Below are positions 1 to 64,000 of a stretch of 64,000 nucleotides of DNA, piece by piece (positions within the stretch are counted from its first letter, which is position 1; each line of letters opens with the position of its first letter). The translations under genes were made by a program, and so were the position numbers. This DNA comes from Corallococcus carmarthensis (GTDB taxonomy: Bacteria; Myxococcota; Myxococcia; Myxococcales; Myxococcaceae), in assembly GCF_003611695.1 (NCBI RefSeq), contig NZ_RAWE01000003.1, positions 62,001 through 126,000 of the forward strand, written 5' to 3'. The notes beneath the pieces were generated by a model that saw only the letters and a program-made list of their open reading frames with translations, ran no database searches and had not been told where the DNA came from.

Positions 1-2
1 AA

Positions 3-272
3 ACGACGCCGCGGCTGTACACGGACGCGCAGACGTACTGCGCCAGCAGGACGACAGCCGGCCACACGGGGTGGCGGCTGCCGGTTTCATCGGAACTGGA
101 CGCCTTGCACGTCGCGAAGGGCAGCCGTTTCCTCGCGAACGCGGGGTGGACGCTCGAGTGGATCTGGACCTCGACCCCCTATCGCACCGGGCACGTCGTC
201 GTGCGCGCCGCCGCCACCGAAAGCTGGGCCGATGGCACCGCCTCGTACTTCGTGACCTGCGTCTACCCCTGA
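3..272 (+). CDS. DUF1566 (Lcl C-terminal) domain protein, 5' truncated by window edge
   Basis: This is an open frame from the window edge to TGA at 270-272, with about 89 residues visible. The text follows the DUF1566/Lcl C-terminal pattern. A TDAQTYCAS segment is followed by GWRLPVSSEL (the usual WRLPTxxEL), then by an IWTSTPY block (usual YWSSTxY), and it ends in VTCVYP (usual VRCVR). Proteins with this domain are mostly secreted or surface lipoproteins of unknown function. The N-terminus, including any signal peptide, lies outside the window. The fold assignment is from motif order only. Confidence 0.7.
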   Translation, partial: TTPRLYTDAQTYCASRTTAGHTGWRLPVSSELDALHVAKGSRFLANAGWTLEWIWTSTPYRTGHVVVRAAATESWADGTASYFVTCVYP

Positions 273-295
273 CGCCTGACTGCCTCCGGATCCGG

Positions 296-721
296 CTACG
301 GGAGGGACCGTTGCCGCAGCGCTTTGTTGGCCCCGGTGGACCACAGCGCCCAGCCCATCAGCACGGGCTGGAAGAACAGCCGCACCAACCGCTTGGTGTC
401 CGTATCGAGGCCGAACGCGGAGAGGTGCCTGGCGTACTGATGCAGGTTGCCGGGAAAAACCAGCGCGAAGAACGCCGCCAGTCCCAGCCCGACGGGGACC
501 CGGTGCCGCTTGTTGAAGAGCAGCGTCAACCCGAGTCCTATCTCCACTACGCCGGAGAGCAGGACCACGGTGTCCTTGTTCATCGGGACCCAGTCCGGCA
601 CCTGCGCCTGGAAGGGCACTCGCGCGAAGGAGAGATGCCCCGTGCCGGCCCCGACCATGAACGAGCCCAGAAGCACGCGACCCACGTTCTGCAAGGTTGT
701 CGTCCTGGTTTCTTGCAGCAC
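296..721 (-). CDS. DoxX-like small integral membrane protein
   Basis: This 141-residue protein has four predicted membrane helices and short loops: residues about 12-30 (VGRVLLGSFMVGAGTGHL), 50-68, 75-92 and 118-135. Length and topology fit the DoxX/MauE-like family, whose members are linked to redox or respiratory functions; the substrate is unknown here. A conserved-looking GAGTGHL after helix 1 and the KRHRVP loop between helices 2 and 3 support the family. It is convergent with the partial DUF1566 gene and shares no clear operon with its neighbours. The start is the first ATG of the frame and places helix 1 close to the N-terminus. Confidence 0.6.
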   Translation of the reverse strand: MLQETRTTTLQNVGRVLLGSFMVGAGTGHLSFARVPFQAQVPDWVPMNKDTVVLLSGVVEIGLGLTLLFNKRHRVPVGLGLAAFFALVFPGNLHQYARHLSAFGLDTDTKRLVRLFFQPVLMGWALWSTGANKALRQRSLP

Positions 722-808
722 GTGTCTCCTCCGCTCCAGTCCCTGCTCGGAAGATGAAGAGGGGGGATGGAGGGTGCAAGGCGGGGTTGAGCCTGCCTGG
801 CCGCTACC

Positions 809-1663
809 TCAGGGCACTGGCTCCCACGCTGACAGCCGGGTGAAGTCGCCCGCGGTGTAGCGGCCCGTCTCCAAGCCGTTGGTCACCCAGGCACCCTGGA
901 GTCCCAGGGCTTCGTGCATGCCGCGATACGCTTGCACGTCGGTGAGGCTGGGGGCCACCCCGCCGCCCACGACGTTCACGGTCTCCGGCGTGGTCCACAG
1001 CCGGTCTCCCGGCACGCGGTCGAACATGAAGTTGTGGTTGTGCGCGTGCGCGACGAGCACGAAGCCGCGAGCGACCTCCGCGGCCACCCGTTCAGTCACC
1101 TCGGACCGGAGCTTCGCGCCCGCGCGGTCCGCGCCGGAGAAGTAGACGTGCAGCCGCCCCTGGCCACGCAGGACGTACGCGCTGAACTCGGTGGGGTGCT
1201 CCAGCATCGGGAAGCGCCGGGCCTGTCGTTGGAAGAGCCTCCATTCCAGACAGGAGGTGGGCCCTACCGTCCCGGCGCCGCCTTCGAGAACGCGCGCGTT
1301 GTTCTCCGCCTCGCGGCGCAGCGGCAGCGCCTGGGCCGCGAACTGCTCGCGCGAACGCGCCAGCAGCGCACGCGCCTCCACCCCGCCGGCTCCGAGCCGG
1401 GCCACCAGCGCTTCCCGGTAGCGCTGTCGCTCCGCGTCCTCGGGTGCGGGGGCCCACCACGCCGGGCTGTCAGGCAGGTCGAAGCGTTCGTGCAGCTCGC
1501 CAGGGATGGGGGCTTCGGCCAGCGGGATGAGCTCGGCGGGGCTCGAAGGCAGCTCACACGTCGCGACGGACAGGTCCGCCCTCGCCGCGGCGCCCGCTTC
1601 CGGCCGAGGTGTCCTGCAGGCAGCGCTCCCCAGGAGAAGCGCGGTCAGCGCAAGGGCTCTCAT
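809..1663 (-). CDS. lipoprotein with possible JAB/JAMM-like metallopeptidase fold
   Basis: This 284-residue protein starts with a lipoprotein signal (MRALALTALLLGSAAC). The frame is open further upstream, and an ATG six bases earlier is an alternative start; the earlier ones would overlap the divergent GST. The mature part is charged. Its C-terminal third holds a hydrophobic strand FVLVAHAHNHNF, then PSLTDVQAYRGM, then GAWVTNG. His-x-His followed by Ser-x-x-Asp is the order seen in JAB/JAMM and DUF4329 proteins, but the spacer (about 30 residues) is longer than usual. I cannot confirm the catalytic glutamate. It may otherwise be an unrelated envelope protein. Only 19 bp separate it from the divergent GST. 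Confidence 0.6.
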   Translation of the reverse strand: MRALALTALLLGSAACRTPRPEAGAAARADLSVATCELPSSPAELIPLAEAPIPGELHERFDLPDSPAWWAPAPEDAERQRYREALVARLGAGGVEARALLARSREQFAAQALPLRREAENNARVLEGGAGTVGPTSCLEWRLFQRQARRFPMLEHPTEFSAYVLRGQGRLHVYFSGADRAGAKLRSEVTERVAAEVARGFVLVAHAHNHNFMFDRVPGDRLWTTPETVNVVGGGVAPSLTDVQAYRGMHEALGLQGAWVTNGLETGRYTAGDFTRLSAWEPVP

Positions 1664-1682
1664 GGGCATAGAGTACCCGCCC

Positions 1683-2318
1683 ATGATCAAGCTCCACCAG
1701 TTCAACCCCTCTGGGAATTGCTACAAGGTCCGCCTGCTGCTGCATCAGCTTGAGATTCCCTTTGAAACACGGGAGGTGGATCTTGCCGCGGGAGAGGCGC
1801 GCACGCCGGAGTTCAAGGCCATGAACCCCATTGCCCGGACCCCCACCGTGGAGCTGGAGCCAGGGGTCTTCCTGGCCGAGTCCAACGCCATCCTCTGGTA
1901 TTTCGCCGAGGGCACGCCCTTCATGCCCACCGACCGGCTGGAGCGGGCGCGGATGCTCCAGTGGATGTTCTTCGAACAGTACAGCCACGAGCCCTACATC
2001 GCCGTGGCCCGGGCGTGGCTCGCCTTCTTCGGGGTCCCCGCCGGCAAGGAGAAGGAGCTGGAGGAGCGCATCCAGAAAGGCTACGCCGCGCTCGATGTCA
2101 TGGAGGGCGAGCTGCGCAAGCGGCCCTTCTTCGCGGGCGAGCACTACAGCCTCGCGGACATCGCGCTCTATGCGTACACGCACGTGGCGGAGGAGGGCCG
2201 CTTCGACCTGGGCCGCTATCCCGCCATCCGCGCCTGGTTCGAGCGGGTGCAGGCCCAACCCCGCCACCTGCGCATCACCGACGTCATCCAAGCGCCACCG
2301 GCTTCAGGGCCAGCTTGA
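1683..2318 (+). CDS. glutathione S-transferase
   Basis: This is a 211-residue cytosolic GST with the usual two-domain length. The N-terminal thioredoxin-like domain opens with MIKLHQFNPSGNCYKVRLLL. Cis-proline 54 sits in TPTVEL, and the glutathione gamma-glutamyl-binding Glu66-Ser67 pair is in AESNAI. An alpha-helical domain follows from about residue 90, with the characteristic FAGEHYSLADIALYAYTH segment. The likely role is glutathione conjugation or detoxification; the substrate is unknown. I chose ATG 1683 because MIKLHQF is the normal family start. ATG 1662, in frame, is an alternative that would overlap the divergent lipoprotein start. Confidence 0.85.
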   Translation: MIKLHQFNPSGNCYKVRLLLHQLEIPFETREVDLAAGEARTPEFKAMNPIARTPTVELEPGVFLAESNAILWYFAEGTPFMPTDRLERARMLQWMFFEQYSHEPYIAVARAWLAFFGVPAGKEKELEERIQKGYAALDVMEGELRKRPFFAGEHYSLADIALYAYTHVAEEGRFDLGRYPAIRAWFERVQAQPRHLRITDVIQAPPASGPA

Positions 2319-2341
2319 TAAGGTTTTCCGGGTAGACCGCT

Positions 2342-2371
2342 TTGACAGCACGGCTGTAAATTTTATATACT
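2342..2371 (+). promoter_or_regulatory. near-consensus sigma-70 type promoter
   Basis: TTGACA at 2342-2347 and TATACT at 2366-2371 are separated by 18 bp in an unusually AT-rich stretch (TAAATTTTATATAC) within otherwise GC-rich DNA. Transcription would start near 2378, giving a leader of about 45 nt before the ATG at 2423. This is one of the clearest housekeeping-type promoters in the window. Confidence 0.75.
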
Positions 2372-2422
2372 CCTGGACACACCCGGTTCAACAGAACCCG
2401 ACCCAGTCCAGCGAGAAGACCG

Positions 2423-3481
2423 ATGTGGAAGTTCTTCCTCTTGATCGTCATGTCCTGGCTTTTCGGCCTGGGCGGCTCGACCGGCCTCGTGGTGCTGCTG
2501 ATCTTCTTCCTTGGGAATGCCTATTCCATCCGGTACCGGGGGCACTACGGGAAGCTGACAAAGGATGAGTCGCGGTCCCTGCGGCTCAAGACCGATGTCG
2601 ACACCCATGGCATGCGTGGCCAATGGGATGTCGTTCCCTGGTGGGGAACTTCCAAGCATGTCATCCGCAAGTGGACCTGGGACCAGATCGCACTGGATAC
2701 GCGGCTCCACAAGGTCATGGAGAAGGCCTCCGGTTCCCTGACGCGCGCCTCGGAAGGTCTCGCGGATTGGATCGACAAGAAGCTCCCGGGCAAGGGGATC
2801 AATCCCTACCAGGGGACGCTGGCGGTGATTGACGCCAACCACTCGAAGTCACACACCCCCAAGACAGCGCTTGCGCTGCTGAACAAGGCCTCCCTGGGTT
2901 ACAAGACCTGGACCAACCAGGCCATCTGCACGCTGGGCGGAACCTTCATCATCTGCGCGGACGCGTACAAGGGCGAGGTCAAGCTCCGGCTGAAGGAGAA
3001 GGAGAAGCCGGAGCCGCGAATGAAGTCCGGCACGGTCGCTGAAACGTCCCGGCTCACCTGGAAGATGGGGCAGCTCGTCCTGAGTCCGGGTGCCCCCGCC
3101 GTCACGAACTTCCTGAAGGCGCTCTTCGCGCGGATCAACCCGTGGGACAAGCACGCGGTCATCAAGTACCAGGGGGACGCGTACTACGCGCCGACGACGA
3201 TGTTCGGTGCCTCCGCGACCATCATGAAGGTGATGAACCTCTGCGAAGCCCTCGACTTGAGCAGCGAAGACAAGGAGTTCGTCGGCTATTGCGTGGCCAT
3301 GCACTGGCTGGACAAGTACCTGAACGACAGCTCGTGGTTCCTGGGCGGCATGCTCACCCCGGATCGCCATTCCCTGATTGAAGCGCTGCAGGGGATGTAC
3401 GCCCACATCGAGGACAACCCGACCAAGGCCGCGGAGGTGCTGGCCAAGATGTATGAGGAGGCAGACGAGGCGCGGCAGTAG
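2423..3481 (+). CDS. orphan membrane-anchored protein, function unknown
   Basis: This is a 352-residue protein I do not recognise. Residues about 3-31 form one long or two short hydrophobic helices (FFLLIVMSWLFGLGG and GLVVLLIFFLGNAY). A soluble, Lys/Trp-rich remainder follows and is probably cytoplasmic or periplasmic, anchored at its N-terminus. There are no obvious catalytic motifs; WTWDQIALDTRLHKVMEKASG and the region around FVGYCVAMHWLDKYL look helical. It stands alone: its own strong promoter lies upstream, and a 108-bp gap separates it from the next gene. Lower GC upstream and a single-gene unit would fit an acquired gene, but that is inference. Confidence 0.7.
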   Translation: MWKFFLLIVMSWLFGLGGSTGLVVLLIFFLGNAYSIRYRGHYGKLTKDESRSLRLKTDVDTHGMRGQWDVVPWWGTSKHVIRKWTWDQIALDTRLHKVMEKASGSLTRASEGLADWIDKKLPGKGINPYQGTLAVIDANHSKSHTPKTALALLNKASLGYKTWTNQAICTLGGTFIICADAYKGEVKLRLKEKEKPEPRMKSGTVAETSRLTWKMGQLVLSPGAPAVTNFLKALFARINPWDKHAVIKYQGDAYYAPTTMFGASATIMKVMNLCEALDLSSEDKEFVGYCVAMHWLDKYLNDSSWFLGGMLTPDRHSLIEALQGMYAHIEDNPTKAAEVLAKMYEEADEARQ

Positions 3482-3502
3482 CGCGCGCCCGTTCGTGGCA
3501 CG

Positions 3503-3523
3503 GATTTAACTCGGCTTAACTCC
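3503..3523 (+). promoter_or_regulatory. direct-repeat element shared with the lysozyme/M23 operon
   Basis: TTAACTC occurs twice with a 10-bp period (3506-3522), 67-87 bp upstream of the ATG at 3590. The 21-bp block matches 16 of 21 positions with 52389-52409 read on the minus strand, in the same orientation relative to the downstream gene. Direct repeats one helical turn apart fit a response-regulator-type operator; the regulator is unknown. Confidence 0.45.
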
Positions 3524-3589
3524 ACCGGAATGCGGCGGGCCCCGATACTGGATTCATCGGGGCCTTGGGCGGCCCAGAGGGGGAAGTCC

Positions 3590-4930
3590 ATGTCACGCAT
3601 CCAGAGCCATCCGTTTTCATTCTTCACACCTTCGTCGGCCACGGGGGGCACGCGGAGCTCCCCCCCGCAGTGCCCGGCGGGGACGCAGATGGGGCCGGCT
3701 CCCGCGTCTCCGCGCAATGTCGTTCGCGACGCCTTCGAGAGCGCGGTGAACGGCGAGGCGATGCGGCGGCTGCAGGGGCTGGCGAAGCTGGTGACCGTGG
3801 CCCAGCAGGGCCCCTTCCCGATGGCCCAACAACCCCGGGGCGGTCCGCCCTCGCTGACCGACGCCACCGGCGTGGGCGACGTCGTCTTCAACCAGTCCGA
3901 CAAGGCCCAGGAGGGCCCCGTCACGCGCATGCAGAAGTTCCTGGAGGGCGCGGGCTACCTGGACATGGGAAGCGCCGACTACGGCCTGTTCGGGACCAAG
4001 ACCCAGACGGCCCTCAAGGACTTCCAGACCGCGGAAGGCATCAGCCCCGCGGACGGAAAGATGAGCCCGGCCACGCTCGCCGCCATGCAGCGCCCGCAGT
4101 ACCCGGCCACGGACTCCACGATGGGCGTCCTGGCGGACGCCTACGCGCCGCAGCTCGGGCGGCCCATGAGCCCGCTGGAGCCGGGAAAGGACGGCGCGAT
4201 GGTGCAGCGGTTCGAGCGCGGCACCCTCACCCGCATGCCGGGGGGTGAGGTGCGGGTGCAGGACCTGTCCGGCAAGAACCTGGTGCCTCCCACGCCCCCC
4301 AGCACCGTCACGACGCTGGAGGAGGCGAAGGCCCTCCACGTCGCCCAGTGGGGCAAGACCGACTACAAGGACTTCAACGACGGCAGCGAGTACTACGGCG
4401 GCAACGACTGCGGGCCGACCTCGGTGGTCATCACCGCGACGGCCGTGGGCGCGATGGAGCATCCGGACGCGGCCGGAGCGGGCGAGGCCATCGACGGCGT
4501 GCGCGACAACATCCTCGACTACGACTCCAACACGTCCACCACGATGGACGTGACCCAGGTGGCCGAGGGCGTGACGGATGCAGGCGCCGTGGCCACGGTC
4601 GTGTACAAGAACCACGTCGACGTGGCGGCCGTGGACGATGCGCTCTCGCGCGGGCACCCCGTCATCCTCGGAGGCAATCCCTTTGGCAGCGACGCCGACC
4701 ACCAGGCCTGGGGCCCCACGGCGAGCGCCGCCGACAACTACCTGATGGACCACAACTTCGGCGGGCACTGGGTGGCCGTGACGGGCAGGACGGAGTCGGG
4801 CAACTACATCGTCAATGATCCGCTCTGCCCCAAGGGCCCCATCGAGGTGACGCCAGAGCAGATGGCCGAGTACGTGGATGGCAACCTCGGCATGGTGGAG
4901 GTGAGTCCCAAGCCCGTCCCCGTGTCGTGA
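3590..4930 (+). CDS. C39-like cysteine peptidase with peptidoglycan-binding domain
   Basis: This 446-residue protein has two recognisable domains. Residues about 95-168 form a PG_binding_1-type peptidoglycan-binding fold (MQKFLEGAGYLD, GLFGTKTQTALKDFQ, DGKMSPATLAAM). Residues about 265-440 form a peptidase C39-like papain fold with Cys274 in NDCGPTS, His393 in GGHWVAVTG and Asp410 in YIVNDPL. This suggests a cell-wall-targeted cysteine peptidase or amidase-like exoenzyme. There is no classical signal peptide; the N-terminus is Ser/Pro-rich, so export, if any, must use another route. ATG 3590 is chosen because AGAGGGGG lies just upstream; the frame is open to 3530. Confidence 0.8.
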   Translation: MSRIQSHPFSFFTPSSATGGTRSSPPQCPAGTQMGPAPASPRNVVRDAFESAVNGEAMRRLQGLAKLVTVAQQGPFPMAQQPRGGPPSLTDATGVGDVVFNQSDKAQEGPVTRMQKFLEGAGYLDMGSADYGLFGTKTQTALKDFQTAEGISPADGKMSPATLAAMQRPQYPATDSTMGVLADAYAPQLGRPMSPLEPGKDGAMVQRFERGTLTRMPGGEVRVQDLSGKNLVPPTPPSTVTTLEEAKALHVAQWGKTDYKDFNDGSEYYGGNDCGPTSVVITATAVGAMEHPDAAGAGEAIDGVRDNILDYDSNTSTTMDVTQVAEGVTDAGAVATVVYKNHVDVAAVDDALSRGHPVILGGNPFGSDADHQAWGPTASAADNYLMDHNFGGHWVAVTGRTESGNYIVNDPLCPKGPIEVTPEQMAEYVDGNLGMVEVSPKPVPVS

Positions 4931-5028
4931 GGTGATGACGGACGGGTGCTGGAATGGGGGCGGCCATTTTCCGCGCAACTTCCGCACGCGGTCCGGGTTC
5001 ATGGGGGCTTTCCTGGAGGAAGGCCCTC

Positions 5029-6063
5029 ATGAAGCGATGTGGAAGGACGCAGTTCAGCTGGGCGTGCGGAATGTTGGCGCTAGGCATTGCCGGCTGTGGA
5101 GCCCCGGAGGACGCGGTTGAGCCCGGTGAGGGCGTGACCTGGGGAACGTCCCGTGCGGCCCTCACCGTGTACGAACAGGCCGCGCAGGACACGGCCAACG
5201 AGGCGGCGAGCTGCAAGCCGCTCGGGAACTTCTACTGGGAGATTGGCGACGGGGCGGGCCGGATCTACGGCCTGTCGCGGGGCAGCGGCGTGTCGGCCAC
5301 GACGGTGATGCCCATCGCGTCCGCGAGCAAGTGGCTGTACGTGGGGGCCTACGTGCAGTCCAAGGGGTACGCGAACCTCACCCCGGATGAGAAGAAGCGG
5401 CTCAACTTCACCAGCGGCTACATCGAAGAGAACACCACCCTGTGTGGCGCCGCCGGGACGACCGTCTCCGCGTGCTACGGGACTTCCTTCAAGGACGTCA
5501 CCTACCGCCCGCTCCAGAACGGCCGGTTCTTCTACAACGGCGGGCACATGCAGAAGCTGGCCCTGGACGACATCGGCGCGAGGAAGGGCACGGGCCTCGT
5601 CAGCGTCATGGACTGGCTCAATCCCTTGCTGGGCACCACCTTCCCGGAGTCCGACAGCGACGTCGCCGTGGCGGGAGGGTTCTCCGGCAGCGCGGTCCAG
5701 TACCGCGTCTTCCTGATGAAGCTGCTCAACAACCAGGTGGCGCTGGCCTCCAAGCTGACCGTGGACTCCGTTCCCGCCTGGCCGGGAGGACCCAACGTGG
5801 CCTACACGCCGTGGAGTGCCGCGGGCGAGGCGTACTACGGGCTCGGGCACTGGATTGAAGGAGAGCCCGTCAACGGCACCTGGACCGTCACGGGCCACTC
5901 GTCGGCGGGGGCCTTCGGCTTCTATCCCTGGGTGAACGCCGCCAGGACCCGGTACATGGTCCTGGCCCGCAGCCGTCAGCTCGGCGAGGAGGAAGGCGAG
6001 AAGTCACGCGCCTGCGCCCAGACCGTCCGCAAGGCGTACGAGACGGGCGTGGCGCAGCCCTGA
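5029..6063 (+). CDS. lipid-anchored serine hydrolase, beta-lactamase/PBP-like
   Basis: This is a 344-residue lipoprotein. The signal sequence ends in LGIAGC with Cys23 as the lipidation site. Ser98-Ala-Ser-Lys101 (MPIASASKWLYVGAY) fits the SxxK motif of penicillin-binding proteins and class C-type serine hydrolases. HSSAGAFGFYPW near the C-terminus lies where the KTG/HxG box normally is, and RFFYNGGHMQKLA may supply the YxN element. The substrate is unknown. ATG 5029 is supported by CTGGAGGAAGG upstream; the longer frame would bury the signal peptide. It lies 98 bp after the C39 peptidase in the same direction and is convergent with the esterase. Confidence 0.7.
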   Translation: MKRCGRTQFSWACGMLALGIAGCGAPEDAVEPGEGVTWGTSRAALTVYEQAAQDTANEAASCKPLGNFYWEIGDGAGRIYGLSRGSGVSATTVMPIASASKWLYVGAYVQSKGYANLTPDEKKRLNFTSGYIEENTTLCGAAGTTVSACYGTSFKDVTYRPLQNGRFFYNGGHMQKLALDDIGARKGTGLVSVMDWLNPLLGTTFPESDSDVAVAGGFSGSAVQYRVFLMKLLNNQVALASKLTVDSVPAWPGGPNVAYTPWSAAGEAYYGLGHWIEGEPVNGTWTVTGHSSAGAFGFYPWVNAARTRYMVLARSRQLGEEEGEKSRACAQTVRKAYETGVAQP

Positions 6064-6080
6064 TCAGGACATCCGGGCGG

Positions 6081-7076
6081 TCATGGGACAGGCACTGTGC
6101 CCTTGCCCGCGGCAGCGCGGGCAAACATCCGTCCCAGCCACGCATCGCGCGTCGCGACGCAGGCCCGGGCCACGTCTGACCGCGGGGCAATGTCATAGAA
6201 GCCGTGGAAGGCTCCGCCCCAGACGTGCAGCTCGCACTCACCGCCGGCAGCCAGGATTCCTCGCGCATAGGCGACGGCTTCATCCCGGAACGTCTCCGCT
6301 GCCGCGACGTCGATGAAGGTCGGTGGCAGCCCCCGGAGATCCGTTGCGCGCGCGGGCGCGGAATAGGCAGACACCTCCGGGCCCCCGAAGCGCTCGCCCA
6401 GCACCGCCCGCCAGGCCGTCAGGTTGCTGGTGCGGTCCCAGACGCCCACGCCGTCATAGCGATGGGCGGACTCCGTCTCATTGCGGTCGTCCAGCATCGG
6501 GCATTGCAGCAGCTGGCCCGACAGCCGTGGACCGTGCCTGTCCCGGGCCAGGAGCGTGGTTCCCGCCGCGAGCCCGCCGCCGCCGCTCCCGCCGAAGATC
6601 ACCAGCTGGTCCGGATCAAACCGCAGCCGGTCGGCGTTCGCCGCCATCCACACCAGCCCGGCGTAACAGTCCTCCACCAGGGTGGGCGCCGGATGCTCGG
6701 GCGCCAGCCGGTACTCGACCGTCACGCAGACGGCGTCATGACGGAGCGCCTGGTCCACGAGCGGCTTCGCTCCCGCGAAGCGGGTCCCCATCACCATTCC
6801 GCCGCCATGGATGAAGTAGACCGCAGGGCCCGGAGCCGAGTGGCCCTCCCGGGCAATCACCGAGACCGTGATCTCAGCGCCCTGATACCCGGGGATGCTG
6901 TAGTCGACGCAGCGGACCTTCGCGTCTCCCATCAGGTCTTCCCGGGTGACGCGGCTCAAGCCACGGAAGTGCTCGAGCTGCTCCAGCGACATCTTCAGGG
7001 GCACATACCCCTCCAGAGCAGGCAGGAGGGCGGCCAGCTGCGGGTCGAAGCCGGGTGATGCGTTGGGGCGGGTCAT
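6081..7076 (-). CDS. alpha/beta-hydrolase esterase, hormone-sensitive-lipase family
   Basis: This 331-residue protein has the HSL (family IV) hallmarks. The oxyanion-hole motif HGGG is at 90-93, YRLAPEHPAP follows at about 122-131, and the nucleophile is Ser164 in GGSGGGG, a variant of GDSAGG. The late His is in GGAFHGFYD. It probably hydrolyses short-chain acyl esters in the cytoplasm, since there is no signal peptide. ATG 7076 (MTRPNASPGF) is chosen over the longer frame, which would run into the divergent toxin-like gene at 7144. The 67-bp divergent gap must hold both promoters. Confidence 0.85.
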   Translation of the reverse strand: MTRPNASPGFDPQLAALLPALEGYVPLKMSLEQLEHFRGLSRVTREDLMGDAKVRCVDYSIPGYQGAEITVSVIAREGHSAPGPAVYFIHGGGMVMGTRFAGAKPLVDQALRHDAVCVTVEYRLAPEHPAPTLVEDCYAGLVWMAANADRLRFDPDQLVIFGGSGGGGLAAGTTLLARDRHGPRLSGQLLQCPMLDDRNETESAHRYDGVGVWDRTSNLTAWRAVLGERFGGPEVSAYSAPARATDLRGLPPTFIDVAAAETFRDEAVAYARGILAAGGECELHVWGGAFHGFYDIAPRSDVARACVATRDAWLGRMFARAAAGKGTVPVP

Positions 7077-7143
7077 GTGGGGTCCTGGCTGAAGGGTCGC
7101 TGACTGGCTAGCATCCACCGCCTCCGTCACCTGAAGGGACGCC

Positions 7144-9495
7144 ATGTCGAAGCAGTGGGTACTTTCCGGCGGCGGGACCTCCTATGTCGTCGTCTTGTGG
7201 AACGACGCGGAGGCGAAGGACCCGAGCCGCCGGGTCGCTCCCGCCGTGATGCAGATGTCCATTGACGGGTGGATGCGCACGCACCGGCAGGCCCTCCGGG
7301 AGATGTACGCCGCCTGCGCGCCAGCTCCCCCCGCGGGCACCTCGGTGGCGCAGCTGGACGCCCTGATGAAGCAGCGCCTGTCCGAAGCCTTCAAGTCCGG
7401 GAAGCTCGTGGGGCTGACGCGCTCCCCTTCCCTGGTGCTCGCCCAGCCGCTGAGCCCTGTCCCCATGCGCCTGCCCAGCGCGGACGTCCCTCCCGCGCAG
7501 GGGGTGGGGATCGTCATGTGGAACAAGACGCCCCTCCTCCAGCTGCGCTCCAGCCCCGAGCAGGGCAACAACGTCCTCGCCAGCTTGAAGTTCAACACGC
7601 CCGTGCAGGTGATCGCGCAGATGCCCGGCGGCTGGCTGTCGGTGAGCACGCGGGACGGGCACGTGGGCTTCGTCTCCGGTGACTACGTCTGGTCCGCGCC
7701 GCGCCACCCGATGCCCGAGCCGAACGCCCGGCTCCACCTGGTCGCCAAGGGCTTGCAGGGCACGGCCATCGCCATCGCGGAGACGTACTACAAGGACGTC
7801 GCGCACACCTGGGGCTCGGACCTGCGCTTCTTCGTGGCCGTGCTCGCCCACGTCAACCGGCGGCCCATCCCCCCTTCGACGGACGGCTGGAAGTCCGTCG
7901 CGTTCAAGGCCGACACGTTCATCTGGATCCCGAGCAAGGAGTTCGCCAAGGGGCTGCGCGGCACGGTCAACTCGGGCTCGTACAGCTTCAACGCGGTGGA
8001 CGCGATCGCGTCCGGTTTGCAGCGCGTGGGCCAGTTGCTGAGCGACATCGGACAGGCCATCAAGCTGTCGCTCCAATACATGCCCGAGGCGATCGCGAAG
8101 CACGTCGAGCAGGCCCTGCGCACCATCCTCATCGCGCTCTTGGAGATGGCGGTGGGGGCCATCCTCCTGCTCGCCATCTGCACGGCGGTGGGCGCCGCGC
8201 TGGGGGCGCTGGCGGGCGGCGCGGGCGCCGCGCCCGGTGCCGCCGCGGGGTTCGAGGTGGGGCTCGCGCTGTTGGAATGGATGGGGCTGGCCTTCCTCGC
8301 CAAGTGGATCTTCGACTCGCTCAAGAAGGTCGCCTCGGCGTTCGGAAAGTTCCTCGGCAAGGTGTGGGACGCGCGCGGAGACGCGCACCGGCTGGACGAG
8401 GCGGCGCGCGAGCTGGCGGAGGCCATCGGGGTCCTCGCGGGCGTCCTCGTCGAGGCGCTGGTGATGTGGATCACCGCCAAGGGTGCCGCCGCCGCGATCC
8501 GGGGGCTCAAGGGCACCGCGGTGGAGAAGGCTTTCGGCTCGACCCGCCTTGCGCAGTGGATCAAGCAGCGCACGACCAATTACACCGAAGGCAAGTCCCC
8601 GCTGCCCGGCCCTCGCCAGACCGCCGGCATGGTGCGCGATCGGTTCATCGAGCACCTCGCCGAAAAGGCCGCGCCCCGCTACGCGAAGGAGCTGGAGCCC
8701 GCTCGCAACCTGATTGCCCGGGTGTTCAAGGACATGGGCGCGGTGCAGGCGCGCGCGAAGGATGCCGTCTCCGCGGCCAACCGGTTGCAGCGCGCGGTCA
8801 AGTTCTTCAACGCGAAGGTCACCACCGTCGAGGGGGCCATCGCCAACCTCTGGGATGCCATTGGCACCCGGCTCATCCTGTCGGACACCTCCCCCGCGGC
8901 GATGAGCCAGGTGGTGAGCCGGCTCGCGGAGGCCATCCGCCTGGGAGAGCTGGAGGTCACGGACATCAACAACCTCCATGGGCCCGGGGGAAAACCCTAC
9001 TTCACCCCCGAGCACCTGGAGGCCTTGCAGGTGGCGGCGTTCGAGGCCGGGAAGCCCCTGAAGATCAACGTCTCCAAGGTCATGGAGAGCGGGTACACGG
9101 TGGTGTGCGCCTACCTGAGGCACGCCAACGGGGTCCGGGGCGAGTTGCAGATCATCGGCAAGGAGGTGCTGAACATCGCCAACGCCGAGCACATCCCCTA
9201 CGACGTGTTGCTGCACAAGCCGCTCATCCGCAACGTGTCGCCGGCCGCGGAAGCCGAGCTCCAGGTCCTGGTCAAGCCCGTGGAGGCCGCCATGGCTTCA
9301 CTGAGTGAGGCGCAGAAGGCGCAATACCTGCAGTACCTCAACCAGAGCTACATCCACGCACGCATGCTGGAGCTCGGTCAGAAGTCCACACCGCCCCCGC
9401 TGCCTCCGGGACTCAACAAGGTCCTGAGTGTCGACCGGATCCAGGCGATTGAGCACGCCATCGCGGACATCAAGGCCAAGGACAAAGCCCCCTGA
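7144..9495 (+). CDS. modular toxin-like protein with C-terminal RelA/SpoT-type alarmone-synthetase domain
   Basis: This is a 783-residue protein. An SH3-like segment (about 120-182) holds PLLQLRSSPEQGNNV, GGWLSVSTRDGHVGFV and SGDYV. A LysM-like stretch (about 194-235) has AIAETYYKDV and FFVAVLAHVN. A glycine-rich hydrophobic segment at about 335-385 could insert in a membrane. Residues about 530-690 follow the RelA/SpoT synthetase order: Arg537-x-Lys539-x3-Ser-x3-Arg-Leu-x-Arg (RxKxxxSxxxKLxR), Asp571-AIG-T-Arg576 (DxxGxR), SGY at 649-651, GELQI with Glu667 (usual EIQIR), and EHIPYD at 682-687 (usual EHxxxYK). The putative Mg-binding Asp571 and catalytic Glu667 are present. I infer a secreted or delivered alarmone-synthetase toxin like Tas1. 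The delivery system is not in this window. Confidence 0.75.
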   Translation: MSKQWVLSGGGTSYVVVLWNDAEAKDPSRRVAPAVMQMSIDGWMRTHRQALREMYAACAPAPPAGTSVAQLDALMKQRLSEAFKSGKLVGLTRSPSLVLAQPLSPVPMRLPSADVPPAQGVGIVMWNKTPLLQLRSSPEQGNNVLASLKFNTPVQVIAQMPGGWLSVSTRDGHVGFVSGDYVWSAPRHPMPEPNARLHLVAKGLQGTAIAIAETYYKDVAHTWGSDLRFFVAVLAHVNRRPIPPSTDGWKSVAFKADTFIWIPSKEFAKGLRGTVNSGSYSFNAVDAIASGLQRVGQLLSDIGQAIKLSLQYMPEAIAKHVEQALRTILIALLEMAVGAILLLAICTAVGAALGALAGGAGAAPGAAAGFEVGLALLEWMGLAFLAKWIFDSLKKVASAFGKFLGKVWDARGDAHRLDEAARELAEAIGVLAGVLVEALVMWITAKGAAAAIRGLKGTAVEKAFGSTRLAQWIKQRTTNYTEGKSPLPGPRQTAGMVRDRFIEHLAEKAAPRYAKELEPARNLIARVFKDMGAVQARAKDAVSAANRLQRAVKFFNAKVTTVEGAIANLWDAIGTRLILSDTSPAAMSQVVSRLAEAIRLGELEVTDINNLHGPGGKPYFTPEHLEALQVAAFEAGKPLKINVSKVMESGYTVVCAYLRHANGVRGELQIIGKEVLNIANAEHIPYDVLLHKPLIRNVSPAAEAELQVLVKPVEAAMASLSEAQKAQYLQYLNQSYIHARMLELGQKSTPPPLPPGLNKVLSVDRIQAIEHAIADIKAKDKAP

Positions 9496-9502
9496 GGAGC
9501 GC

Positions 9503-9889
9503 ATGCAGGCCATCCTGAATGAACAGAAGCTGCAACAGGCCATCGCCGCCGCGCTCCTCGAGCTGACGGCGCACGCGCGCCAAGGCCTGCCCGACACGGG
9601 ACAGTTCACCCCGTTGAGCAGCCGCTTCGCGTGCGGCGAACTCGTGCAAGGCGCGGGCGAAGTCGAGTTGCGACTGGCCCCCTTGAGCGGGGACGCGGGC
9701 AAGCACGAGCGCTTCCTCGAGGTGCGGGTCTCCACCCCCAGCGGAGGCAGCAGTTCCTCCACCTGGGTGTTCTACGGGAGGTCGGCCGCCCTCAAGGAGG
9801 TGCTCAAGAACGAGGCGGTCCTGAAAGGGAAGATCCGCACGGCGCTCCTGGCGGAGGCGGAGTCCCTCCTGCGGCACGAGCTGGGGTGA
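9503..9889 (+). CDS. small protein, candidate immunity partner of the RelA/SpoT-domain toxin
   Basis: This is a 128-residue soluble protein with no signal peptide, 7 bp after the toxin-like gene. GAGGAGC, a strong ribosome-binding site, spans the toxin stop region just before ATG 9503. Residues about 5-25 and 95-128 look helical, and the middle has short strands (VELRLAPLSG, FLEVRVSTPSG, STWVFYG). I recognise no family. Its position, size and tight coupling to a polymorphic-toxin-like gene are typical of cognate immunity genes, but this is inference from context only. Confidence 0.7.
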   Translation: MQAILNEQKLQQAIAAALLELTAHARQGLPDTGQFTPLSSRFACGELVQGAGEVELRLAPLSGDAGKHERFLEVRVSTPSGGSSSSTWVFYGRSAALKEVLKNEAVLKGKIRTALLAEAESLLRHELG

Positions 9890-9898
9890 GGCGGCGCC

Positions 9899-10696
9899 TC
9901 ACGCGTCGGAGAAGCTCGCCGTCAGGGCCTGGTGGTCGGAGGCCGTGCCCACGTCCACCACGTTCGCGGCGATCAGCCGCCGGGCCAGGGACGGTGAGGC
10001 GAAGACGAAGTCCGTGCGGAAGTCGATGACCTCCCCCTCGCGTTCGCGCCGGGCGGTCACCCACTGGGGCGAGCCCGGCTTGAGGCGCAGCGTGTCCACC
10101 CAGCCGAAGCCCTCCAGGTCGTCGACGACGTCGAAGCGGGGCGGGTGGCCGTACTTGTCCACCCTCGCGCGGCGGACGCGGTCGGCCAGGTCCACCGGAT
10201 AGGGATCCGCGCGCGACAGGGAGTTGAGGTCCCCGGCCAGCAGGAAGGCCCGCTCGCCGAAGGCCGCGGGCTCCAGCAGCGAGCGCAGGTAGCGCGCCTC
10301 CACGAAGCGCAGGGTCTCATGGTGGGAGTCGAAGTGGGCCGCGAAGAGCGTCAACGGCCCCGCGCCCGTCTCCAGTTCGCATTCGAGGAGGCAGTGGCCG
10401 ATGAAGTGGGCATTGGCGTGGGCGCGGGCCGAACGCAGGGGCAGCCGGCTCGCGACGGCGACGTGGAAGCGGCGGCCACTGGGACGAGGGCGGGCGGTGC
10501 CCAGCCGCACGTGGGCCTCGGTGGCGGGGAGGTTCAGCGAGGCGGCGACCTGGGAGAGCCGCTCACCGTCCTCCCAACCCAGGCACTCCTGAAGCACGAG
10601 CACGTCCGGGTTCTCACGGGCGATGAGGGCCAGGAGCAGCGGCATCCGCTCCTCGCCGCCCATCAGGATGTTGAGCGTCATCACCTTCAACCGCAT
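9899..10696 (-). CDS. endonuclease/exonuclease/phosphatase (EEP) family protein
   Basis: This 265-residue protein begins MRLKVMTLNILMGG, the usual EEP first strand with its metal-associated Asn. LVLQECLGW (catalytic Glu), AAHFDSHH, LLAGDLNSLS (Asp/Asn pair) and GTASDHQALTASF (terminal Asp-His) follow in family order. It is a Mg-dependent phosphodiesterase or phosphatase; it could act on nucleic acid, phospholipid or phosphoinositide. There is no signal peptide with this start. The frame is open upstream to 10999, but ATG 10813 would overlap the divergent lipoprotein start at 10812, so 10696 is preferred. Confidence 0.75.
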   Translation of the reverse strand: MRLKVMTLNILMGGEERMPLLLALIARENPDVLVLQECLGWEDGERLSQVAASLNLPATEAHVRLGTARPRPSGRRFHVAVASRLPLRSARAHANAHFIGHCLLECELETGAGPLTLFAAHFDSHHETLRFVEARYLRSLLEPAAFGERAFLLAGDLNSLSRADPYPVDLADRVRRARVDKYGHPPRFDVVDDLEGFGWVDTLRLKPGSPQWVTARREREGEVIDFRTDFVFASPSLARRLIAANVVDVGTASDHQALTASFSDA

Positions 10697-10811
10697 GCCG
10701 GACAGCCTATCCCCACTCCGCGCCCATCTCGCCAAGTCCTTGTCGCCAGCCCGGTCGAAGTCCAGGATCCGCCGAAGCCAACCCTTCACCGAAGAGCGAG
10801 CGTGAGCGTCC

Positions 10812-12824
10812 ATGCACCGTCCATCCTTTCGCTGGGCTGTTGTGCTGGGGTTGTTGACCTGCGCCGCCTGCGGTGACGACACGCCGGACGATGGAAGCTT
10901 CCCCCCCGATACCCAGGCGCCCTCGGTCCCCGACGCACCGGGCGCCAGTGCCGTGTCGGACTCACAGCTCTCCCTCACCTGGACGTCCAGCACGGACAAC
11001 GTGGGGGTGACGGGCTATCGCATCGAGCGGTGTCAGGGCACGGGCTGCATGGACTTCGCGCTCGTGGGCACGGTGACCGCGCCTCCGTTCGCGGACACGG
11101 GCCTTCCCGCCAGCACCGCCTTCGGCTACCGGGTGCTGGCCTCGGACGCGGCGGGCAACACCAGCGCGGCCTCCGCACCCGCTCGCGCCACCACGCTCGC
11201 CAGTGGAGGGGGCGGCGGTGCCAACGCCACGGTGGCGGGAGCGACGAGCCTCCCCTTCCCCACCCTGAACCATCTGACGGTGGAGTGGGCATTCAGCGGG
11301 GACGCCAACGCCAATGGCGTGGTGACGGTCCGCTACCGTCCCTCGGGCACCCTTCCCTGGCGCGAAGCGATGCCGCTGCGCCGTGTTCCGGCGGGCGACA
11401 ACGAGGGCTTCAGCTGGACGAGCCGCCATTCCGGCAGCGTGTTCAATCTCCAGCCTGGGACGGTCTACGAGCTGGAGCTCACCCTCACGGACCCTGACGG
11501 CGGGACGACCACGCGCACCACGACCGCGACCACGCGCCCGCTGCCGGCCCCCATGCCGAACGCCCCCATCAAGGCGGTGACCCCCGCCACGTTCGCCAGC
11601 GTCGCCGCGGGCGCGCAGCCCGGGGACATCCTCCTGTTGGGCGCGGGCACCTACGCTGGCTTTGATTGGTCCCGGAGCGGCACCGAGGGAAAGCCCATCG
11701 TCCTCCGCGGTGGCTCGGGAGTGGTGATCAACGGCGCCATCAACCTCTTCACCCAGGCCTGGGTCCACCTGGAGGGGCTCACCGTCAACGGCCGCATCCG
11801 GTTCAACGGCTCAAGGCACGTCGTCATCCAGCGGTGCACCGTCAACGCCAGCAGCGCCTTCGGTGGCGACGGCATCGTGACCTACACTCGCGCGGAGAAT
11901 GCATACATCGCGGACAACGTGGTGACGGGCTTGACGCAATGGGCGGAGGCCTCGCTCGGCGCCAGCGGGAACAACCTGGGCGAGGGCATCGCCGTCACCG
12001 GCCCGGGCCACGTCATCCTGCACAACCGCGTGACGGGGTTCCGCGATGGCATCTCCCTGCTGGAGGACGACGAGGCTGTTGATCAGTACAGCATCGACAT
12101 CCTGAACAACGACCTGAGCGGCAACGCGGACGACGGCATCGAGGCGGACTTCTGCTTCCACAACTGCCGCATCGTCCGCAACCGGCTGACCCACAACTTC
12201 ATCGCGCTGTCCTCCCAGCCGGGCCTGGGCGGTCCCACTTATTTCATCCGCAATGCCATCTACAACGCGGTCCACGTGGCCTTCAAACTCTACCGGGGCA
12301 GCACCGGGGACGTGCTGCTCCACAACACGGTGGTGAAGAACGGAGACGCGTTCGGCATCTACGCGGGGCGCCCGGTGGCGGGGCTCTACGCTCGCAACAA
12401 CCTCTTCCTGGGTGGCACGGGCGGCACCTTCAATGGGTACAGCAGCGGCACGGGCCGGGTGTTGCACCTCCCCGACCTGGTGGCCGCCAGTTCCAGCCTG
12501 GACCATGACGGCCTGGGCTCCACCACGGGCACCCTCACGGGACGCCTGGGCGACACGGCGTTCAGCAGCCTCCAGGCCCTGCGCACGAGCACGACCGAAC
12601 AGCACGCGGTGCAGGTGGACCTCACGGTGTTCTCCACTCCGGTGGCGTACCCCGCCGCGCCGCTGACGCTCTCCCCGACGCCGGACCTGCGCATCCGCGC
12701 GGACTCCGCCGCGGCGAACGCGGGCCAGCCCCTGGCGAACATCAACGACGGCTTCGCCGGGCTGGCGCCAGATTTGGGGGCCTTCGAAGCGGGCGCGGAG
12801 CCCCCTATCTACGGCCCACGCTGA
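10812..12824 (+). CDS. lipoprotein with two fibronectin III domains and a right-handed parallel beta-helix
   Basis: This is a 670-residue lipoprotein with its signal ending in LLTCAAC (Cys20). Residues about 35-130 form a fibronectin type III domain (SLTWTSSTDNVGVTGYRIERC), and about 145-245 a second, weaker one (LTVEWAFSG...YELELTLTD). Residues about 255-530 are repeated beta-helix rungs (GTYAGFDWSRSGTEGKPIVL, HVVIQRCTVNAS, ENAYIADNVVTG, HVILHNRVTG, YSIDILNNDLSG). This is the architecture of pectate-lyase-like or alginate-lyase-like surface proteins that bind or cut polysaccharide. Catalytic residues are not evident. It ends 9 bp before the convergent collagen-like gene. Confidence 0.8.
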   Translation: MHRPSFRWAVVLGLLTCAACGDDTPDDGSFPPDTQAPSVPDAPGASAVSDSQLSLTWTSSTDNVGVTGYRIERCQGTGCMDFALVGTVTAPPFADTGLPASTAFGYRVLASDAAGNTSAASAPARATTLASGGGGGANATVAGATSLPFPTLNHLTVEWAFSGDANANGVVTVRYRPSGTLPWREAMPLRRVPAGDNEGFSWTSRHSGSVFNLQPGTVYELELTLTDPDGGTTTRTTTATTRPLPAPMPNAPIKAVTPATFASVAAGAQPGDILLLGAGTYAGFDWSRSGTEGKPIVLRGGSGVVINGAINLFTQAWVHLEGLTVNGRIRFNGSRHVVIQRCTVNASSAFGGDGIVTYTRAENAYIADNVVTGLTQWAEASLGASGNNLGEGIAVTGPGHVILHNRVTGFRDGISLLEDDEAVDQYSIDILNNDLSGNADDGIEADFCFHNCRIVRNRLTHNFIALSSQPGLGGPTYFIRNAIYNAVHVAFKLYRGSTGDVLLHNTVVKNGDAFGIYAGRPVAGLYARNNLFLGGTGGTFNGYSSGTGRVLHLPDLVAASSSLDHDGLGSTTGTLTGRLGDTAFSSLQALRTSTTEQHAVQVDLTVFSTPVAYPAAPLTLSPTPDLRIRADSAAANAGQPLANINDGFAGLAPDLGAFEAGAEPPIYGPR

Positions 12825-12833
12825 ACGGCCCGT

Positions 12834-13583
12834 TCAGACATCGCCACTGGCGGAGCCGACGATGCGGATGTGGCTCAAGCCAGGGTCACTGCACGTCGCG
12901 TCGATGCTGACGCGCCAGTTGGGGACATCCGAATGGACGGTGAGCGTCCCTGTCCAGGCGGAGCAGGACGTCGTGGCGCCACCGGAAAAGAGGGAGACCC
13001 CCGAACGCGGCAGGGTCACGCTTTGTCCAAGCGCCGGAAGCGGGCGCCTGACGATGACATGGATGGAACGGTCGGACAGGGCGGGGCACGTTCCCGTGGT
13101 CATCGGAGGGGCGATGTAGAACTCGAGGCTGCTCTGGTCGCACGTCGAGGGCGCCGAGCAATAGCCACTGCCCCGGTCCCGGTCTTCCTCCAGGTCGTAC
13201 GTCCGACCGGCGATATCAGGATTGCTGAAGGACCAGCCACAGCGGACCTTCGCGGGGCGGCAGCAGGCGGTGGCGTCACCAGGACAGTCCGTCGTGAAAC
13301 AGCCCACCGGATTGTTATCGGAGCCTCCGGTGCAGGCCCCGAAGCTGAACGCATCCGCACCGGACCGGCTGCAATAGGAAAGGTTTCCGCCATCGCAGAA
13401 GGGCTTTCCGCGCGAGCAGAGGATCGCGCTCGAGCCCGTCTCAGACGCCTGGGGACCCACGCTGCCCGCGGGGCCCGCGGGGCCGGGAGGCCCCTGCGGG
13501 CCCGGGGGTCCTTCCGCCAGACACGCGGCGGAGAGGGCCAGGCAGAGACATACTGAAACCAAGAGGAGGGATCGCATTTGCAT
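12834..13583 (-). CDS. lipoprotein with short collagen-like Gly-X-Y tract
   Basis: This protein has about 249 residues. The signal peptide LLLVSVCLCLALSAAC places lipidation at the Cys before LAEGPP. Six Gly-X-Y triplets follow immediately (GPPGPQGPPGPAGPAGSVGP), a collagen-like stalk. The rest is rich in cysteine (CFTTDCPGDATACC, CGWSF, GYCSAPSTC) and probably disulphide-bonded; it has no recognised catalytic motif. The start may be ATG 13583 or ATG 13577. Collagen-like tracts directly after a lipobox are common in myxobacterial surface lipoproteins and probably act as spacers. That role is inferred. Confidence 0.75.
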   Translation of the reverse strand: MQMRSLLLVSVCLCLALSAACLAEGPPGPQGPPGPAGPAGSVGPQASETGSSAILCSRGKPFCDGGNLSYCSRSGADAFSFGACTGGSDNNPVGCFTTDCPGDATACCRPAKVRCGWSFSNPDIAGRTYDLEEDRDRGSGYCSAPSTCDQSSLEFYIAPPMTTGTCPALSDRSIHVIVRRPLPALGQSVTLPRSGVSLFSGGATTSCSAWTGTLTVHSDVPNWRVSIDATCSDPGLSHIRIVGSASGDV

Positions 13584-13606
13584 TGCGGATCCAATAGGCC
13601 GCCTCA

Positions 13607-13633
13607 CCCGCCCTGGAGAATCCCTCGGGCGGG
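13607..13633. terminator. hairpin between kinase and collagen-like lipoprotein genes
   Basis: CCCGCCC (13607-13613) pairs with GGGCGGG (13627-13633) across a 13-nt loop, between two minus-strand genes. It may terminate kinase transcription. There is no U tract, so function is uncertain. Confidence 0.3.
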
Positions 13634-13678
13634 GTATTCACACGCGGAGGGGGGCACCGCCCAGACAGCGGACGTGGA

Positions 13679-14869
13679 TCAAAAGACGTTGTGCCCGGCG
13701 AGGATCCCCTCGTCTTTCGGAGGCGGGAATCCGGCTCCCATCCACGGCGTGGGGAACACGCGGGAGGTCCGCTGGAAGGCCACGAGACGCCGCACGTGCT
13801 CGAGCACGGCGCAAAGCACATCCGCCTGCGCGAATCGCTCCGAGGGGTCTTCCGCGAGACAGCACGCGATGACGGCGGCGAAGCCTGGATCGATTCCAGG
13901 GAGCCACTCGGTCAGCAGCGCCGCCGGGCCCCTCCCCGCCTCCGGCTTGAAGGCCGCGCAGGCTCCGCGCCGCACCGGAGGCAACCGGCCCGTGCACAGC
14001 TCGAACACCAGCAGCCCCAACGCGTAGAGGTCACTTCGCGCGGTCGCGGACTCGCCCATGCGGATCTCCGGCGCCATGTAGCGCGGCGTCCCCACCACCT
14101 CCCGCACTCCCCGCGGCGCCGTGCCTCCGCTCCCCACGAACGTGGCGAGACCGAAATCAATCAGCTTCACCGTGCCATCGGGTTCCAGGATGGCGTTGCC
14201 GGGCTTGAGGTCGCGGTGCAATACCCCGCACTGGTGCGCGGCCCGCAGGCCCGCCGCGAGCCCCACCGCGATGTCCAGCACCCGCGGCCATGGCAGTGGC
14301 GGCCGCAGCTCCGCCAGGCTCTTTCCGTCCACGTACTCGTAGACGAGGTACGGGCGCCCGTCGACCTCCCCCACGCGCTCCATGGTCACCACGTTCGGGT
14401 GCTGGATCCGTGCGATGGCGCGCGCCTCGGTCGCGAAGCTCGCGAGCGCTCTTTCATCCGGCTGAAGCGCGACACACACCTTCAAGGCCACCCGGCGATC
14501 CCCCCGCGCGTCCTGCGCGAGGTAGACGGCCCCCATGCCGCCCCGCCCCAGCAGCCGCTCCAACCGGAACCCGTCCAACACCGCGGGCGGCGTCCAGGTG
14601 GCGTCCGGCACGGAAGGCCGCCGCGAACAGCGCCTTCCCTGCTCCAGCGGAAGCAGGGCCAGGGGCACGGAATCCGACGGCAGGGCGTCTCCGTGCGCCA
14701 GCGTCACCAGCAGCGTCCGGCAGGCGGCGCAGCGGGCGGCATGATGATGCGCCAGCACATTCACCGACACCGGAAGCCGGCCCTCGAACAGGGCGACCAC
14801 GTCCTCATCGCGCAGGCAGCTGGATGGCAATTGTGTCCCCCCCTGGAACAGCAAACAGCAGTCTCGCAT
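13679..14869 (-). CDS. Ser/Thr protein kinase with N-terminal anti-sigma-like zinc motif
   Basis: This is a 396-residue Hanks-type kinase. Residues 43-50 (HAARCAAC) give His-x3-Cys-x2-Cys, the core of the zinc-finger anti-sigma (ZAS) domain. The kinase domain spans about 98-370: the glycine loop GRGGMG is at 108-113, catalytic Lys130 in VALKV, HRDLKPGN at 218-225 and DFG at 238-240, with GTPRYMAPE in the activation segment. All key residues are intact. There is no transmembrane helix or sensory tail, so it is probably cytoplasmic. It is divergent from the ECF-like sigma-factor gene, so it probably controls or senses with that sigma factor. Nearby dyads may be its operators. Confidence 0.9.
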   Translation of the reverse strand: MRDCCLLFQGGTQLPSSCLRDEDVVALFEGRLPVSVNVLAHHHAARCAACRTLLVTLAHGDALPSDSVPLALLPLEQGRRCSRRPSVPDATWTPPAVLDGFRLERLLGRGGMGAVYLAQDARGDRRVALKVCVALQPDERALASFATEARAIARIQHPNVVTMERVGEVDGRPYLVYEYVDGKSLAELRPPLPWPRVLDIAVGLAAGLRAAHQCGVLHRDLKPGNAILEPDGTVKLIDFGLATFVGSGGTAPRGVREVVGTPRYMAPEIRMGESATARSDLYALGLLVFELCTGRLPPVRRGACAAFKPEAGRGPAALLTEWLPGIDPGFAAVIACCLAEDPSERFAQADVLCAVLEHVRRLVAFQRTSRVFPTPWMGAGFPPPKDEGILAGHNVF

Positions 14870-14930
14870 GAAACGTTCTTGTTCCGGATCCCTTGAGACG
14901 TATGGGATTCCCGAGGGGCATGAACATACG

Positions 14931-14962
14931 ACTAGCCTTAAAAAAAGAACTCAAGGCATAGT
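14931..14962. promoter_or_regulatory. imperfect dyad in the kinase/sigma intergenic region
   Basis: ACTAGCCTT and AAGGCATAGT flank a 13-bp A-rich spacer (AAAAAAAGAACTC), forming a nearly symmetric operator-like dyad. The arms match except for one inserted base. It lies about 60 bp from the kinase start and 28 bp from the sigma start, so a regulator here could affect both genes. Confidence 0.4.
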
Positions 14963-14989
14963 CCGCTCGCCGTAAGAAGAGGGGGAAGC

Positions 14990-15880
14990 GTGGAACTCGC
15001 ACCATCATTCCTGGCGCGCGCGGGCTGGCACGTCAAAGAAGCAGCGAAACCCGAAGCCCTGGAGGGCCTGCTGCGACAGGTCTGGACGGAGGGATGCCGG
15101 CCCTGGCCAGACATTCCCCTCTCCCAGGATGCCTTCATCGCCTGCCTGGCCACACACACTCCCTGTCCGTCTGTCGGAGTGGGCATCCCAGGTCTCTTCG
15201 CGCAGCTCACCCCAGGCGACCTCTATCTGGCCTGCGCCTGCGCCGAGGGCATCCCCGCGGCGCTCGCCGCGTTCGAGCGGCGCTACATCGCGAGCATCCC
15301 CGCGACGCTTGCGCACATGAAGCTGACCGAGGCCATGATCGACGACGTCCGGCAACGGGTGCGTGAACACCTGCTGGTGCGCGACGACGGGCCACCGCGG
15401 ATCGCGGAATACTCCGGCCGCAGCCCGCTCGCCAACTGGATGCGCGTCGTGTCCGTGCGCACCGCGCTCAACCTGCTGCGCGCCGCGCGCGAAGAGGACA
15501 CGGTGGGCGATGACGCCGTCCTGGAGTTCCTCCCCGCCTCCGACGGAGATCCGGAGACGGAGGCCATCCAGCGGCGCTACCAGGGCGAGTTCCGCCAGGC
15601 CATGGAGGAAGCCTTCGCCGCCCTGCCCAGCAAGCCCCGCTACCTGCTCCGCCTCCACTTCGTGGACCGCCTCTCCACCACCAAGATTGGCGCCCTCTTC
15701 AACGTCAATCAGTCCACCGCCTCGCGGTGGCTCCAGAGCGCCCAGCAGGCCGTCCACGACGAGACCCGGCGCCTGCTGAAGGAACGCCTGGACCTCTCCT
15801 CCCAGGAGTTCACGAGCGTCCTGCGCTCCGTGGAGAGCCAGCTGGACCTCAGCCTCAGCCGGCTCCTCACCGAAGCCTGA
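14990..15880 (+). CDS. RNA polymerase sigma-70 family (ECF-like) sigma factor
   Basis: This is a 296-residue protein. Residues about 75-150 fit sigma region 2 (AFERRYIASIPATL, DVRQRVREHLLV, PLANWMRVVSVRTALNLLR). Residues about 195-265 fit region 4 (FRQAMEEAFAALPSKPRYLL) with the helix-turn-helix TTKIGALFNVNQSTASRWLQ. Both the N-terminal 70 residues and the C-terminal 30 exceed a minimal ECF factor. Such extended ECF-like factors are frequent in myxobacteria next to kinases. The start is GTG 14990 behind AGAGGGGGAAG. It presumably directs transcription of a dedicated regulon; the dyads downstream at 15.9 kb, before the subtilase, are possible targets. Confidence 0.85.
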   Translation: MELAPSFLARAGWHVKEAAKPEALEGLLRQVWTEGCRPWPDIPLSQDAFIACLATHTPCPSVGVGIPGLFAQLTPGDLYLACACAEGIPAALAAFERRYIASIPATLAHMKLTEAMIDDVRQRVREHLLVRDDGPPRIAEYSGRSPLANWMRVVSVRTALNLLRAAREEDTVGDDAVLEFLPASDGDPETEAIQRRYQGEFRQAMEEAFAALPSKPRYLLRLHFVDRLSTTKIGALFNVNQSTASRWLQSAQQAVHDETRRLLKERLDLSSQEFTSVLRSVESQLDLSLSRLLTEA

Positions 15881-15923
15881 TGCGGTTTTCCACGATGCGA
15901 CCCCGGCACAGCCACGCAATAAC

Positions 15924-15942
15924 AATTCACTCCCCGTGAATT
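15924..15942. promoter_or_regulatory. perfect dyad in the long subtilase leader
   Basis: AATTCAC (15924-15930) and GTGAATT (15936-15942) are separated by TCCCC. It is AT-rich relative to the surroundings and lies 44 bp after the sigma stop. It could be an operator for the downstream exoprotein genes or, less likely without a U tract, a sigma-gene terminator. The gap 15881-16180 holds this dyad, the next one and no ORF I can support. Confidence 0.4.
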
Positions 15943-15974
15943 CTGAGAAATATTGCATAGCTTGATTCCGGGGT

Positions 15975-15989
15975 GCGTCCTTAAGACGC
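15975..15989. promoter_or_regulatory. second dyad in the subtilase leader
   Basis: GCGTC and GACGC flank CTTAA at 15975-15989, about 190 bp before the subtilase start. It may be an operator or a leader hairpin. No function is demonstrable from sequence alone. Confidence 0.3.
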
Positions 15990-16180
15990 GAACACCCGGT
16001 GTGTGACGGACAGCACACCTCATCGCCCTGGTGGAGCAAGGCACCCGGCCTCGCTGCACCGCGCCCATCTCCGACCTTCCGCCCGAGCGCGTTCGGCCCC
16101 ACGGCCACGACGGCCGAGGCACATCCACGTGGGGCTCGCGATGAGCGCGAGGCCCCCTCACCTGCAGCACAGGAGGCCAC

Positions 16181-17569
16181 ATGCTGACAAACCAGACACG
16201 CTACAGCCGCGCCCCGGCCAAGAGAACGCAGCTCCTGCCTTGGATGGGCATGCTCACGCTGGCGTTGGGCGGATGCAGCGATCCGGTCTCGCAGGACGTC
16301 CGCACGCCGCCGGAGCAGCTGGTGAGCCGCGTGGCGCCCCTGAACGCGGCGCCCCCGGGCCTGGCCATCTCCGGTGAGTACATCGTGGTCTTCGGCTCGG
16401 AGGTGAGCACGTCCGCGATCGACACCGCGGTGGCGGAGGTCGCCCAGGCGGGCGGCGCCAACGCGCTGATGCACCAGTACGCCATCGTGCCCGGGTTCTC
16501 CGCGAAGCTGGACGCGACCGAGCTTGGCAAGCTGCGCGCCAACCCGGCCGTCGCCTATGTCGAAGAGAACGCGGCCGTCAGCATCAACACCACGTTCCCC
16601 AGCCCCGCGGACGGCACCGACCGCGTGGATCAGCGGCTGGGCCGCGACGGCACCTACAACGACCACGGCCGCACCGGCTTCGGCGTGCACCTCTACATCG
16701 TCGACACCGGCATCAACTCGCGCCACACGGAGTTCACCGGCCGCATCGGCAACGGCTACACCGCCGTCGCCGACGGGCGCGGCGTCGAGGACTGCCACGG
16801 CCACGGCACGCACGTGAGCAGCACGGCCGCGGGCACCCAGTACGGCATGGCCAAGAAGGCCCGCATCCACCCCGTCCGCGTGCTGAACTGTGGCGGTGGC
16901 GGGACGTGGGAGGGCGTCATCGCCGGTGTGGACTTCGTCCGCTCCGACTGCGCCAACCAGAGCGGCCCCTGCGTCGCCAACATGAGCCTGGGGGGCGGGG
17001 TGTCCCCCACCGTCAACGCCGCCGTCGCCAACGCCATCAACGCGGGCGTGACGTTCGTCGTCGCGGCGGGCAATGAGTCCACGGACGCCTGCACCCGCTC
17101 TCCGGCGAGCACGCCCGGGGCCATCACCGTGGCCGCCACGGACGACAACGATGGGCGCGCGTGGTTCTCCAACTACGGCACCTGCGTGGACATCTTCGCG
17201 CCGGGCGTGAGCATCCTCGGCGCGTGGATTGGCAGCACCACCGCCACCAACACCATTGACGGCACGTCCATGGCCAGCCCCCACGTCGCGGGCGCCGCCG
17301 CGCAGTACCTGACGGACCACCTCAACGCCCGCCCCACCCAGGTGGAGGCCAACATCGAGGGCTCCGCGAGCCTGGAGTGCGTCACGGACACGCGCGGCTC
17401 CCCCAACTCCTTCCTCTTCAGCGACCTGAACCAGGGCAACTACACCTGCAGCAACACGGTCGCCAGCTGCAGGGGCCTGTGCGGTGGCCCCGGCTACGGC
17501 TGCTTCTGCGAGGAGAGCTGCATCCAGTACGGCGACTGCTGCCCGGACTACGCCGACGCCTGCCAGTGA
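16181..17569 (+). CDS. S8 subtilisin-like serine peptidase lipoprotein with somatomedin-B-like tail
   Basis: This is a 462-residue lipoprotein with LTLALGGC (Cys32). An inhibitor-I9-type propeptide covers about 62-135 ([11 protein letters not shown]...[11 protein letters not shown]). The catalytic domain has Asp175 (YIVDTG), His208 (GHGTHVSS) and Ser363 ([11 protein letters not shown]), all in proteinase-K-like context. After residue about 425 a cysteine knot of eight Cys has spacing C-x3-C-x6-C-x-C-x3-C-x5-CC-x5-C, which fits the somatomedin B pattern and is unusual in bacteria. It is probably an extracellular protease with a protein-binding tail. An AGGAGG ribosome site precedes the ATG. 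It is first in a run of four exoprotein genes. Confidence 0.9.
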
Positions 17570-17629
17570 CCTGAAGCCATCCCTTTTTCCGCGTCCCTAC
17601 CCCACCGTCTGAAGCAAGGAGGATGCAAC

Positions 17630-19483
17630 ATGATGCGCATGCGTCGTTATCTGGTGCTCGCTGGCGCCAGCCTGAGCCTGATGTCCGGCTGCACGTCGAA
17701 CCCCCAGGAGTCCACGCCGGAGTTCCACGGCCGCAACCAGCAGGGCCTGGGTGAGCCGGGCCAGCTGAGCCGGGCCGAGTGGACCACCTACCTCTCCGAC
17801 CAGAAGTACCTGCACTCCATCGCCAGGCCGGACGTGCGGATCCGCCTGAACCTGGCGGACCCGGCGCAGCACCGCTTCGCCCTGTCCCGCCTCAAGCTCG
17901 CGGGCAAGACGCCGGAGAACTCGCCCTACCTGTTCAAGGCCCTGGAGCAGCGGCGCCAGGACCAGGTGGCCCGGGGCTACCAGCCCGGCCTGCTGCCCCC
18001 GGAGGCGAACAGCCTGGTGGGCACGGCGGACCGCCAGGAGATGCACCTCATCGAGGAGGCCAGCACGGGTGAGACGACCGCGGTGGCCAATGACGGCCTG
18101 GGCACCGCCAGCTCCACCTTCCCGGGCGGCGCCATCTACACCTACGTCGACACCAGCTACTCGGACTCCAGCGGCAACGCGCTGGGCGACCTGGCGTGGC
18201 GCGAGGAGTTCGACGGGGGCTACAACGTCACCATCAACGCCACCGGCAACCTGGCGCTGACGACCCTCAAGCGCTACCGCGTCTCCTCCTACAAGGTGGA
18301 GGAGTCCGCCAGCCAGGGCGTCACGGACTCCTACATCTACAAGGAGGTGGGCGTCGAAGGCGGCCCCGTCGTCAACGAGGCGCCCCGCCTGGGCGGCCTC
18401 ACGGTGCTCGCGCCGCTCGACGTCGCGTTCAACGACAACCTCATCTCCGTGTGCCTCAACCGCACCTGGACCCAGGACTGCGACTACGACCTGACGGGCA
18501 ACCTGAACTCCGTCAAGCTGCCGCTGAAGGGCTCCATCTCCGTCACCAGCAGCCACGTCTTCGACGACGCCGTCATCACCCAGCTCAGGACGGACCTGAA
18601 CTCGGGCGTGGCCCGCCCGGACGCCGGCCACCTCAAGCTCATCCTCACCAACACGGGCGGCGGCTGCGACGTCACCGACGGCAACACGTTGGTGGGCAAG
18701 ATGAACCAGTTCTGGAACGGCGTCACGCTGAGCACGGACAAGAAGACCTTCTCCTGGGACCTCACGGGCGCCAACGCCGCCTTCTTCGATGACGGCTGCC
18801 GCCAGATGCAGGACTCCGCGAAGCTGACCGCGCTCATCTCCCTGCCGCTCATCTCCGCGGGCGTCAAGTACCGCTCCTCCATCACCCTGAGCAACGACCC
18901 GGACGCCATCCGTCCGGACTTCGTCTTCAAGAAGATCACCGTCACCAACAGCTGCCTGGCCGAGGGCACCGAGATCGCCCTGGCCGAAGGCAAGCCGGCC
19001 GCCATCGAGTCCCTGAAGGCGGGCGACCACGTCACCAATCCCTACAACCCGTCCCTCACCATCATGGACACGGCCGTCGGCATCGAGACGACCCCCATGG
19101 TGCGCATCCGCGACGAGGCGGGCCGCAGCCTGCTGATGACGGAGATGCACCCCATCCAGGCCGTGGCGCGCGGCATGGTGCAGGCCCGCGACCTGCGCAC
19201 GGGGGACCTGGTCATGACCCGCACGGGCCCCAGCAAGCTCACCGAAGTGAGCCGCGAGGCGTTCACCGGCAAGGTCTACAACGTCAAGGTCGGCTCCAAG
19301 GCGGAGAAGGCCCTGCTCGGTGAGGACCAGACGGCGGTCTACGCCAACGGCTTCCTGGTGGGCGACGGGCAGATCCAGAAGAAGTACGAGGCCATCGCCC
19401 AGCAGCCCAAGACAGGCGACATGCTGGCCCGGCTCCCCAGCCGCTGGCACCGCGACTACCAGCTGTCGCTCCAGCGCAAGTAA
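17630..19483 (+). CDS. lipoprotein with C-terminal Hint (Hedgehog/intein) domain
   Basis: This is a 617-residue lipoprotein (signal ending SLMSGC). The region up to about 440 is of unknown fold. Cys442 opens a Hint domain: SCLAEGTEIALAEGKPAAI and LKAGDHV form block A, TEMHP (Thr504, His507) is the TxxH block B, and ARDLRTGDLVM follows. The last part (KVYNVKVG, VYANGFLVGDG) resembles Hedgehog-type Hint ends, without the intein C-terminal His-Asn. Such domains cleave themselves at the Cys via a thioester. I infer N-terminal self-release or attachment of the lipoprotein part. It sits 60 bp after the subtilase and before a strong terminator. Confidence 0.8.
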   Translation: MMRMRRYLVLAGASLSLMSGCTSNPQESTPEFHGRNQQGLGEPGQLSRAEWTTYLSDQKYLHSIARPDVRIRLNLADPAQHRFALSRLKLAGKTPENSPYLFKALEQRRQDQVARGYQPGLLPPEANSLVGTADRQEMHLIEEASTGETTAVANDGLGTASSTFPGGAIYTYVDTSYSDSSGNALGDLAWREEFDGGYNVTINATGNLALTTLKRYRVSSYKVEESASQGVTDSYIYKEVGVEGGPVVNEAPRLGGLTVLAPLDVAFNDNLISVCLNRTWTQDCDYDLTGNLNSVKLPLKGSISVTSSHVFDDAVITQLRTDLNSGVARPDAGHLKLILTNTGGGCDVTDGNTLVGKMNQFWNGVTLSTDKKTFSWDLTGANAAFFDDGCRQMQDSAKLTALISLPLISAGVKYRSSITLSNDPDAIRPDFVFKKITVTNSCLAEGTEIALAEGKPAAIESLKAGDHVTNPYNPSLTIMDTAVGIETTPMVRIRDEAGRSLLMTEMHPIQAVARGMVQARDLRTGDLVMTRTGPSKLTEVSREAFTGKVYNVKVGSKAEKALLGEDQTAVYANGFLVGDGQIQKKYEAIAQQPKTGDMLARLPSRWHRDYQLSLQRK

Positions 19484-19509
19484 CCCCCTGTCCCCACGGC
19501 ATGGATGAG

Positions 19510-19544
19510 CGGCCACCCCACGGCTTTCGAGCGTGGGGTGGCCG
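19510..19544. terminator. 13-bp perfect stem, transcription terminator candidate
   Basis: CGGCCACCCCACG (19510-19522) pairs exactly with CGTGGGGTGGCCG (19532-19544) over a 9-nt loop. It lies 27 bp after the Hint-gene stop and before the next lipoprotein. It lacks a U tract but is the strongest hairpin in the gap. Confidence 0.6.
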
Positions 19545-19616
19545 TGCCGTTGCCGCCGTGGGGGCGCCCTTCTTTTCGCCAAGCACCCACGCGTTCAACG
19601 CCACGGAGTGAACCCG

Positions 19617-22600
19617 ATGCAGCCGTTCAAGACCTTCCTGCTCCCGCTCTTCGTCGCCCTGGCGGCGTGCGGGGATCCTCCCGAGCCATCCACCCCCGAG
19701 AAGCCCCTCCGGGTCTTGAGCGCCGAAGCCCTGGCCGAGCGCCAGCGCATCGCGAGCAGGGCCCTGGCGAAGCCCGGGGCCGTCAAGGCCTCGCTCGTCA
19801 CCACCGCGGAGGTCGCCTCGGCGCTGGACCTGCCGCCGGGGGTCGTGGCGAGCGCCTCCATCACGAGCCCCAATCCCCAGGCGACGCTGGTGGCGCCCTC
19901 CTACGGCAACATCCTGCCGCGCAGGGGCAGCTCGCTGTTCATCATGAGCACGGGCAACATCAACACCGCCAACCTGCCGGAGCCGGGCACGGACTACCCG
20001 CCCAGCGGCGTCGAAGGCGACAAGGTCGTCTACCGCGTCACGCTCAACGTGCCAGCCGGCACCAACCGGATGACCTTCGACTTCCGGTTCCTCAGCGCCG
20101 AGTCCCCCGAGTACATCGGGACGCAGTTCAACGACACGTTCACCGCGCGCGTCATCGACGGGCTGGGAACGCGCACCGTCGCGGACTCGTCGGTGAACAG
20201 CTCGCAGTTCTTCGACGTCTCCTCCACTCGAGCGGCGGGCACCGGCTACGACACGCTGTTCTCCGACGATCCGTCCGGGGTGGACTTCTTCCCGGCCACC
20301 TACCCGCCTGAAATCATGCTGTTCCCCGATGCGGGCATCACCGACTTCCGCACCGTCAACTTCGAGGTCCTGCGCGGCGGGCAGGTCACCATCGAGTTCG
20401 AGATCAGCGACCTGGGTGACGGCGTCCTGGACTCCGCGGTGGTCATCGACAACATCACCTTCACCAGCCTGGAGGTGGTCAACCCGAACCCGACCCTCAT
20501 CCACTCGTATACGGGTGCCGTGGATGAGGATCCGCTGCGGCTGGCGATGCCTTCGTCCGAGGCGATCCCCCCGGTCCAGGGCGTGGCGGCGGACGGCGTG
20601 ACGCAGGTCCTGCTGCGCACCAAGGTGCCCTCCGCCGGGTCGATGACCTTCTCGCTCAGCGGGACCAGCCCGGCCAACGGAGGCCTGGGCGCGGTCGGGA
20701 CCTCCACCCGGGCGGCCTCCGTCACCGTTCCCACCATTCCCGTGGGCGGCGTGCACTACGCGTTCGCGCTCTACACGAGCCCCCCGGACTTCAACAGCGG
20801 AGGCTTCGAGACCGTCAAGACCCGGTCCGTCACCCTCTCCGGCGCGTACACGCCGGCGTCAGGAACGGGCTACACGTCGACGGTCGAGCTCTCCATCCTC
20901 CGGCCGCCGCTGGTGCTCGTCCACGACCTCTGGTCCTCGTGCTCCGCCTGGCAGGGGGCGGACAGCATCGCCACGAGCGACCTCTTCAACACGACGTGCG
21001 CGGACTACTCCGGGACGAACTCGGCCAGCTTGACCGTGATGGCCAACGAGCTCGCGGTCCCCAACGCCATCTATGCGGCGCTGACCAAGATGCGCCAGGG
21101 CCAGAACGCCGTCACCCAGGTGGACGTCGTCGCCCACGGCGCGGGCGGCCTGCTGACCCGCAAGTACATCGACTCGGCCAACTACCGGAGCGTCGCGACC
21201 TTCAAGGAGGGTGACATCAACCGGCTCATCAGCCTGAACACCCCCCATGAGGGGACGCGCATGGCCACCGAGCTCGCCCGCATGCGCGACGACCTCAAGG
21301 CCACGGCCCCCGGAACCTGGGACCTGGTCCGGGCCGCCCTCGCGATCCCCCACAAGATCGTGCTCGACGCCCCTGAGGGCGCGGCCATTGACGACCTCAA
21401 GGTGGGCAGCGCGCTCATCAGCAACATCCGGCAGACGGACGTCCCCACGCACTTCATCACCGGCCAGGGAGCACAGCCCCTGCCCCGGACCCCCACCTGG
21501 GCCCTCCTGCCGGACGGACTCAAGGTGCTCTACCAGCAGATGGAGACCTACCACCCGGACTCCCGTCTGCTGCCCACGACGGCGGAGCGGCAGAAGCTCA
21601 TCCTGGGTTCCAACAGCATGCTGTTCTGCAACGACTCGCACGACGTCTTCGCCGGGACCGCGGAACAGCAGGGCGGCACCGTGACGGGCAGCCCGGCCAT
21701 CACCCCCTTCACCGTGGCGCTGACGAACCGGAACACGGAGCACTTCAAGGTCCAGATCAACGCGGCCCACCGGGATCGGATCCTCCAGCTGCTCAACAGC
21801 CCTGTTGGCGGGCCGAACTTCGTCGCCTCCATCCCCAGGCCCAGCACGGTTCCCACGGTGAACAGCTGCGCGGGCTTCACCGCGCTGCCAACCTCGCGGC
21901 GCGCCCCCGAGGCCATCGCCACGGCCGCCGCGGGCACCGTGGTCATCACGTCCCCCCAGCCCGGCACCGTGGTATCGCCGGGCGGCACCGTGACGGTGAG
22001 CGTCGCCGGGGCGGGAGGCTTCCAGCCAGCGACCGTCCTCATCCTGAGCGAGGGCGCGGCCTCCATCCTGGAGGCGGGGCCGTTCACGACCCCGTTCCAG
22101 GTTCCGGCGCAGGCGCTCGGCGCGTTGGAGCTCGTCGCGTTCGGCATCGACAGCCAGGGCCGGATGGTGCGCTCCGCCAGCCTCCCCCTGACCGTCAGCA
22201 GCTCCGCCCAGCTGAGCTCCATCCAGGTCCTCAACGGGGACGCGATCCTGAGAGGCCCCGGCGCGAAGCTGCAGCTGGTGGCGAACGGCAAGTACACGGA
22301 CGGCGTGGTGAGGGACATCTCCTCGCCCTCGCGAGGCACGCTCTACTCGGTCTCCAACACGGGCATCGCCACCATCACCGCTGACGGGATGCTGACGGGC
22401 GTCTCCAAGGGCATGGCCACCGTCATGGTCCGCAACGGCACGGTGCTCACCAGCATCACCCTCACGGTGGGGGACGAAAGCGCCGCGTCCTGCATCCCGA
22501 TCCGGCTGGGCGAGTACAACCTCTTCGTGCTGGAGGACTACCAGCAGGGCAACGAGGTCCAGGGCAAGCTGGCCGCGGGCCGCAACATCTCCCTCCAGAA

Positions 22601-23249
22601 CTTCTCCGTGGGCGAGAAGCTGCCCGAGACCGACACGGCCAACGTCCTGGTCGCGGGCGGGAACCTCTCCCTGGCCAATGGCTATGTCTGGGGGTCTGCC
22701 CGCTACGGCGGCAAGCTCACCCAGGAACCCAACGTCTTCTATCCCCGTGGGAACGTGGCCCGGGCGACTCCCATCAACTTCACCAACCAGGGCAGCGCCC
22801 TGCGGGCACTCTCCGCTGAACTGGGCGCCCTGCCCGCCAACGGCACCGCCACGCGCGAGTCCTGGGGTGGCGTCACGCTCACCGGCAAGGATGCGAAGGT
22901 GAATGTCTTCGACGTCAAGGCCTCCTCCTTCAAGGGCGCCACGCTGCTGTCCGTCGAGGCTCCCGCCAACAGCCTGGCGGTCATCAACATCCGGGGGACG
23001 TCCGCGACCTTCACCAACTTCGGCCACACCTTCAGCGGCGGCATCGACGAGCACGGCATCCTCTTCAACTTCCCGGATGCCACCACCCTCACCGCCTTTG
23101 ACTATGGCTTCTACGGCACGGTTCTTGCCCCGAATGCCAACGTCAGCTTCTCCGACGGGAGCTGGGTGGGTGGAATCTACGCACGCTCACTGAAAGGCAA
23201 TGCCGTCGGACAGCTCAGCCGGCTGCGGGACACAGACATCTGCAATTGA
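19617..23249 (+). CDS. choice-of-anchor L / pseudo-lipase / choice-of-anchor A lipoprotein
   Basis: This is a 1210-residue lipoprotein (FVALAACGDPP). Residues about 65-270 resemble a choice-of-anchor L domain (MTFDFRFLSAESPEYIGTQF, GYDTLFSDDPSG). An alpha/beta-hydrolase region at about 420-760 begins PPLVLVHDLWSSCSAW. Its elbow is AHGAGG with Gly508 where the lipase serine of GHSxGG belongs, so the domain is probably inactive. A Big2-like segment (about 865-950) precedes a choice-of-anchor A domain at about 965-1200 (LGEYNLFVLEDYQQ). The role may be surface adhesion or substrate binding. ATG 19617 is chosen for its lipobox. The stop TGA overlaps the next ATG by one base. Confidence 0.75.
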   Translation: MQPFKTFLLPLFVALAACGDPPEPSTPEKPLRVLSAEALAERQRIASRALAKPGAVKASLVTTAEVASALDLPPGVVASASITSPNPQATLVAPSYGNILPRRGSSLFIMSTGNINTANLPEPGTDYPPSGVEGDKVVYRVTLNVPAGTNRMTFDFRFLSAESPEYIGTQFNDTFTARVIDGLGTRTVADSSVNSSQFFDVSSTRAAGTGYDTLFSDDPSGVDFFPATYPPEIMLFPDAGITDFRTVNFEVLRGGQVTIEFEISDLGDGVLDSAVVIDNITFTSLEVVNPNPTLIHSYTGAVDEDPLRLAMPSSEAIPPVQGVAADGVTQVLLRTKVPSAGSMTFSLSGTSPANGGLGAVGTSTRAASVTVPTIPVGGVHYAFALYTSPPDFNSGGFETVKTRSVTLSGAYTPASGTGYTSTVELSILRPPLVLVHDLWSSCSAWQGADSIATSDLFNTTCADYSGTNSASLTVMANELAVPNAIYAALTKMRQGQNAVTQVDVVAHGAGGLLTRKYIDSANYRSVATFKEGDINRLISLNTPHEGTRMATELARMRDDLKATAPGTWDLVRAALAIPHKIVLDAPEGAAIDDLKVGSALISNIRQTDVPTHFITGQGAQPLPRTPTWALLPDGLKVLYQQMETYHPDSRLLPTTAERQKLILGSNSMLFCNDSHDVFAGTAEQQGGTVTGSPAITPFTVALTNRNTEHFKVQINAAHRDRILQLLNSPVGGPNFVASIPRPSTVPTVNSCAGFTALPTSRRAPEAIATAAAGTVVITSPQPGTVVSPGGTVTVSVAGAGGFQPATVLILSEGAASILEAGPFTTPFQVPAQALGALELVAFGIDSQGRMVRSASLPLTVSSSAQLSSIQVLNGDAILRGPGAKLQLVANGKYTDGVVRDISSPSRGTLYSVSNTGIATITADGMLTGVSKGMATVMVRNGTVLTSITLTVGDESAASCIPIRLGEYNLFVLEDYQQGNEVQGKLAAGRNISLQNFSVGEKLPETDTANVLVAGGNLSLANGYVWGSARYGGKLTQEPNVFYPRGNVARATPINFTNQGSALRALSAELGALPANGTATRESWGGVTLTGKDAKVNVFDVKASSFKGATLLSVEAPANSLAVINIRGTSATFTNFGHTFSGGIDEHGILFNFPDATTLTAFDYGFYGTVLAPNANVSFSDGSWVGGIYARSLKGNAVGQLSRLRDTDICN

Positions 23250-26200
23250 TGGCAGGATTCACGCGTCGGCGCGAAACCGCGACAGTGGGGGCCAAGGTGC
23301 TCAAAAATCTGAGGAGCCGCACCGCCACGGGAGGAATGCTGCTCGCCTTCTGGATGGGCTGTGCGGCGGAAGCCCCCGCTGACCATGTCCCCGGCCTGGG
23401 AACGCAGGCCGGGGACGTCACGGACGCGTCACACCCTCTGACCGTCGTCGCCAGGGACACGGAGCGCGGCGTCCCGACGCTGGCGTGGGCACCGCCGGGA
23501 CGGCCGGCCACCCACCCGGCGCTGCAAACGCCTGAAGCCGCCGCGCGGCGCTACCTGGAGCAGCACGCGGCCCTGTACCGGCTGTCTCCCACCGCGCTGC
23601 AAGCCGCCTTCGTGCACCGGGTCCACGACACGGGCCGCGGAGGCATCATCGTGGCCTTCCGCCAGCGCGTGGATGGCATCGACGTGGTCCGCAACGAGCT
23701 GAAGGTGCTGATGACGCGCGACCTGTCGCTCGTCGCCATCACCGGAAGCCTGCATGACGGCGTGGAGGGTGCACGGGCGAAGGCCCTGAGCCCATTCCGC
23801 ACGTCCGCGTCCCAGGCGGTGGCCGCCGCGTTGGGAGACCTCTACGGCATCGCGCTGGATGACAAGGCCGTGGTCGCGCAGGCGGGGGCCACACCGGCGG
23901 GTCGCCAGCGGTTCGACCTCGCTCCCGGCCGCGGGGCGAAGCGCGCGGGCGTGTCATTGGTCATCCCCGCCGAGGTCCGGCAGGTGTACTTCCCCCAGGC
24001 GGACCGGCTCGTGCCTGCCTGGGCCGTGAACGTGCTCGCGGAGCGCACCGGGCAGGAAGGCCGGCGCGGCTACGAATACCTGGTGGACGCCGGCCAGGGA
24101 GGCACGCTCCAGCGCAGCGATCGCATCTTCCATGACAGCCATTCCTACCGCGTCTGGGCGGACGCGGACGGGACGCCCCGGGATGGTCCCCTGCAGGACT
24201 TCACGCCGCATCCCACGGGCATCCCCGACGCGACGTTCGAGCCGGCCTTCGAGTCCCCGCGAAACATCACCGTGGACGGACGCGCCCATGCGGGCGGAGT
24301 GGATTCCTGGCTGCCTCCGGGCGCGACCACCAGCTCCGGCAACAACGTGTCCGCCTATGCGGACCACTTCAACCCGGATGGCTACACCGAGGGCTCCGAC
24401 ACCTGGGCCTTCGTGAATCCCGCCACCCGTGACTTCCATTACGACTACGAGCCCACGCTGGGGCCCCTGGCCCGGCCGTCGCAGACGCAGGCCGCCATCA
24501 CCAGCCTCTTCTACACGACCAACTGGCTGCACGATTACTTCTACGCCTCCGGCTTCACGGAAGCCTCGGGCAATGCCCAACAGCGGAATTACGGCCGCGG
24601 CGGCCTGGAGGGCGACGCGCTGCTGGCCGAGGCCCAGAACCAGGGGCCCAACCCCCAGGCCCGCAACAACGTCGCCATCTACGTGCCGGACGACGGCCAG
24701 GCCCCCCGCCTGGAGATGTACCTCTTCGAGATGCCAGAGACCCGGTCGCTCCAGGCCGAGGGGACGGACTACTCCACGGGCCGGGCCAACTTCGGCCCAC
24801 GCACCTTCCACCTGGACTCGCTCCGGCTCGTCGTGGCCCAGAGCGGCTCCGCGTCGGTGACCACCGCCTGCCAGGCGCTGACCAACGACGTCTCGGGCGC
24901 CATCGTCCTGGCCGACCGGGGTGGCAACTGCTCCTACGAGCTCAAGGCGGTGAATGCCCAGGCCGCGGGCGCGGCCGGCCTCATCGTCCTCAACCACACC
25001 GCGGGCGCCGCTCCACCCGACATGTTCGAGTCGGATCCACTGCTCGACCCCACCCTTCCGCTGCTGTCCGTTTCGTATGAGACGGGGCAGACCCTGAAGG
25101 GCCTGCTCGCCAGCGGGGCGGTGACCGGGACGATGATTCGCGCATCCGGCCCCGAGCGGGACGGGACGATTGACAACACCCTCGTGTCGCACGAGTGGGG
25201 ACACCTGCTCCACCAGCGGCTGGTGGACTGCAACCTGCCCGTGTGCTTCGCGCAGAGCGAGGGCTGGGGGGACTTCATCGCGCTCCACCTGATGGTCCGG
25301 GAGGATGACGGCTTCGGCTACAACGGCACCTATGGAATTGGCGGGTATGCCGCGTATGTCTTTGGCGACAGCCCCTATTACGGCGTCCGCCGGGCCCCCT
25401 ACTCCCGCGACCCCACGAAGAACGCGCTTCGCCTCCGCCACATCAGCGACGACGAGCCCCTTCCCTGGGAGCACCCGCTCCGCGACAACGGCGGGTTCAA
25501 CTCCGAGCGGCACAACGCGGGCGAGGTCTGGGCCTCGATGCTCTTCGATGGCTACCTGGCGCTGCTTGACGAGGCCCGGAAGCCGGGCTCGCGCTTCGCG
25601 TCCTTCGCGGAGGCGAAGCGGCGCATGGCGGACTACGTCGTCGCCGGGATGATGCTGGCGCCCGTGGACCCCACCCTCACGGAGCAGCGCGACGCCCTGC
25701 TCATGGCGGCCGGCAGCTGGAATCCCCAGGACCCGCGCGACATGCTCCTCCTGGCCGAGGCCTTCGCGCGGCGGGGCGCGGGCACCTGCGCCCGTTCGCC
25801 TCCGCGCAGGTCCCTGAACTTCACCGAGGTCCACGAGGCCTACACGGTCCAGGCGGACCTGCGCTTCGAGGTCGTGAAGGTGGATGATGCCCGCCGCACG
25901 TGCGACGCGGTGCCGGATGGCGTCCTCGATGCCGGGGAGGCGGGTTCCCTTCACCTCAAGGTCACGAACCTGGGGCCCGTGGCCTCCGCGGGGACCACCG
26001 TGACCGTCGCGAGCAGCCGGCCCGGCGAGGTGTCCCTCCCCACGGGCGAGCTGCCCGTGCCCCCGGTGCCGCCGCTCGGGTCCATCTTGATGGCCATCCC
26101 CATCGAGCTGGCCGCCTCACCCACGCTCCCCCGGGACGTGGAGCTGACGCTCACGCCAGGGGGCTCCCACTTCTGCCAGGCCCCCGTCCCGCTGCGGCAC

Positions 26201-27274
26201 GTCCTCAAGGTGGACCACGACGAGGAGTCCTCCACGACCGACACCCTGGAGAGCCCCACGACGACCTGGAGCACGGAGGTGTTGAAGGGGGCCCCGGACC
26301 AGGCGTGGCAACGGGTCCTGGCCCCGGACACCACGCTGGATGCGGTCAACCATGTCTGGTTCATCCCGGACGGCCCTGACGTCGCGGACACGGCGCTGGT
26401 GTCGCCCCGCATCACGGTGTCGGATTCCGCGCCCTTCGTGGTGAGGTTCGACCACCGGCATCGCTTCGCCTTCGACGTGGACTCCTGGTCGGGCCTGAAG
26501 ACCTTCTGGACGGGCGGCGTGATCGAGCTCACCCAGGATGGCGGCAAGACCTGGGATGACGTGAGCCTGTATGTCGACCCCGGGTATGGGGGGAAGATCG
26601 ACGCGACCACGGGCAACACCCTGGGCGGACGTCAGGCGTTCGTCGCGCAGAGCAGCCTCTGGCCACGGATGAACGTGGGCACGAAGTTGGATTTCGGCTC
26701 GCGGTTCGCCGGGAAGACAGTCCAGCTGCGGTTCCGCTTCGGCTCACCCTGGTACGTGGAAGCCCATGGCTGGGAGGTGGACAACGTCGCGCTGTCGGGG
26801 GTGGAAGGAAAGCCCTTCAAGGCCGTCATCTCCAATGCGGGCACGTGCCAGCCGGGCGCCAACGCGGGTGAGGATCAGCTCGTTGAAAGCGGCGCCGCGG
26901 TGACGCTCCAGGGCGCGGGGCACTCGACCGCGTCGGGGAGCGTGCTGACGTACACGTGGCGGCAGCTCGATGGTCCTCCCGTGGAGCTGGCGGGGGGGGA
27001 TACCGCGAGCGCGTTCTTCCTCGCGCCCATCGTTTCGAGCGAAACCCCGATGCACTTCGAGCTGAAGGTGAGCGTCGGGCCGTTCTCCGCCACGGACACG
27101 TTGGAGATCCGGGTCAAGCCCGAGGACCCGCCGGATCCGAATGACCCGGATCCGCCTCCGGAGGGCGGGGGCTGCGCCGCCGCCCCCACGCCCGGGCCTT
27201 CCACCTCCTGGGTGGGGTGGCTGGCGGGTGCGCTGGCGGCACGGCTCCTTGCCTTGCGCAGGGCCAGACCCTAG
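23249..27274 (+). CDS. M36 (fungalysin) family metallopeptidase with PA domain and MYXO-CTERM-like tail
   Basis: This is a 1341-residue exported metalloprotease. An FTP/PepSY-type propeptide (about 85-290) precedes the M36 catalytic domain. A PA insert lies at about 530-630 (GAIVLADRGGNCSYELKAVN). The zinc site is His648-Glu649-xx-His652 (SHEWGHLLH) with Glu671 in AQSEGWGDF. C-terminal beta-sandwich and PKD-like segments lead to GGGCAAAP, a hydrophobic helix and LRRARP, a MYXO-CTERM-like sorting tail. It probably acts as a surface-retained or shed protease. ATG 23249 overlaps the preceding TGA, so translation is likely coupled; ATG 23336 is an alternative start nearer the hydrophobic signal. 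Confidence 0.85.
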   Translation: MAGFTRRRETATVGAKVLKNLRSRTATGGMLLAFWMGCAAEAPADHVPGLGTQAGDVTDASHPLTVVARDTERGVPTLAWAPPGRPATHPALQTPEAAARRYLEQHAALYRLSPTALQAAFVHRVHDTGRGGIIVAFRQRVDGIDVVRNELKVLMTRDLSLVAITGSLHDGVEGARAKALSPFRTSASQAVAAALGDLYGIALDDKAVVAQAGATPAGRQRFDLAPGRGAKRAGVSLVIPAEVRQVYFPQADRLVPAWAVNVLAERTGQEGRRGYEYLVDAGQGGTLQRSDRIFHDSHSYRVWADADGTPRDGPLQDFTPHPTGIPDATFEPAFESPRNITVDGRAHAGGVDSWLPPGATTSSGNNVSAYADHFNPDGYTEGSDTWAFVNPATRDFHYDYEPTLGPLARPSQTQAAITSLFYTTNWLHDYFYASGFTEASGNAQQRNYGRGGLEGDALLAEAQNQGPNPQARNNVAIYVPDDGQAPRLEMYLFEMPETRSLQAEGTDYSTGRANFGPRTFHLDSLRLVVAQSGSASVTTACQALTNDVSGAIVLADRGGNCSYELKAVNAQAAGAAGLIVLNHTAGAAPPDMFESDPLLDPTLPLLSVSYETGQTLKGLLASGAVTGTMIRASGPERDGTIDNTLVSHEWGHLLHQRLVDCNLPVCFAQSEGWGDFIALHLMVREDDGFGYNGTYGIGGYAAYVFGDSPYYGVRRAPYSRDPTKNALRLRHISDDEPLPWEHPLRDNGGFNSERHNAGEVWASMLFDGYLALLDEARKPGSRFASFAEAKRRMADYVVAGMMLAPVDPTLTEQRDALLMAAGSWNPQDPRDMLLLAEAFARRGAGTCARSPPRRSLNFTEVHEAYTVQADLRFEVVKVDDARRTCDAVPDGVLDAGEAGSLHLKVTNLGPVASAGTTVTVASSRPGEVSLPTGELPVPPVPPLGSILMAIPIELAASPTLPRDVELTLTPGGSHFCQAPVPLRHVLKVDHDEESSTTDTLESPTTTWSTEVLKGAPDQAWQRVLAPDTTLDAVNHVWFIPDGPDVADTALVSPRITVSDSAPFVVRFDHRHRFAFDVDSWSGLKTFWTGGVIELTQDGGKTWDDVSLYVDPGYGGKIDATTGNTLGGRQAFVAQSSLWPRMNVGTKLDFGSRFAGKTVQLRFRFGSPWYVEAHGWEVDNVALSGVEGKPFKAVISNAGTCQPGANAGEDQLVESGAAVTLQGAGHSTASGSVLTYTWRQLDGPPVELAGGDTASAFFLAPIVSSETPMHFELKVSVGPFSATDTLEIRVKPEDPPDPNDPDPPPEGGGCAAAPTPGPSTSWVGWLAGALAARLLALRRARP

Positions 27275-27322
27275 GGAGTGGTAGCGTCCCCCAGGCAGTC
27301 GTCCCGACACGCTGGGGGAGTC

Positions 27323-28075
27323 ATGGGAATCACAATGTCACCGCAGGAGTACGCCACGGCGTTCCGCCTGCTCGCGGCTTCCGCAAGGCATCCGCGAAAC
27401 ATCCATACGATCGTCACCGAGCGGCTGTTCCCAGGTCTTCCCGAACACCCCACCCTGCTGGACGTCGGCGCGGGGGCGGGCAAGGTGGCTGAACAGCTCG
27501 CGCCACACTTCGATTCGCTCACCCTGCTCGAGCCCCATCCCGAGCAGAGCGCCGGCTTCCATCATGAGAAGGCGAAGGTCATCCCTGTCCCCCTGGAGCG
27601 GTACGACTCCCAGGACAGGTATGATCTGGTCGTCTGTTCTCACGTCCTGTATCACGTCCCCCTCTCCGAATGGGGCGGCTTCATTGACAGACTGCTCCGC
27701 TTCGTGCGCCCTGGAGGGACCTGTCTGCTGGTGATGGCCGCCGCCCGGGGACCGACCCATGCGATGTGCCGTGAGTTCTCAGACACCTTGCACTTCAGCG
27801 AAGACATCGTCGCCGAAGTGCGGCGGAAGCAGCTGCCCCACGAGACAATCGCGACGATGAGCGGGTTCGCCGCGAGCACCTTCGAGGAGATGTATACGCT
27901 CTGCCGCTTCCTCGTGCTGGAGGGGTGTTTCACGTCCGAGCAGCTGGCGGCCCTGAACCCGGACGAGTGGCGAAGACTGGATGCGCGAATCCGGGGTCAT
28001 GCCGAGCGTTGCCAGCAGCCTGACGGAACGTACCGGCTGGAACAGGATGAGGATGTGATCCTCATCCCCCGGTAG
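27323..28075 (+). CDS. class I SAM-dependent methyltransferase
   Basis: This is a 250-residue protein. Motif I is LLDVGAGAGKVAEQL, the acidic end of strand 2 is LTLLEPHPEQ, and the post-I/motif IV region is YDLVVCSHVLYHV. RPGGTCLLVMAA is the usual post-motif strand, so the Rossmann-like SAM fold is clear. The substrate is unknown; the C-terminal part (about 160-250) is probably its binding domain. ATG 27323 has GGGGGAG just upstream. It lies 48 bp after the M36 gene in the same direction but is cytoplasmic, so it need not be functionally linked. Confidence 0.85.
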   Translation: MGITMSPQEYATAFRLLAASARHPRNIHTIVTERLFPGLPEHPTLLDVGAGAGKVAEQLAPHFDSLTLLEPHPEQSAGFHHEKAKVIPVPLERYDSQDRYDLVVCSHVLYHVPLSEWGGFIDRLLRFVRPGGTCLLVMAAARGPTHAMCREFSDTLHFSEDIVAEVRRKQLPHETIATMSGFAASTFEEMYTLCRFLVLEGCFTSEQLAALNPDEWRRLDARIRGHAERCQQPDGTYRLEQDEDVILIPR

Positions 28076-28168
28076 GAGCATGGGCCGGGCACCCTCCTGA
28101 ACAGGGAGCACTGACAGTGTCTGGAGCGAAGAGAGGGCGTGGCGGAGGCGCCCTTCTATCCTGGCGCG

Positions 28169-28669
28169 ATGAACGCTCTTGCCCTGCTCGCCCTGGTCGT
28201 CCCTGCCGAGTCGTCGACCGACGGCTCCCCGCAACCCTGGTTCACGGTGGGACCGCTGCTGAGCGTGAGCCGCCGGCAGGAGGACACCGCCTGGGGCGTG
28301 GGCCTGGAGTCCACGCTCAATGTGGCCATGCACAACAACCGCCTGGATTCCTTCAAGTCGGGCGCGGTGGGCGTCTTCGGGCAGGCCCAGTGGATGGACG
28401 GTGACCACGCGCGGCTGTGCGGCGGAGTCCAGGGCAACTTCCTGATTTTCGGGCTGGAGACAGGCGTGGCCCACGAGACGGGGACGGCGGCATCCCGGGC
28501 CACGACGTCGCTCCACCTGGCGCCCTTCCTCGGCTTCGGCTACGGCTCCGTGGGCGTCCGCTTCAGCCTCCCGTTCGAGAACGGGCGGGACCTGTCGGGC
28601 CGCCTCCCGTATGGCCGGGAGATCGGCCTCACGTTGACCCTCAAGAAGCCCTTCTCTCCCATGCTCTGA
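28169..28669 (+). CDS. small exported protein, probably beta-rich envelope protein
   Basis: This is a 166-residue protein with a short signal-like N-terminus (MNALALLALVVPAES). Alternating hydrophobic/polar strands follow (VGLESTLNVAM, GAVGVFGQAQWM, VQGNFLIFGLETG, TSLHLAPFLGFGYGSVGVRF), as in small outer-membrane beta-barrels. I do not recognise a family. TATCCT seven bases upstream of the ATG could be a -10 box, which would make the transcript almost leaderless. Confidence 0.6.
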   Translation: MNALALLALVVPAESSTDGSPQPWFTVGPLLSVSRRQEDTAWGVGLESTLNVAMHNNRLDSFKSGAVGVFGQAQWMDGDHARLCGGVQGNFLIFGLETGVAHETGTAASRATTSLHLAPFLGFGYGSVGVRFSLPFENGRDLSGRLPYGREIGLTLTLKKPFSPML

Positions 28670-28693
28670 GGCCCCACCCCGGGCCGGGCCCTT

Positions 28694-29170
28694 ATGACGA
28701 CCGAACCCGCCGCGGTGATCCACCTCCAGTTCGATGACCAGCAGCGCCGGGTCGGAGACCTGTCCCCGGCGAAGTGTGGCCTCTGCGGCGCCTCCGCCCG
28801 GGGAAGGACGCTTCACGCGGGCATGCTGGAGGGTGCGCTCGGCTGGGAATGTCCATGCGGGGCCCGGGGCGTCCACGTCGAGCTGATGGACCTGGACGAG
28901 GTGTATCCAGACGTCCTGGAAGCCTGGGGGCTTGAAGCTCGCGAAGAGCCGGACCTGTCCCCGCCCACGCCCGTGGGGGATTCAGGCCTGCTGTTCGCAA
29001 GCTACGTGGACGGGCCCGGCCTGCTCGCCCAGCTGTTCACCGAGGCGCGCCGCCAGGGCGCCCAGATCGCCGCCACCCAGGTGGTGGCGAGAATCACCAC
29101 GCCCGCGACCACCTTCCCGGACTGGACCTGGGACGTGCTCTGGGCGCGTCCGGTATCCCAAGGGGACTGA
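28694..29170 (+). CDS. hypothetical protein with zinc-ribbon-like cysteines
   Basis: This is a 158-residue soluble protein. Cys28-x2-Cys31 (CGLC) and, about 20 residues on, CPC (WECPCGARG) could form a zinc ribbon. The second half (LLFASYVDGPGLLAQLFTE, AQIAATQVVARI) looks like an ordinary alpha/beta fold. There is no signal peptide. It begins 24 bp after the previous gene in the same direction, so it may be co-transcribed with it. I do not recognise the family. Confidence 0.55.
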   Translation: MTTEPAAVIHLQFDDQQRRVGDLSPAKCGLCGASARGRTLHAGMLEGALGWECPCGARGVHVELMDLDEVYPDVLEAWGLEAREEPDLSPPTPVGDSGLLFASYVDGPGLLAQLFTEARRQGAQIAATQVVARITTPATTFPDWTWDVLWARPVSQGD

Positions 29171-29241
29171 TCGTCCGTAGAGGGACAGGTCGGCGTAGGC
29201 CGTGTCCCACGCCCCATGGAAGGCCCGGATGGGCAGCGGCT

Positions 29242-30051
29242 TCAGCGTGCAGACCTTCTGAAGGAGAACGCAAAGGGATTGAGCGGGGACTTCGGCAGCG
29301 GACGCGTCACCCAGGCGCTCCAGCACGCCAGGTGCCAGGGCATGAACAGGGTGTAGCTGGACGGGCCAATGTTTTCGAGGGAGAGGCAGGTGAACCCCGA
29401 CCAGAACAGCGCCTGCGCCATGATGAGCAGCCAGCCGGTGTTCTGGAGCCAGCGGCGCTTCAAGGCATGGCCGCCCAGCGACACCAGACCCGGCAGCACG
29501 GCGGTCAGGGTCATCAACGCCCACGGCACCACGTTGTGTCGCGTGAGCTGCTCGGGCGGCAGGTGGATGGAGTGCTGCCGGTGCACCACCGCGTCGTGTA
29601 GCAGCACCACGTAGAAGAGCCCCGTCTGGTAGAGCATGGAGGCCGTCGTGACGGCGGCTCCGAACCCTCCGAGCCGCGTCCGGCGGCGCGCCTCCAGCTC
29701 CACCACCTCCGGCGGCAGCTCCAGCGCGTAGGGATGGCCCAGCTCCAACAGGGCCTCCTTCGCCGCGTGCCGCACCGTCACGCCGTTCCGGGCCCGGAGG
29801 TCCCCCACCGGAGCGCCGGGCGCCATCAACTCCAACAACAGGTCCGTCCGGTCCCGGGGCGTCTCTTCCCCTGTGGGGGCCCGTCCCAGCGCGGCGAGGA
29901 GCAGGTCGGTGTCCGCCTGGGTCGTGTCGGGTGCACGCACCGCTTCCACCAGCGCCTTCAGCGACGGAGCCGCGGCTCCAGCCTCCGGGCCGGCAATGTC
30001 CGTCGTTGCTTCGCTGGAGGGGTTCGCCTGACGTGACTGCGACCTGGACAT
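29242..30051 (-). CDS. polytopic membrane protein of unknown function
   Basis: This is a 269-residue protein. The first 125 residues are soluble and acidic/Ala-rich. About four helices follow (FGAAVTTASMLYQTGLFYVV, VVPWALMTLTAVLPGLVSL, TGWLLIMAQALFWSGF, FMPWHLACWSAWV). No known family is apparent. ATG 30051 is preferred; a GTG at 30060 is possible. It starts next to the stop of the upstream minus-strand gene (30061), so the two are likely an operon with coupled translation. Confidence 0.6.
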   Translation of the reverse strand: MSRSQSRQANPSSEATTDIAGPEAGAAAPSLKALVEAVRAPDTTQADTDLLLAALGRAPTGEETPRDRTDLLLELMAPGAPVGDLRARNGVTVRHAAKEALLELGHPYALELPPEVVELEARRRTRLGGFGAAVTTASMLYQTGLFYVVLLHDAVVHRQHSIHLPPEQLTRHNVVPWALMTLTAVLPGLVSLGGHALKRRWLQNTGWLLIMAQALFWSGFTCLSLENIGPSSYTLFMPWHLACWSAWVTRPLPKSPLNPFAFSFRRSAR

Positions 30052-30060
30052 GGTGTGCAC

Positions 30061-30624
30061 CTACCTCGCTACCTTCGAGGCAACCTCTAACAGGACGTCG
30101 CGGGGAAGCTTCAGCGCACCGTGAAACTCCGCCTTGAGGGCAGCGGAGACGGGAGGCTCACGCGCGTCGAGCGCCGCGAGCACACGCTCCGTCCACGCGA
30201 GGAAGGCGAGTCCCTGCCGAGCCAGGGATTGGGCAAAGGGGAGGAACATCACTTCGACCCGGGGAGTGAGCGGTTGGTCCGAGGCGCTCCGGTCCTCCAT
30301 GCTCAAGACCTCCCCCTGGCGCCAGAGCCGCATGTGGGATTCCTCCCAGGGGTGGGCGCCCGTCTCCTCCGCGCCATCGAGCAGCGCCTTCAGCGCGACG
30401 AACCAGCTCCAGGTCATCCAGAATTCATCAACCGAGCCGTCATCGGTGAAGGGGTGGCCTCCAACGTCGATGAAGAAGCCTCCCTGGAAGCTGCAACAGG
30501 TCACGGACGGGTGACGGAGGTACATGTCCACGGCCTCGGCCTCCCGTCCCTCCAGGGACTCCAGCGGTACCCAGTCCGGACCGATGAGAACGCGGAACTC
30601 CGCATGGAAGGGTGAGGGAGCCAT
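30061..30624 (-). CDS. hypothetical cytosolic protein upstream of the membrane protein
   Basis: This is a 187-residue soluble protein without a signal peptide (MAPSPFHAEFRVLIGPDWVP). It is Trp-rich (DEFWMTWSWFVALKALLDG), with mixed alpha/beta character and no motif I recognise. ATG 30624 is chosen because earlier in-frame starts would run into the promoter of the divergent receptor gene. It is coupled to the downstream membrane protein, so they may work together. Confidence 0.55.
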   Translation of the reverse strand: MAPSPFHAEFRVLIGPDWVPLESLEGREAEAVDMYLRHPSVTCCSFQGGFFIDVGGHPFTDDGSVDEFWMTWSWFVALKALLDGAEETGAHPWEESHMRLWRQGEVLSMEDRSASDQPLTPRVEVMFLPFAQSLARQGLAFLAWTERVLAALDAREPPVSAALKAEFHGALKLPRDVLLEVASKVAR

Positions 30625-30681
30625 CCGGGGAAGCGTAACGCATCCTCCAGTCGACCTCGCCGGGACGCTGAGCCGGGCTGC

Positions 30682-30709
30682 TTGGCGTAGGGGCCGCATC
30701 CCGTATGCT
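30682..30709 (+). promoter_or_regulatory. putative promoter giving a near-leaderless receptor mRNA
   Basis: TTGGCG (30682-30687) and TATGCT (30704-30709) have a 16-bp spacer. The -10 box ends 9 bp before the ATG at 30719, so the transcript would begin within a few bases of the start codon. No ribosome-binding site is visible upstream of this ATG, which is consistent with leaderless translation. Confidence 0.45.
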
Positions 30710-30718
30710 CCGCGCCCC

Positions 30719-33469
30719 ATGTCCCTGAACCTGAACGCTCGAAGCGCGCTTGCCGCGGCCTCGCTCCTGCTGGCGCCCCCGGCGCTGGCACAGGCACCGC
30801 AGGCCGAGGCGCCGCCCGCGGAAGCGGCCCCGCCCGCGCAGGCCCAGCCCGTGATGACGAAGCCTCCGGAGCTGCTCCAGCAGGTGGAGGCCCCCTACCC
30901 GCCTGAAGCGCTCGCGGAGGGGATCACCGCCTCCGTGCGCCTCATCATCACCATCGCCGCGGACGGCAGCGTGGCGGACGTGTTGCCCACGGAGCCGGCG
31001 GGCCACGGCTTCGACGAGGCGGCCATCGCGGCGGTGCGCCAGTTCCGCTTCTCGCCCGCGGAGGTGGACGGCGTGCCCGCGCCGGTGCAGGTGGAGTACG
31101 TCTACCACTTCACCCTCAATGCTCCGCAGCCGGAGGCACCTGGACCGGAGCAGGTCCAGGCGGCGCCGAAGGCCACGCTCACCGGACAGCTGATCTCGCG
31201 CGGCAGCCGCTCGCGGGTGGCCGGTGCCACCGTGCGCTGCGGTGACGACCCGGAGGCGCCCGAGGCCCTCTCGGACGCGGACGGCCGCTTCACCCTGGAG
31301 GTGCCTCCCGGCGAGTGCGCCGTGCGCGTGGTGGCGTCCGGCTTCCAGCTCTACCAGACGAAGGAGCAGCTCCAGGCGAACGAGACGACGGAGGTGAACT
31401 TCTTCCTCGCCCCCACCGCCGGCGCACTGGAGACGGTCGTTCGCTCCGAGCGGCCGAAGAAGGAGGTCGTGCGCCGCACCATCACGCGCCAGGAGGCACA
31501 GAAGACGCCGGGCACCTTCGGTGACCCCATCCGCGTCATCCAGACCCTGCCCGGCGTGGCGCGCGCGCCGTTCATCTCCGGCCAGCTGCTGGTGCGCGGC
31601 TCCAACCCCGGCCAGACGGCGACGATGATGGACGGGGTCAGCATCCCCCTCCTCTTCCACCTCCTCGGCGGCCCCTCGGTGGTGAACGCCGAGTTCATCG
31701 ACCAGCTCGACTTCTTCCCGGGCGGCTACGGCAGCCAGTACGGCCGCGCGGTGGGCGGCATCGTGGAGGTCGGCACGCGCAAGGGCGCCGCCGACACGCT
31801 CCATGGCTCCGTGAAGGTGGACCTGCTGGACGCGGGCTTCTTCCTGGAGGCGCCCGTGACGGACGGCATCAGCGTGGCCGCCGCCGCGCGGCGTTCGTAC
31901 GTCGACACGCTCCTTCCGCTCGTCCTCCCCAAGGACGAGGGCAGCACGCTGTCCGTGGTGCCTCGCTACTGGGACTACCAGGTGCGCGTGGACTTCGGCA
32001 GGAAGCGGGATGCCCGTTCCGAAGAAGAGGCCCAGTCCCAGGCGGGCGGCGCGCGCAGCACCGGCTACATCATGGCCTTCGGCAGCGACGACCAGCTGCG
32101 CCTGGTGTCGTCAGGCCCGGAGACGGAGCGGGACCTGTCGGTGGACACGCACACCAACTTCCACCGCCTCAAGGGTGACTGGACGTACCGCAAGGGCGCG
32201 CTCACCTCCGTCTTCACGCCGTACGTGGGCTACGACGGCACCAGCTTCAAGTTCGGCGCCGCGAAGCAGGACGGCTCGGGCTACACGGTGGGCGCGCGCG
32301 AGGTGCTGGGCCTGGAGCTGTCCTCCGCGCTCACCGTGCGCACCGGCCTGGACCTCGTCTACGAGCACCAGTCCTTCGACGTGGAGTTCCCCGCCCCGGA
32401 GAACTTCGAGTACGTGGCCTTCCCCGGCGCCGAGTCCGTGGGCGAGCTGCTGGTGGAGCACATCGGCCTCGGCTCCTTCGACGGCGCGCTCTTCGTCGAA
32501 GCGGACCTGAAGGTGGGGAAGTTCACCTTCACCCCCGGCGTGCGCGGCAACTTCCAGCGCGCGGGCGACGCCCGGAACGTGGCGTTGGATCCACGGCTGT
32601 GGGTGCGCTTCGAGGCCACTGAACGCACCCAGCTCAAGGGCTCGCTCGGCCTCTACAGCCAGCCGGCGGAGACGTTCCGCTTCATCACCCTGCCGTACGG
32701 CAACCCGGAGCTCGCCTACCAGCGCGCGTTCCAGAGCAGCCTCGGCGTGGAGCACCGGCTGACCGACGTGTTCAACGTGGACGTGACGGGCTTCTTCAAC
32801 CGCCGCTTCAACAACATCGCGGCGCCCGGAGAGATCATCTCCCTCCCGGGCGGAGGCGTGGTCCAGCTGCCGTACTCCAATCAGGGCATCGGCCGCGCCC
32901 TGGGCCTGGAGGTGATGGTGAAGAAGCAGCGCGCGTCCGCGACGGACAAGTGGTCCGGCTGGGTGTCGTACACCTTCAGCCAGTCACTCGACGGGCGCAC
33001 CGGCCCCGCCCCCGAGAACAGCGGGAATGACTTCGGCGGAGGCTTTGGTGGCAGCGGCGACACGACGTACGGCCTCAGTCCCTTCGACCAGACCCACATC
33101 CTCACGCTGGTGAGCAACTACGTGCTGGGCGGCGGCTGGGAGCTGGGCGGGCGCTTCCGCTACACCACCGGCCGTCCGACGACACCGCTCAACCACACGT
33201 TCGACCTGTACCAGGTGGACCGCAACCGCTTCAACGGCACGTACGGCCCCTATGCGTCGGCGCGCACGGCCGGTTTCCACCAACTCGACGTGCGGCTGGA
33301 CAAGAGCTGGCAATTCCAGAGTTGGACGCTGGGGCTCTACCTCGACGTGCAGAACCTCTACAACGCGGAGAACGTCGAGTTTGTCTTCAACGACTACCGG
33401 CAGCGCCGGGAGTACGAAGTGCCCGGCATCCCCATCCTTCCCGTGGTGGGCGTGAAAGGAAGCTTCTGA
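30719..33469 (+). CDS. TonB-dependent receptor with N-terminal TonB C-terminal-type domain
   Basis: This is a 916-residue protein with a signal peptide (LAAASLLLAPPALAQA). Residues about 45-140 form a TonB_C-type domain (PYPPEALAEGITASVRLII, AIAAVRQFRFSPAEVDGVP). A carboxypeptidase-regulatory-like beta-sandwich covers about 150-235. A plug follows (about 245-370: TPGTFGDPIRVIQTLPGV, LLVRGSNPGQTATMMDGV), and then a long beta-barrel ends in VVGVKGSF, the expected Phe-terminal outer-membrane signal. It is a ligand importer or sensor across the outer membrane. A TonB-like domain on the receptor itself is an odd fusion. The lipoprotein one base downstream is likely its partner. Confidence 0.9.
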   Translation: MSLNLNARSALAAASLLLAPPALAQAPQAEAPPAEAAPPAQAQPVMTKPPELLQQVEAPYPPEALAEGITASVRLIITIAADGSVADVLPTEPAGHGFDEAAIAAVRQFRFSPAEVDGVPAPVQVEYVYHFTLNAPQPEAPGPEQVQAAPKATLTGQLISRGSRSRVAGATVRCGDDPEAPEALSDADGRFTLEVPPGECAVRVVASGFQLYQTKEQLQANETTEVNFFLAPTAGALETVVRSERPKKEVVRRTITRQEAQKTPGTFGDPIRVIQTLPGVARAPFISGQLLVRGSNPGQTATMMDGVSIPLLFHLLGGPSVVNAEFIDQLDFFPGGYGSQYGRAVGGIVEVGTRKGAADTLHGSVKVDLLDAGFFLEAPVTDGISVAAAARRSYVDTLLPLVLPKDEGSTLSVVPRYWDYQVRVDFGRKRDARSEEEAQSQAGGARSTGYIMAFGSDDQLRLVSSGPETERDLSVDTHTNFHRLKGDWTYRKGALTSVFTPYVGYDGTSFKFGAAKQDGSGYTVGAREVLGLELSSALTVRTGLDLVYEHQSFDVEFPAPENFEYVAFPGAESVGELLVEHIGLGSFDGALFVEADLKVGKFTFTPGVRGNFQRAGDARNVALDPRLWVRFEATERTQLKGSLGLYSQPAETFRFITLPYGNPELAYQRAFQSSLGVEHRLTDVFNVDVTGFFNRRFNNIAAPGEIISLPGGGVVQLPYSNQGIGRALGLEVMVKKQRASATDKWSGWVSYTFSQSLDGRTGPAPENSGNDFGGGFGGSGDTTYGLSPFDQTHILTLVSNYVLGGGWELGGRFRYTTGRPTTPLNHTFDLYQVDRNRFNGTYGPYASARTAGFHQLDVRLDKSWQFQSWTLGLYLDVQNLYNAENVEFVFNDYRQRREYEVPGIPILPVVGVKGSF

Positions 33470-33470
33470 C

Positions 33471-34394
33471 ATGAAAGCCCTGCTCCAGACCGGAGGCCTG
33501 CTGCTGCTGGCCATGGCTTCCCTTGCCTGCGTCGGGCCCGAGGACAAGCCCTCGAACGTGCACGACCTGCGGGTGCTCGGCGTCTCCACGGAACAACCCG
33601 AGCTGATCGCCTCCACCTGCGAGCGCACCCCGGAGGCCCTGGACGAGCTCGCGGCGGAGGTGACGTACCGCGCGCTGCTGGTGGACCCCGCCGGCGAGGG
33701 GCGCCCCATCCAGTACACGCTGTGGGCCTGCGCGGATCCGGATGACCGCACCTGCGAGAACGAAGCGGACCGCGCGCTGCTCGCGGAGGGCACCACCGTC
33801 GCGGGCGAGCTGACGCTCCCCATCCGCCCCGGCGCGGCCCGGGGCGCGGAGGACAGGCTCCTGTTGGAGCGCGTGCTGGAGGAGGACGCCTACCAGGGGC
33901 TGGGGGGCATCCGCATGCCGCTCGTCCTCCGGGTGGTGGCGGGCGGCGAGGAGGTCTACGCGCAGAAGCTGATGGTCTTCTGGTGCCCGGTGGTGGAGGG
34001 CATGAAGGCCAACGAGCAGCCGGTGCTCCCAGGCCTGCGGGTGGACGACGTCCCCTGGCCGGAGGGCGAGCCGCTGGAGCTGAGCGGCCCCGGTCCCTTC
34101 GTGGTGACGGCCGACGACGTGTCGGACCGGGAGGAGAACTACGTGGTGCCGGGCCTGCGGCTGCAGGCCGTGAACCTCAAGGAGGCGTGGGAGATCGCCT
34201 GGTACAGCACGCTGGGCGAGTTCAGCCTGTCGGAGACGGGCGGCGCGGACTTCGGTGGTCAGCAGGGACGCCACCGCGTGGAGTGGGAGCCCGCCGAAGG
34301 CGCGACGGCCCAGGACGTGACGTTCTGGGCCGTGGTGCGGGACGGGCGCGGCGGCAGCTCCTGGTTGGTGCGCCGGGCGCGCTGGAGTCCCTGA
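33471..34394 (+). CDS. lipoprotein coupled to the TonB-dependent receptor
   Basis: This is a 307-residue lipoprotein with LLAMASLAC (Cys20) as lipobox. The mature part has beta-sandwich-like stretches and a few cysteines (ASTCERT, WACADPDDRTCENE, VFWCPV). I recognise no family. It starts one base after the receptor stop (33467-33469), so expression is surely coupled. Placement suggests a surface or periplasmic ligand-binding partner of the receptor, as SusD-type lipoproteins are to SusC, but I see no SusD motif. Confidence 0.75.
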   Translation: MKALLQTGGLLLLAMASLACVGPEDKPSNVHDLRVLGVSTEQPELIASTCERTPEALDELAAEVTYRALLVDPAGEGRPIQYTLWACADPDDRTCENEADRALLAEGTTVAGELTLPIRPGAARGAEDRLLLERVLEEDAYQGLGGIRMPLVLRVVAGGEEVYAQKLMVFWCPVVEGMKANEQPVLPGLRVDDVPWPEGEPLELSGPGPFVVTADDVSDREENYVVPGLRLQAVNLKEAWEIAWYSTLGEFSLSETGGADFGGQQGRHRVEWEPAEGATAQDVTFWAVVRDGRGGSSWLVRRARWSP

Positions 34395-35858
34395 TCAGCG
34401 CGGCGCGGCGCTGGCGATGAGGTCGTTGATCATCTGCGGCATCTCCGTCGCAGCGCCGACGTCGAACCTGTCGAGGCTCATGAAGAACCCGACGCCGCGA
34501 ACGGGCGAGAACGCGAGGTAGTTGAACACGCCCGTCGTGGCACCGGCCTTCTGGAGGATGAACGGCCGGTCGCCCCTGGGCATCATCACGACCCAGCCAA
34601 GGCCCATCGCATCCATGTGGCCGGACTCGTCCAGCCCGAGGACGGGGTGCAGCCCGTCGCGCTGTACGTAGGTGGCGTGGTCCAGGAGCCGCGTCTCCGC
34701 GTCGAGCCGGTCCGGGTTTCCGCCCGTCTCCAGATGCCACTGGAGCCACCGGAGGAGGTCCTCGGGGGTCGAGTACAGGCCGCTGGCACCGCGAGGTGTG
34801 GAGTCGTGCTGCCCCCTGGGCCACGGCTTGCCGTCGGGCATGTAGCCGCCGAACAGGTTCTGGCCGCGGTCGTCGCTGCTCCCCTTCTTCCAGGGTGGCT
34901 CGGTGAACGAGGTGTGCCCGAGCTGGAGCGGTGCCAGCACTTCTTGGTTCAACAGGTCGCCATAGGATGCACTCTTTGACGTGTGGCACTGGTCGAACAG
35001 CGCCCGGGAGAGGACGTTGAAGCCGACGTTCGAGTAGAGCGCACCCGTTCCCGGCGGGAACAGGACGGACGGCAGCAGCTCTGGCTTCGGCGCTTCGAGC
35101 CCGATGTTCGGCGTGATCTCGCGGGGCAGGCCGCTCGTGTGCGTGACCAGATCGATGAAGCGGATGGCCGGATTCTCGACCACCTGTTCCGTGAAGCGGG
35201 CCTCGCCCTTCGCGACCATCCTGGCGAGCAGGTGTCCCGCGAACGCCTTGGTGATGGAGCCGAGGGGTATGAGCGTCTGTTCGTCCGGCACGCAGGAGAC
35301 GTTGGCATCGCCCCACCCCAGGACCGTGCTCGCGAACGTCCCATCCGCGGCCCGGACGATGGCGCCGATCACCATCTTGGGGAGCTGGTACTTGAATTGA
35401 AAGATATCGCCAGCGAACGCTGCGCCTTCCACGAGCGGCTGGAGCCGCGCATGCGCCGCCGAGAACGGGAACATCTTGTCGATCTGGTATTGCCAGATGA
35501 GCAGATGCCCCGAGTCCCTGAAGGTCCCAACGTCGCCGTATTGCTTTTCGAGCGGCTCGGGTTCAACGCCGCTTCCCCGGTAGAGCCCGAGGATGAGGAT
35601 GGACTTCTCGCCGTCCTGCTTCAGGTAACAGGTGAAGTCCCGGCTGGCGCGGGTCAGCCCCAGATAGACCATGGCCTGGCGCGCCGGATCCTTCGTCAGG
35701 TCGAGCAACGCGACATCCACGAAGTTGCTCTCGCCGGGCACGATCCGGGTCCCCACCGGCAGGGAAATCTCCTCCTGGGCGAAGCCCTCGTAGCCCGTCA
35801 CATGGAGGGTCTGGTTCGCGAGGGTCAGGATGCGAAGGGTGGGATTGGGGTTGTCCAT
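34395..35858 (-). CDS. serine hydrolase, class C beta-lactamase/AmpH-like, with extra N-terminal domain
   Basis: This is a 487-residue protein. Residues about 165-485 carry the beta-lactamase-related fold, with Ser201-Ile-Thr-Lys204 (SxxK) and Tyr275-Ser-Asn277 (YxN). VTHTSGLP and GASGLYSTPEDLLRWLQWHL are typical of this superfamily. The first 140 residues are an unrelated beta-rich domain (TLANQTLHVTGYEG, VDVALLDLTKDP). There is no signal peptide, unlike most family members. ATG 35858 has GAGG upstream; the frame is open to 36020 but reads poorly. Substrates may be peptides, D-amino-acid amides or esters. It is tail-to-tail with the receptor lipoprotein (stop adjacent at 34394/34395). Confidence 0.75.
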   Translation of the reverse strand: MDNPNPTLRILTLANQTLHVTGYEGFAQEEISLPVGTRIVPGESNFVDVALLDLTKDPARQAMVYLGLTRASRDFTCYLKQDGEKSILILGLYRGSGVEPEPLEKQYGDVGTFRDSGHLLIWQYQIDKMFPFSAAHARLQPLVEGAAFAGDIFQFKYQLPKMVIGAIVRAADGTFASTVLGWGDANVSCVPDEQTLIPLGSITKAFAGHLLARMVAKGEARFTEQVVENPAIRFIDLVTHTSGLPREITPNIGLEAPKPELLPSVLFPPGTGALYSNVGFNVLSRALFDQCHTSKSASYGDLLNQEVLAPLQLGHTSFTEPPWKKGSSDDRGQNLFGGYMPDGKPWPRGQHDSTPRGASGLYSTPEDLLRWLQWHLETGGNPDRLDAETRLLDHATYVQRDGLHPVLGLDESGHMDAMGLGWVVMMPRGDRPFILQKAGATTGVFNYLAFSPVRGVGFFMSLDRFDVGAATEMPQMINDLIASAAPR

Positions 35859-35903
35859 GATGACCTCGGAAAGTACACGAAGAACGAAGGTGCACCGTTG
35901 CCA

Positions 35904-35920
35904 GGGGGACAACATCCCCC
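35904..35920. other. small hairpin in the serine-hydrolase leader
   Basis: GGGGGA and TCCCCC flank CAACA at 35904-35920, 46 bp upstream of the serine hydrolase start on the minus strand. It could be a leader hairpin. The 210-bp gap between the divergent genes is otherwise featureless to me. Confidence 0.25.
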
Positions 35921-36068
35921 GCCACTTGTAACCTCCCAGGCCACGGTCGCCCGCGCACCCCAGCGTGATTCCGCGCGGTTGAAGACGGCCATGTCCTTGC
36001 AGCGCTCGTGAGCACTCCAACGCTTCACGTCCTTCCCGGGATGTGGGCGCACCCGCGGAGCCGCACGC

Positions 36069-39000
36069 ATGAGACGCAACCGACTCATTGCTTCATCCTC
36101 CCATCCCCGCCTCCGGCCCGTCCTGGGCGCGCTGGTCGTCGCGGCCTCACTGGGCGCGGCGAGCGCAGAAGCCGCGGCCCTCAAGGTCATGCCCCTGGGG
36201 CTTGGCTCCGGAACCGTCACCACGACTGGCATCAACTGCAACAGCACCGGTGGGGACTGCGACGAAACCTATGCGTCCACCGTCACCGTGACGCTCACCG
36301 CCACGCCGTCCCTGGGGTCCACCTTCGCTGGCTGGAACATCGACCTGGACGCGGACCTGTCGTCCACCCCGGACTGCACGGGCACGGCGTCCACCTGCGT
36401 CCTGCCCATGAACGTGGCGCGCTCCGTGAAGCCTGTCTTCCGGCTCGCGGCGGGCACCGTCAATCCCATCCCTGTCGCCAACGCGAGCGCCATCACGCCC
36501 GAGGAGATCGAGAGCTACCTCAACAACCCCACCAACGCGGGCACGAACACCGTGGCCCGCTTCATCAGCGCCCTGCCGGACGAGTACAGGGCCAGCCCCA
36601 TCCTGATGGCGCGCTCGGAGAGCCTCCAGACGGGCACCGCGGAGCACCCGCGCCTCCTGCTCGCCAGCAAGACTGCCCGGTCCGTCTTCTCCATCGGGCC
36701 CGCGCCGCATGCGTCCTATCCAGGCTCGCATCCGGACGTCATCGAATACATGCAGTGGGACGAGGCGACGAAGAACTTCCGCTTCCACGAAATCATCCTC
36801 ACGGCCATCCCCCAGATGGGCGTCATCCCGCCGCGCTCGCGCCACATCGAGAAGGATGACGGGAAGTGCTCCGCCTGCCACTCGACGCGCAACGTGCTCA
36901 ACCGCACGGGCACCCCCGGCACGGATGGCTTTCCGGTGGGCGTCATCAAGACGAAGAACAAGCCCAACTGGGACCCGTACGACAGCTGGGGCGGCATGCT
37001 CCCCTTCAACCGGGACCGGCTCTACCAGGGCTCGGTGGACACCGCCGCGTTCCGCAAGCTCTTCAATCCCTGGACGTGGCGGACGCAGCCCGCGGTCCGC
37101 CAGCTCGTCGAACAGCTCCGGCTGCAACCGCCGGGGCGTCTGCCCGCGGGCAGCCCCCACCTCATCACGCGCTACCGGGGCGGCCCCAACGACGGCACGC
37201 CGCGCTTCTCCTTCGACACGTCGCCCCCGGTGACGACGGAGCCCGCCCCGTCGGGGAGTTCGACCATCGCGACGGCGTATGCCTTCAACGGCCTGCCGGG
37301 CAGCGGCGCGCTCACGAATGTCACGCGGGGCGGGACATCCGTCACGCTGTTCCATGACTCACCCATTTCCGGGGACGAGGGGCGTGGCGTTCAGCTCTTC
37401 GACCTGCTGGGCGGCCTGGATGGCAGCCTCAACCAGCGGAGAATCGCGGACGAGCTCGCCAGCCACCGCTGGGCGACCGGCAGCGTGTACATCGACCCGC
37501 GCCCGGTGGCCCTGGCCATCACCAAGGGCTGCCTCACCATCAACACGTCGCTGAACACGGTGCAGAGCAGCCCCACCGGACTGGCGGTGGACCAGGCGTT
37601 CTTCACGTCGCGCAACGGCATGGGCATCAACGCCCTGCGCGACGACACCCTGGCGCGCACCCAGAGCATCCCGCGCCGCAAGGCCGACATCGAGAAGCTC
37701 AACCTGAGCCGGACCGGCGACCCGTATCTGGTGACCGGCACGACGGTGAACGGCACCATCCCGCAATACGGCGCCGCGACCAGCGCGTCCACGGACGTGT
37801 CCCTGCCCCGCCTGCGGCAGGAGGTGTTCCGCCGGCCCATCGACAATCCGGTCGCCGACTCGACGGTCATGGGCGGCATCCTCGTGGACCGGGAGCAGTA
37901 CACCCCCAACACGAACCTGGTGACTCTGTACCGGTACTTCCTGGAGCCGCTTGGCGTGTCGGTGGACAAGTGGTCCCTGGGCGTGCGCGGCCGCTCCCGC
38001 GCCTATGGCTTCGCCGACGTGTTCGGTTCGTACACCGGTGCGCTCCAGACGGAGCTCGAGGCCAACCTGACGGCGGATCCCATCCCCGGACTGGTGACGC
38101 CCTTCTCCTGCGCCAGCCTGATTCCGGCCGTGAACGCCACGCTGGCCTCGCTGCCGCTCCCGGGCGCCGTGCCGACGTACACGGACGTGCAGCGCATCTT
38201 CAACAAGAGCTGCATCGAGTGCCACGGCGGGCTGGACTACCCGCCGTACAAGAACTTCGGCACCTACCTGAACCTGGCCGAGGACCAGAGCAGCCCCAGC
38301 GCGAATCCGCTCACGGCGCCGCACGACATCGCGGCGGTCTACGCCACCAGCCTGATGGGCCCGCTGTACGACCGCATCACCCGCACGACGGAGGACTGCC
38401 CCAGCGGGATGATGCCGTGTGGCGGACCGCCGCTGAGCAGGACGGACACCGAAACCATCAAGCGGTGGATCCAGGGCGGCAATCCCTCCACGTGGGGAGA
38501 CCCGCACCTGACGACGCTGGACGGCGTGCGCTACGACTTCCAGGGCGCCGGTGAGTACGTGCTCCTGCGCGACCCCGGGCTGGAGCTCCAGGCGCGCCAC
38601 ACGCCCGTGCAGACGGAGACCCCCGTGGGGCCGGATCCGCACACCGGCCTGACGGCCTGCGCGAGCATCACCACGGCGGTGGCGGCGCGCGTCGGCCCGC
38701 ATCGCATCAGCTACCAGATGAACGTGGAGCGGCGGGAACTGCTGGAACTGCGCGTGGACGGCAAGACGGTGTCGTTGGACAAGGGGGAACTGCTGCTCCC
38801 CTCCGGCGGACGCATCACGCGCACGTCCGCGACCGGCGGCATCCGGATTGAATCCGCGGGAGGCACGCGCATCACCGTCACCACGGATTGGTGGGCGCAC
38901 TACGGCCTCTGGTACATGAACATCGACGTGCAGCAGGCGCGCGCGACGGAGGGCCTGCTGGGCCCCATCGCCCCGGGCAACTGGCTGCCCGTGCTGCCGG

Positions 39001-39662
39001 ACGGGTCGCAGCTGGGAGAGCGTCCCTCGGACCTCGGGGACCGGCACGTCGCGCTGTACCAGAAGCTCGGCGAGTCCTGGCGGGTGACGAAGAACACGTC
39101 CCTCTTCGACTACGCCTCCGGGTACTCCACCGACTCGTACACGCTGCGGGAGTGGCCGGAGTACAAGGCGGACCAGTGCCGCATCACCAAGGCGCCGCCC
39201 GGCATTCCGGTGGTGGAGCCGCTGAAGGCCATCCCGCTGGAGGAGGCGGAGGTGCTGTGCAAGGGCGTCTCGAAGGAGCGCCTGCGCGACTGCGCCCAGG
39301 ACGTGGCCGCGACCGGCGAGCCGGGCTTCGCCAAGACGTTCATCACCACGGAGAAGCTGGGCCGGAACCTCCCGCCGGAAGTGCTGGAGCTGGTGTCGCC
39401 GAAGGACAACACCACCGCCTCCAGGACGGTGACCTTCGAGTGGAAGGACGCGTACGACAAGGACGGTGACGCCGTCGTCTACCGGCACTGCGTCTGGAAC
39501 GTGAACAGCCGCTTCACCTACGCGGCCTGCACGAAGGGAGTGGCCGAGCAGTCCCGGACGATGACGATGGAGTCCGGCGGGGACTACTTCTGGAAGGTCC
39601 TCGCCGAGGACGGCCGGGGTGGCACCACGGAGAGCCGCACCTGGCGTGTGACGGTGAAGTAG
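36069..39662 (+). CDS. large exported cytochrome c-type protein with von Willebrand D domain
   Basis: This is a 1197-residue protein with a Sec signal (VVAASLGAASAEAAA). A divergent InlB/bacterial repeat sits at about 45-125 (SGTVTTTGINCNSTGGDC, STFAGWN). Haem-c motifs are CSACH (267-271) and CIECH (715-719). A von Willebrand D-type domain starts near 809 (WGDPHLTTLDGVRYDFQGAG). A C-terminal beta-sandwich covers about 1100-1197. It could be an extracellular electron-transfer or redox protein attached to a surface-binding module. Haem attachment requires the Ccm machinery, which is not in this window. The architecture is unusual. A strong hairpin follows the stop. Confidence 0.8.
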   Translation: MRRNRLIASSSHPRLRPVLGALVVAASLGAASAEAAALKVMPLGLGSGTVTTTGINCNSTGGDCDETYASTVTVTLTATPSLGSTFAGWNIDLDADLSSTPDCTGTASTCVLPMNVARSVKPVFRLAAGTVNPIPVANASAITPEEIESYLNNPTNAGTNTVARFISALPDEYRASPILMARSESLQTGTAEHPRLLLASKTARSVFSIGPAPHASYPGSHPDVIEYMQWDEATKNFRFHEIILTAIPQMGVIPPRSRHIEKDDGKCSACHSTRNVLNRTGTPGTDGFPVGVIKTKNKPNWDPYDSWGGMLPFNRDRLYQGSVDTAAFRKLFNPWTWRTQPAVRQLVEQLRLQPPGRLPAGSPHLITRYRGGPNDGTPRFSFDTSPPVTTEPAPSGSSTIATAYAFNGLPGSGALTNVTRGGTSVTLFHDSPISGDEGRGVQLFDLLGGLDGSLNQRRIADELASHRWATGSVYIDPRPVALAITKGCLTINTSLNTVQSSPTGLAVDQAFFTSRNGMGINALRDDTLARTQSIPRRKADIEKLNLSRTGDPYLVTGTTVNGTIPQYGAATSASTDVSLPRLRQEVFRRPIDNPVADSTVMGGILVDREQYTPNTNLVTLYRYFLEPLGVSVDKWSLGVRGRSRAYGFADVFGSYTGALQTELEANLTADPIPGLVTPFSCASLIPAVNATLASLPLPGAVPTYTDVQRIFNKSCIECHGGLDYPPYKNFGTYLNLAEDQSSPSANPLTAPHDIAAVYATSLMGPLYDRITRTTEDCPSGMMPCGGPPLSRTDTETIKRWIQGGNPSTWGDPHLTTLDGVRYDFQGAGEYVLLRDPGLELQARHTPVQTETPVGPDPHTGLTACASITTAVAARVGPHRISYQMNVERRELLELRVDGKTVSLDKGELLLPSGGRITRTSATGGIRIESAGGTRITVTTDWWAHYGLWYMNIDVQQARATEGLLGPIAPGNWLPVLPDGSQLGERPSDLGDRHVALYQKLGESWRVTKNTSLFDYASGYSTDSYTLREWPEYKADQCRITKAPPGIPVVEPLKAIPLEEAEVLCKGVSKERLRDCAQDVAATGEPGFAKTFITTEKLGRNLPPEVLELVSPKDNTTASRTVTFEWKDAYDKDGDAVVYRHCVWNVNSRFTYAACTKGVAEQSRTMTMESGGDYFWKVLAEDGRGGTTESRTWRVTVK

Positions 39663-39685
39663 CCAGGCGTCACCGTGGAAGGACG

Positions 39686-39720
39686 AAGGCCCCGGACCGC
39701 GTGCTCGCGTCCGGGGCCTT
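39686..39720. terminator. 12-bp perfect stem after the cytochrome/VWD gene
   Basis: AAGGCCCCGGAC (39686-39697) pairs with GTCCGGGGCCTT (39709-39720) over an 11-nt loop, 23 bp past the stop. It is a likely terminator; there is no U tract beyond the final TT. Confidence 0.65.
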
Positions 39721-39781
39721 GCCGTGTGGGGCCGCTGTTTGCCCAGGCAACGCAAGGCGGCTGCTGGCAAGGTCCCAGGCC

Positions 39782-41773
39782 ATGCCACGCGCCCAGACGC
39801 CCAGGAAGCCCGACACCGCCGCGTTGATGAAGAAGGCGGACCGGTTGCTGGATGAGACGCCGCCCCTATTGGACGAAGCCATCCCGCTCCTGCGCGAGGT
39901 GGTGGCGGCGGATCCGGAGCATCTGCTGGCGCTGCACTCGCTCAACTGGGCCCTGGATCCGACCCGGCGCATGGAGCCCCATCGCTGGGAACACGAGGTG
40001 AAGGCCGAGCATTGGCGGGTGCGCGACCGCGTTCTCGAGTTGACGCGCGGCACGAAGCCCGGAGGAAAGCTGACCACCGCGCAGAAGGCCCGCGCGCTGG
40101 CGCTGAGCCAGTGGGCCGAGGACCTGGTGCGCCGCGAGCCGACGGCGAAGCAGCTCGAGCAGGCCGAGGCCGCGCTGGAGGAGTCGGAAGGCCTGCGCGA
40201 GCTGGTGGACCAAGCCCGAGCGCGTCGCGGACTCGAAGCGTGGCGCGCGCTGCGCGAGGGCCCGCCGGAGCAGGGCTACCGGAAGTTGCTCGCCCGCGTG
40301 GAGCAGACTCCCGGCATGCGCGCCCACGACGTGGAGAGCGACGACGATCCGCTCGCCTTCCAGGGCCTGGAGGGGGCCTTCTCCGACGAAGGCTTCCACG
40401 CGTGGCTCCGGAAGCAGAAGCCCGCGCGGCGTCCCCCGGCACGCCAGGCCAAGGCCCTGAACGAAGGATTCCTGCTGGCGGCGGGGCTCGACGCGGCCCC
40501 CTTCTTCGGCCCCGGGTTCGAAGGCCACAGCCGGACCGGCCGCGTGCTGGCCCTGGTCGCGCTGGGGGCCGACCTGGAGGCCCGGGACAAGAACAAGCGC
40601 GGGGCGCTCCACCTGGCCGCGATGGTGGACGACCCGGCGCTGCTGGAGGAGCTGCTTCGTCTGGGGGCGGCTCCTGACGTCACCGACGCGGCGAAGGCCA
40701 CGCCCCTGCATGCCGCGGCCGAATACGGCAGCACGTCCTGCATCGCCCTGCTGGCCGGAGGCGGTGTTCCCGTGGACGCGCGGGACCAATCCGGGCGCAC
40801 GGCCCTCTTCGACGCGCGGCGGGCCGACGTGGCACGAGCGCTCATCGACGCGGGGGCCAACCCCAACGCGGGCAAGGGTTGGACGCCCCTGCACCAGCAC
40901 GCGCGCGTCCAGGAACGGGGGCCCGTCATCGAGGTCCTGCTCCAGGCCGGGGCGGATGCGGCTCGAACGAACGCGGCGGGCCAGACACCGGCGCGGGAAG
41001 CGCTGGAGCACGGCCACCCGCACCTCGCCCGGCTCCTGGGCGTCCAGGCACCTTCGGGCAAGGCGGGAGCGCTGGACGTGCAACCGCTGCGGGACGCGCT
41101 GGCCCGCCGCCGGAAGGCGGTCCTCAAGGCCTGGTACTACGAGGACAAGGACGTGGCCCCGGTCGAGCAGGTGCTCGAACGGCTCGCGCTGGAAGGCGCC
41201 ACGTCGTGGGATGCGCTCGCGGCGGCGGTACGAGGCGTGCCTCCCTGGACGGCCATGGCCCTGGTGGAGCTCGCGCGGGACGTGCTCCCGGCCGAAGCGA
41301 AGACTCCGCGCATCGCCAAGCTCCCGCGCTTCGTGCGCGGGGACCTCGTGGTGAAGGGCGACGTGCACGTGGACGGGCCGTTGCTCGTGACCGGCGACCT
41401 GACGGTGGAAGGCGTGCTGCGCAATGCGGGTCCCGAAGGCATGCTCGTGGTGGGCGGCTCACTGCGCGCCAGCGGCGTGGACACGGATGGGGAAATGGTC
41501 GTGGGCCAGGACCTGGAGGCCCAGGTGGTCTGGGGTCACGGCAACGATGCCTCGCTCCGGGCCGGCGGCGTGCTGAAGGCCGAGGCGGTCATCGCGGACG
41601 GCCACGACGTGCGGGCGAAGGTGAAGGCAAGGCATCACTTCGCCGTGGATGACTTCGACGCCTCGGCCGCGTCACTCCGCCAGGTCTTCGTGCCCAAGGC
41701 CTTCGCCCGGGCACGGCTGGACCGCGAGAAGCTGTTCAATGTCCTGCGCAAGGCAGGACGTGTGCTCAGCTGA
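39782..41773 (+). CDS. ankyrin-repeat protein with C-terminal beta-solenoid (bactofilin-like) segment
   Basis: This is a 663-residue protein without a signal peptide. The N-terminal 170 residues are helical (RLLDETPPLLDEAIPLL). Ankyrin repeats run from about 275 to 415 (KRGALHLAAMVDDPALLEEL, ATPLHAAAEYGS, GWTPLHQHARV). A block of short repeated strands follows at about 515-620 (GDLVVKGDVHVDG, GDLTVEGVLRNAG, VVGGSLRASGV, VVGQDLEAQVV), as in bactofilin/polymer-forming solenoids. It is probably a cytoplasmic scaffold or protein-binding protein; there is no catalytic motif. ATG 39782 is chosen, because the frame upstream spans the terminator hairpin. Confidence 0.75.
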   Translation: MPRAQTPRKPDTAALMKKADRLLDETPPLLDEAIPLLREVVAADPEHLLALHSLNWALDPTRRMEPHRWEHEVKAEHWRVRDRVLELTRGTKPGGKLTTAQKARALALSQWAEDLVRREPTAKQLEQAEAALEESEGLRELVDQARARRGLEAWRALREGPPEQGYRKLLARVEQTPGMRAHDVESDDDPLAFQGLEGAFSDEGFHAWLRKQKPARRPPARQAKALNEGFLLAAGLDAAPFFGPGFEGHSRTGRVLALVALGADLEARDKNKRGALHLAAMVDDPALLEELLRLGAAPDVTDAAKATPLHAAAEYGSTSCIALLAGGGVPVDARDQSGRTALFDARRADVARALIDAGANPNAGKGWTPLHQHARVQERGPVIEVLLQAGADAARTNAAGQTPAREALEHGHPHLARLLGVQAPSGKAGALDVQPLRDALARRRKAVLKAWYYEDKDVAPVEQVLERLALEGATSWDALAAAVRGVPPWTAMALVELARDVLPAEAKTPRIAKLPRFVRGDLVVKGDVHVDGPLLVTGDLTVEGVLRNAGPEGMLVVGGSLRASGVDTDGEMVVGQDLEAQVVWGHGNDASLRAGGVLKAEAVIADGHDVRAKVKARHHFAVDDFDASAASLRQVFVPKAFARARLDREKLFNVLRKAGRVLS

Positions 41774-41880
41774 GTGCTTCCCTCGCGCTACGGCTTCATC
41801 ACGTTCGCGGCCTTCAACCACCGCACCATGTTGCGGGTGGGCCCAGTCTCTCCCGGAATCGCTTCGCCCCGCAGTCAGGG

Positions 41881-41906
41881 GCGGGCCATTCCGTGGACTG
41901 GCCCGC
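41881..41906. other. hairpin in the gap after the ankyrin gene
   Basis: GCGGGCC (41881-41887) and GGCCCGC (41900-41906) flank 12 nt. It may terminate the ankyrin transcript. The rest of the 255-bp gap shows nothing I can support. Confidence 0.3.
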
Positions 41907-42028
41907 ACATTGCTCTGGGTCGGGCCCGAGGGGCTCCACTCGATGGCGCGCCGGCCTCACGCCCCTTCCGGAGCCGTTCCTCCGTGGTCATTGGGCCACG
42001 GTGCGCGGCTGACTCGCCACACGCCACC

Positions 42029-42712
42029 ATGTCCAGACCCTCTCCCACCTTCCTATCCGTCCTGAGCCGCCATGGCCTGCTGCCCGCGACCGTGTGCAGC
42101 CTCCTCGCGGTGGATCTGCTGGCGGTCCGGCTCGACTGGAGCGAGCGCGCCAGCTTCGCCTTCTTGTCGTGGAACCTGTTCCTGGCATGGGCGCCCTACA
42201 CCCTGGCGCTGCTCGCACGGGTGCTCATCGCGCGGGGGCTCGGCAGTCCCTGGCGCCTGGCGCCGCTGGCGTTCGGATGGCTCGCGCTCTTCCCCAACGC
42301 GCCCTACCTCGTCACCGACTTCATCCACCTGCGTCAGCGGCCCGTGGTGCCGCTCTGGTTCGACGCGGCCCTCCTGGCCCTGTTCGCCGCCACCGGGTGG
42401 ATGCTGGGCCTGCTGTCGCTGGAGGTCTGGAAGCGGTGGCTGGAAGAGCGCTGGGGACGGACGGCGGCGTGGGCCTTCGTCGCCGTCACGTCGCTCCTGT
42501 GCGGCTATGGCATCTACCTGGGGCGGGTGGAGCGCTGGAACAGCTGGGACGTGCTCGCGCGGCCGGAGCGGCTCTTTTTCGCCATGGCCACCCACGTGCG
42601 CGAGCCCCTGGCCCACCCGGCCCTGCCCCAGGTCACCGTCTTCTTCGCCCTGCTCCTGCCGCTGTCCTACGCCGGCTATGAGGCGCTCCTCGCGCGCCTC
42701 CGCCGTCACTGA
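42029..42712 (+). CDS. DUF1361 family membrane protein
   Basis: This is a 227-residue polytopic membrane protein with about six or seven helices. The DUF1361 signature is clear: FLSWNLFLAWAPYTLALL, LFPNAPYLVTDFIHLR, and GYGIYLGRVERWNSWDVL. The function of this family is unknown; it occurs in many Gram-positive and delta-type bacteria. ATG 42029 is chosen because the upstream frame contains no credible membrane segment. Its stop overlaps the stop of the convergent GST gene by 7 bp. Confidence 0.8.
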   Translation: MSRPSPTFLSVLSRHGLLPATVCSLLAVDLLAVRLDWSERASFAFLSWNLFLAWAPYTLALLARVLIARGLGSPWRLAPLAFGWLALFPNAPYLVTDFIHLRQRPVVPLWFDAALLALFAATGWMLGLLSLEVWKRWLEERWGRTAAWAFVAVTSLLCGYGIYLGRVERWNSWDVLARPERLFFAMATHVREPLAHPALPQVTVFFALLLPLSYAGYEALLARLRRH

Positions 42713-43344
42713 CGCAGCTTGCGCTTTTCGAGCTCGGCCCCGTAGAGGCGCCGCTCCTCGGAGAAGGCCTTCGCGACGCTGGGCCGGTCCTTCAGGCGCG
42801 CGAAGTAGGCGCTGAGCGCGGGCCACTTCATGAGTTCGATGGGCGTGGCCACGCACCAGCCGAGCACCGTCACCAGGTACGCGTCCGCGACGCTGAAGCG
42901 CTCCAGCAGGAACTCACGTCCGGTGAGGTGTTGATCCAGGTAGGCCAGGCGGGCCGTCCCCCTCTCCAGGGCGTAGCTCCGCGCGCCCTCGGGCGACTTC
43001 GAGTCGAGGAGCGGGGAGAAGGTCGCCTTGTGCAGCTCCGTCCCGATGAAGGACAGCCACTGCTGGAGCCGCGTGCGCCCCCGGCTGTCGTCCGGCGCGA
43101 GGCCCGCCTGGGGCAGCGCCTGGGCAAGGTATTGCAGGATGGCTGCGTTCTCCGTGAGCACGTCCCCGTCGTCGGTGCGCAGCGCGGGGACGAGCCCGAG
43201 CGGATGCACCTGCCGGTAGTCGCTGCCGTCCTGCGTGCGCTTCGTCTTCGAGTCGACCTCGATGTACGTCGCCTCCGCGCCCGCTTCGTACAGGCAGATG
43301 CGGGTCGCGACCGAGCAGGACAGGGGAGAGAAGTAGAGCTGCAT
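42706..43344 (-). CDS. beta-class glutathione S-transferase
   Basis: This is a 212-residue protein. MQLYFSPLSCSVATRICL puts Cys10 at the beta-class GST position. GLVPAL supplies cis-Pro53 and TENAAI the gamma-glutamyl-binding Glu65. The helical domain follows with FSVADAYLVTVLGWC. The likely role is conjugation, reduction or stress protection. The gene is transcribed away from a MetR-like LysR regulator, with an operator between them, so it is probably the regulator's target. ATG 43344 is the natural family start. Confidence 0.9.
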   Translation of the reverse strand: MQLYFSPLSCSVATRICLYEAGAEATYIEVDSKTKRTQDGSDYRQVHPLGLVPALRTDDGDVLTENAAILQYLAQALPQAGLAPDDSRGRTRLQQWLSFIGTELHKATFSPLLDSKSPEGARSYALERGTARLAYLDQHLTGREFLLERFSVADAYLVTVLGWCVATPIELMKWPALSAYFARLKDRPSVAKAFSEERRLYGAELEKRKLRQ

Positions 43345-43413
43345 GGCATGTCCTCCAGGACGTCGTTGCGTGGGGCCTTCGCGAAACAGGCGGCACTCTC
43401 CGCCCTCGGGCTG

Positions 43414-43430
43414 GATGCGTCCAACGCATC
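43414..43430. promoter_or_regulatory. LysR-type operator dyad (T-N11-A)
   Basis: GATGCG and CGCATC flank TCCAA. Within it, T43416-N11-A43428 matches the LysR box. It lies 19 bp upstream of the LysR start and 70 bp upstream of the divergent GST start, the classical position for a shared autoregulatory/activation site. Confidence 0.65.
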
Positions 43431-43449
43431 GTTGGCATAGGTTCGATGC

Positions 43450-44379
43450 ATGGATGACATCGCCCCTCCCCCCTCCCCCCGCCTCGACGTGCGCGACCTG
43501 CGCGTGGTGCTGGCCCTGGCCTCCTCCGGAACCACGGCCAGGGCCGCGGCCGTCCTGCACCTCACGCAGCCGGCGGTGAGCCGCGCGCTGCTCGCGGCGG
43601 AGGAGCGGCTGGGAGCGCGCCTCTTCGACCGGACCCCGCGAGGGCTCGTGCCCACGTTGGCGGGGCAGGAGCTCGTCTCCGGCGCCACGCGGCTTCTCGT
43701 GGAGCTGGGGGACCTGGAGCACCGGGTGCGCGCGCCGGCGGCGCCGTCCATCCGCCTCCGCCTCGTCTGCGAGTGCTACACCGCCTACCACTGGCTGCCG
43801 TCCGCGCTGGTGACGCTGCGCAAGAGCCTGCCGGGCCTCCACCTGGCGCTGGCGGTGGAGCACACCCGGGACCCGGTCACCGCCCTGGTGGCGGGAGAGC
43901 TCGACGTGGCGCTCCTCACGACGGCGGCCGTGCCTCGCGCTGGGTTCGAGACCCGGCCGCTCTTCTCCGATGAGATCATCTTCGTGGTGGCCGCGTCGCA
44001 CCCGCTGGCCTCCCGCCGGGCGCTCACCCGGGAGGACCTGCGCGAGCACGGCCTCCTCACGGGGCAGACGCCCGCGGCGGAGTCGCAGTGGTTCATGACG
44101 CAGGTCTTCGGCCGCGAGCGGCCCCGGCTTCGCGTGGAGCGGCTGCCGCTCACCGAGGCCATCCTCGACGTGGCCCGCGCGGGCCTGGGCGTCGCGGTGC
44201 TCTCCGAGTGGATCACCACCCCGCACCTCGGCAAGGGCGACCTCGTCGTGAAGCGGCTGGCGTCAGGGCCCCTGCGGCGGCCGTGGCGGATGGCCTGGCG
44301 GAAGGAGGTCGGAGACGCGGCGCGCCGCCTCCTCGCGGCGCTCGAGTCCACGGTGCCCCGGGGGCTCGCGGTGGGATGA
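43450..44379 (+). CDS. LysR family transcriptional regulator, MetR-like
   Basis: This is a 309-residue protein. The winged helix-turn-helix covers about 12-72 (LRVVLALASSGTTARAAAVL, LTQPAVSRALLAAEERLG, LFDRTPRGLVPT). The effector domain starts near 98. CECYTAYHWLPSALVTLRKS matches the MetR type, where homocysteine is the co-inducer; that link is only by similarity. It is divergent from the GST gene with a LysR dyad between. No methionine gene is near, so the effector may differ. Confidence 0.9.
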   Translation: MDDIAPPPSPRLDVRDLRVVLALASSGTTARAAAVLHLTQPAVSRALLAAEERLGARLFDRTPRGLVPTLAGQELVSGATRLLVELGDLEHRVRAPAAPSIRLRLVCECYTAYHWLPSALVTLRKSLPGLHLALAVEHTRDPVTALVAGELDVALLTTAAVPRAGFETRPLFSDEIIFVVAASHPLASRRALTREDLREHGLLTGQTPAAESQWFMTQVFGRERPRLRVERLPLTEAILDVARAGLGVAVLSEWITTPHLGKGDLVVKRLASGPLRRPWRMAWRKEVGDAARRLLAALESTVPRGLAVG

Positions 44380-44437
44380 GCGTTCGTGACAGAGTCCGCG
44401 CTTGCCGTTCGACGTCAACCCACTCCGGAAGGTGTGT

Positions 44438-44638
44438 ATGATTGATTTCGTGAAGAAGGCGGGACAGACCTTGCTTGCCGTTGTCGCCGGATCTGCCTTG
44501 TCATTCAGCGCCACACAGGCCCTGGCTCCGGCACCCGAAGCGCCCGCGCCGTATGAGTGTTCCGCCTGCATCGCGCAGTGCATCGAGATGAACTTCAGTG
44601 GTGGCTGGTGTACTCGCACCGAGTGCTACTGCTACTGA
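44438..44638 (+). CDS. small exported cysteine-rich peptide
   Basis: This is a 66-residue protein. A Sec signal (VKKAGQTLLAVVAGSALSFSATQALA) precedes a mature part of about 36 residues. That part has a Pro/Ala linker and six cysteines: CSAC, then Cys in IAQC, then WCTRTECYC. It is likely folded by disulphides outside the cytoplasm. CCGGAAGG lies before ATG 44438. The function is unknown; size and cysteine pattern recall small secreted peptides or bacteriocin-like molecules, but no family is recognised. It is convergent with another small Cys-rich lipoprotein across a shared terminator. Confidence 0.65.
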   Translation: MIDFVKKAGQTLLAVVAGSALSFSATQALAPAPEAPAPYECSACIAQCIEMNFSGGWCTRTECYCY

Positions 44639-44659
44639 AACCGCGGGCTCTCCGGGAAT

Positions 44660-44685
44660 GGGCATCCGCGAAACAGCGGATGCCC
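44660..44685. terminator. bidirectional terminator between two small Cys-rich genes
   Basis: GGGCATCCGC (44660-44669) and GCGGATGCCC (44676-44685) form a 10-bp perfect stem with a GAAACA loop, 22 bp past one stop and 20 bp past the other. Confidence 0.6.
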
Positions 44686-44705
44686 GGCTTCCGGGTGAGA
44701 CGTTG

Positions 44706-44990
44706 TCAGTAGCACTCACCACAGTTGTAGGTGACGGTGCCGCCGGGATAGGAGACGCCCGTCGAGGGATTGTAGCAGTAGTACCGGAGGAGATTGCCCC
44801 AGCGGCCTCCGCATTCATCAATCTGCGTGCATTCCCAGACGGTGGTTCCCGTATCACCAGGCTCACAGTCGTAGAGCGCTTGATCCTGGGCCGCCATCGC
44901 TTCGTCCACGGGCACTTCTGCATCCACTCCGCCGCAGCCCAGCGCCAACAGGCCCATCGTCAGCAGTCCAAGGACTCCCTGTACTCGCAT
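44706..44990 (-). CDS. small cysteine-rich lipoprotein
   Basis: This is a 94-residue lipoprotein with LLTMGLLALGC as lipobox. The mature part has six cysteines (YDCEPGD, VWECTQIDECGG, YYCYNPS, YNCGECY) and aromatic residues. No family is recognised. A short acidic, Ala/Gln-rich spacer follows the lipid Cys. ATG 44990 is chosen since it starts the signal; the frame is open upstream. A putative promoter lies 42-72 bp before the start. Confidence 0.65.
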   Translation of the reverse strand: MRVQGVLGLLTMGLLALGCGGVDAEVPVDEAMAAQDQALYDCEPGDTGTTVWECTQIDECGGRWGNLLRYYCYNPSTGVSYPGGTVTYNCGECY

Positions 44991-45031
44991 TGACTCTCCA
45001 GAGGTGGTGGGTGTCGCCGTGAGGCAGACGA

Positions 45032-45062
45032 ATTCTAACATGAGTGCCTCTGATTGAATCAA
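45032..45062 (-). promoter_or_regulatory. possible promoter of the small cysteine-rich lipoprotein
   Basis: On the minus strand, TTGATT (45062-45057) and TAGAAT (45037-45032) are 19 bp apart in a locally AT-rich stretch, about 42 bp upstream of ATG 44990. The spacing is long for a sigma-70 promoter. A GTGTC-TT-GACAC dyad at 45066-45077 abuts it and may be an operator. Confidence 0.35.
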
Positions 45063-45141
45063 TGCGTGTCTTGACACACCCACCCGCATGCCAGTCATTC
45101 CGATGACACGGAATTGTTCCAGGGCATCCTGGGGGACGGGC

Positions 45142-46023
45142 TCAGTCCTGTTTGAGGGTGCGGAACACGGCGGGCAACTCCTGCTCACCCAGGCCCGCGC
45201 CCAGGGCCCGCCGGTAGTTCTCCAGCAGTTCCCGGGGGAAGCGGGAGCTGATGCGGGCGTCCGTGCTCAGCCGGACGATGTGCTCGATGGCCGCCACATG
45301 GGTGTTGAGGCTGCACTGCTGGCCGGTGAAGTCGTTGCTCTCGATCATGCCCTGCGCGGCGTCGGCGGTGACGGAGATCAACCCCAGGAAGGAGTTCTTC
45401 TGGGCGAAGAAGGCCTTCGGGTCCAGCCCCTCGGCCTGGCACATCGCCGCGGCGTGGAGGACCGCCAGGGAGCCTCCGTAGTAGGCCTCGAGGATCGCGC
45501 AGTCGAGCGTCGCGGCGGAGCCGATCTTCTCGTCGACGTAGACGGAGTTCCTGGCGATCGCCTGGAGCGTTTCCTGGTGCCGGTCGAACACGGCGCGCGC
45601 CCCCGCGTAGAAGACCGTCGCGTAATCGGTGGCCACGAACGCGGGATAGGCGAGGATCGCGGCATCCAGGTAGTCCACGCCGTGCGCTCGCGCCCATTCC
45701 AGGCCTCCACGGGCGTCCGAGGGTGAGCCGCTGGTGAGCTGGACGAGCGTCGTTCCGGCGAGTGCCGACGCGACGCCCGACGACGAGACCACCTCGGACC
45801 AGGCCGCGTAGTTGGACAACGAGACGACCACGAGCGCTCGCCCGGAGACGGCCTCCACCAGGGAGTCGAACGCGACGGTGCCACCGCCCACGGCCCTGGC
45901 CTTGCCTGGCGTCCGGTTCCAGACCGCGACGTCATGCCCCGCCGCGGCGAAGGCTCGCGCCAGGGCGCTTCCCATGAGACCACTGCCAATCACCGCTAGC
46001 TTCGTCGGACGGCTGGAAGGCAT
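45142..46023 (-). CDS. NAD(P)-dependent reductase, imine-reductase-like
   Basis: This is a 293-residue protein. The Rossmann motif is GSGLMGSALARAF (Gly13, 15, 18), and NRT (36-38) suggests NADPH preference. In the beta-hydroxyacid dehydrogenase family the catalytic Lys lies in GxxGxxxK. Here the segment is GSAATLDCAILEAYYG with Asp174 in place of Lys, as in many imine reductases. TSGSPSDAR and AILAYPAFV also match that group. It is probably a dimeric reductase of cyclic imines or a related ketone. ATG 46023 has AGGAG upstream; GTG 46029 is an alternative. Confidence 0.75.
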   Translation of the reverse strand: MPSSRPTKLAVIGSGLMGSALARAFAAAGHDVAVWNRTPGKARAVGGGTVAFDSLVEAVSGRALVVVSLSNYAAWSEVVSSSGVASALAGTTLVQLTSGSPSDARGGLEWARAHGVDYLDAAILAYPAFVATDYATVFYAGARAVFDRHQETLQAIARNSVYVDEKIGSAATLDCAILEAYYGGSLAVLHAAAMCQAEGLDPKAFFAQKNSFLGLISVTADAAQGMIESNDFTGQQCSLNTHVAAIEHIVRLSTDARISSRFPRELLENYRRALGAGLGEQELPAVFRTLKQD

Positions 46024-46090
46024 CTGCACACTCCTGAGGTGAAGTCCCCAGCCTCGGAGCGTGAGCCTGCCACGTCAACCCATGGTGCGT

Positions 46091-48490
46091 TCAGGGCACG
46101 GGGCTGGGGGAGACCGCCGTGGACGCGGCATCCAGCCGCAGCGTCCGCGTCACCCGCGTGCCCTCGTCCAGGCCCTCTCCGAAGGGCACCGGCATGCTGT
46201 CCTCCGGGCGCGCGGGCAGCCCCTGCGTCACCGGCGCGGGCACCGCGTAGAGGTGCTCGCCCACCCTCACGGTGGGACTGCTGTTGGCCGTCAGCTCCAG
46301 CTCCAGATCGAAGCCCCCGGCTGACGGCACCCAGTAGCGCAGCAGCACTCCCTGGGCCGCGTTGCGCGTCCGCAGCGCGTCGCCCGTGGCCTGCACGCCC
46401 GCGAGCCGCGCGGAGACCACCGCGTCCCCGGGTAGCACCTGCACGTCCACGAAGGCCGCGTCCTGGCGGGACGGGGTGATGTGGAGCGACACCTTCCGGC
46501 GCCCGCCCTCCCCGGCCTCCACGCGCGAATCGACCGTGGGCGCCCGCACGTCGTCCGCCGGTGCCGGTGCAGGCGCGCTCCAGAACGGCCCCTTCACCTC
46601 CGGCAGCGCGTCCACGGCTTCACGCTTCGGGTCACGGCCCAGGTACGCCCGCGTCCAGTCGTTGAGCACGGGATCCGAGGACACCCAGCGCGCCGTCTTC
46701 GCATCCGCGTCCACCAGATACAGCAGGCCCGTGGGGCGCGGCTGTTGCGCGTCGAAGCGCTGCCCGGCGGCGAGCGACACCAGCAGGCCCAGGCCCAGCA
46801 GCGCGGCCCCGCCCGAGGCCCACGGCAGCCCCCGGCCCGCCAACCACAGCCAGCCCGGCGCGAGCAGCGAGATGCCGAGCATCAGCAGGTCGGAGGCCAC
46901 CAGGGCCCGCTCCAGCGGAAGCACCGTGAAGAGGGTGGACAGCACGTGCGGCAACAACAGCAGGAGCGGCAACGCCGCCAGTCCCCACAGCGGCACGTGC
47001 CACGGGGTCAGCGGCTGCGTCCCCCGGCGTCCCAGCCACAGCAGAAACAGGACCATGCCCGCCAGGGGCCAGAGGAACAACGCGCTCGCGCCCGGCGAGA
47101 TGACGCTCACCACGACAGTGACCACCGCCCACGGCACGCATCCCCCCGCCGCCAGCTCCATCACCGGCGCGCGCCGGCGGAGGAACAGCCCGACGCCCAT
47201 CACCGCCATCACGCACAGCACCACCGCGAGGCTGAAGCGCGCGTTGTCCTGCGTCTCCGAGCGGCTGAGGGCACGGAAGGCGGGCTGGAGGGCCCGAAGC
47301 AGCGGCCACGCGAGGCGCGTGAGGGCGCTGGCCAGGATGCCCACGAACAACAGCACCAACGCCTCCCGCACCACGGCCCACAGGCGCAGCTGCTTGCGCA
47401 GGCGCGCCCGGAGGACCGCGTACACGAACAGCCCTGCCCAGAAGAGCGCCAGCGGGACGGCCCAGGACCTGGAGTAGTGGACGCGCAGCGGGCCCACGTT
47501 GAAGAAGATGAGCTCCTCGCCCTGCGGCACGGACGCCTCGCGGGAGATGCGCCGGGTGAGCGCGAGCAGCGTGTCGCCCTGCTGCTGGAGGAGCCCGTCG
47601 GAGACCGCGTCCACGGTTTCCCGGCGCGTGTGGTAGGCCTGGGTGCCCTCCACGTTGGCGAAGTTCAGCCCCTGCCAACCGCCCTGCCGCAGCGCCGTGA
47701 AGTCCGTGGTGTTGTTCATCCGCTGGTACGCGGGGGTGAAGAGCGAACTGGCTCCGACGTCCGGGGCCTCCTCGGCCAGCCTGCGCACGAGCCAGCCGCC
47801 TCCCGGGGAGACCTCGAACATCAGGAGCGGCCCCGCGTTGCCGCGCGCGTCCACGTTGAGGATCACGCCCGTCTCACGAGCCCAGGGGTGGGAGGCCGCG
47901 AAGGCGGTGCTGCCCAGCAGGAGCTGCTCCTCCGCGTCCGTGAACAGGATCAGCACGTCGCCCGCGAGCGCCGGTCCCTGCTGGAGCGCCCGCGCGACCT
48001 CCAGGATGGACGCGACGGCGGCCCCGTTGTCGGACGCGCCCGGCCCCGTGGGCACGGAGTCGTAGTGGGCCACCAGCATCACGGCCGTCCCCTTCGCGCC
48101 GTCCTTCGCGCGCAGCCGGCCGATGACGTTCTCCACGTTCGCGGCGGACCGGGGGATGCCCTGGGCGGGCGCGAAGACGGACTCCCGCTGGAGCTGGACC
48201 TCCGCGCCCAGGTCCCGCAGGCGCGCTTGCAGGTAGTCGCGCACCGCCGCGTGCCTGGGCGAGCCGAGAGCGTGGGGCTCGGCGCCGATGAAGCGCAGGT
48301 GTTCCCGGGCGCGCCCGGCGGAGAACCGCTCCCCGGGCGCGGAGGCAGGCACCAGCTCCGGCAGGGGGCCACCGCGCAGCACCAGCAGGATCACGCCCAG
48401 GCCGAGCACCGCGGTCACCCACCGTGCGGGCCGCGACGCGCGGGGGGAGGCACTCCGTTCCAGGCCCGCGGGCGCGGGGGTGTCGCTCAT
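46091..48490 (-). CDS. M28 family zinc aminopeptidase fused to a polytopic membrane domain
   Basis: This is a 799-residue protein. One N-terminal helix (VTAVLGLGVILLVL) leads to an M28 peptidase domain (about 60-310) with metal ligands His142, Asp154, Glu188, Asp214 and His287 and catalytic Glu187 (TDAEEQ). About eight membrane helices follow (345-600), and then a soluble beta-rich C-terminus (about 640-799). This is the Fxna/ERMP1-like layout, a membrane aminopeptidase with its active domain on the outer face. The substrate is unknown. It is tandem with the imine-reductase-like gene on the minus strand, 67 bp apart. Confidence 0.85.
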   Translation of the reverse strand: MSDTPAPAGLERSASPRASRPARWVTAVLGLGVILLVLRGGPLPELVPASAPGERFSAGRAREHLRFIGAEPHALGSPRHAAVRDYLQARLRDLGAEVQLQRESVFAPAQGIPRSAANVENVIGRLRAKDGAKGTAVMLVAHYDSVPTGPGASDNGAAVASILEVARALQQGPALAGDVLILFTDAEEQLLLGSTAFAASHPWARETGVILNVDARGNAGPLLMFEVSPGGGWLVRRLAEEAPDVGASSLFTPAYQRMNNTTDFTALRQGGWQGLNFANVEGTQAYHTRRETVDAVSDGLLQQQGDTLLALTRRISREASVPQGEELIFFNVGPLRVHYSRSWAVPLALFWAGLFVYAVLRARLRKQLRLWAVVREALVLLFVGILASALTRLAWPLLRALQPAFRALSRSETQDNARFSLAVVLCVMAVMGVGLFLRRRAPVMELAAGGCVPWAVVTVVVSVISPGASALFLWPLAGMVLFLLWLGRRGTQPLTPWHVPLWGLAALPLLLLLPHVLSTLFTVLPLERALVASDLLMLGISLLAPGWLWLAGRGLPWASGGAALLGLGLLVSLAAGQRFDAQQPRPTGLLYLVDADAKTARWVSSDPVLNDWTRAYLGRDPKREAVDALPEVKGPFWSAPAPAPADDVRAPTVDSRVEAGEGGRRKVSLHITPSRQDAAFVDVQVLPGDAVVSARLAGVQATGDALRTRNAAQGVLLRYWVPSAGGFDLELELTANSSPTVRVGEHLYAVPAPVTQGLPARPEDSMPVPFGEGLDEGTRVTRTLRLDAASTAVSPSPVP

Positions 48491-48700
48491 GGCTCAGTCC
48501 TTCGAGCGCGCCCAAGGGTCCGGGGGCGCGGGGGGTTCGCGGAGTCCCCGACGAAGGGGGGTCCATCGCGCGGGCACTCTACGTCACCCGGAATCCAGCG
48601 GACACGCCGCCGTCACGCCCCCGGCCTGGATGCACGAGACGGAGCAAGCGGGCCGGCAGCGGTCGCTCGTGCGCCTCCGTGCTTGCGGCGTGGGAGTGCT

Positions 48701-48957
48701 CCCGTCGTCATCCAGTGGAGCTGCGTCGGCCAGGTCAAACTCAACCAGTGTTTCAAGCTCTTCGAAACCGACCCCGATGGGTTCAATGACCAGCGGATTT
48801 CGAAGGCCGGATACGCCCAGGACATGCGTGCTGCTACTCTCAGCAGTCCGTCGCGGCGGTGGGCATGCCCTTCTTCCCGAAGTTCCATGACAGCGCCTGC
48901 CTCGTGGTGACGAGCGGCTGCAAGGACATGCTCTTCTACGAGGACTCGAACTCCTGA
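48701..48957 (+). pseudogene. remnant of a cysteine-containing protein, frameshifted
   Basis: The frame beginning near 48701 reads VVIQWSCVGQVKLNQCFKLF and on through KAGYAQDM. After a shift of two bases near 48827 the coding sense continues as CCYSQQSVAAVGMPFFPKFH to TGA at 48955-48957. Neither frame is complete alone, and neither has a clear start. It reads as the end of a small protein with a frameshift or a sequencing error. The family is not recognised. It occupies the otherwise empty 483-bp gap 48491-48973, where I see nothing else. Confidence 0.4.
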
Positions 48958-48973
48958 GGAAAGGCCAAGGCCG

Positions 48974-49753
48974 GTGGACCTGAGAATCGCCTCGTACAAC
49001 ATCCTGGCGGACGCCTACATCAAACCCGAGTGGTTCCCGCACACTCCCGCGGACCTGCTCCAGCCGCGAAGCCGCCACGCGTTGCTGGCCTGGCGCATCG
49101 TGGGGCTGGACGCGGACATCGTCTGCCTTCAGGAGGTGGAGCCCGACAGCTTCGCCGCGCTCCAGGAGGCGCTGGCGCCGCGCGGGTACGCGGGGGTGAT
49201 GGCCCAGAAGCAGCAAGGCCGCCCCGATGGCTGCGCGGTGTTCCACCGCCTGGAGCGGAGTCCGGGCCACCGGATCCATTACTTCAGCGACCGGCTGGAG
49301 GACGGGCGCGTCTCCGGGCATCTGGCGCTGGTCGTGGACTTCGACGTCGGCGGGGACCGGCTGCGCGTGGCCTGCACGCACCTGCGCTGGGACCGGCCCG
49401 ACAGGCCGGTGGCGCAACACCAGGGCATGCAGCAGGCCACCGAGCTGATTGACGAACTGATCCGAAGGGATCCAGAGGCCCTGTGGATCGTCTGCGGCGA
49501 CTTCAACGCCCGGCCCGGGGAGCCGCTGGTCCAGGCGTTCGAAGCAGCCGGGCTGCGCGATGCCTACGCCGGGCGGCACCAGCCGACCTGCAACGCGAAC
49601 GGCTCGCCCAAGGCCATCGACTTCCTCTTCCACTCAAGCGCTCTGCGAGCCCAGCCAGACCCGCTGCCAGTGGTGGAAGCCCAGACGCCGCTGCCCTCGG
49701 AGCAGGAGCCGTCCGATCACCTGCCGATCGCCGCACGCCTGCTGCGCGATTGA
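48974..49753 (+). CDS. endonuclease/exonuclease/phosphatase family protein, CCR4-like
   Basis: This is a 259-residue protein. MDLRIASYNILADAYI, IVCLQEVEPDSF, ACTHLRWD, WIVCGDFNARPGEPL and PSDHLPIAARL supply all the EEP metal and catalytic positions. The NILAD and QEVEPD wording recalls CCR4-type nucleases/deadenylases, though bacterial relatives have varied substrates. There is no signal peptide. It begins at GTG 48974 behind GAGGAAAGG. A strong bidirectional hairpin ends the unit. Confidence 0.85.
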   Translation: MDLRIASYNILADAYIKPEWFPHTPADLLQPRSRHALLAWRIVGLDADIVCLQEVEPDSFAALQEALAPRGYAGVMAQKQQGRPDGCAVFHRLERSPGHRIHYFSDRLEDGRVSGHLALVVDFDVGGDRLRVACTHLRWDRPDRPVAQHQGMQQATELIDELIRRDPEALWIVCGDFNARPGEPLVQAFEAAGLRDAYAGRHQPTCNANGSPKAIDFLFHSSALRAQPDPLPVVEAQTPLPSEQEPSDHLPIAARLLRD

Positions 49754-49777
49754 GCCGTTGCTCCTGAAGCACGCGGA

Positions 49778-49811
49778 AGGGCCCCCTGGAGATACACCGC
49801 CAGGGGGCCCT
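49778..49811. terminator. 12-bp perfect stem, bidirectional terminator
   Basis: AGGGCCCCCTGG (49778-49789) pairs with CCAGGGGGCCCT (49800-49811) over a 10-nt loop, between the convergent EEP and M23 genes. TCTTC follows on the plus strand. Confidence 0.7.
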
Positions 49812-49836
49812 CTTCAGGGCACCGGGTGCCGCGTCT

Positions 49837-51066
49837 TCAGTTCATCGACCAGGGCATCTGCAGCCCCGCGCGGTTGGCGCACGTGCTGGCCGCCGGCCAT
49901 TCCTCGAACTGGATGGCCACCGTCGGGTACGCGGTGCTTGGCCAGAAGTTGGCCCAGGGCACGGTGCTGGCGGAACACCCCTGCCCCGTGGAGCCGCACT
50001 CGCACGTGGGGGCGCCGGGATGCACGCCGCTCACCTCGAAGTGCAGGTGGTTGGCGCTGGACCATCCGGTGTTGCCCGCGGTGGCCAGCTGCTGCCCCCG
50101 GACCACACTCCCACCGCACGTCACCCCCGCGGCGAGCGAACCGCCCTTGAGATGCAGGTAGGTGGAATGGGTGCCATCCCCATGGTCGATGACCATGAAG
50201 TTGGCCTGGTTCACGCAGGCATTGGAGTTACAGCCGGACACGCTGTTCATCTTGAGGTGCGTCACGATCCCGCCCCGCGCGGCGACCACCGGGAAGGTCA
50301 CGTTGCCCGCCATGGCGAAGTCCCACGCGTACTTGTCCACGCCGACGTGGTCGTTGCAGCAGGAGTCATTGCAGTCCTGCGTCAGGATCAGGGCGTTGGC
50401 GCGCGGCCAGGGCAGCCGGTAGCCCTGCCCTCCCTGCACCCCCGCGCAGTAGTCCGCCGTCCCCGCCGGGGCCACCACGCAGCCATTGGGGCATGCCTGT
50501 GACGACGTGGGTGCCTGATTGGCGCCCGGGCATTGATACAGCGTCGAGGCCACGGCGTTGGACATGCTGTCGTTGCCACAATAGGCCCCGGCCTGGCTTC
50601 CCAGACACAGCGGGCTGCCCGTCGTACCGCCCGTCGAGCTGCAAGCAACGCCCGTGGACGTCCAGCCTCCCGTGCCGCAGGTGTAGAACTTCTTGTCGCC
50701 GCCGCACACGCGGAAGCCGCACTCGGTGATGTTGGGGTCGATGGCGCGCCCCTGGTCATCCGAGCCTCCCGAGCAGCGGCACTGACCGGCGCCACAGGTC
50801 GAGCCAGGCACCGAAACCCAGCCGGTCGAGGTGCACTCGAAGTTGACGTTCCCGACGCCACAGACGCGGAAGCCGCAGTAGGTGGCGCTCACGGGAATGG
50901 GGGTCCCATTGTGGTACTGGCCGCTGGCGCAGGCGCAGGTCGCGGCCTGCTCCACCCGCGAGACGTCCTCCACACCGGAGGCTTCGTCCAGGTCCGCCCC
51001 ACTGCACGCGGTCAGCCCCAGCACCCCCAGGGCAAGCAACGTCTGACGGAAGAAATGGCTGTTCAT
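49837..51066 (-). CDS. M23 peptidoglycan endopeptidase lipoprotein with Cys-rich modules
   Basis: This is a 409-residue lipoprotein (VLGLTAC, Cys21). Two copies of a Cys-rich module (A) cover about 44-142 (CACASGQYHNG, CGFRVCG, then a second CGFRVCG). One module B is at about 154-207 (YCGND, LYQC, CPNGC, APAG). An M23 LytM-type domain spans about 230-400: HVGVDKYAWDF (His240, Asp249), AARGGIVTH, TYLHL and HLHFEV (His340, His342). It likely cuts peptidoglycan cross-bridges outside the cell. It lies 13 bp after the lysozyme-like gene, with which it shares both modules, and is probably in the same operon. Confidence 0.85.
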   Translation of the reverse strand: MNSHFFRQTLLALGVLGLTACSGADLDEASGVEDVSRVEQAATCACASGQYHNGTPIPVSATYCGFRVCGVGNVNFECTSTGWVSVPGSTCGAGQCRCSGGSDDQGRAIDPNITECGFRVCGGDKKFYTCGTGGWTSTGVACSSTGGTTGSPLCLGSQAGAYCGNDSMSNAVASTLYQCPGANQAPTSSQACPNGCVVAPAGTADYCAGVQGGQGYRLPWPRANALILTQDCNDSCCNDHVGVDKYAWDFAMAGNVTFPVVAARGGIVTHLKMNSVSGCNSNACVNQANFMVIDHGDGTHSTYLHLKGGSLAAGVTCGGSVVRGQQLATAGNTGWSSANHLHFEVSGVHPGAPTCECGSTGQGCSASTVPWANFWPSTAYPTVAIQFEEWPAASTCANRAGLQMPWSMN

Positions 51067-51079
51067 GTTCGTGTCTCTC

Positions 51080-52303
51080 TCAGTTCATCCGGCAGGAGGA
51101 GCCCGCGACCGCGGACCAGGAGGTTCCCATGCACTCGTAGAAGGTGTTGCCGCCGCCGCACACCTCCATGTGGCACGACGTGTCGGCCGCGTTGATGACG
51201 GTGCCATTGACGTGCGCGCCGCTCGCGCAAGAACACGCGCCGCCACACGCCACGTTCGTGTTCACCCACTGGTTGCCCGTCCCGCACTCATAAAGCTTGT
51301 TGTCCGAGCCGCAGGTCCGGAAGCCGCAGTACGTAAGGGATTGGGGAATGAGGTTGCCATTCTTGTAGCGGCCGTTGGCGCACGAGCACGTCTTCGGCGC
51401 GCTGCTCCCGGAGAGGCACGAGTCCGCCTGGCCCGCGGGCGCGCGGTTGCAACCATTGGCACACACCTGCTTCACGACCGGGACGCCCCCCTTGCACACG
51501 TAGAGGAAGTTCGAGTCCCCAGGCACGCCATTGTTCCCGCAGAACAGGCCGCCCTCGGGGCTGCAGGTCGTGCCAGCAGGCGGCGGCGGGGTGGTGCCGT
51601 ACCAGTAGCTCTCTCCGTACAGGTTGAGCATGGCGCGGGTTCCGCTGTCGTACTCTGCCTTGACGGTGACCCACCTGGCGGAGCCCCACGCCGCGCCGTT
51701 ATAGGTGTTGGCAAGGAATCCGAGCCAGAGGTCCCAGCCGGCGCCCCCCACGCGGATGCCGTTGATCCAGTTGTACATGTCCTGCTTCGTGGAGAAGGCG
51801 GGCGTGTAGCCGGAGTTCCAGGCCCCATCGAGCACGAACTGCACCGCGGTCGTCATGTTCCCCTGGACCGTCAGGATGGTGTTTCCATAGAGCGCCAGTG
51901 TCTGGGGATAGGTGAAGTAGTCGAACTGGAACATCCCCAGGCCCCCCTCTTGGGAGCCATCGCAATAGTCATCCCAGTAGCCGGCCAGGACGGGCCCATT
52001 GCACTCCGGGGAGTACGGGCCGGGACACTCGTAGGGAGCATGCTCGCCGTAACAGTGGGCCATCCCCGTCTCGGTGTTGGCGATGCCCGCCCAGAGCAGG
52101 GGGTTGTCGACCCGCGGATCCGCCGCCAGCACGGCCTTGATGAGGTCCGAGCGCTGGCGCATGACGGTCGCGGACACCTGCGACTGTGATTGCTCCGCCA
52201 GCACTGCGTCCGTCTCGGATTCATCATCCATGGGCTGGCAGGCGCCCAACCCGAGGGCCAGGGTGACCAGGGCCCATTGACGGACCCGATGTTCGGCTTT
52301 CAT
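51080..52303 (-). CDS. lysozyme/transglycosylase-like lipoprotein with Cys-rich modules
   Basis: This is a 407-residue lipoprotein (LALGLGAC). The domain at about 45-240 looks like a lysozyme or lytic-transglycosylase fold: WAGIANTETGMAHC offers a catalytic Glu, GGLGMFQFDY resembles the GLxQ motif, and WLGFLANTYNG follows. Then come one B module (about 265-315) and two A modules (about 325-407: CSCANGRYKNG, CGFRTCG and CSCASGAHVNG, MEVCGGG). It probably cuts glycan strands while the M23 partner cuts peptides. The assignment of the catalytic fold is moderate. The direct-repeat element lies about 90 bp upstream. Confidence 0.7.
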   Translation of the reverse strand: MKAEHRVRQWALVTLALGLGACQPMDDESETDAVLAEQSQSQVSATVMRQRSDLIKAVLAADPRVDNPLLWAGIANTETGMAHCYGEHAPYECPGPYSPECNGPVLAGYWDDYCDGSQEGGLGMFQFDYFTYPQTLALYGNTILTVQGNMTTAVQFVLDGAWNSGYTPAFSTKQDMYNWINGIRVGGAGWDLWLGFLANTYNGAAWGSARWVTVKAEYDSGTRAMLNLYGESYWYGTTPPPPAGTTCSPEGGLFCGNNGVPGDSNFLYVCKGGVPVVKQVCANGCNRAPAGQADSCLSGSSAPKTCSCANGRYKNGNLIPQSLTYCGFRTCGSDNKLYECGTGNQWVNTNVACGGACSCASGAHVNGTVINAADTSCHMEVCGGGNTFYECMGTSWSAVAGSSCRMN

Positions 52304-52388
52304 GCGTCTCCTATCGGGCGGGACTCGCCCCCCCAGGGGTCGTGCATCGACCTTGGGGCGGGAGTGTCAGCGCACTCGTCGGAGGCGT

Positions 52389-52409
52389 GGGATTAACTCG
52401 AATTAAATC
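52389..52409 (-). promoter_or_regulatory. direct-repeat element upstream of the lysozyme/M23 operon
   Basis: On the minus strand, TTAATTC and TTAATCC lie with a 10-bp period about 90-105 bp before ATG 52303. The block agrees at 16 of 21 positions with 3503-3523, in the same orientation. A CTCGA/TCGAG dyad (52397-52412) overlaps it. Confidence 0.45.
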
Positions 52410-52453
52410 GAGGGCTTTGGCTCTAGCGCGAGGAATGAGGCGGCAGGGCCAAA

Positions 52454-52481
52454 GCGAGCAGGGCCTGTCTCCCCTGCTCGC
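52454..52481. other. strong hairpin upstream of the alcohol dehydrogenase
   Basis: GCGAGCAGGG (52454-52463) pairs with CCCTGCTCGC (52472-52481) over 8 nt. It lies 77 bp before the dehydrogenase start and could be a leader structure or a terminator for antisense reads. The rest of the 255-bp gap holds the direct-repeat element. Confidence 0.4.
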
Positions 52482-52558
52482 CCTGCGGCCTGGCGTCCTC
52501 CCGCACTCCACGTGCGCCCGCACCGCGTCGTCCCCATCCCTCCCTCCGAGGAGATGCC

Positions 52559-53575
52559 ATGGCCAGGAAGATGAAGGCGGTGCAGGTGCCGAAGGCGGGA
52601 GGCCCGCTTGAGATTGTCGAGCGAGAGGTCCCCGAGCCCGGGCCGGGGCAGGTCCGGCTCGCGGTGGAGGCGTGTGGCGTCTGCCACAGCGATGCCATCA
52701 CCAAGGAAGGCTGGATGCCCATCCAGTATCCCCGTGTACCGGGCCACGAGGTGGTGGGCCGCATCGACCGGGTGGGGCCCGGCGTGACGGCGTGGAAGGA
52801 AGGACAGCATGTCGGCGTGGGCTGGCACGGAGGCCATTGCGGCCAGTGTGTCGCGTGCCGCAGCGGCGACTTCGTCACCTGCGAGAAGCAACAGGTGTGC
52901 GGCATCAGCTACGACGGTGGCTATGCGGAGTACCTGGTCGCGCCCCAGGAGGCGCTGGCCCGCATCCCGGAGGGGATGAGCTCCGAGGATGCCGCTCCCC
53001 TGCTCTGCGCGGGCGTCACCACCTACAACTCCCTGCGCAACATGGGGGCGCGGCCGGGTGACCTGGTGGCGGTGCAAGGCATTGGCGGGCTGGGCCACCT
53101 GGCCATCCAATACTCCCGCATGTTCGGCTACCGCACCGTCGCCATCTCGCGCGGAGCGGACAAGAAGCCACTGGCGCTCGAACTGGGCGCGCACGAATAC
53201 ATCGACACGGAGAAGGGCTCTCCGGCCGAGGCCCTCCAGAAGCTTGGCGGCGCGCGCGTCATCATGATGACCGCCTCGAGCAGCAGCCTCGCGGGCGAGC
53301 TGATCGGGGGCCTGGGGCGCAACGGCACCCTGCTGCTGCTGGGCGCGGGCTCGGAACCCATCCCCGTCAGCAGCCTGTCCATGATTTCAAAGCGTACGCG
53401 CATCCAGGGCTGGCCCAGCGGCGTGCCCCAGGACTCGCAGGAGGCCATGGCCTTCAGCGCGCTCGCGGGCGTGCGCTCGCGCAACGAGGTCTTCCCCCTG
53501 GACCGCGCGGCGGAGGCCTACGCGCGGATGATGAGCAACAAGGCCCGCTTCCGGGTGGTGCTCAAGATGCGCTGA
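52559..53575 (+). CDS. zinc-dependent alcohol dehydrogenase
   Basis: This is a 338-residue medium-chain dehydrogenase. Catalytic zinc ligands are Cys42 (GVCHSD), His63 with Glu64 (GHE) and Cys150. Structural zinc ligands are Cys94, Cys97, Cys100 and Cys108. GIGGLGH (174-180) binds NAD(P). All residues needed for activity are present; it probably oxidises or reduces alcohols/aldehydes. GGAG lies before the start (TCCGAGGAGATGCC). There is no partner gene nearby; a hairpin and the direct-repeat element precede it on the other strand. Confidence 0.9.
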   Translation: MARKMKAVQVPKAGGPLEIVEREVPEPGPGQVRLAVEACGVCHSDAITKEGWMPIQYPRVPGHEVVGRIDRVGPGVTAWKEGQHVGVGWHGGHCGQCVACRSGDFVTCEKQQVCGISYDGGYAEYLVAPQEALARIPEGMSSEDAAPLLCAGVTTYNSLRNMGARPGDLVAVQGIGGLGHLAIQYSRMFGYRTVAISRGADKKPLALELGAHEYIDTEKGSPAEALQKLGGARVIMMTASSSSLAGELIGGLGRNGTLLLLGAGSEPIPVSSLSMISKRTRIQGWPSGVPQDSQEAMAFSALAGVRSRNEVFPLDRAAEAYARMMSNKARFRVVLKMR

Positions 53576-53593
53576 GGCGTCGCGCGAGCAGGG

Positions 53594-54163
53594 CTACGGC
53601 GCCGGGGGGGCTTCGGGGTGCTGCATGGACTCCCGCGCGCGCTGTCGCTCTTCACGCTGCTTCGAGACCAGCTCCCGCGCCTTCGCCTTCTGCGTCTCGT
53701 CCAGGAGTGTTTCGACATCGCGGAAGGCCACCATCTCGTTGTCCTCCATCGCCTGGAGCAGGGCCTGCTGCCGCTTCAGGCCCTCTTCGCCCAGGGCCTC
53801 GGGAGGCCGGTCGGAAGGCTGGTACGCGGGGCGGCCTCCCAGGCCCACGGGGCCGCTATTGCCACGCATCCCTGCTCCGCGGGGGGGCCGCTCTCCTGGG
53901 GCGGGTTCGGGGTGGTAGACCTGCCGGAGCTGCTCACGGAGGGGCCGGTTGGCCGCGTCGAGGGCTTCCTCCTTCTGACCCACCTGGATCAACTGGTCCG
54001 TGGTGAGCACCAGCTCTTCATGGTGCTCGAGCAACAGCGCGAGCGGCGATTGGAAGAGGACCCTGGGCGGCGGACGCCCGGGCCGCTCCGCCGGGGACGA
54101 CGAAGCGCAGGCGGTCACGAGGCTCACCAGCAACAACCACGGCACGAGATGGCGCGGCGACAT
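53594..54163 (-). CDS. lipoprotein with Spy/CpxP-like helical region
   Basis: This is a 189-residue lipoprotein (LLVSLVTAC). Helical stretches (LALLLEHHEELVLTTDQLIQ and LKRQQALLQAMEDNEMVAFR, then LDETQKAKARELVSKQREE) flank a Pro/Gly-rich linker. LTTDQ resembles the LTxxQ motif of Spy/CpxP envelope chaperones. The periplasmic chaperone/stress role is inferred from that motif alone. It is convergent with the alcohol dehydrogenase, 18 bp apart. Confidence 0.6.
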   Translation of the reverse strand: MSPRHLVPWLLLVSLVTACASSSPAERPGRPPPRVLFQSPLALLLEHHEELVLTTDQLIQVGQKEEALDAANRPLREQLRQVYHPEPAPGERPPRGAGMRGNSGPVGLGGRPAYQPSDRPPEALGEEGLKRQQALLQAMEDNEMVAFRDVETLLDETQKAKARELVSKQREERQRARESMQHPEAPPAP

Positions 54164-54277
54164 CGGTCCTCCAGGGGGTGTGTGCCTTCATCTCTATTCC
54201 GAAAGCCCGTCCCACAGAAGGGACTGGAGGTCCTGAGGGGATCTTTCTGATGCCTTGCCGCGGCCCGCGCGGACCAC

Positions 54278-54433
54278 TCACATGTATTCGCCGGGCAATT
54301 GGCTGGCTTGTTTCACCCAGGCCTTGAACTGGACCTCGTCGAGCGGTTCATCCTCGTGGATGTGCAGATTGCGCGTCTCCTGGCAATCCATAGCGAGCGG
54401 AGTCGCTTTGACCCCGCTGCGAACTCTAGACAT
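54278..54433 (-). CDS. 51-residue small protein, function unknown
   Basis: The minus-strand frame encodes MSRVRSGVKATPLAMDCQET and ends ASQLPGEYM before TGA (54280-54278). The C-terminal part is an acidic/aromatic helix-like stretch (DEPLDEVQFKAWVKQ). Codon use is less GC-biased than in neighbours (for example AGA, AAA). There is no strong ribosome site. It is the only coding candidate in the 54164-54504 gap. It may be a small regulatory or toxin-antitoxin-like protein, or spurious. Confidence 0.4.
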   Translation of the reverse strand: MSRVRSGVKATPLAMDCQETRNLHIHEDEPLDEVQFKAWVKQASQLPGEYM

Positions 54434-54504
54434 GGCCTGGATGTGCCTGCCCGGTTCGGGCTACATAGGCAGCAGCTCCCCCGCGTTCGCATCCCTGGTG
54501 CCCG

Positions 54505-55098
54505 ATGACACGCCCTGGCCTTCCGCTGCGCCTCCTGGTGTTCGCGACCCTGCTTGGCGGCGGCTTCGCGGTCGCGGAGGAATCCCCGGTGGGCGTCGCG
54601 GTGGACCAGCGCGAGGAGCCTCCGCGCAACTACGGCAACCTGCGCGCCGGGGCGTCCACCTCCGGCCGGCGCCCCAGCATCTGTCTGGAGTTGTCCCCGG
54701 TGGCGCGGCTGGGCGTGGAGGCCTGCGGCACGGGTTCGGGGTTCCTCCACCACGACCCGGAGCCGGAGATCGCCCACTTCCGCGCCAACCTGACGCTCAC
54801 CTCCTGGAAGACGCGCCTCGGCTGGCTCCAACCCCGGCTGAGCGCCGGCTTCGCCGAGCTGCAGGTGGGTGAGGACAGCTCGGGCTTCGACTTCGGAGGC
54901 TCTGGCCCCACGGGCGTGGAGACCGCCGGGCCCGAGGTGGGCGCGTCCCTCCGGGCCCTGCTGCCCATCTCCTCCGGCTTCGAGTTCGTGGGGGAGCTGG
55001 GCTTCAGCGCCGCGTACTTCAACGCCGCGCCGCAGCTGATCAAACCGCAGGCCCGCTTCCAGCCGAGCGCCTCGTTCTCGCTCGGCGTTGGTTTCTGA
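54505..55098 (+). CDS. exported envelope protein, probably small beta-barrel
   Basis: This is a 197-residue protein with a Sec signal (LRLLVFATLLGGGFAVAEE). The mature part has alternating strand patterns with polar tips (ICLELSPVARLGVEACG, FRANLTLTSWKTRLGW, FEFVGELGFSAAYFN) and ends in ASFSLGVGF, with the terminal Phe typical of outer-membrane beta-barrels. The family is not recognised. It is followed after 20 bp by the VTT membrane protein and may be co-transcribed with it. Confidence 0.65.
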   Translation: MTRPGLPLRLLVFATLLGGGFAVAEESPVGVAVDQREEPPRNYGNLRAGASTSGRRPSICLELSPVARLGVEACGTGSGFLHHDPEPEIAHFRANLTLTSWKTRLGWLQPRLSAGFAELQVGEDSSGFDFGGSGPTGVETAGPEVGASLRALLPISSGFEFVGELGFSAAYFNAAPQLIKPQARFQPSASFSLGVGF

Positions 55099-55118
55099 GC
55101 CGCACCGGGCACTGAACC

Positions 55119-55805
55119 ATGACCCTGGCGAGCCCTGGAACGAAGCGCGCGGTGGTGGGCTGGAGCATCTGCGTCAGCGTGGTGCTGGCGGCCGTGCTCG
55201 TTCCCTTCCTCCTCTTCGGAGAGCGCCTGGAGGCAGCCACCCAGGCCTTCCTGGAGGCGCGCCCTCCCGACTGGCAGGTGGCGCTCGTGCTGGGAGGCCT
55301 GCTGGCGGGGGACATCGTCCTGCCGGTGCCGTCCAGCCTCGTGGGCACGGCGTCAGGGGCGCTGCTGGGCTTCTGGGGCGGCCTGGCGGCGTGCTGGGTG
55401 GGAATGATGGTGGGCTGTGGCTGGGGCTACCTGCTGGGCGCCAGGGGCGGCGAGGCGGCCTTGCGGCGCACCCTGGGTCCGCTGGAACTCCAGCGTCTGT
55501 CCCGGCTGGCCGAACACCGGGGCCCCTGGTTGCTGATTGCCCTGCGCGGGGTGCCGATGCTGGCGGAGTCCTCCGTCCTCTTCGCCGGCGCCAGCCGCAT
55601 GCCCCTGGGGAGCTTCCTCGCGGCCTGCGCGTTCTCCAACCTGGGCGTCTGCGCCACCTACGCGGCGGTGGGTGCCTTCTCCGCGCGACTCGGGTCATTC
55701 CTGACGTTGTTCGTGGGCATGGTCCTGCTGCCTGGACTCGCGCTCTGGTCGGTGCGGCGATTCCTACCCGGGCGTCCCGTAACCCAGACATCCCGGATGG
55801 ACTGA
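55119..55805 (+). CDS. VTT/DedA (SNARE-associated) family membrane protein
   Basis: This is a 228-residue inner-membrane protein. VTT-domain features are DIVLPVPSSLVGTASGALLG and the later ALRGVPMLAESSVLFAGASRM. About five helices are visible. DedA-type proteins flip or recycle polyprenyl or phospholipid carriers; the exact cargo here is unknown. Start ATG 55119 is close to the previous stop. Confidence 0.85.
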   Translation: MTLASPGTKRAVVGWSICVSVVLAAVLVPFLLFGERLEAATQAFLEARPPDWQVALVLGGLLAGDIVLPVPSSLVGTASGALLGFWGGLAACWVGMMVGCGWGYLLGARGGEAALRRTLGPLELQRLSRLAEHRGPWLLIALRGVPMLAESSVLFAGASRMPLGSFLAACAFSNLGVCATYAAVGAFSARLGSFLTLFVGMVLLPGLALWSVRRFLPGRPVTQTSRMD

Positions 55806-55944
55806 CGGCGGGCTTTGCCGCACTGCATGAATTTCCGGCAAGACTGTTTTTCGTCTGTTTAGACCTCGACGGCTTCACCCCTGGTGCGCTTAAGCTCCCG
55901 CACCAACGCCCGGCGCCTCGTCGGGTGCAACCGCATGGGGGAGA

Positions 55945-57393
55945 ATGCCTTTGTCCGACAAACCGCGCATCCTGCTAGCCGTAGCACTCGGTGCCACGGG
56001 GCTGCTGGCCTGCCCAGCGACGTCGCTCATGGATTCGGGACCGCCTCCCGCCAAGGCGACGGCGCTCGGAGCCAGTGACTGCCAGGCGGACCTGGCCTGG
56101 CTCAACAGCGCCACGCTCCCCAGCGAGGTGCCGGGAAACAAGACGATCTGCAACTTCGAGCAGTTCATGTGGCAGAGCATGCTCGCGCTCGTCCAACCGG
56201 TCAGCGGCAAGCCCGACATGGTGCAATTCGAGACGTGGATGCCGTCCTACGGCATCTTCATCAAGGACGGGGTGCCGACGGCCTGGGGACAGGAGCCGCC
56301 CGTCTCCTGCACCCACGCAGCGAAGCCGGCGGCGGCCGGAGGCAAGACGCCCCGCCTCTACACCGACATCATCAAGCAGGCCGGGGCGGATCAGCCGCTG
56401 ATCGATCTGAAAGGCGAGTTCGTCTACTACGGCATGTCCGTCAATCAGAGTACCTACACCATGCTGACGTCCTGTCAGCTCTACCAGGCGAACTGCGCGG
56501 GGCAACTCAAGCCCGGGAACAAGGGCATCGACATCATCCAGAAGTATCCGAACCTCGCGTACCCGGACACCGCCGTCGAGCTGAAGTCGAGCTGGATGGT
56601 GCTCGACGACGCGGCCGCCAGTTCGGGCCTCTACTACGTGGTTCCCGGACTGATCCAGGTCAAGGACAGCCCCTGCCGGCAGGTGAACCTGGGGCTGACC
56701 GGCATGCACATCGTGTCCAAGACGCCCAGCTTCCCGGCGATGATCTGGGCCACGTTCGAGCACCGCAACAACGCGCCCGATTGCAGCAACCTCTCGGCGG
56801 CGCCTCCGCTCGGCGGAGCGTGGAACTTCTACAACCCGGGCTGCACCGACTGCGTGACCAACACCTATCAACCGGGCAAGCCCGCCCAGGTCTGCCGCAT
56901 GCACGCGCAGGGGGACTCGGCCATCGGCACCTTCCCCGGGGGCGTCGACTGTAGCGTCAATCCCAACCAGTTCGCCTGTCAGGACAAGACCCGCGCGATG
57001 CTCGCCGAGAGCACCCTGGCCATCAACGCCATCAACAGCAGTGTCCAGGCGCTGATCCAGGCCAACCCCAGCCGCATCAACAAGGTCTGGGCCAACTACG
57101 AGCTCGTCGGAAACGTGTGGACCGTCGGGTCCACGCTCCCTCCCTATCTGCAGGCCCAGCAGGGCTCGCTGTCCGCCGCCAATACGTCCATGGAGACGTT
57201 CGTCCAGAACGGCGTCGCGGCGGTGAGCAACCCCTACAACTGCTTGAGCTGTCACAACATGGCGGGCCCCACCGACGGCCAGAACCTGCCGCCCGCGGGC
57301 TTGAGCCACCTCTTCGACGAAGTCCAGATGCCCGGCGGGTGCACGAACGGCGCCCTGCCCGCCGCGTGCAGCCCCTACATCGGCGGCAACTAG
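55945..57393 (+). CDS. lipoprotein with single haem-c motif
   Basis: This is a 482-residue lipoprotein (GLLAC, Cys23). CLSCH at 433-437 is a c-type haem site in a cytochrome-like tail (NPYNCLSCHNMAG). The long middle has paired cysteines (CTDC, CRMH) and no known enzyme motif; WNFYNPGCTDC may be a binding element. It is probably an outer, electron-accepting lipoprotein. The lectin gene begins 19 bp after its stop, so they form an operon. An AT-rich leader (55806-55944, GAATTTCC, TGTTTTTCGTCTG) precedes it and likely holds its promoter. Confidence 0.7.
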   Translation: MPLSDKPRILLAVALGATGLLACPATSLMDSGPPPAKATALGASDCQADLAWLNSATLPSEVPGNKTICNFEQFMWQSMLALVQPVSGKPDMVQFETWMPSYGIFIKDGVPTAWGQEPPVSCTHAAKPAAAGGKTPRLYTDIIKQAGADQPLIDLKGEFVYYGMSVNQSTYTMLTSCQLYQANCAGQLKPGNKGIDIIQKYPNLAYPDTAVELKSSWMVLDDAAASSGLYYVVPGLIQVKDSPCRQVNLGLTGMHIVSKTPSFPAMIWATFEHRNNAPDCSNLSAAPPLGGAWNFYNPGCTDCVTNTYQPGKPAQVCRMHAQGDSAIGTFPGGVDCSVNPNQFACQDKTRAMLAESTLAINAINSSVQALIQANPSRINKVWANYELVGNVWTVGSTLPPYLQAQQGSLSAANTSMETFVQNGVAAVSNPYNCLSCHNMAGPTDGQNLPPAGLSHLFDEVQMPGGCTNGALPAACSPYIGGN

Positions 57394-57411
57394 AACCCTG
57401 AGGAGACCCCC

Positions 57412-59907
57412 ATGAGCTACCTCGACACGCCTCGCATCAACTTCTCCGGTTCGTTCCAGGCCTCGCCCGCCACCATCAACAACACGCCCAACAACTACAA
57501 CCCGGCGAACTACAACTCGGATTCGCTCAAGCCCGAAAACATCGAGCTCTACTGGGAGCCCAAGGGCGACAGCATCTTCGACCTGCTCAACTGCAAGGTG
57601 ACCACCGTCGAGACGCCCGGCGGCGGGAGCGACTCGCTCGTGGGGGCTGGGGTCATCGCCCTGTACACAGGCTCACCGCCCAAGATGGTGGACCTGGACC
57701 CCATGCAGCAGAACGGCAGTGAGGTCTGGGGCTTCACCGTCATGATCGGTGACATCAGCGGCGCCTACGTCCAGGGCCTGTTCACGCCGGTCGCCTTCAA
57801 TGGCATCTGGGGGAACTCGCAGGGGCCCAACACGCCCCGGAACTCCGCGAGCGGCTCCGCCGTCTACCAATCCACGCTCACGAACCTGAAATGGAACGCC
57901 GGCGATTCGGCGGTCCTCCAGGCGCTCCAGAAGGCGTCGCCGAACCGCCTGTCCATCCGCCTGGTGGTCAGCGCCCACAACAACGCCCCGCAGCTCTTCG
58001 CCTTCACCCCCGCCACCTTCCAGACGATGCAGGCACAGGGGGTGCCCCCCGCCATCCTGGACAAGCTCGCGAGCCTCCAGGACTACGTGATGAACGTGGA
58101 CAGCACCGGCAAGCCGGTGGCTCCGGGGCGGGGCTACATCCCCACGCAGATGTACGTCAGCTCCCTGCTCGATCAGCTGTTGGGCCAGAGCACGGCGGAG
58201 CAGTACGGTCCGGCGATCCTGGCGGCGACCAAGCAGCCCTACCAGCCGTGGATCAACTACAGCACCCAGCAGCCCCTGCCCGAGCAGCCGCTCTATGACT
58301 TCAACTACGGCAAGCTCGTCGGCTCCGTGGGCCCGTGCCTGGATGGCGAGCCCACCTTCGCCGTGCCGGCGCGCACCCTGGCGCAGATCCAGAACCCGAA
58401 TCCGGCCTTGAGCGCGTGGTGGGCTCAAGCGCAGCTCAACCTGGCGGGCTCCACGCCCTCGTTGACGCTCGACCTGGCCAATTCGTTGCCCGTCCGGTTG
58501 CCGGGGCGCCCGCTCTGGGCGGAGAAGCTGGGGACGTTGTCACTCGCCTACTACACGGGCTCCGGCTCCTCGAAGACGTACACCACCGTGGTCCCGTCGA
58601 TTGACTACAGCAATCCCGATTTCATCGACAAGCAGTCCGGGATGCTGGTCGTCACGAACTTTGGCGGCGTCGACCCCCAGAGCCTCGCGAACCTTCCGCT
58701 CGCGATCCAGAGCACGACCAGCGCCGGCACCCAGACCCTGCTGGAGGAGAACTCCGAGGGACTGAGCCTTCGCGCGGACCAGTTCATCTACCGCATGAAC
58801 CCGGGCATGCAGACCACGCCCACCTTCCGGCTTGGTGAGACCAACACCCTCAACCTCTACGTGCGCAAGTTCGGCCGCGTCGAGGGGACGGAGCAGTGGA
58901 AGATCGCCCTGAACACCCTCAGCCCGAGCGCCGCGGCCACCTACACCCTGAGCACCCTGGGCACGTCGGGCACCAATGGCATCAGCGAGTCGAACATCTC
59001 GACGCCCCAGGGCAAGCTGCAGCTGTCCTCGAATCCCGTGAGCGTCACCGGGGGCAAGGCCACCCTCACCCTCACCGGAACGGATCCAGGCAATCCACGC
59101 GGCTACGTGGACGGGCAGGTCTACTTCACCCAGTACACGTTCAGCCCCGCGGTCGCGGACTACAACCCGGACCCCAACGACCTCGTCAGCGTCCAGATCT
59201 ACCAGCAGACGCCGATCACCGGCACGCCCTCGTGGGTCAATGGCATTGGAGACATCCTGCGGCAGTACGGGATGCTCTATCCCATCATGGGCCGCTTCCA
59301 GCTGTGGACGTATGAAGGCGTCATCGTCAACCGCGAGAAGATCCAGCGTGTCCTCGGCCTGGACATCAGCCAGCCGCTGCACATGCCGGTGAGCCGCGAC
59401 CTGTCGGCCATCAAGCTCAAGCTCATCAATGACTGGTTCAACACGGGCATGCCCTACGGGCCCATGGGACCCGTGGGCGGGCCGGGGACCCCTTGGGACA
59501 ACCTGCCGACGGTCAGTGGCTGGGGGCCCATGACGAGCCTCCTGGTGCGCTCGGGTGACATCATCGACGCCATCCAACCTGCCTACGGCTCCAATACCGC
59601 GCCCTTCGAGGGAGGCCCGGGTGGAAACGCGACCACGATCGACCTCACGGACGACGCGATCGTTTCGATGACGGGCTCCACGGGCACGTACTTCGGCATG
59701 ACGCAGATCGCGCAGATCACCTTCAAGACCGCGCGGGGCAAGACCTACGGTCCCTTCGGGACGATGGGGAACGTGCAGGGCGCGAAGCCCTTCTCGCTCG
59801 TCGCGCCCACGGGCAGCGCGTTCCGGTCCTTCTTCGGGACGACGGTCGTGCACTCGGGTGGAACCACGTACATCGCCGCGCTGGGAGCCAACGTGCAGTT
59901 GCTCTGA
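57412..59907 (+). CDS. large protein with C-terminal jacalin-type lectin domain
   Basis: This is an 831-residue protein without a signal peptide. It begins MSYLDTPRINFSGSFQASPA, a start I associate with a family of large beta-rich proteins of unknown function, and carries repeated beta segments. Residues about 700-831 fit a jacalin-like beta-prism: GWGPMTSLLVRSGDIIDAIQ, EGGPGGNATTIDL, GTYFGMTQIAQITF and GKTYGPFG. This suggests sugar binding. GAGGAGAC precedes ATG 57412, 19 bp after the haem-c lipoprotein. Export, if any, would be non-classical. It may bind prey or matrix glycans; that is inference. Confidence 0.75.
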   Translation: MSYLDTPRINFSGSFQASPATINNTPNNYNPANYNSDSLKPENIELYWEPKGDSIFDLLNCKVTTVETPGGGSDSLVGAGVIALYTGSPPKMVDLDPMQQNGSEVWGFTVMIGDISGAYVQGLFTPVAFNGIWGNSQGPNTPRNSASGSAVYQSTLTNLKWNAGDSAVLQALQKASPNRLSIRLVVSAHNNAPQLFAFTPATFQTMQAQGVPPAILDKLASLQDYVMNVDSTGKPVAPGRGYIPTQMYVSSLLDQLLGQSTAEQYGPAILAATKQPYQPWINYSTQQPLPEQPLYDFNYGKLVGSVGPCLDGEPTFAVPARTLAQIQNPNPALSAWWAQAQLNLAGSTPSLTLDLANSLPVRLPGRPLWAEKLGTLSLAYYTGSGSSKTYTTVVPSIDYSNPDFIDKQSGMLVVTNFGGVDPQSLANLPLAIQSTTSAGTQTLLEENSEGLSLRADQFIYRMNPGMQTTPTFRLGETNTLNLYVRKFGRVEGTEQWKIALNTLSPSAAATYTLSTLGTSGTNGISESNISTPQGKLQLSSNPVSVTGGKATLTLTGTDPGNPRGYVDGQVYFTQYTFSPAVADYNPDPNDLVSVQIYQQTPITGTPSWVNGIGDILRQYGMLYPIMGRFQLWTYEGVIVNREKIQRVLGLDISQPLHMPVSRDLSAIKLKLINDWFNTGMPYGPMGPVGGPGTPWDNLPTVSGWGPMTSLLVRSGDIIDAIQPAYGSNTAPFEGGPGGNATTIDLTDDAIVSMTGSTGTYFGMTQIAQITFKTARGKTYGPFGTMGNVQGAKPFSLVAPTGSAFRSFFGTTVVHSGGTTYIAALGANVQLL

Positions 59908-59926
59908 TACCGGACGAGGAGGGGCG

Positions 59927-60142
59927 TCAGCGGGGTCCGGCGGCCGTGAGTTCCATGAGCACGGCCTGCACCTGCTGACGCAACCAACCGTGCGCGCGAT
60001 CAGGCTCGTGCCGCCGGTGCCATGCCGCCACGATGGACAGCACCGGGACGTTCACGGGCATCGGCAGGGTCTTGAGACGCAGCGCCACGAGCGCGGCGGC
60101 GCACATCTTCTCGGGCACCGCCACCAGTCCGGCGGGTGCGCG
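59927..60142 (-). pseudogene. 3' remnant of a LysR-type regulator
   Basis: The minus frame reads PAGLVAVPEKMCAAALVA, VNVPVLSIVAAWHRRHEPDR and AHGWLRQQVQAVL before TGA (59929-59927). This is a typical end of a LysR effector domain (about 70 residues). No winged-helix part is present. The match stops where the hydrolase gene's stop codon lies (60144-60146), so the upstream part was lost by a deletion or insertion at that join. It is not expected to be functional. Confidence 0.6.
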
Positions 60143-60143
60143 C

Positions 60144-61124
60144 TCAGGGCGCGAGCGTCGCGAGGAACTCGCGGATGGCGCGGCCGTGCTCCACGGGTTC
60201 CTCGATGTGGCCCATGTGACCGCTGTGCGCGAGCACGACGAGCCGCGAGCCCTGGATTCCTGCATGAGCCATGCGCGCCATCTTCTCCGAGCAGATGGCG
60301 TCCCGGGCGCCCACGAGGATGAGCGTGGGCGTCTTGACCTCATGCAGCCGGGGACGCACATCGAAGCTCGTCTCCCCGGTACTGAACGCGCCTCCTTCGG
60401 GTGGCACGGTCTGCCGGGGACCGATCCACATCTGGACCTGCTCCCGGTAGGCCGCGAACTCGTGGCCGCGGTGGGTCCAGTCGGCGAAGGTGAAAGGCAT
60501 CGTCCGCTTCATGCCGGCGGTGGCGTCGGCGTCGGTCTTCTCTTCGCTGAAGGCCGCGAAGCCGGCGCTGGCCTCCGCGAACCACGGCTCATGTTCGAAC
60601 CACTGGAGGTTCGACATGATGTCCCGGCCCAGCTCGCCGCCCGTCACCGGTGACGTGTCGTAGAGGATGAGCCCACGCAGGTGCTCCGGGTGCGTGAGCG
60701 CGTAGCCCTGAGCCACGAAGCCACCGTGCGAATGGCCGAGGAGCACCACCCGGTCCACGCCGAGCGCCGCGCGCACGCCCTCCACCGCCTTGACGTACGC
60801 CTCGATCGTGTAGCCGTTGGGGTCGGCGAGCCTGCCGGAGACACCCGTGCCGAACGGCTCGATGTAGACGACGGTGGCGACCTGCTCCACCTCCGGCATG
60901 CGGAGGGAGCCCCAGTCGCCCCCCGGCCCACCGGGGTGCGCGATGACGACCGGCCCGCTGCCGAACACGTGGAAGGCGACCGGGACGCCATCGACGACGG
61001 CCTGCCGCGCACGCGGCTCGGCGCCGGCTGCTGTCGCCGGGGGCCGCGGGCCGGTGGAGCAGGCCATGAACGCCAGGGAGAGGACGAGGACACCGGCGAC
61101 CCGGTGGACGGGGGAGATCTTCAT
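60144..61124 (-). CDS. alpha/beta-hydrolase lipoprotein, proline-iminopeptidase-like
   Basis: This is a 326-residue lipoprotein (LSLAFMAC, Cys22). HPGGPGG (63-69) is the oxyanion-hole motif of S33-type hydrolases, Ser132 lies in GHSHGG, and late Asp (VGARDAIC) and His (HSGHMGHIEEP) complete the triad. The substrate may be a peptide, lactone or ester. It is divergent from a TetR gene, with a 30-bp palindrome between them, so it is probably repressed by that regulator. The stop adjoins a LysR remnant. ATG 61124 is chosen for the lipobox. Confidence 0.85.
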   Translation of the reverse strand: MKISPVHRVAGVLVLSLAFMACSTGPRPPATAAGAEPRARQAVVDGVPVAFHVFGSGPVVIAHPGGPGGDWGSLRMPEVEQVATVVYIEPFGTGVSGRLADPNGYTIEAYVKAVEGVRAALGVDRVVLLGHSHGGFVAQGYALTHPEHLRGLILYDTSPVTGGELGRDIMSNLQWFEHEPWFAEASAGFAAFSEEKTDADATAGMKRTMPFTFADWTHRGHEFAAYREQVQMWIGPRQTVPPEGGAFSTGETSFDVRPRLHEVKTPTLILVGARDAICSEKMARMAHAGIQGSRLVVLAHSGHMGHIEEPVEHGRAIREFLATLAP

Positions 61125-61189
61125 GGTGGAGCGTCCATAGCAGGTCGGTGCGCCGGAGATGCTGTCCCACCTGGAGCGCCTATAGTCTC

Positions 61190-61219
61190 GATTGACAACC
61201 TGAGCCCAGACTGTCAATC
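61190..61219. promoter_or_regulatory. TetR-type operator palindrome
   Basis: GATTGACA (61190-61197) and TGTCAATC (61212-61219) are perfect inverted half-sites around 14 bp. It ends 8 bp before the TetR start and lies 66 bp from the hydrolase start. Each half carries a TTGACA-like -35 element, so binding would block both promoters. Confidence 0.65.
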
Positions 61220-61227
61220 AAGTCCAT

Positions 61228-61833
61228 ATGGCCGTGGACCCGAAGTCACCCTCGAAGCCCCCGGATGATGCGCGGCGGCGCAAGCTGCTGGAGGCGTCGC
61301 TCGGGGTGTTTGTACGCTTCGGCTATCGCAAGACGTCGATGGAGGAGGTGGCCCGGGCGGCGGATGTGTCCCGCCAGGGGCTCTACCTGCACTTCGCCAC
61401 CAAGGAGGAGCTGTTCCGGGCGGCGGTGGAGTACGCGCTCGGCAGCTACCTGGAGGCGGCGCTCGCGGCGCTGACGGAACCCGGGCGCCCGCTGGAGGCC
61501 CGGCTGGTGGCCGCGCTCGACGAGCGGCTGGGCTGCTACATCGGACAGATGGGAGGGGATGCCTCGGACCTCATCGAGACCAGCGGCGTCCTCACGGGCT
61601 CGCTCCTGGCCGACCATGACTCCCGGTTCGAGAAGGCCCTGGCCCGGGCGCTCTCCGACTCGCCGTTGATGGACGTCTATGCGTCCGCCGGACTCACCGC
61701 GCCGCAGCTCGCGCGGACGCTGCACGCCACCGCGCGCGGTTGGAAGCACACGTGCACCTCGCGCGAAACCTTCGTTGAACAAGTCACCGTCGGGGTGCGG
61801 ATGCTGTTCGCGCCGCTGCGCCGGGGCCGCTGA
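61228..61833 (+). CDS. TetR family transcriptional regulator
   Basis: This is a 201-residue protein. The helix-turn-helix at about 18-66 is classical: RRKLLEASLGVFVRFGYRKT, MEEVARAADVSRQGLYLHF, then KEELFRAAVEYAL. The C-terminal domain is helical and presumably binds ligand. It is divergent from the alpha/beta-hydrolase and has the palindrome upstream, pointing to autoregulation and control of the hydrolase. The SDR gene starts 51 bp after its stop and may also be in the regulon. Confidence 0.9.
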   Translation: MAVDPKSPSKPPDDARRRKLLEASLGVFVRFGYRKTSMEEVARAADVSRQGLYLHFATKEELFRAAVEYALGSYLEAALAALTEPGRPLEARLVAALDERLGCYIGQMGGDASDLIETSGVLTGSLLADHDSRFEKALARALSDSPLMDVYASAGLTAPQLARTLHATARGWKHTCTSRETFVEQVTVGVRMLFAPLRRGR

Positions 61834-61884
61834 CGCGCCCTGCCCTGCCGTTCCCTCGTTGCTTGCCGCACGGAGGCCTCTCCC

Positions 61885-62796
61885 ATGAGCGAAGCTCTAC
61901 CTTTTGGTGCCCGTTCCACCGCGGATGAGGTGCTCGAAGGGGTCGACCTGAAGGGGCGCACCTTCCTGCTCACGGGCTGCAACGCCGGCCTGGGGGCGGA
62001 GACCCTGCGGGCGCTCACCTCGCATGGCGGACACGTCATCGGGCTCGCGCGTTCGCTTGAACAGGCGCGGGAGGCGTGTGCCCGGGTGGGAGGCTCGACG
62101 ACGCCTGTCGCCTGCGACCTGGGGAACGTGGCCTCCGTCCTCGCCGCGGTGGAGACCGTCCGTGCGCTGGGCCGTCCGCTGGATGCCATCATCGCCAACG
62201 CGGGGGTGATGGCCCCTCCGAAGCTCGAGCTCCGGTACGGCGTCGAGCAGCAGTTCTTCGTCAACCACCTGGCCCACTTCCTCCTCGTGAACCGGCTGGT
62301 CGACCGGGTGCCGGACCGCACGGGCCGCATCGTGGTCCTCAGCAGCAGCGCGGGCGTCAACCAGGCCCCCCGCGAGGGCATCCAGTTCGACAACCTGGAC
62401 GGGCATCGCGGCTACAAGCCCGTGGCCTTCTATGGGCAGTCGAAGCTCGCCAACGCGCTGTTCGCCCGGGAGCTGTCGCGCCGGCTCGCGGACCGGGGCA
62501 TCTGCGTCAACTCCCTGCACCCGGGCGCGGTGCGCACCTCGCTCACGCGGAGCCTGGGCTTTCCGTTCACGCTCATCATTCCGGTGGCCCGGCTGTTCAT
62601 GAAGTCCGTCGAAGCGGGCGCGGCGACGCAGACGTTGCTTGCCGCGAGCCCCCGCGTGGACGGCCTCACCGGGAAGTACTGGGCCGACTGCCAGGAGGCC
62701 CGGGGCCACAAGCTGCTGGACGATGCCGCGTTCGCCCAGCGGCTCTGGACCGTCTCCGAGGACCTGCTGCGCCCTCTCGTCAGCGCTCCGGGCTGA
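61885..62796 (+). CDS. short-chain dehydrogenase/reductase, retinol-dehydrogenase-like
   Basis: This is a 303-residue SDR. TGCNAGLG (30-37) is the cofactor motif, NAG is at 105-107, the catalytic Ser is in VVLSSSAGVN (about 153-155), and Tyr183-x3-Lys187 (YGQSK) completes the site. LHPGAVRT follows. RxSxE-like wording (LARSLEQAREA) suggests NADP(H). Length and C-terminal tail fit WW-domain-oxidoreductase/retinol-dehydrogenase-like SDRs. It acts on an unknown alcohol or ketone. It follows the TetR gene. Confidence 0.9.
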   Translation: MSEALPFGARSTADEVLEGVDLKGRTFLLTGCNAGLGAETLRALTSHGGHVIGLARSLEQAREACARVGGSTTPVACDLGNVASVLAAVETVRALGRPLDAIIANAGVMAPPKLELRYGVEQQFFVNHLAHFLLVNRLVDRVPDRTGRIVVLSSSAGVNQAPREGIQFDNLDGHRGYKPVAFYGQSKLANALFARELSRRLADRGICVNSLHPGAVRTSLTRSLGFPFTLIIPVARLFMKSVEAGAATQTLLAASPRVDGLTGKYWADCQEARGHKLLDDAAFAQRLWTVSEDLLRPLVSAPG

Positions 62797-62941
62797 GCGC
62801 GGACGGCTCAGCGCCGCACGGGCCTGCCGGCGATCAGGTCGCGGTGCAGGGCCTCGCTCAGGACGAAGCGGCCTCAGCGTGCCGAGTCCGACCGCCCGTA
62901 GGAGGTATGCTTGATGGGCTCATTTCGCTGGGAGGCAACGG

Positions 62942-63769
62942 ATGGACGGCACGTACAAGTCACTGCGCATCGAGAAGGGCGAGGGCATCGCCGAGGTGGT
63001 GCTCACGGGCCCGGGCAAGGGCAACGCGATGGGCCCCGACTTCTGGCGGGAGATGCCCGAGGTGCTCCGCGCGCTGGACGCCGACGACGCCGTGCGCGTG
63101 GTGTTGGTGCGCGGCGAGGGCAGCCACTTCACCTACGGCCTGGACCTGATGGGGATGATGGAGTCCCTTGGGCCGCTGCTCACGGGCGAGAGCAACCTGG
63201 CGCTGGAGCGCAGCCGGCTGCTCAAGCTGATTGGAGAGATGCAGCAGGCCACGGAGGGGGTGGCCCGGTGCAAGAAGCCCGTCATCGCCGCGGTGCATGG
63301 CTGGTGCATTGGCGGGGGCATGGACCTCATCGCCGCGTGTGACTTCCGGTATTGCTCGCAGGAGGCGAAGTTCTCCCTGCGCGAGGTGAAGGTCGGCATC
63401 GTCGCGGACCTGGGCGCGCTCCAGCGGTTGCCGCGCATCATCGGCGAGGGGAACACGCGCGAGCTGGCCTACACCGGCGGCGACGTGGACGCGGCGCGCG
63501 CGCTGCGCATGGGCCTGGTCAACGAGGTCTTCCCCTCCCCCGAGGCCCTGCTCACGGAGGCGCGGGCGACGGCGCGGCGCATCGCGGACAACCCGCCGCT
63601 CGTCATCCAGGGCGCCAAGCAGGTGATGGAGTACTGCGCGGACAAGTCCATCGCGGACGGGCTGCGCTACGTGGCGGTGTGGAACTCCGCGTTCCTCCAG
63701 TCGCTTGACCTGACGGAGGCCTTCTCCGCCTTCGCCGAGCGCCGTCCGCCCCGCTTCCAGGGGCGCTGA
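62942..63769 (+). CDS. crotonase, delta3,5-delta2,4-dienoyl-CoA-isomerase-like
   Basis: This is a 275-residue crotonase-fold protein. The substrate loop is GWCIGGGMDLIAACDFRYC. Asp128, Glu148 (REVKVG) and Asp156 (IVADLGALQRLP) occur with spacing 20 and 8. These are the positions of the Asp/Glu/Asp triad in ECH1-type dienoyl-CoA isomerases. VWNSAFLQSLDL also matches that group. The likely role is unsaturated fatty-acid beta-oxidation. TGGGAGGC precedes ATG 62942. The gap 62797-62941 holds no full gene; a short minus-strand frame before 62808 is noted elsewhere. Confidence 0.85.
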   Translation: MDGTYKSLRIEKGEGIAEVVLTGPGKGNAMGPDFWREMPEVLRALDADDAVRVVLVRGEGSHFTYGLDLMGMMESLGPLLTGESNLALERSRLLKLIGEMQQATEGVARCKKPVIAAVHGWCIGGGMDLIAACDFRYCSQEAKFSLREVKVGIVADLGALQRLPRIIGEGNTRELAYTGGDVDAARALRMGLVNEVFPSPEALLTEARATARRIADNPPLVIQGAKQVMEYCADKSIADGLRYVAVWNSAFLQSLDLTEAFSAFAERRPPRFQGR

Positions 63770-63816
63770 CGCGCACGCGGTCGCTTCAAACAAGCCAACC
63801 CACCTGGAGCCACTCG

Positions 63817-64000
63817 ATGAGCAGGTACGTCGTCAAGCTGAAGGCCCCCAAGGGGCAGACCGTTCCGCCGTTGCTCGCGCGCTTCGCGAAGTGGCTCGCG
63901 AAGCAGGAGTACGGCGCGTTCGGCGCCTTCGAGCTCATCTCGCCAAGGGTGCCCGGCGGGCTGCGCGACGCGTGGTGCTTCCTCTCGCTGCCCGAGGGCT
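63817..64000 (+). CDS. hypothetical protein, 3' truncated by window edge
   Basis: The frame runs from ATG 63817 to the window end (61 residues: MSRYVVKLKAPKGQTVPPLL onward). CTGGAG lies about 8 bp upstream. It is basic at the start, with an RFAKWLAKQEYGAFGAFEL segment, and no family is recognisable from this part. It is co-directional with the crotonase, 47 bp apart. Confidence 0.6.
   Translation, partial: MSRYVVKLKAPKGQTVPPLLARFAKWLAKQEYGAFGAFELISPRVPGGLRDAWCFLSLPEG

What the first reader, a model, noticed from the sequence alone, without database searches (positions are those of the whole stretch)
49837..52303. Lysozyme-like and M23 enzymes sharing swapped Cys-rich modules
Both lipoproteins carry two module types: A (CxC, nG, CGFRxCG, C) in two copies and B (YCGN, LYxC, CxNGC, APAG) in one copy. 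The modules lie before the catalytic domain in the M23 protein and after it in the lysozyme-like one, so they have been shuffled as independent units. They may be wall- or prey-binding modules that are not yet described.
Basis: partly seen in the sequence, partly recalled or inferred. Interest (0 to 1): 0.62.

Follow-up and report, generated by a model that had tools for sequence, protein, structure and literature searches.

The report
Undescribed cysteine-rich modules on wall-cutting enzymes
Two neighbouring myxobacterial genes encode a probable glycan-cutting and a probable peptide-cutting cell-wall enzyme that carry the same two small cysteine-rich modules in opposite order, and one of these modules recurs, up to 15 times per protein, on many other wall-degrading enzymes of the phylum, so it is probably a cell-wall-binding domain not yet in the databases.

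Summary
Two ORFs, 13 nt apart on the minus strand, encode lipoproteins with the order catalytic-B-A-A (51080-52303) and A-A-B-M23 (49837-51066). The catalytic part of the first has no Pfam hit, but its AlphaFold model (pLDDT 93) matches lytic transglycosylases and goose lysozymes (MltF, Z 11.3). Modules A and B match nothing in Pfam, NCBIfam, PHROGs or the PDB by sequence. Both are real mobile modules. B occurs in 21 of 195 Myxococcota genomes and an Elusimicrobia MAG, in 1-15 copies, joined to M23, CHAP, Amidase_2, SLT and GH25 domains. By my grouping, 10 of 19 B architectures carry a wall-hydrolase domain, against at most a few of 90 control neighbours. A occurs separately with S1-Kelch, RCC1, M23 and glycosidase-like proteins. 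A and B meet only in this cassette. B is under the strongest purifying selection in both proteins (dN/dS 0.04-0.14). A and B look distantly homologous. B's predicted fold weakly resembles eukaryotic CBM14 chitin-binding domains, but CBM14 membership fails. The cassette is patchy and sits at different sites in two genera. Most likely B, and less surely A, are wall-targeting modules of lytic enzymes. Binding is inferred, not shown.

The parts
51080..52303 (-). Gene 1: lysozyme/lytic-transglycosylase-like lipoprotein, 407 aa (catalytic-B-A-A)
51596..52177 (-). Lysozyme-superfamily catalytic domain (residues 43-236); invariant Glu78, motif GGLGMFQ (120-126)
   Evidence: AF2 pLDDT 92.7; VIA Z 11.3 to MltF, 9.6 to goose-type lysozyme; Glu invariant in 10 homologues
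51416..51565 (-). Module B of gene 1 (residues 247-296)
51245..51391 (-). Module A1 of gene 1 (residues 305-353)
51092..51238 (-). Module A2 of gene 1 (residues 356-404)
52238..52255 (-). Lipobox LGLGAC of gene 1
   Evidence: sequence
49837..51066 (-). Gene 2: M23 lipoprotein, 409 aa (A-A-B-M23)
50794..50940 (-). Module A1 of gene 2 (residues 43-91)
50641..50784 (-). Module A2 of gene 2 (residues 95-142)
50446..50607 (-). Module B of gene 2 (residues 154-207)
50002..50427 (-). M23 peptidase domain, with HVGVDKYAWD (240-249) and HLH (340-342)
   Evidence: Pfam PF01551, 53.1 bits against cut-off 28.7; motif positions
51004..51021 (-). Lipobox LGLTAC of gene 2
   Evidence: sequence
52397..52412 (.). 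AT-rich palindrome CTCGAATTAAATCGAG upstream of gene 1, at the upstream edge of the cassette; candidate regulatory site
   Evidence: single occurrence in the window; same element at the upstream edge of the G122 and G133 copies; function inferred
49828..52413 (.). Two-gene cassette whose DNA similarity to copies in another genus starts and stops here

Best explanation
The two genes are a co-transcribed cassette for two exported lipoproteins that attack both bonds of peptidoglycan: gene 1 the glycan strands (lysozyme or lytic transglycosylase type) and gene 2 the peptide cross-links (M23 type). Modules A and B are small disulphide-rich accessory domains, not part of either active site. B works as a cell-wall-binding module that holds the enzyme on peptidoglycan or a linked wall glycan; A probably adds a second adhesive contact on the cell surface or matrix. 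Shown: the two genes, modules, order, predicted catalytic fold, independent recombination, and purifying selection. Inferred: co-transcription, export, catalytic activity, wall binding, and that the target is prey or rival walls rather than the cell's own.
For: B recurs on enzymes of several unrelated wall-hydrolase folds: M23 (window, L131), CHAP (L106, L126, L128), Amidase_2 with SLT (L103/L104) or alone (L129, L130), GH25 (L119, L125). By my grouping of orthologues, 10 of 19 B architectures have a recognisable wall-hydrolase domain, against at most one member per such family in 90 neighbouring control ORFs; Fisher p 4e-6 even if 5 controls are granted. B runs in tandem, up to 15 copies, before or after the catalytic domain. 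dN/dS of B is 0.04-0.14, below the catalytic domains (0.23-0.61) and A (0.10-0.43). Catalytic model Z 11.3 to MltF. Patchy presence in 2 of 16 genomes of the genus fits an accessory, not housekeeping, function.
Against: No binding data. Several B proteins have no recognised wall-hydrolase domain (phosphodiester glycosidase L105, C39-like L107, unknown domains in L109-L113, L120-L123). A sits on S1-Kelch, RCC1 and glycosidase-like proteins, so its ligand may not be peptidoglycan. A structural or protective role for small disulphide-rich domains is not excluded. The M23 gene is deleted in G117 while gene 1 remains, so the pair is not strictly needed together.
Confidence: 0.62

Rival explanations
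1. The modules are general extracellular adhesion or glycan-binding units of myxobacteria (matrix, polysaccharide or chitin of fungal prey), tied to wall hydrolases only because these are common among exported lipoproteins.
For: A sits on S1-Kelch, RCC1 and glycosidase-like proteins; some B proteins lack a wall hydrolase; B's model weakly resembles CBM14 chitin-binding domains.
Against: B's enrichment on wall hydrolases of several unrelated folds is strong against neighbouring controls, though those controls were not limited to exported proteins.
Confidence: 0.22
2. The modules are disulphide-stabilised pro-domains or spacers that keep the enzymes latent or protease-resistant until they meet prey, without binding a ligand.
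For: N-terminal A-A-B in the M23 protein could act as a pro-region; latency by other domains is known for M23 enzymes (PMC9662197).
Against: The same modules are C-terminal in the lysozyme-like protein and in most B proteins, and B forms arrays of up to 15, which fits a binder better than an inhibitor.
Confidence: 0.1
3. The cassette remodels the producer's own wall (for example in sporulation or development), and the modules bind its own peptidoglycan.
For: Both have lipoboxes and could stay in the periplasm.
Against: Present in only 2 of 16 genomes of the genus and at varying sites, unlike a core developmental function.
Confidence: 0.2

Closest known systems
Lysozyme superfamily, lytic transglycosylases MltF/MltE/SLT70 and goose-type lysozyme
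   Same: Predicted fold of gene 1's catalytic domain (Z 11.3 MltF, 9.6 goose type), conserved Glu and GLGMFQ motif
   Different: No Pfam match up to E 1; extra conserved Cys; accessory B-A-A tail
M23 peptidases with accessory wall-binding domains (lysostaphin, zoocin A)
   Same: M23 domain over the Pfam cut-off; accessory wall-binding domain logic (SH3b in lysostaphin, TRD in zoocin A; PMC9662197)
   Different: Modules A-A-B show no sequence match to SH3b or other listed domains and precede the catalytic domain
CBM14 / peritrophin-A chitin-binding domain (tachycitin type)
   Same: Similar length and a comparable G-L-Y ... Y-x-C-x-x-G ... C-x-x-G pattern; structural matches of module B include Der p 23 (Z 3.8), chitotriosidase (3.6) and Aplysia EHEP (3.2); profile score beaten by 1 of 300 Cys-fixed shuffles
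   Different: PF01607 does not detect B; hhalign probability only 10; no conserved Trp; CBM14 reported only from eukaryotes (PMC5459812)
Fungal bubble-protein-type antifungal PAFC (6TRM)
   Same: Best single structural match to B's model, Z 4.6, rmsd 1.6 over 46 residues
   Different: Four disulphides (PMC7865535); a free fungal miniprotein, not a module of wall hydrolases; no sequence-level link found

Membership tests
Lysozyme superfamily (SLT/goose type) for gene 1 | Lysozyme fold | tested here: met
   AF2 pLDDT 92.7; Z 11.3 over 133 residues, rmsd 3.0, to MltF; Foldseek E only 0.19
Lysozyme superfamily (SLT/goose type) for gene 1 | Catalytic Glu and GLMQ-like motif | tested here: met
   Glu78 and GGLGM-Q columns invariant in 10 homologues; catalytic role inferred from the family
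Pfam SLT family PF01464 for gene 1 | Match to the Pfam SLT profile | tested here: not met
   No Pfam family up to E 1
Peptidase M23 for gene 2 | Pfam PF01551 over its cut-off | tested here: met
   53.1 bits against 28.7
Peptidase M23 for gene 2 | Zinc-binding H...D and HxH motifs | tested here: met
   HVGVDKYAWD at 240-249 and HLH at 340-342, read by eye
Lipoproteins | N-terminal signal with lipobox Cys | tested here: met
   LGLGAC and LGLTAC, read by eye; lipidation itself not tested
CBM14 (PF01607) for module B | Match to the Pfam profile | tested here: not met
   PF01607 run on 16 genomes with B genes; no coding-strand match at any B locus
CBM14 (PF01607) for module B | CBM14 fold | tested here: inconclusive
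   Model pLDDT about 70 in B; Z 3.2-3.8 to three CBM14 structures, all under 5
CBM14 (PF01607) for module B | Chitin-binding Trp of the hevein motif | tested here: not met
   No conserved Trp among 80 B copies; importance of Trp465 in chitotriosidase from PMC5459812
Known wall-binding domains (LysM, SH3b, SPOR, PG_binding) for A and B | Pfam match | tested here: not met
   No such match in P0001 or P0002 up to E 1, nor in 21 module rows up to E 10
Cell-wall-binding domain, functionally | Binds sacculi or cells | not testable with these tools
   needs purified modules

The most novel reading that the evidence does not exclude
Module B is a bacterial peptidoglycan-binding counterpart of the CBM14/tachycitin chitin-binding fold, reported so far only from eukaryotes, and with its distant relative A forms a superfamily of disulphide-rich glycan-binding modules that predatory bacteria shuffle among wall-lytic enzymes.
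Probability: 0.18. Interest if true: 0.66.

Novelty: new variant of a known kind. Interest (0 to 1): 0.47.

Why it matters
Myxobacteria kill and digest other microbes, but how their lytic enzymes find the target wall is poorly known. A small module repeated on many wall hydrolases would give a handle to find further lysins by profile and, if it binds, a disulphide-stable targeting domain. The catalytic domain of gene 1 is also a probable wall-hydrolase family missed by Pfam.

Tried and rejected
Known domains for A or B: Pfam, NCBIfam, PHROGs and PDB sequences gave none. Viral origin: no B in viral contigs, phages or plasmids; A could not be scanned there because no stretch was conserved enough. 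CBM14 membership: rejected by profile, though a weak structural resemblance stays. Recent horizontal transfer: the cassette's 83% DNA identity between genera equals that of ordinary shared genes (83-85%), so transfer is not shown; differing sites also fit rearrangement and loss. Module tree to tell how A-A and B were shuffled: too few columns, deep forks unresolved. A mixed alignment of B-A-A with A-A fragments misaligned A to B, so the A modules of the model rest on five close rows. M15-like and CHAP-like readings of L111-L114 by eye were not confirmed. Module model against PDB by Foldseek: no match under E 0.7; no match for A above Z 3.

Full report
Observation. The two ORFs stand exactly where stated, both on the minus strand, 13 nt apart, gene 1 (51080-52303) upstream of gene 2 (49837-51066). 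Each starts with a signal and lipobox. Gene 1 reads catalytic-B-A-A, gene 2 reads A-A-B-M23. In the own genome no further copies of A or B were found.

Catalytic domains. Gene 2 carries an M23 peptidase domain well over the Pfam cut-off. Gene 1 has no Pfam, NCBIfam or PDB sequence match. Its catalytic part has homologues in 10 of 195 Myxococcota genomes, own genome included, where in five it is joined to other tails: propeller repeats, other Cys-rich repeats, or unassigned tails. Its AlphaFold model has pLDDT 92.7. Foldseek alone was weak (best E 0.19), but the second look by VIA-align gives Z 11.3 to MltF, with MltC, MltE, SLT70 and goose-type lysozymes also listed. The Glu of the motif NTETG and GGLGM-Q are invariant. 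I take it as a lysozyme or lytic transglycosylase; which of the two is not decided.

The modules are real and independent. Profiles find B in 20 of 145 genomes of the order and 21 of 195 of the phylum, and in an Elusimicrobia MAG and deltaproteobacterial and myxobacterial MAGs. A occurs in 23 of 145 genomes of the order. B is found alone or in arrays of 2 to 15 copies; A in singles, pairs or triples. Outside this cassette no protein carried both. B has six conserved cysteines in the pattern C, GLYCG, LYxC, CxxGC and DxC; A has CxC, C, CG, C, W and C.

Partners. B sits with M23, CHAP, Amidase_2, SLT and GH25 domains, and also with a phosphodiester glycosidase, a C39-like peptidase and several unassigned domains. 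After merging orthologues by my own judgement, 10 of 19 B architectures hold a wall-hydrolase domain (nine by Pfam, one of them, L128, just below the cut-off; gene 1 by fold). In 90 neighbouring ORFs no wall-hydrolase family was listed, which allows at most one member for each such family. Granting five, Fisher's test gives 4e-6; with none, 2e-9. The controls were neighbours, not exported proteins, so the true contrast is smaller. A's partners are wider: M23 (an independent case in L137/L138), an S1-like domain (read by eye) with Kelch repeats, RCC1 repeats, glycosidase-like proteins (by eye) and small lipoproteins.

Selection. Against orthologues in three or four genomes, B has dN/dS 0.04-0.14 in both proteins, A-A 0.10-0.43, and the catalytic domains 0.23-0.61. 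The modules are kept by selection, B more strictly than the enzymes. The regions are short, so single values are rough.

A, B and CBM14. Profile comparison of A and B scores above all 300 shuffles that keep the cysteine columns, in both directions (hhalign probability 35-54), so they are probably distant relatives. B against a small CBM14 alignment, read from PDB entries, scores above 299 of 300 shuffles, but with probability only 10. The module model is of middling quality (mean pLDDT 75; the other four models 54-57). Its B part matches PAFC (Z 4.6), Der p 23 (3.8), chitotriosidase CBM14 (3.6) and Aplysia EHEP (3.2, two entries). These Z values are low, yet four of the five best are CBM14 domains. 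PF01607 does not detect B and the chitin-binding Trp is missing. B works perhaps like a CBM14, but it is not filed as one.

The cassette. DNA similarity to copies in G122 and G133, of another genus, covers 49828-52413 and stops there; their flanks match neither the window nor each other. In G117 gene 1 stands with a remnant of gene 2 that keeps its start and last codons. In G011, G001 and G003, of the own genus, the gene at 48974-49753 is followed within about 20 nt by the gene at 53591, an empty site. Within the genus 2 of 16 genomes carry the cassette. Identity to the other genus, 83%, equals that of ordinary genes, so recent transfer is not shown. A palindrome marks the upstream edge of the copies.

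Mechanism. Best supported: an exported lipoprotein pair that cuts both bond types of peptidoglycan, held on the wall by B and perhaps A. Predicted fold, modules, order, recombination and selection are shown; activity, export, binding and target are inferred. The patchy distribution favours use against other cells over own-wall upkeep, as inference only.

Noticed in passing
L159:1225-2430 (G155): The same lysozyme-like catalytic domain carries two copies of a different Cys-rich repeat (CGxVxYQGYCNGTTVVWC...), a further unlisted module.
   Followed up: no
L114:2128-5385 (G041): A lipoprotein with 15 tandem B modules and a C-terminal domain that looks CHAP or NlpC-like by eye but has no Pfam match; the same domain follows two B copies in L124.
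   Followed up: partly
L111, L112, L113 (G034): Three paralogues with one or two B modules after an unassigned domain with an HIH motif, M15-like by eye; Pfam and PDB sequence searches found nothing.
   Followed up: partly
window 52397-52412: AT-rich palindrome CTCGAATTAAATCGAG about 95 nt upstream of gene 1, found at the same edge of other cassette copies; possible operator or element end.
   Followed up: partly
window 49753-53591: Insertion hot spot: three relatives lack both the cassette and the alcohol dehydrogenase gene (52559-53575) between the two flanking genes; the dehydrogenase lies elsewhere in them.
   Followed up: partly
L116 near 5082-5157 (G117): Remnant of the M23 gene after an internal deletion that joins its start to its last codons.
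   Followed up: yes
L105:2810-4327: B modules outside Myxococcota: an Elusimicrobia MAG protein with a phosphodiester glycosidase (NAGPA) domain and two B copies; MAG contamination not excluded.
   Followed up: no
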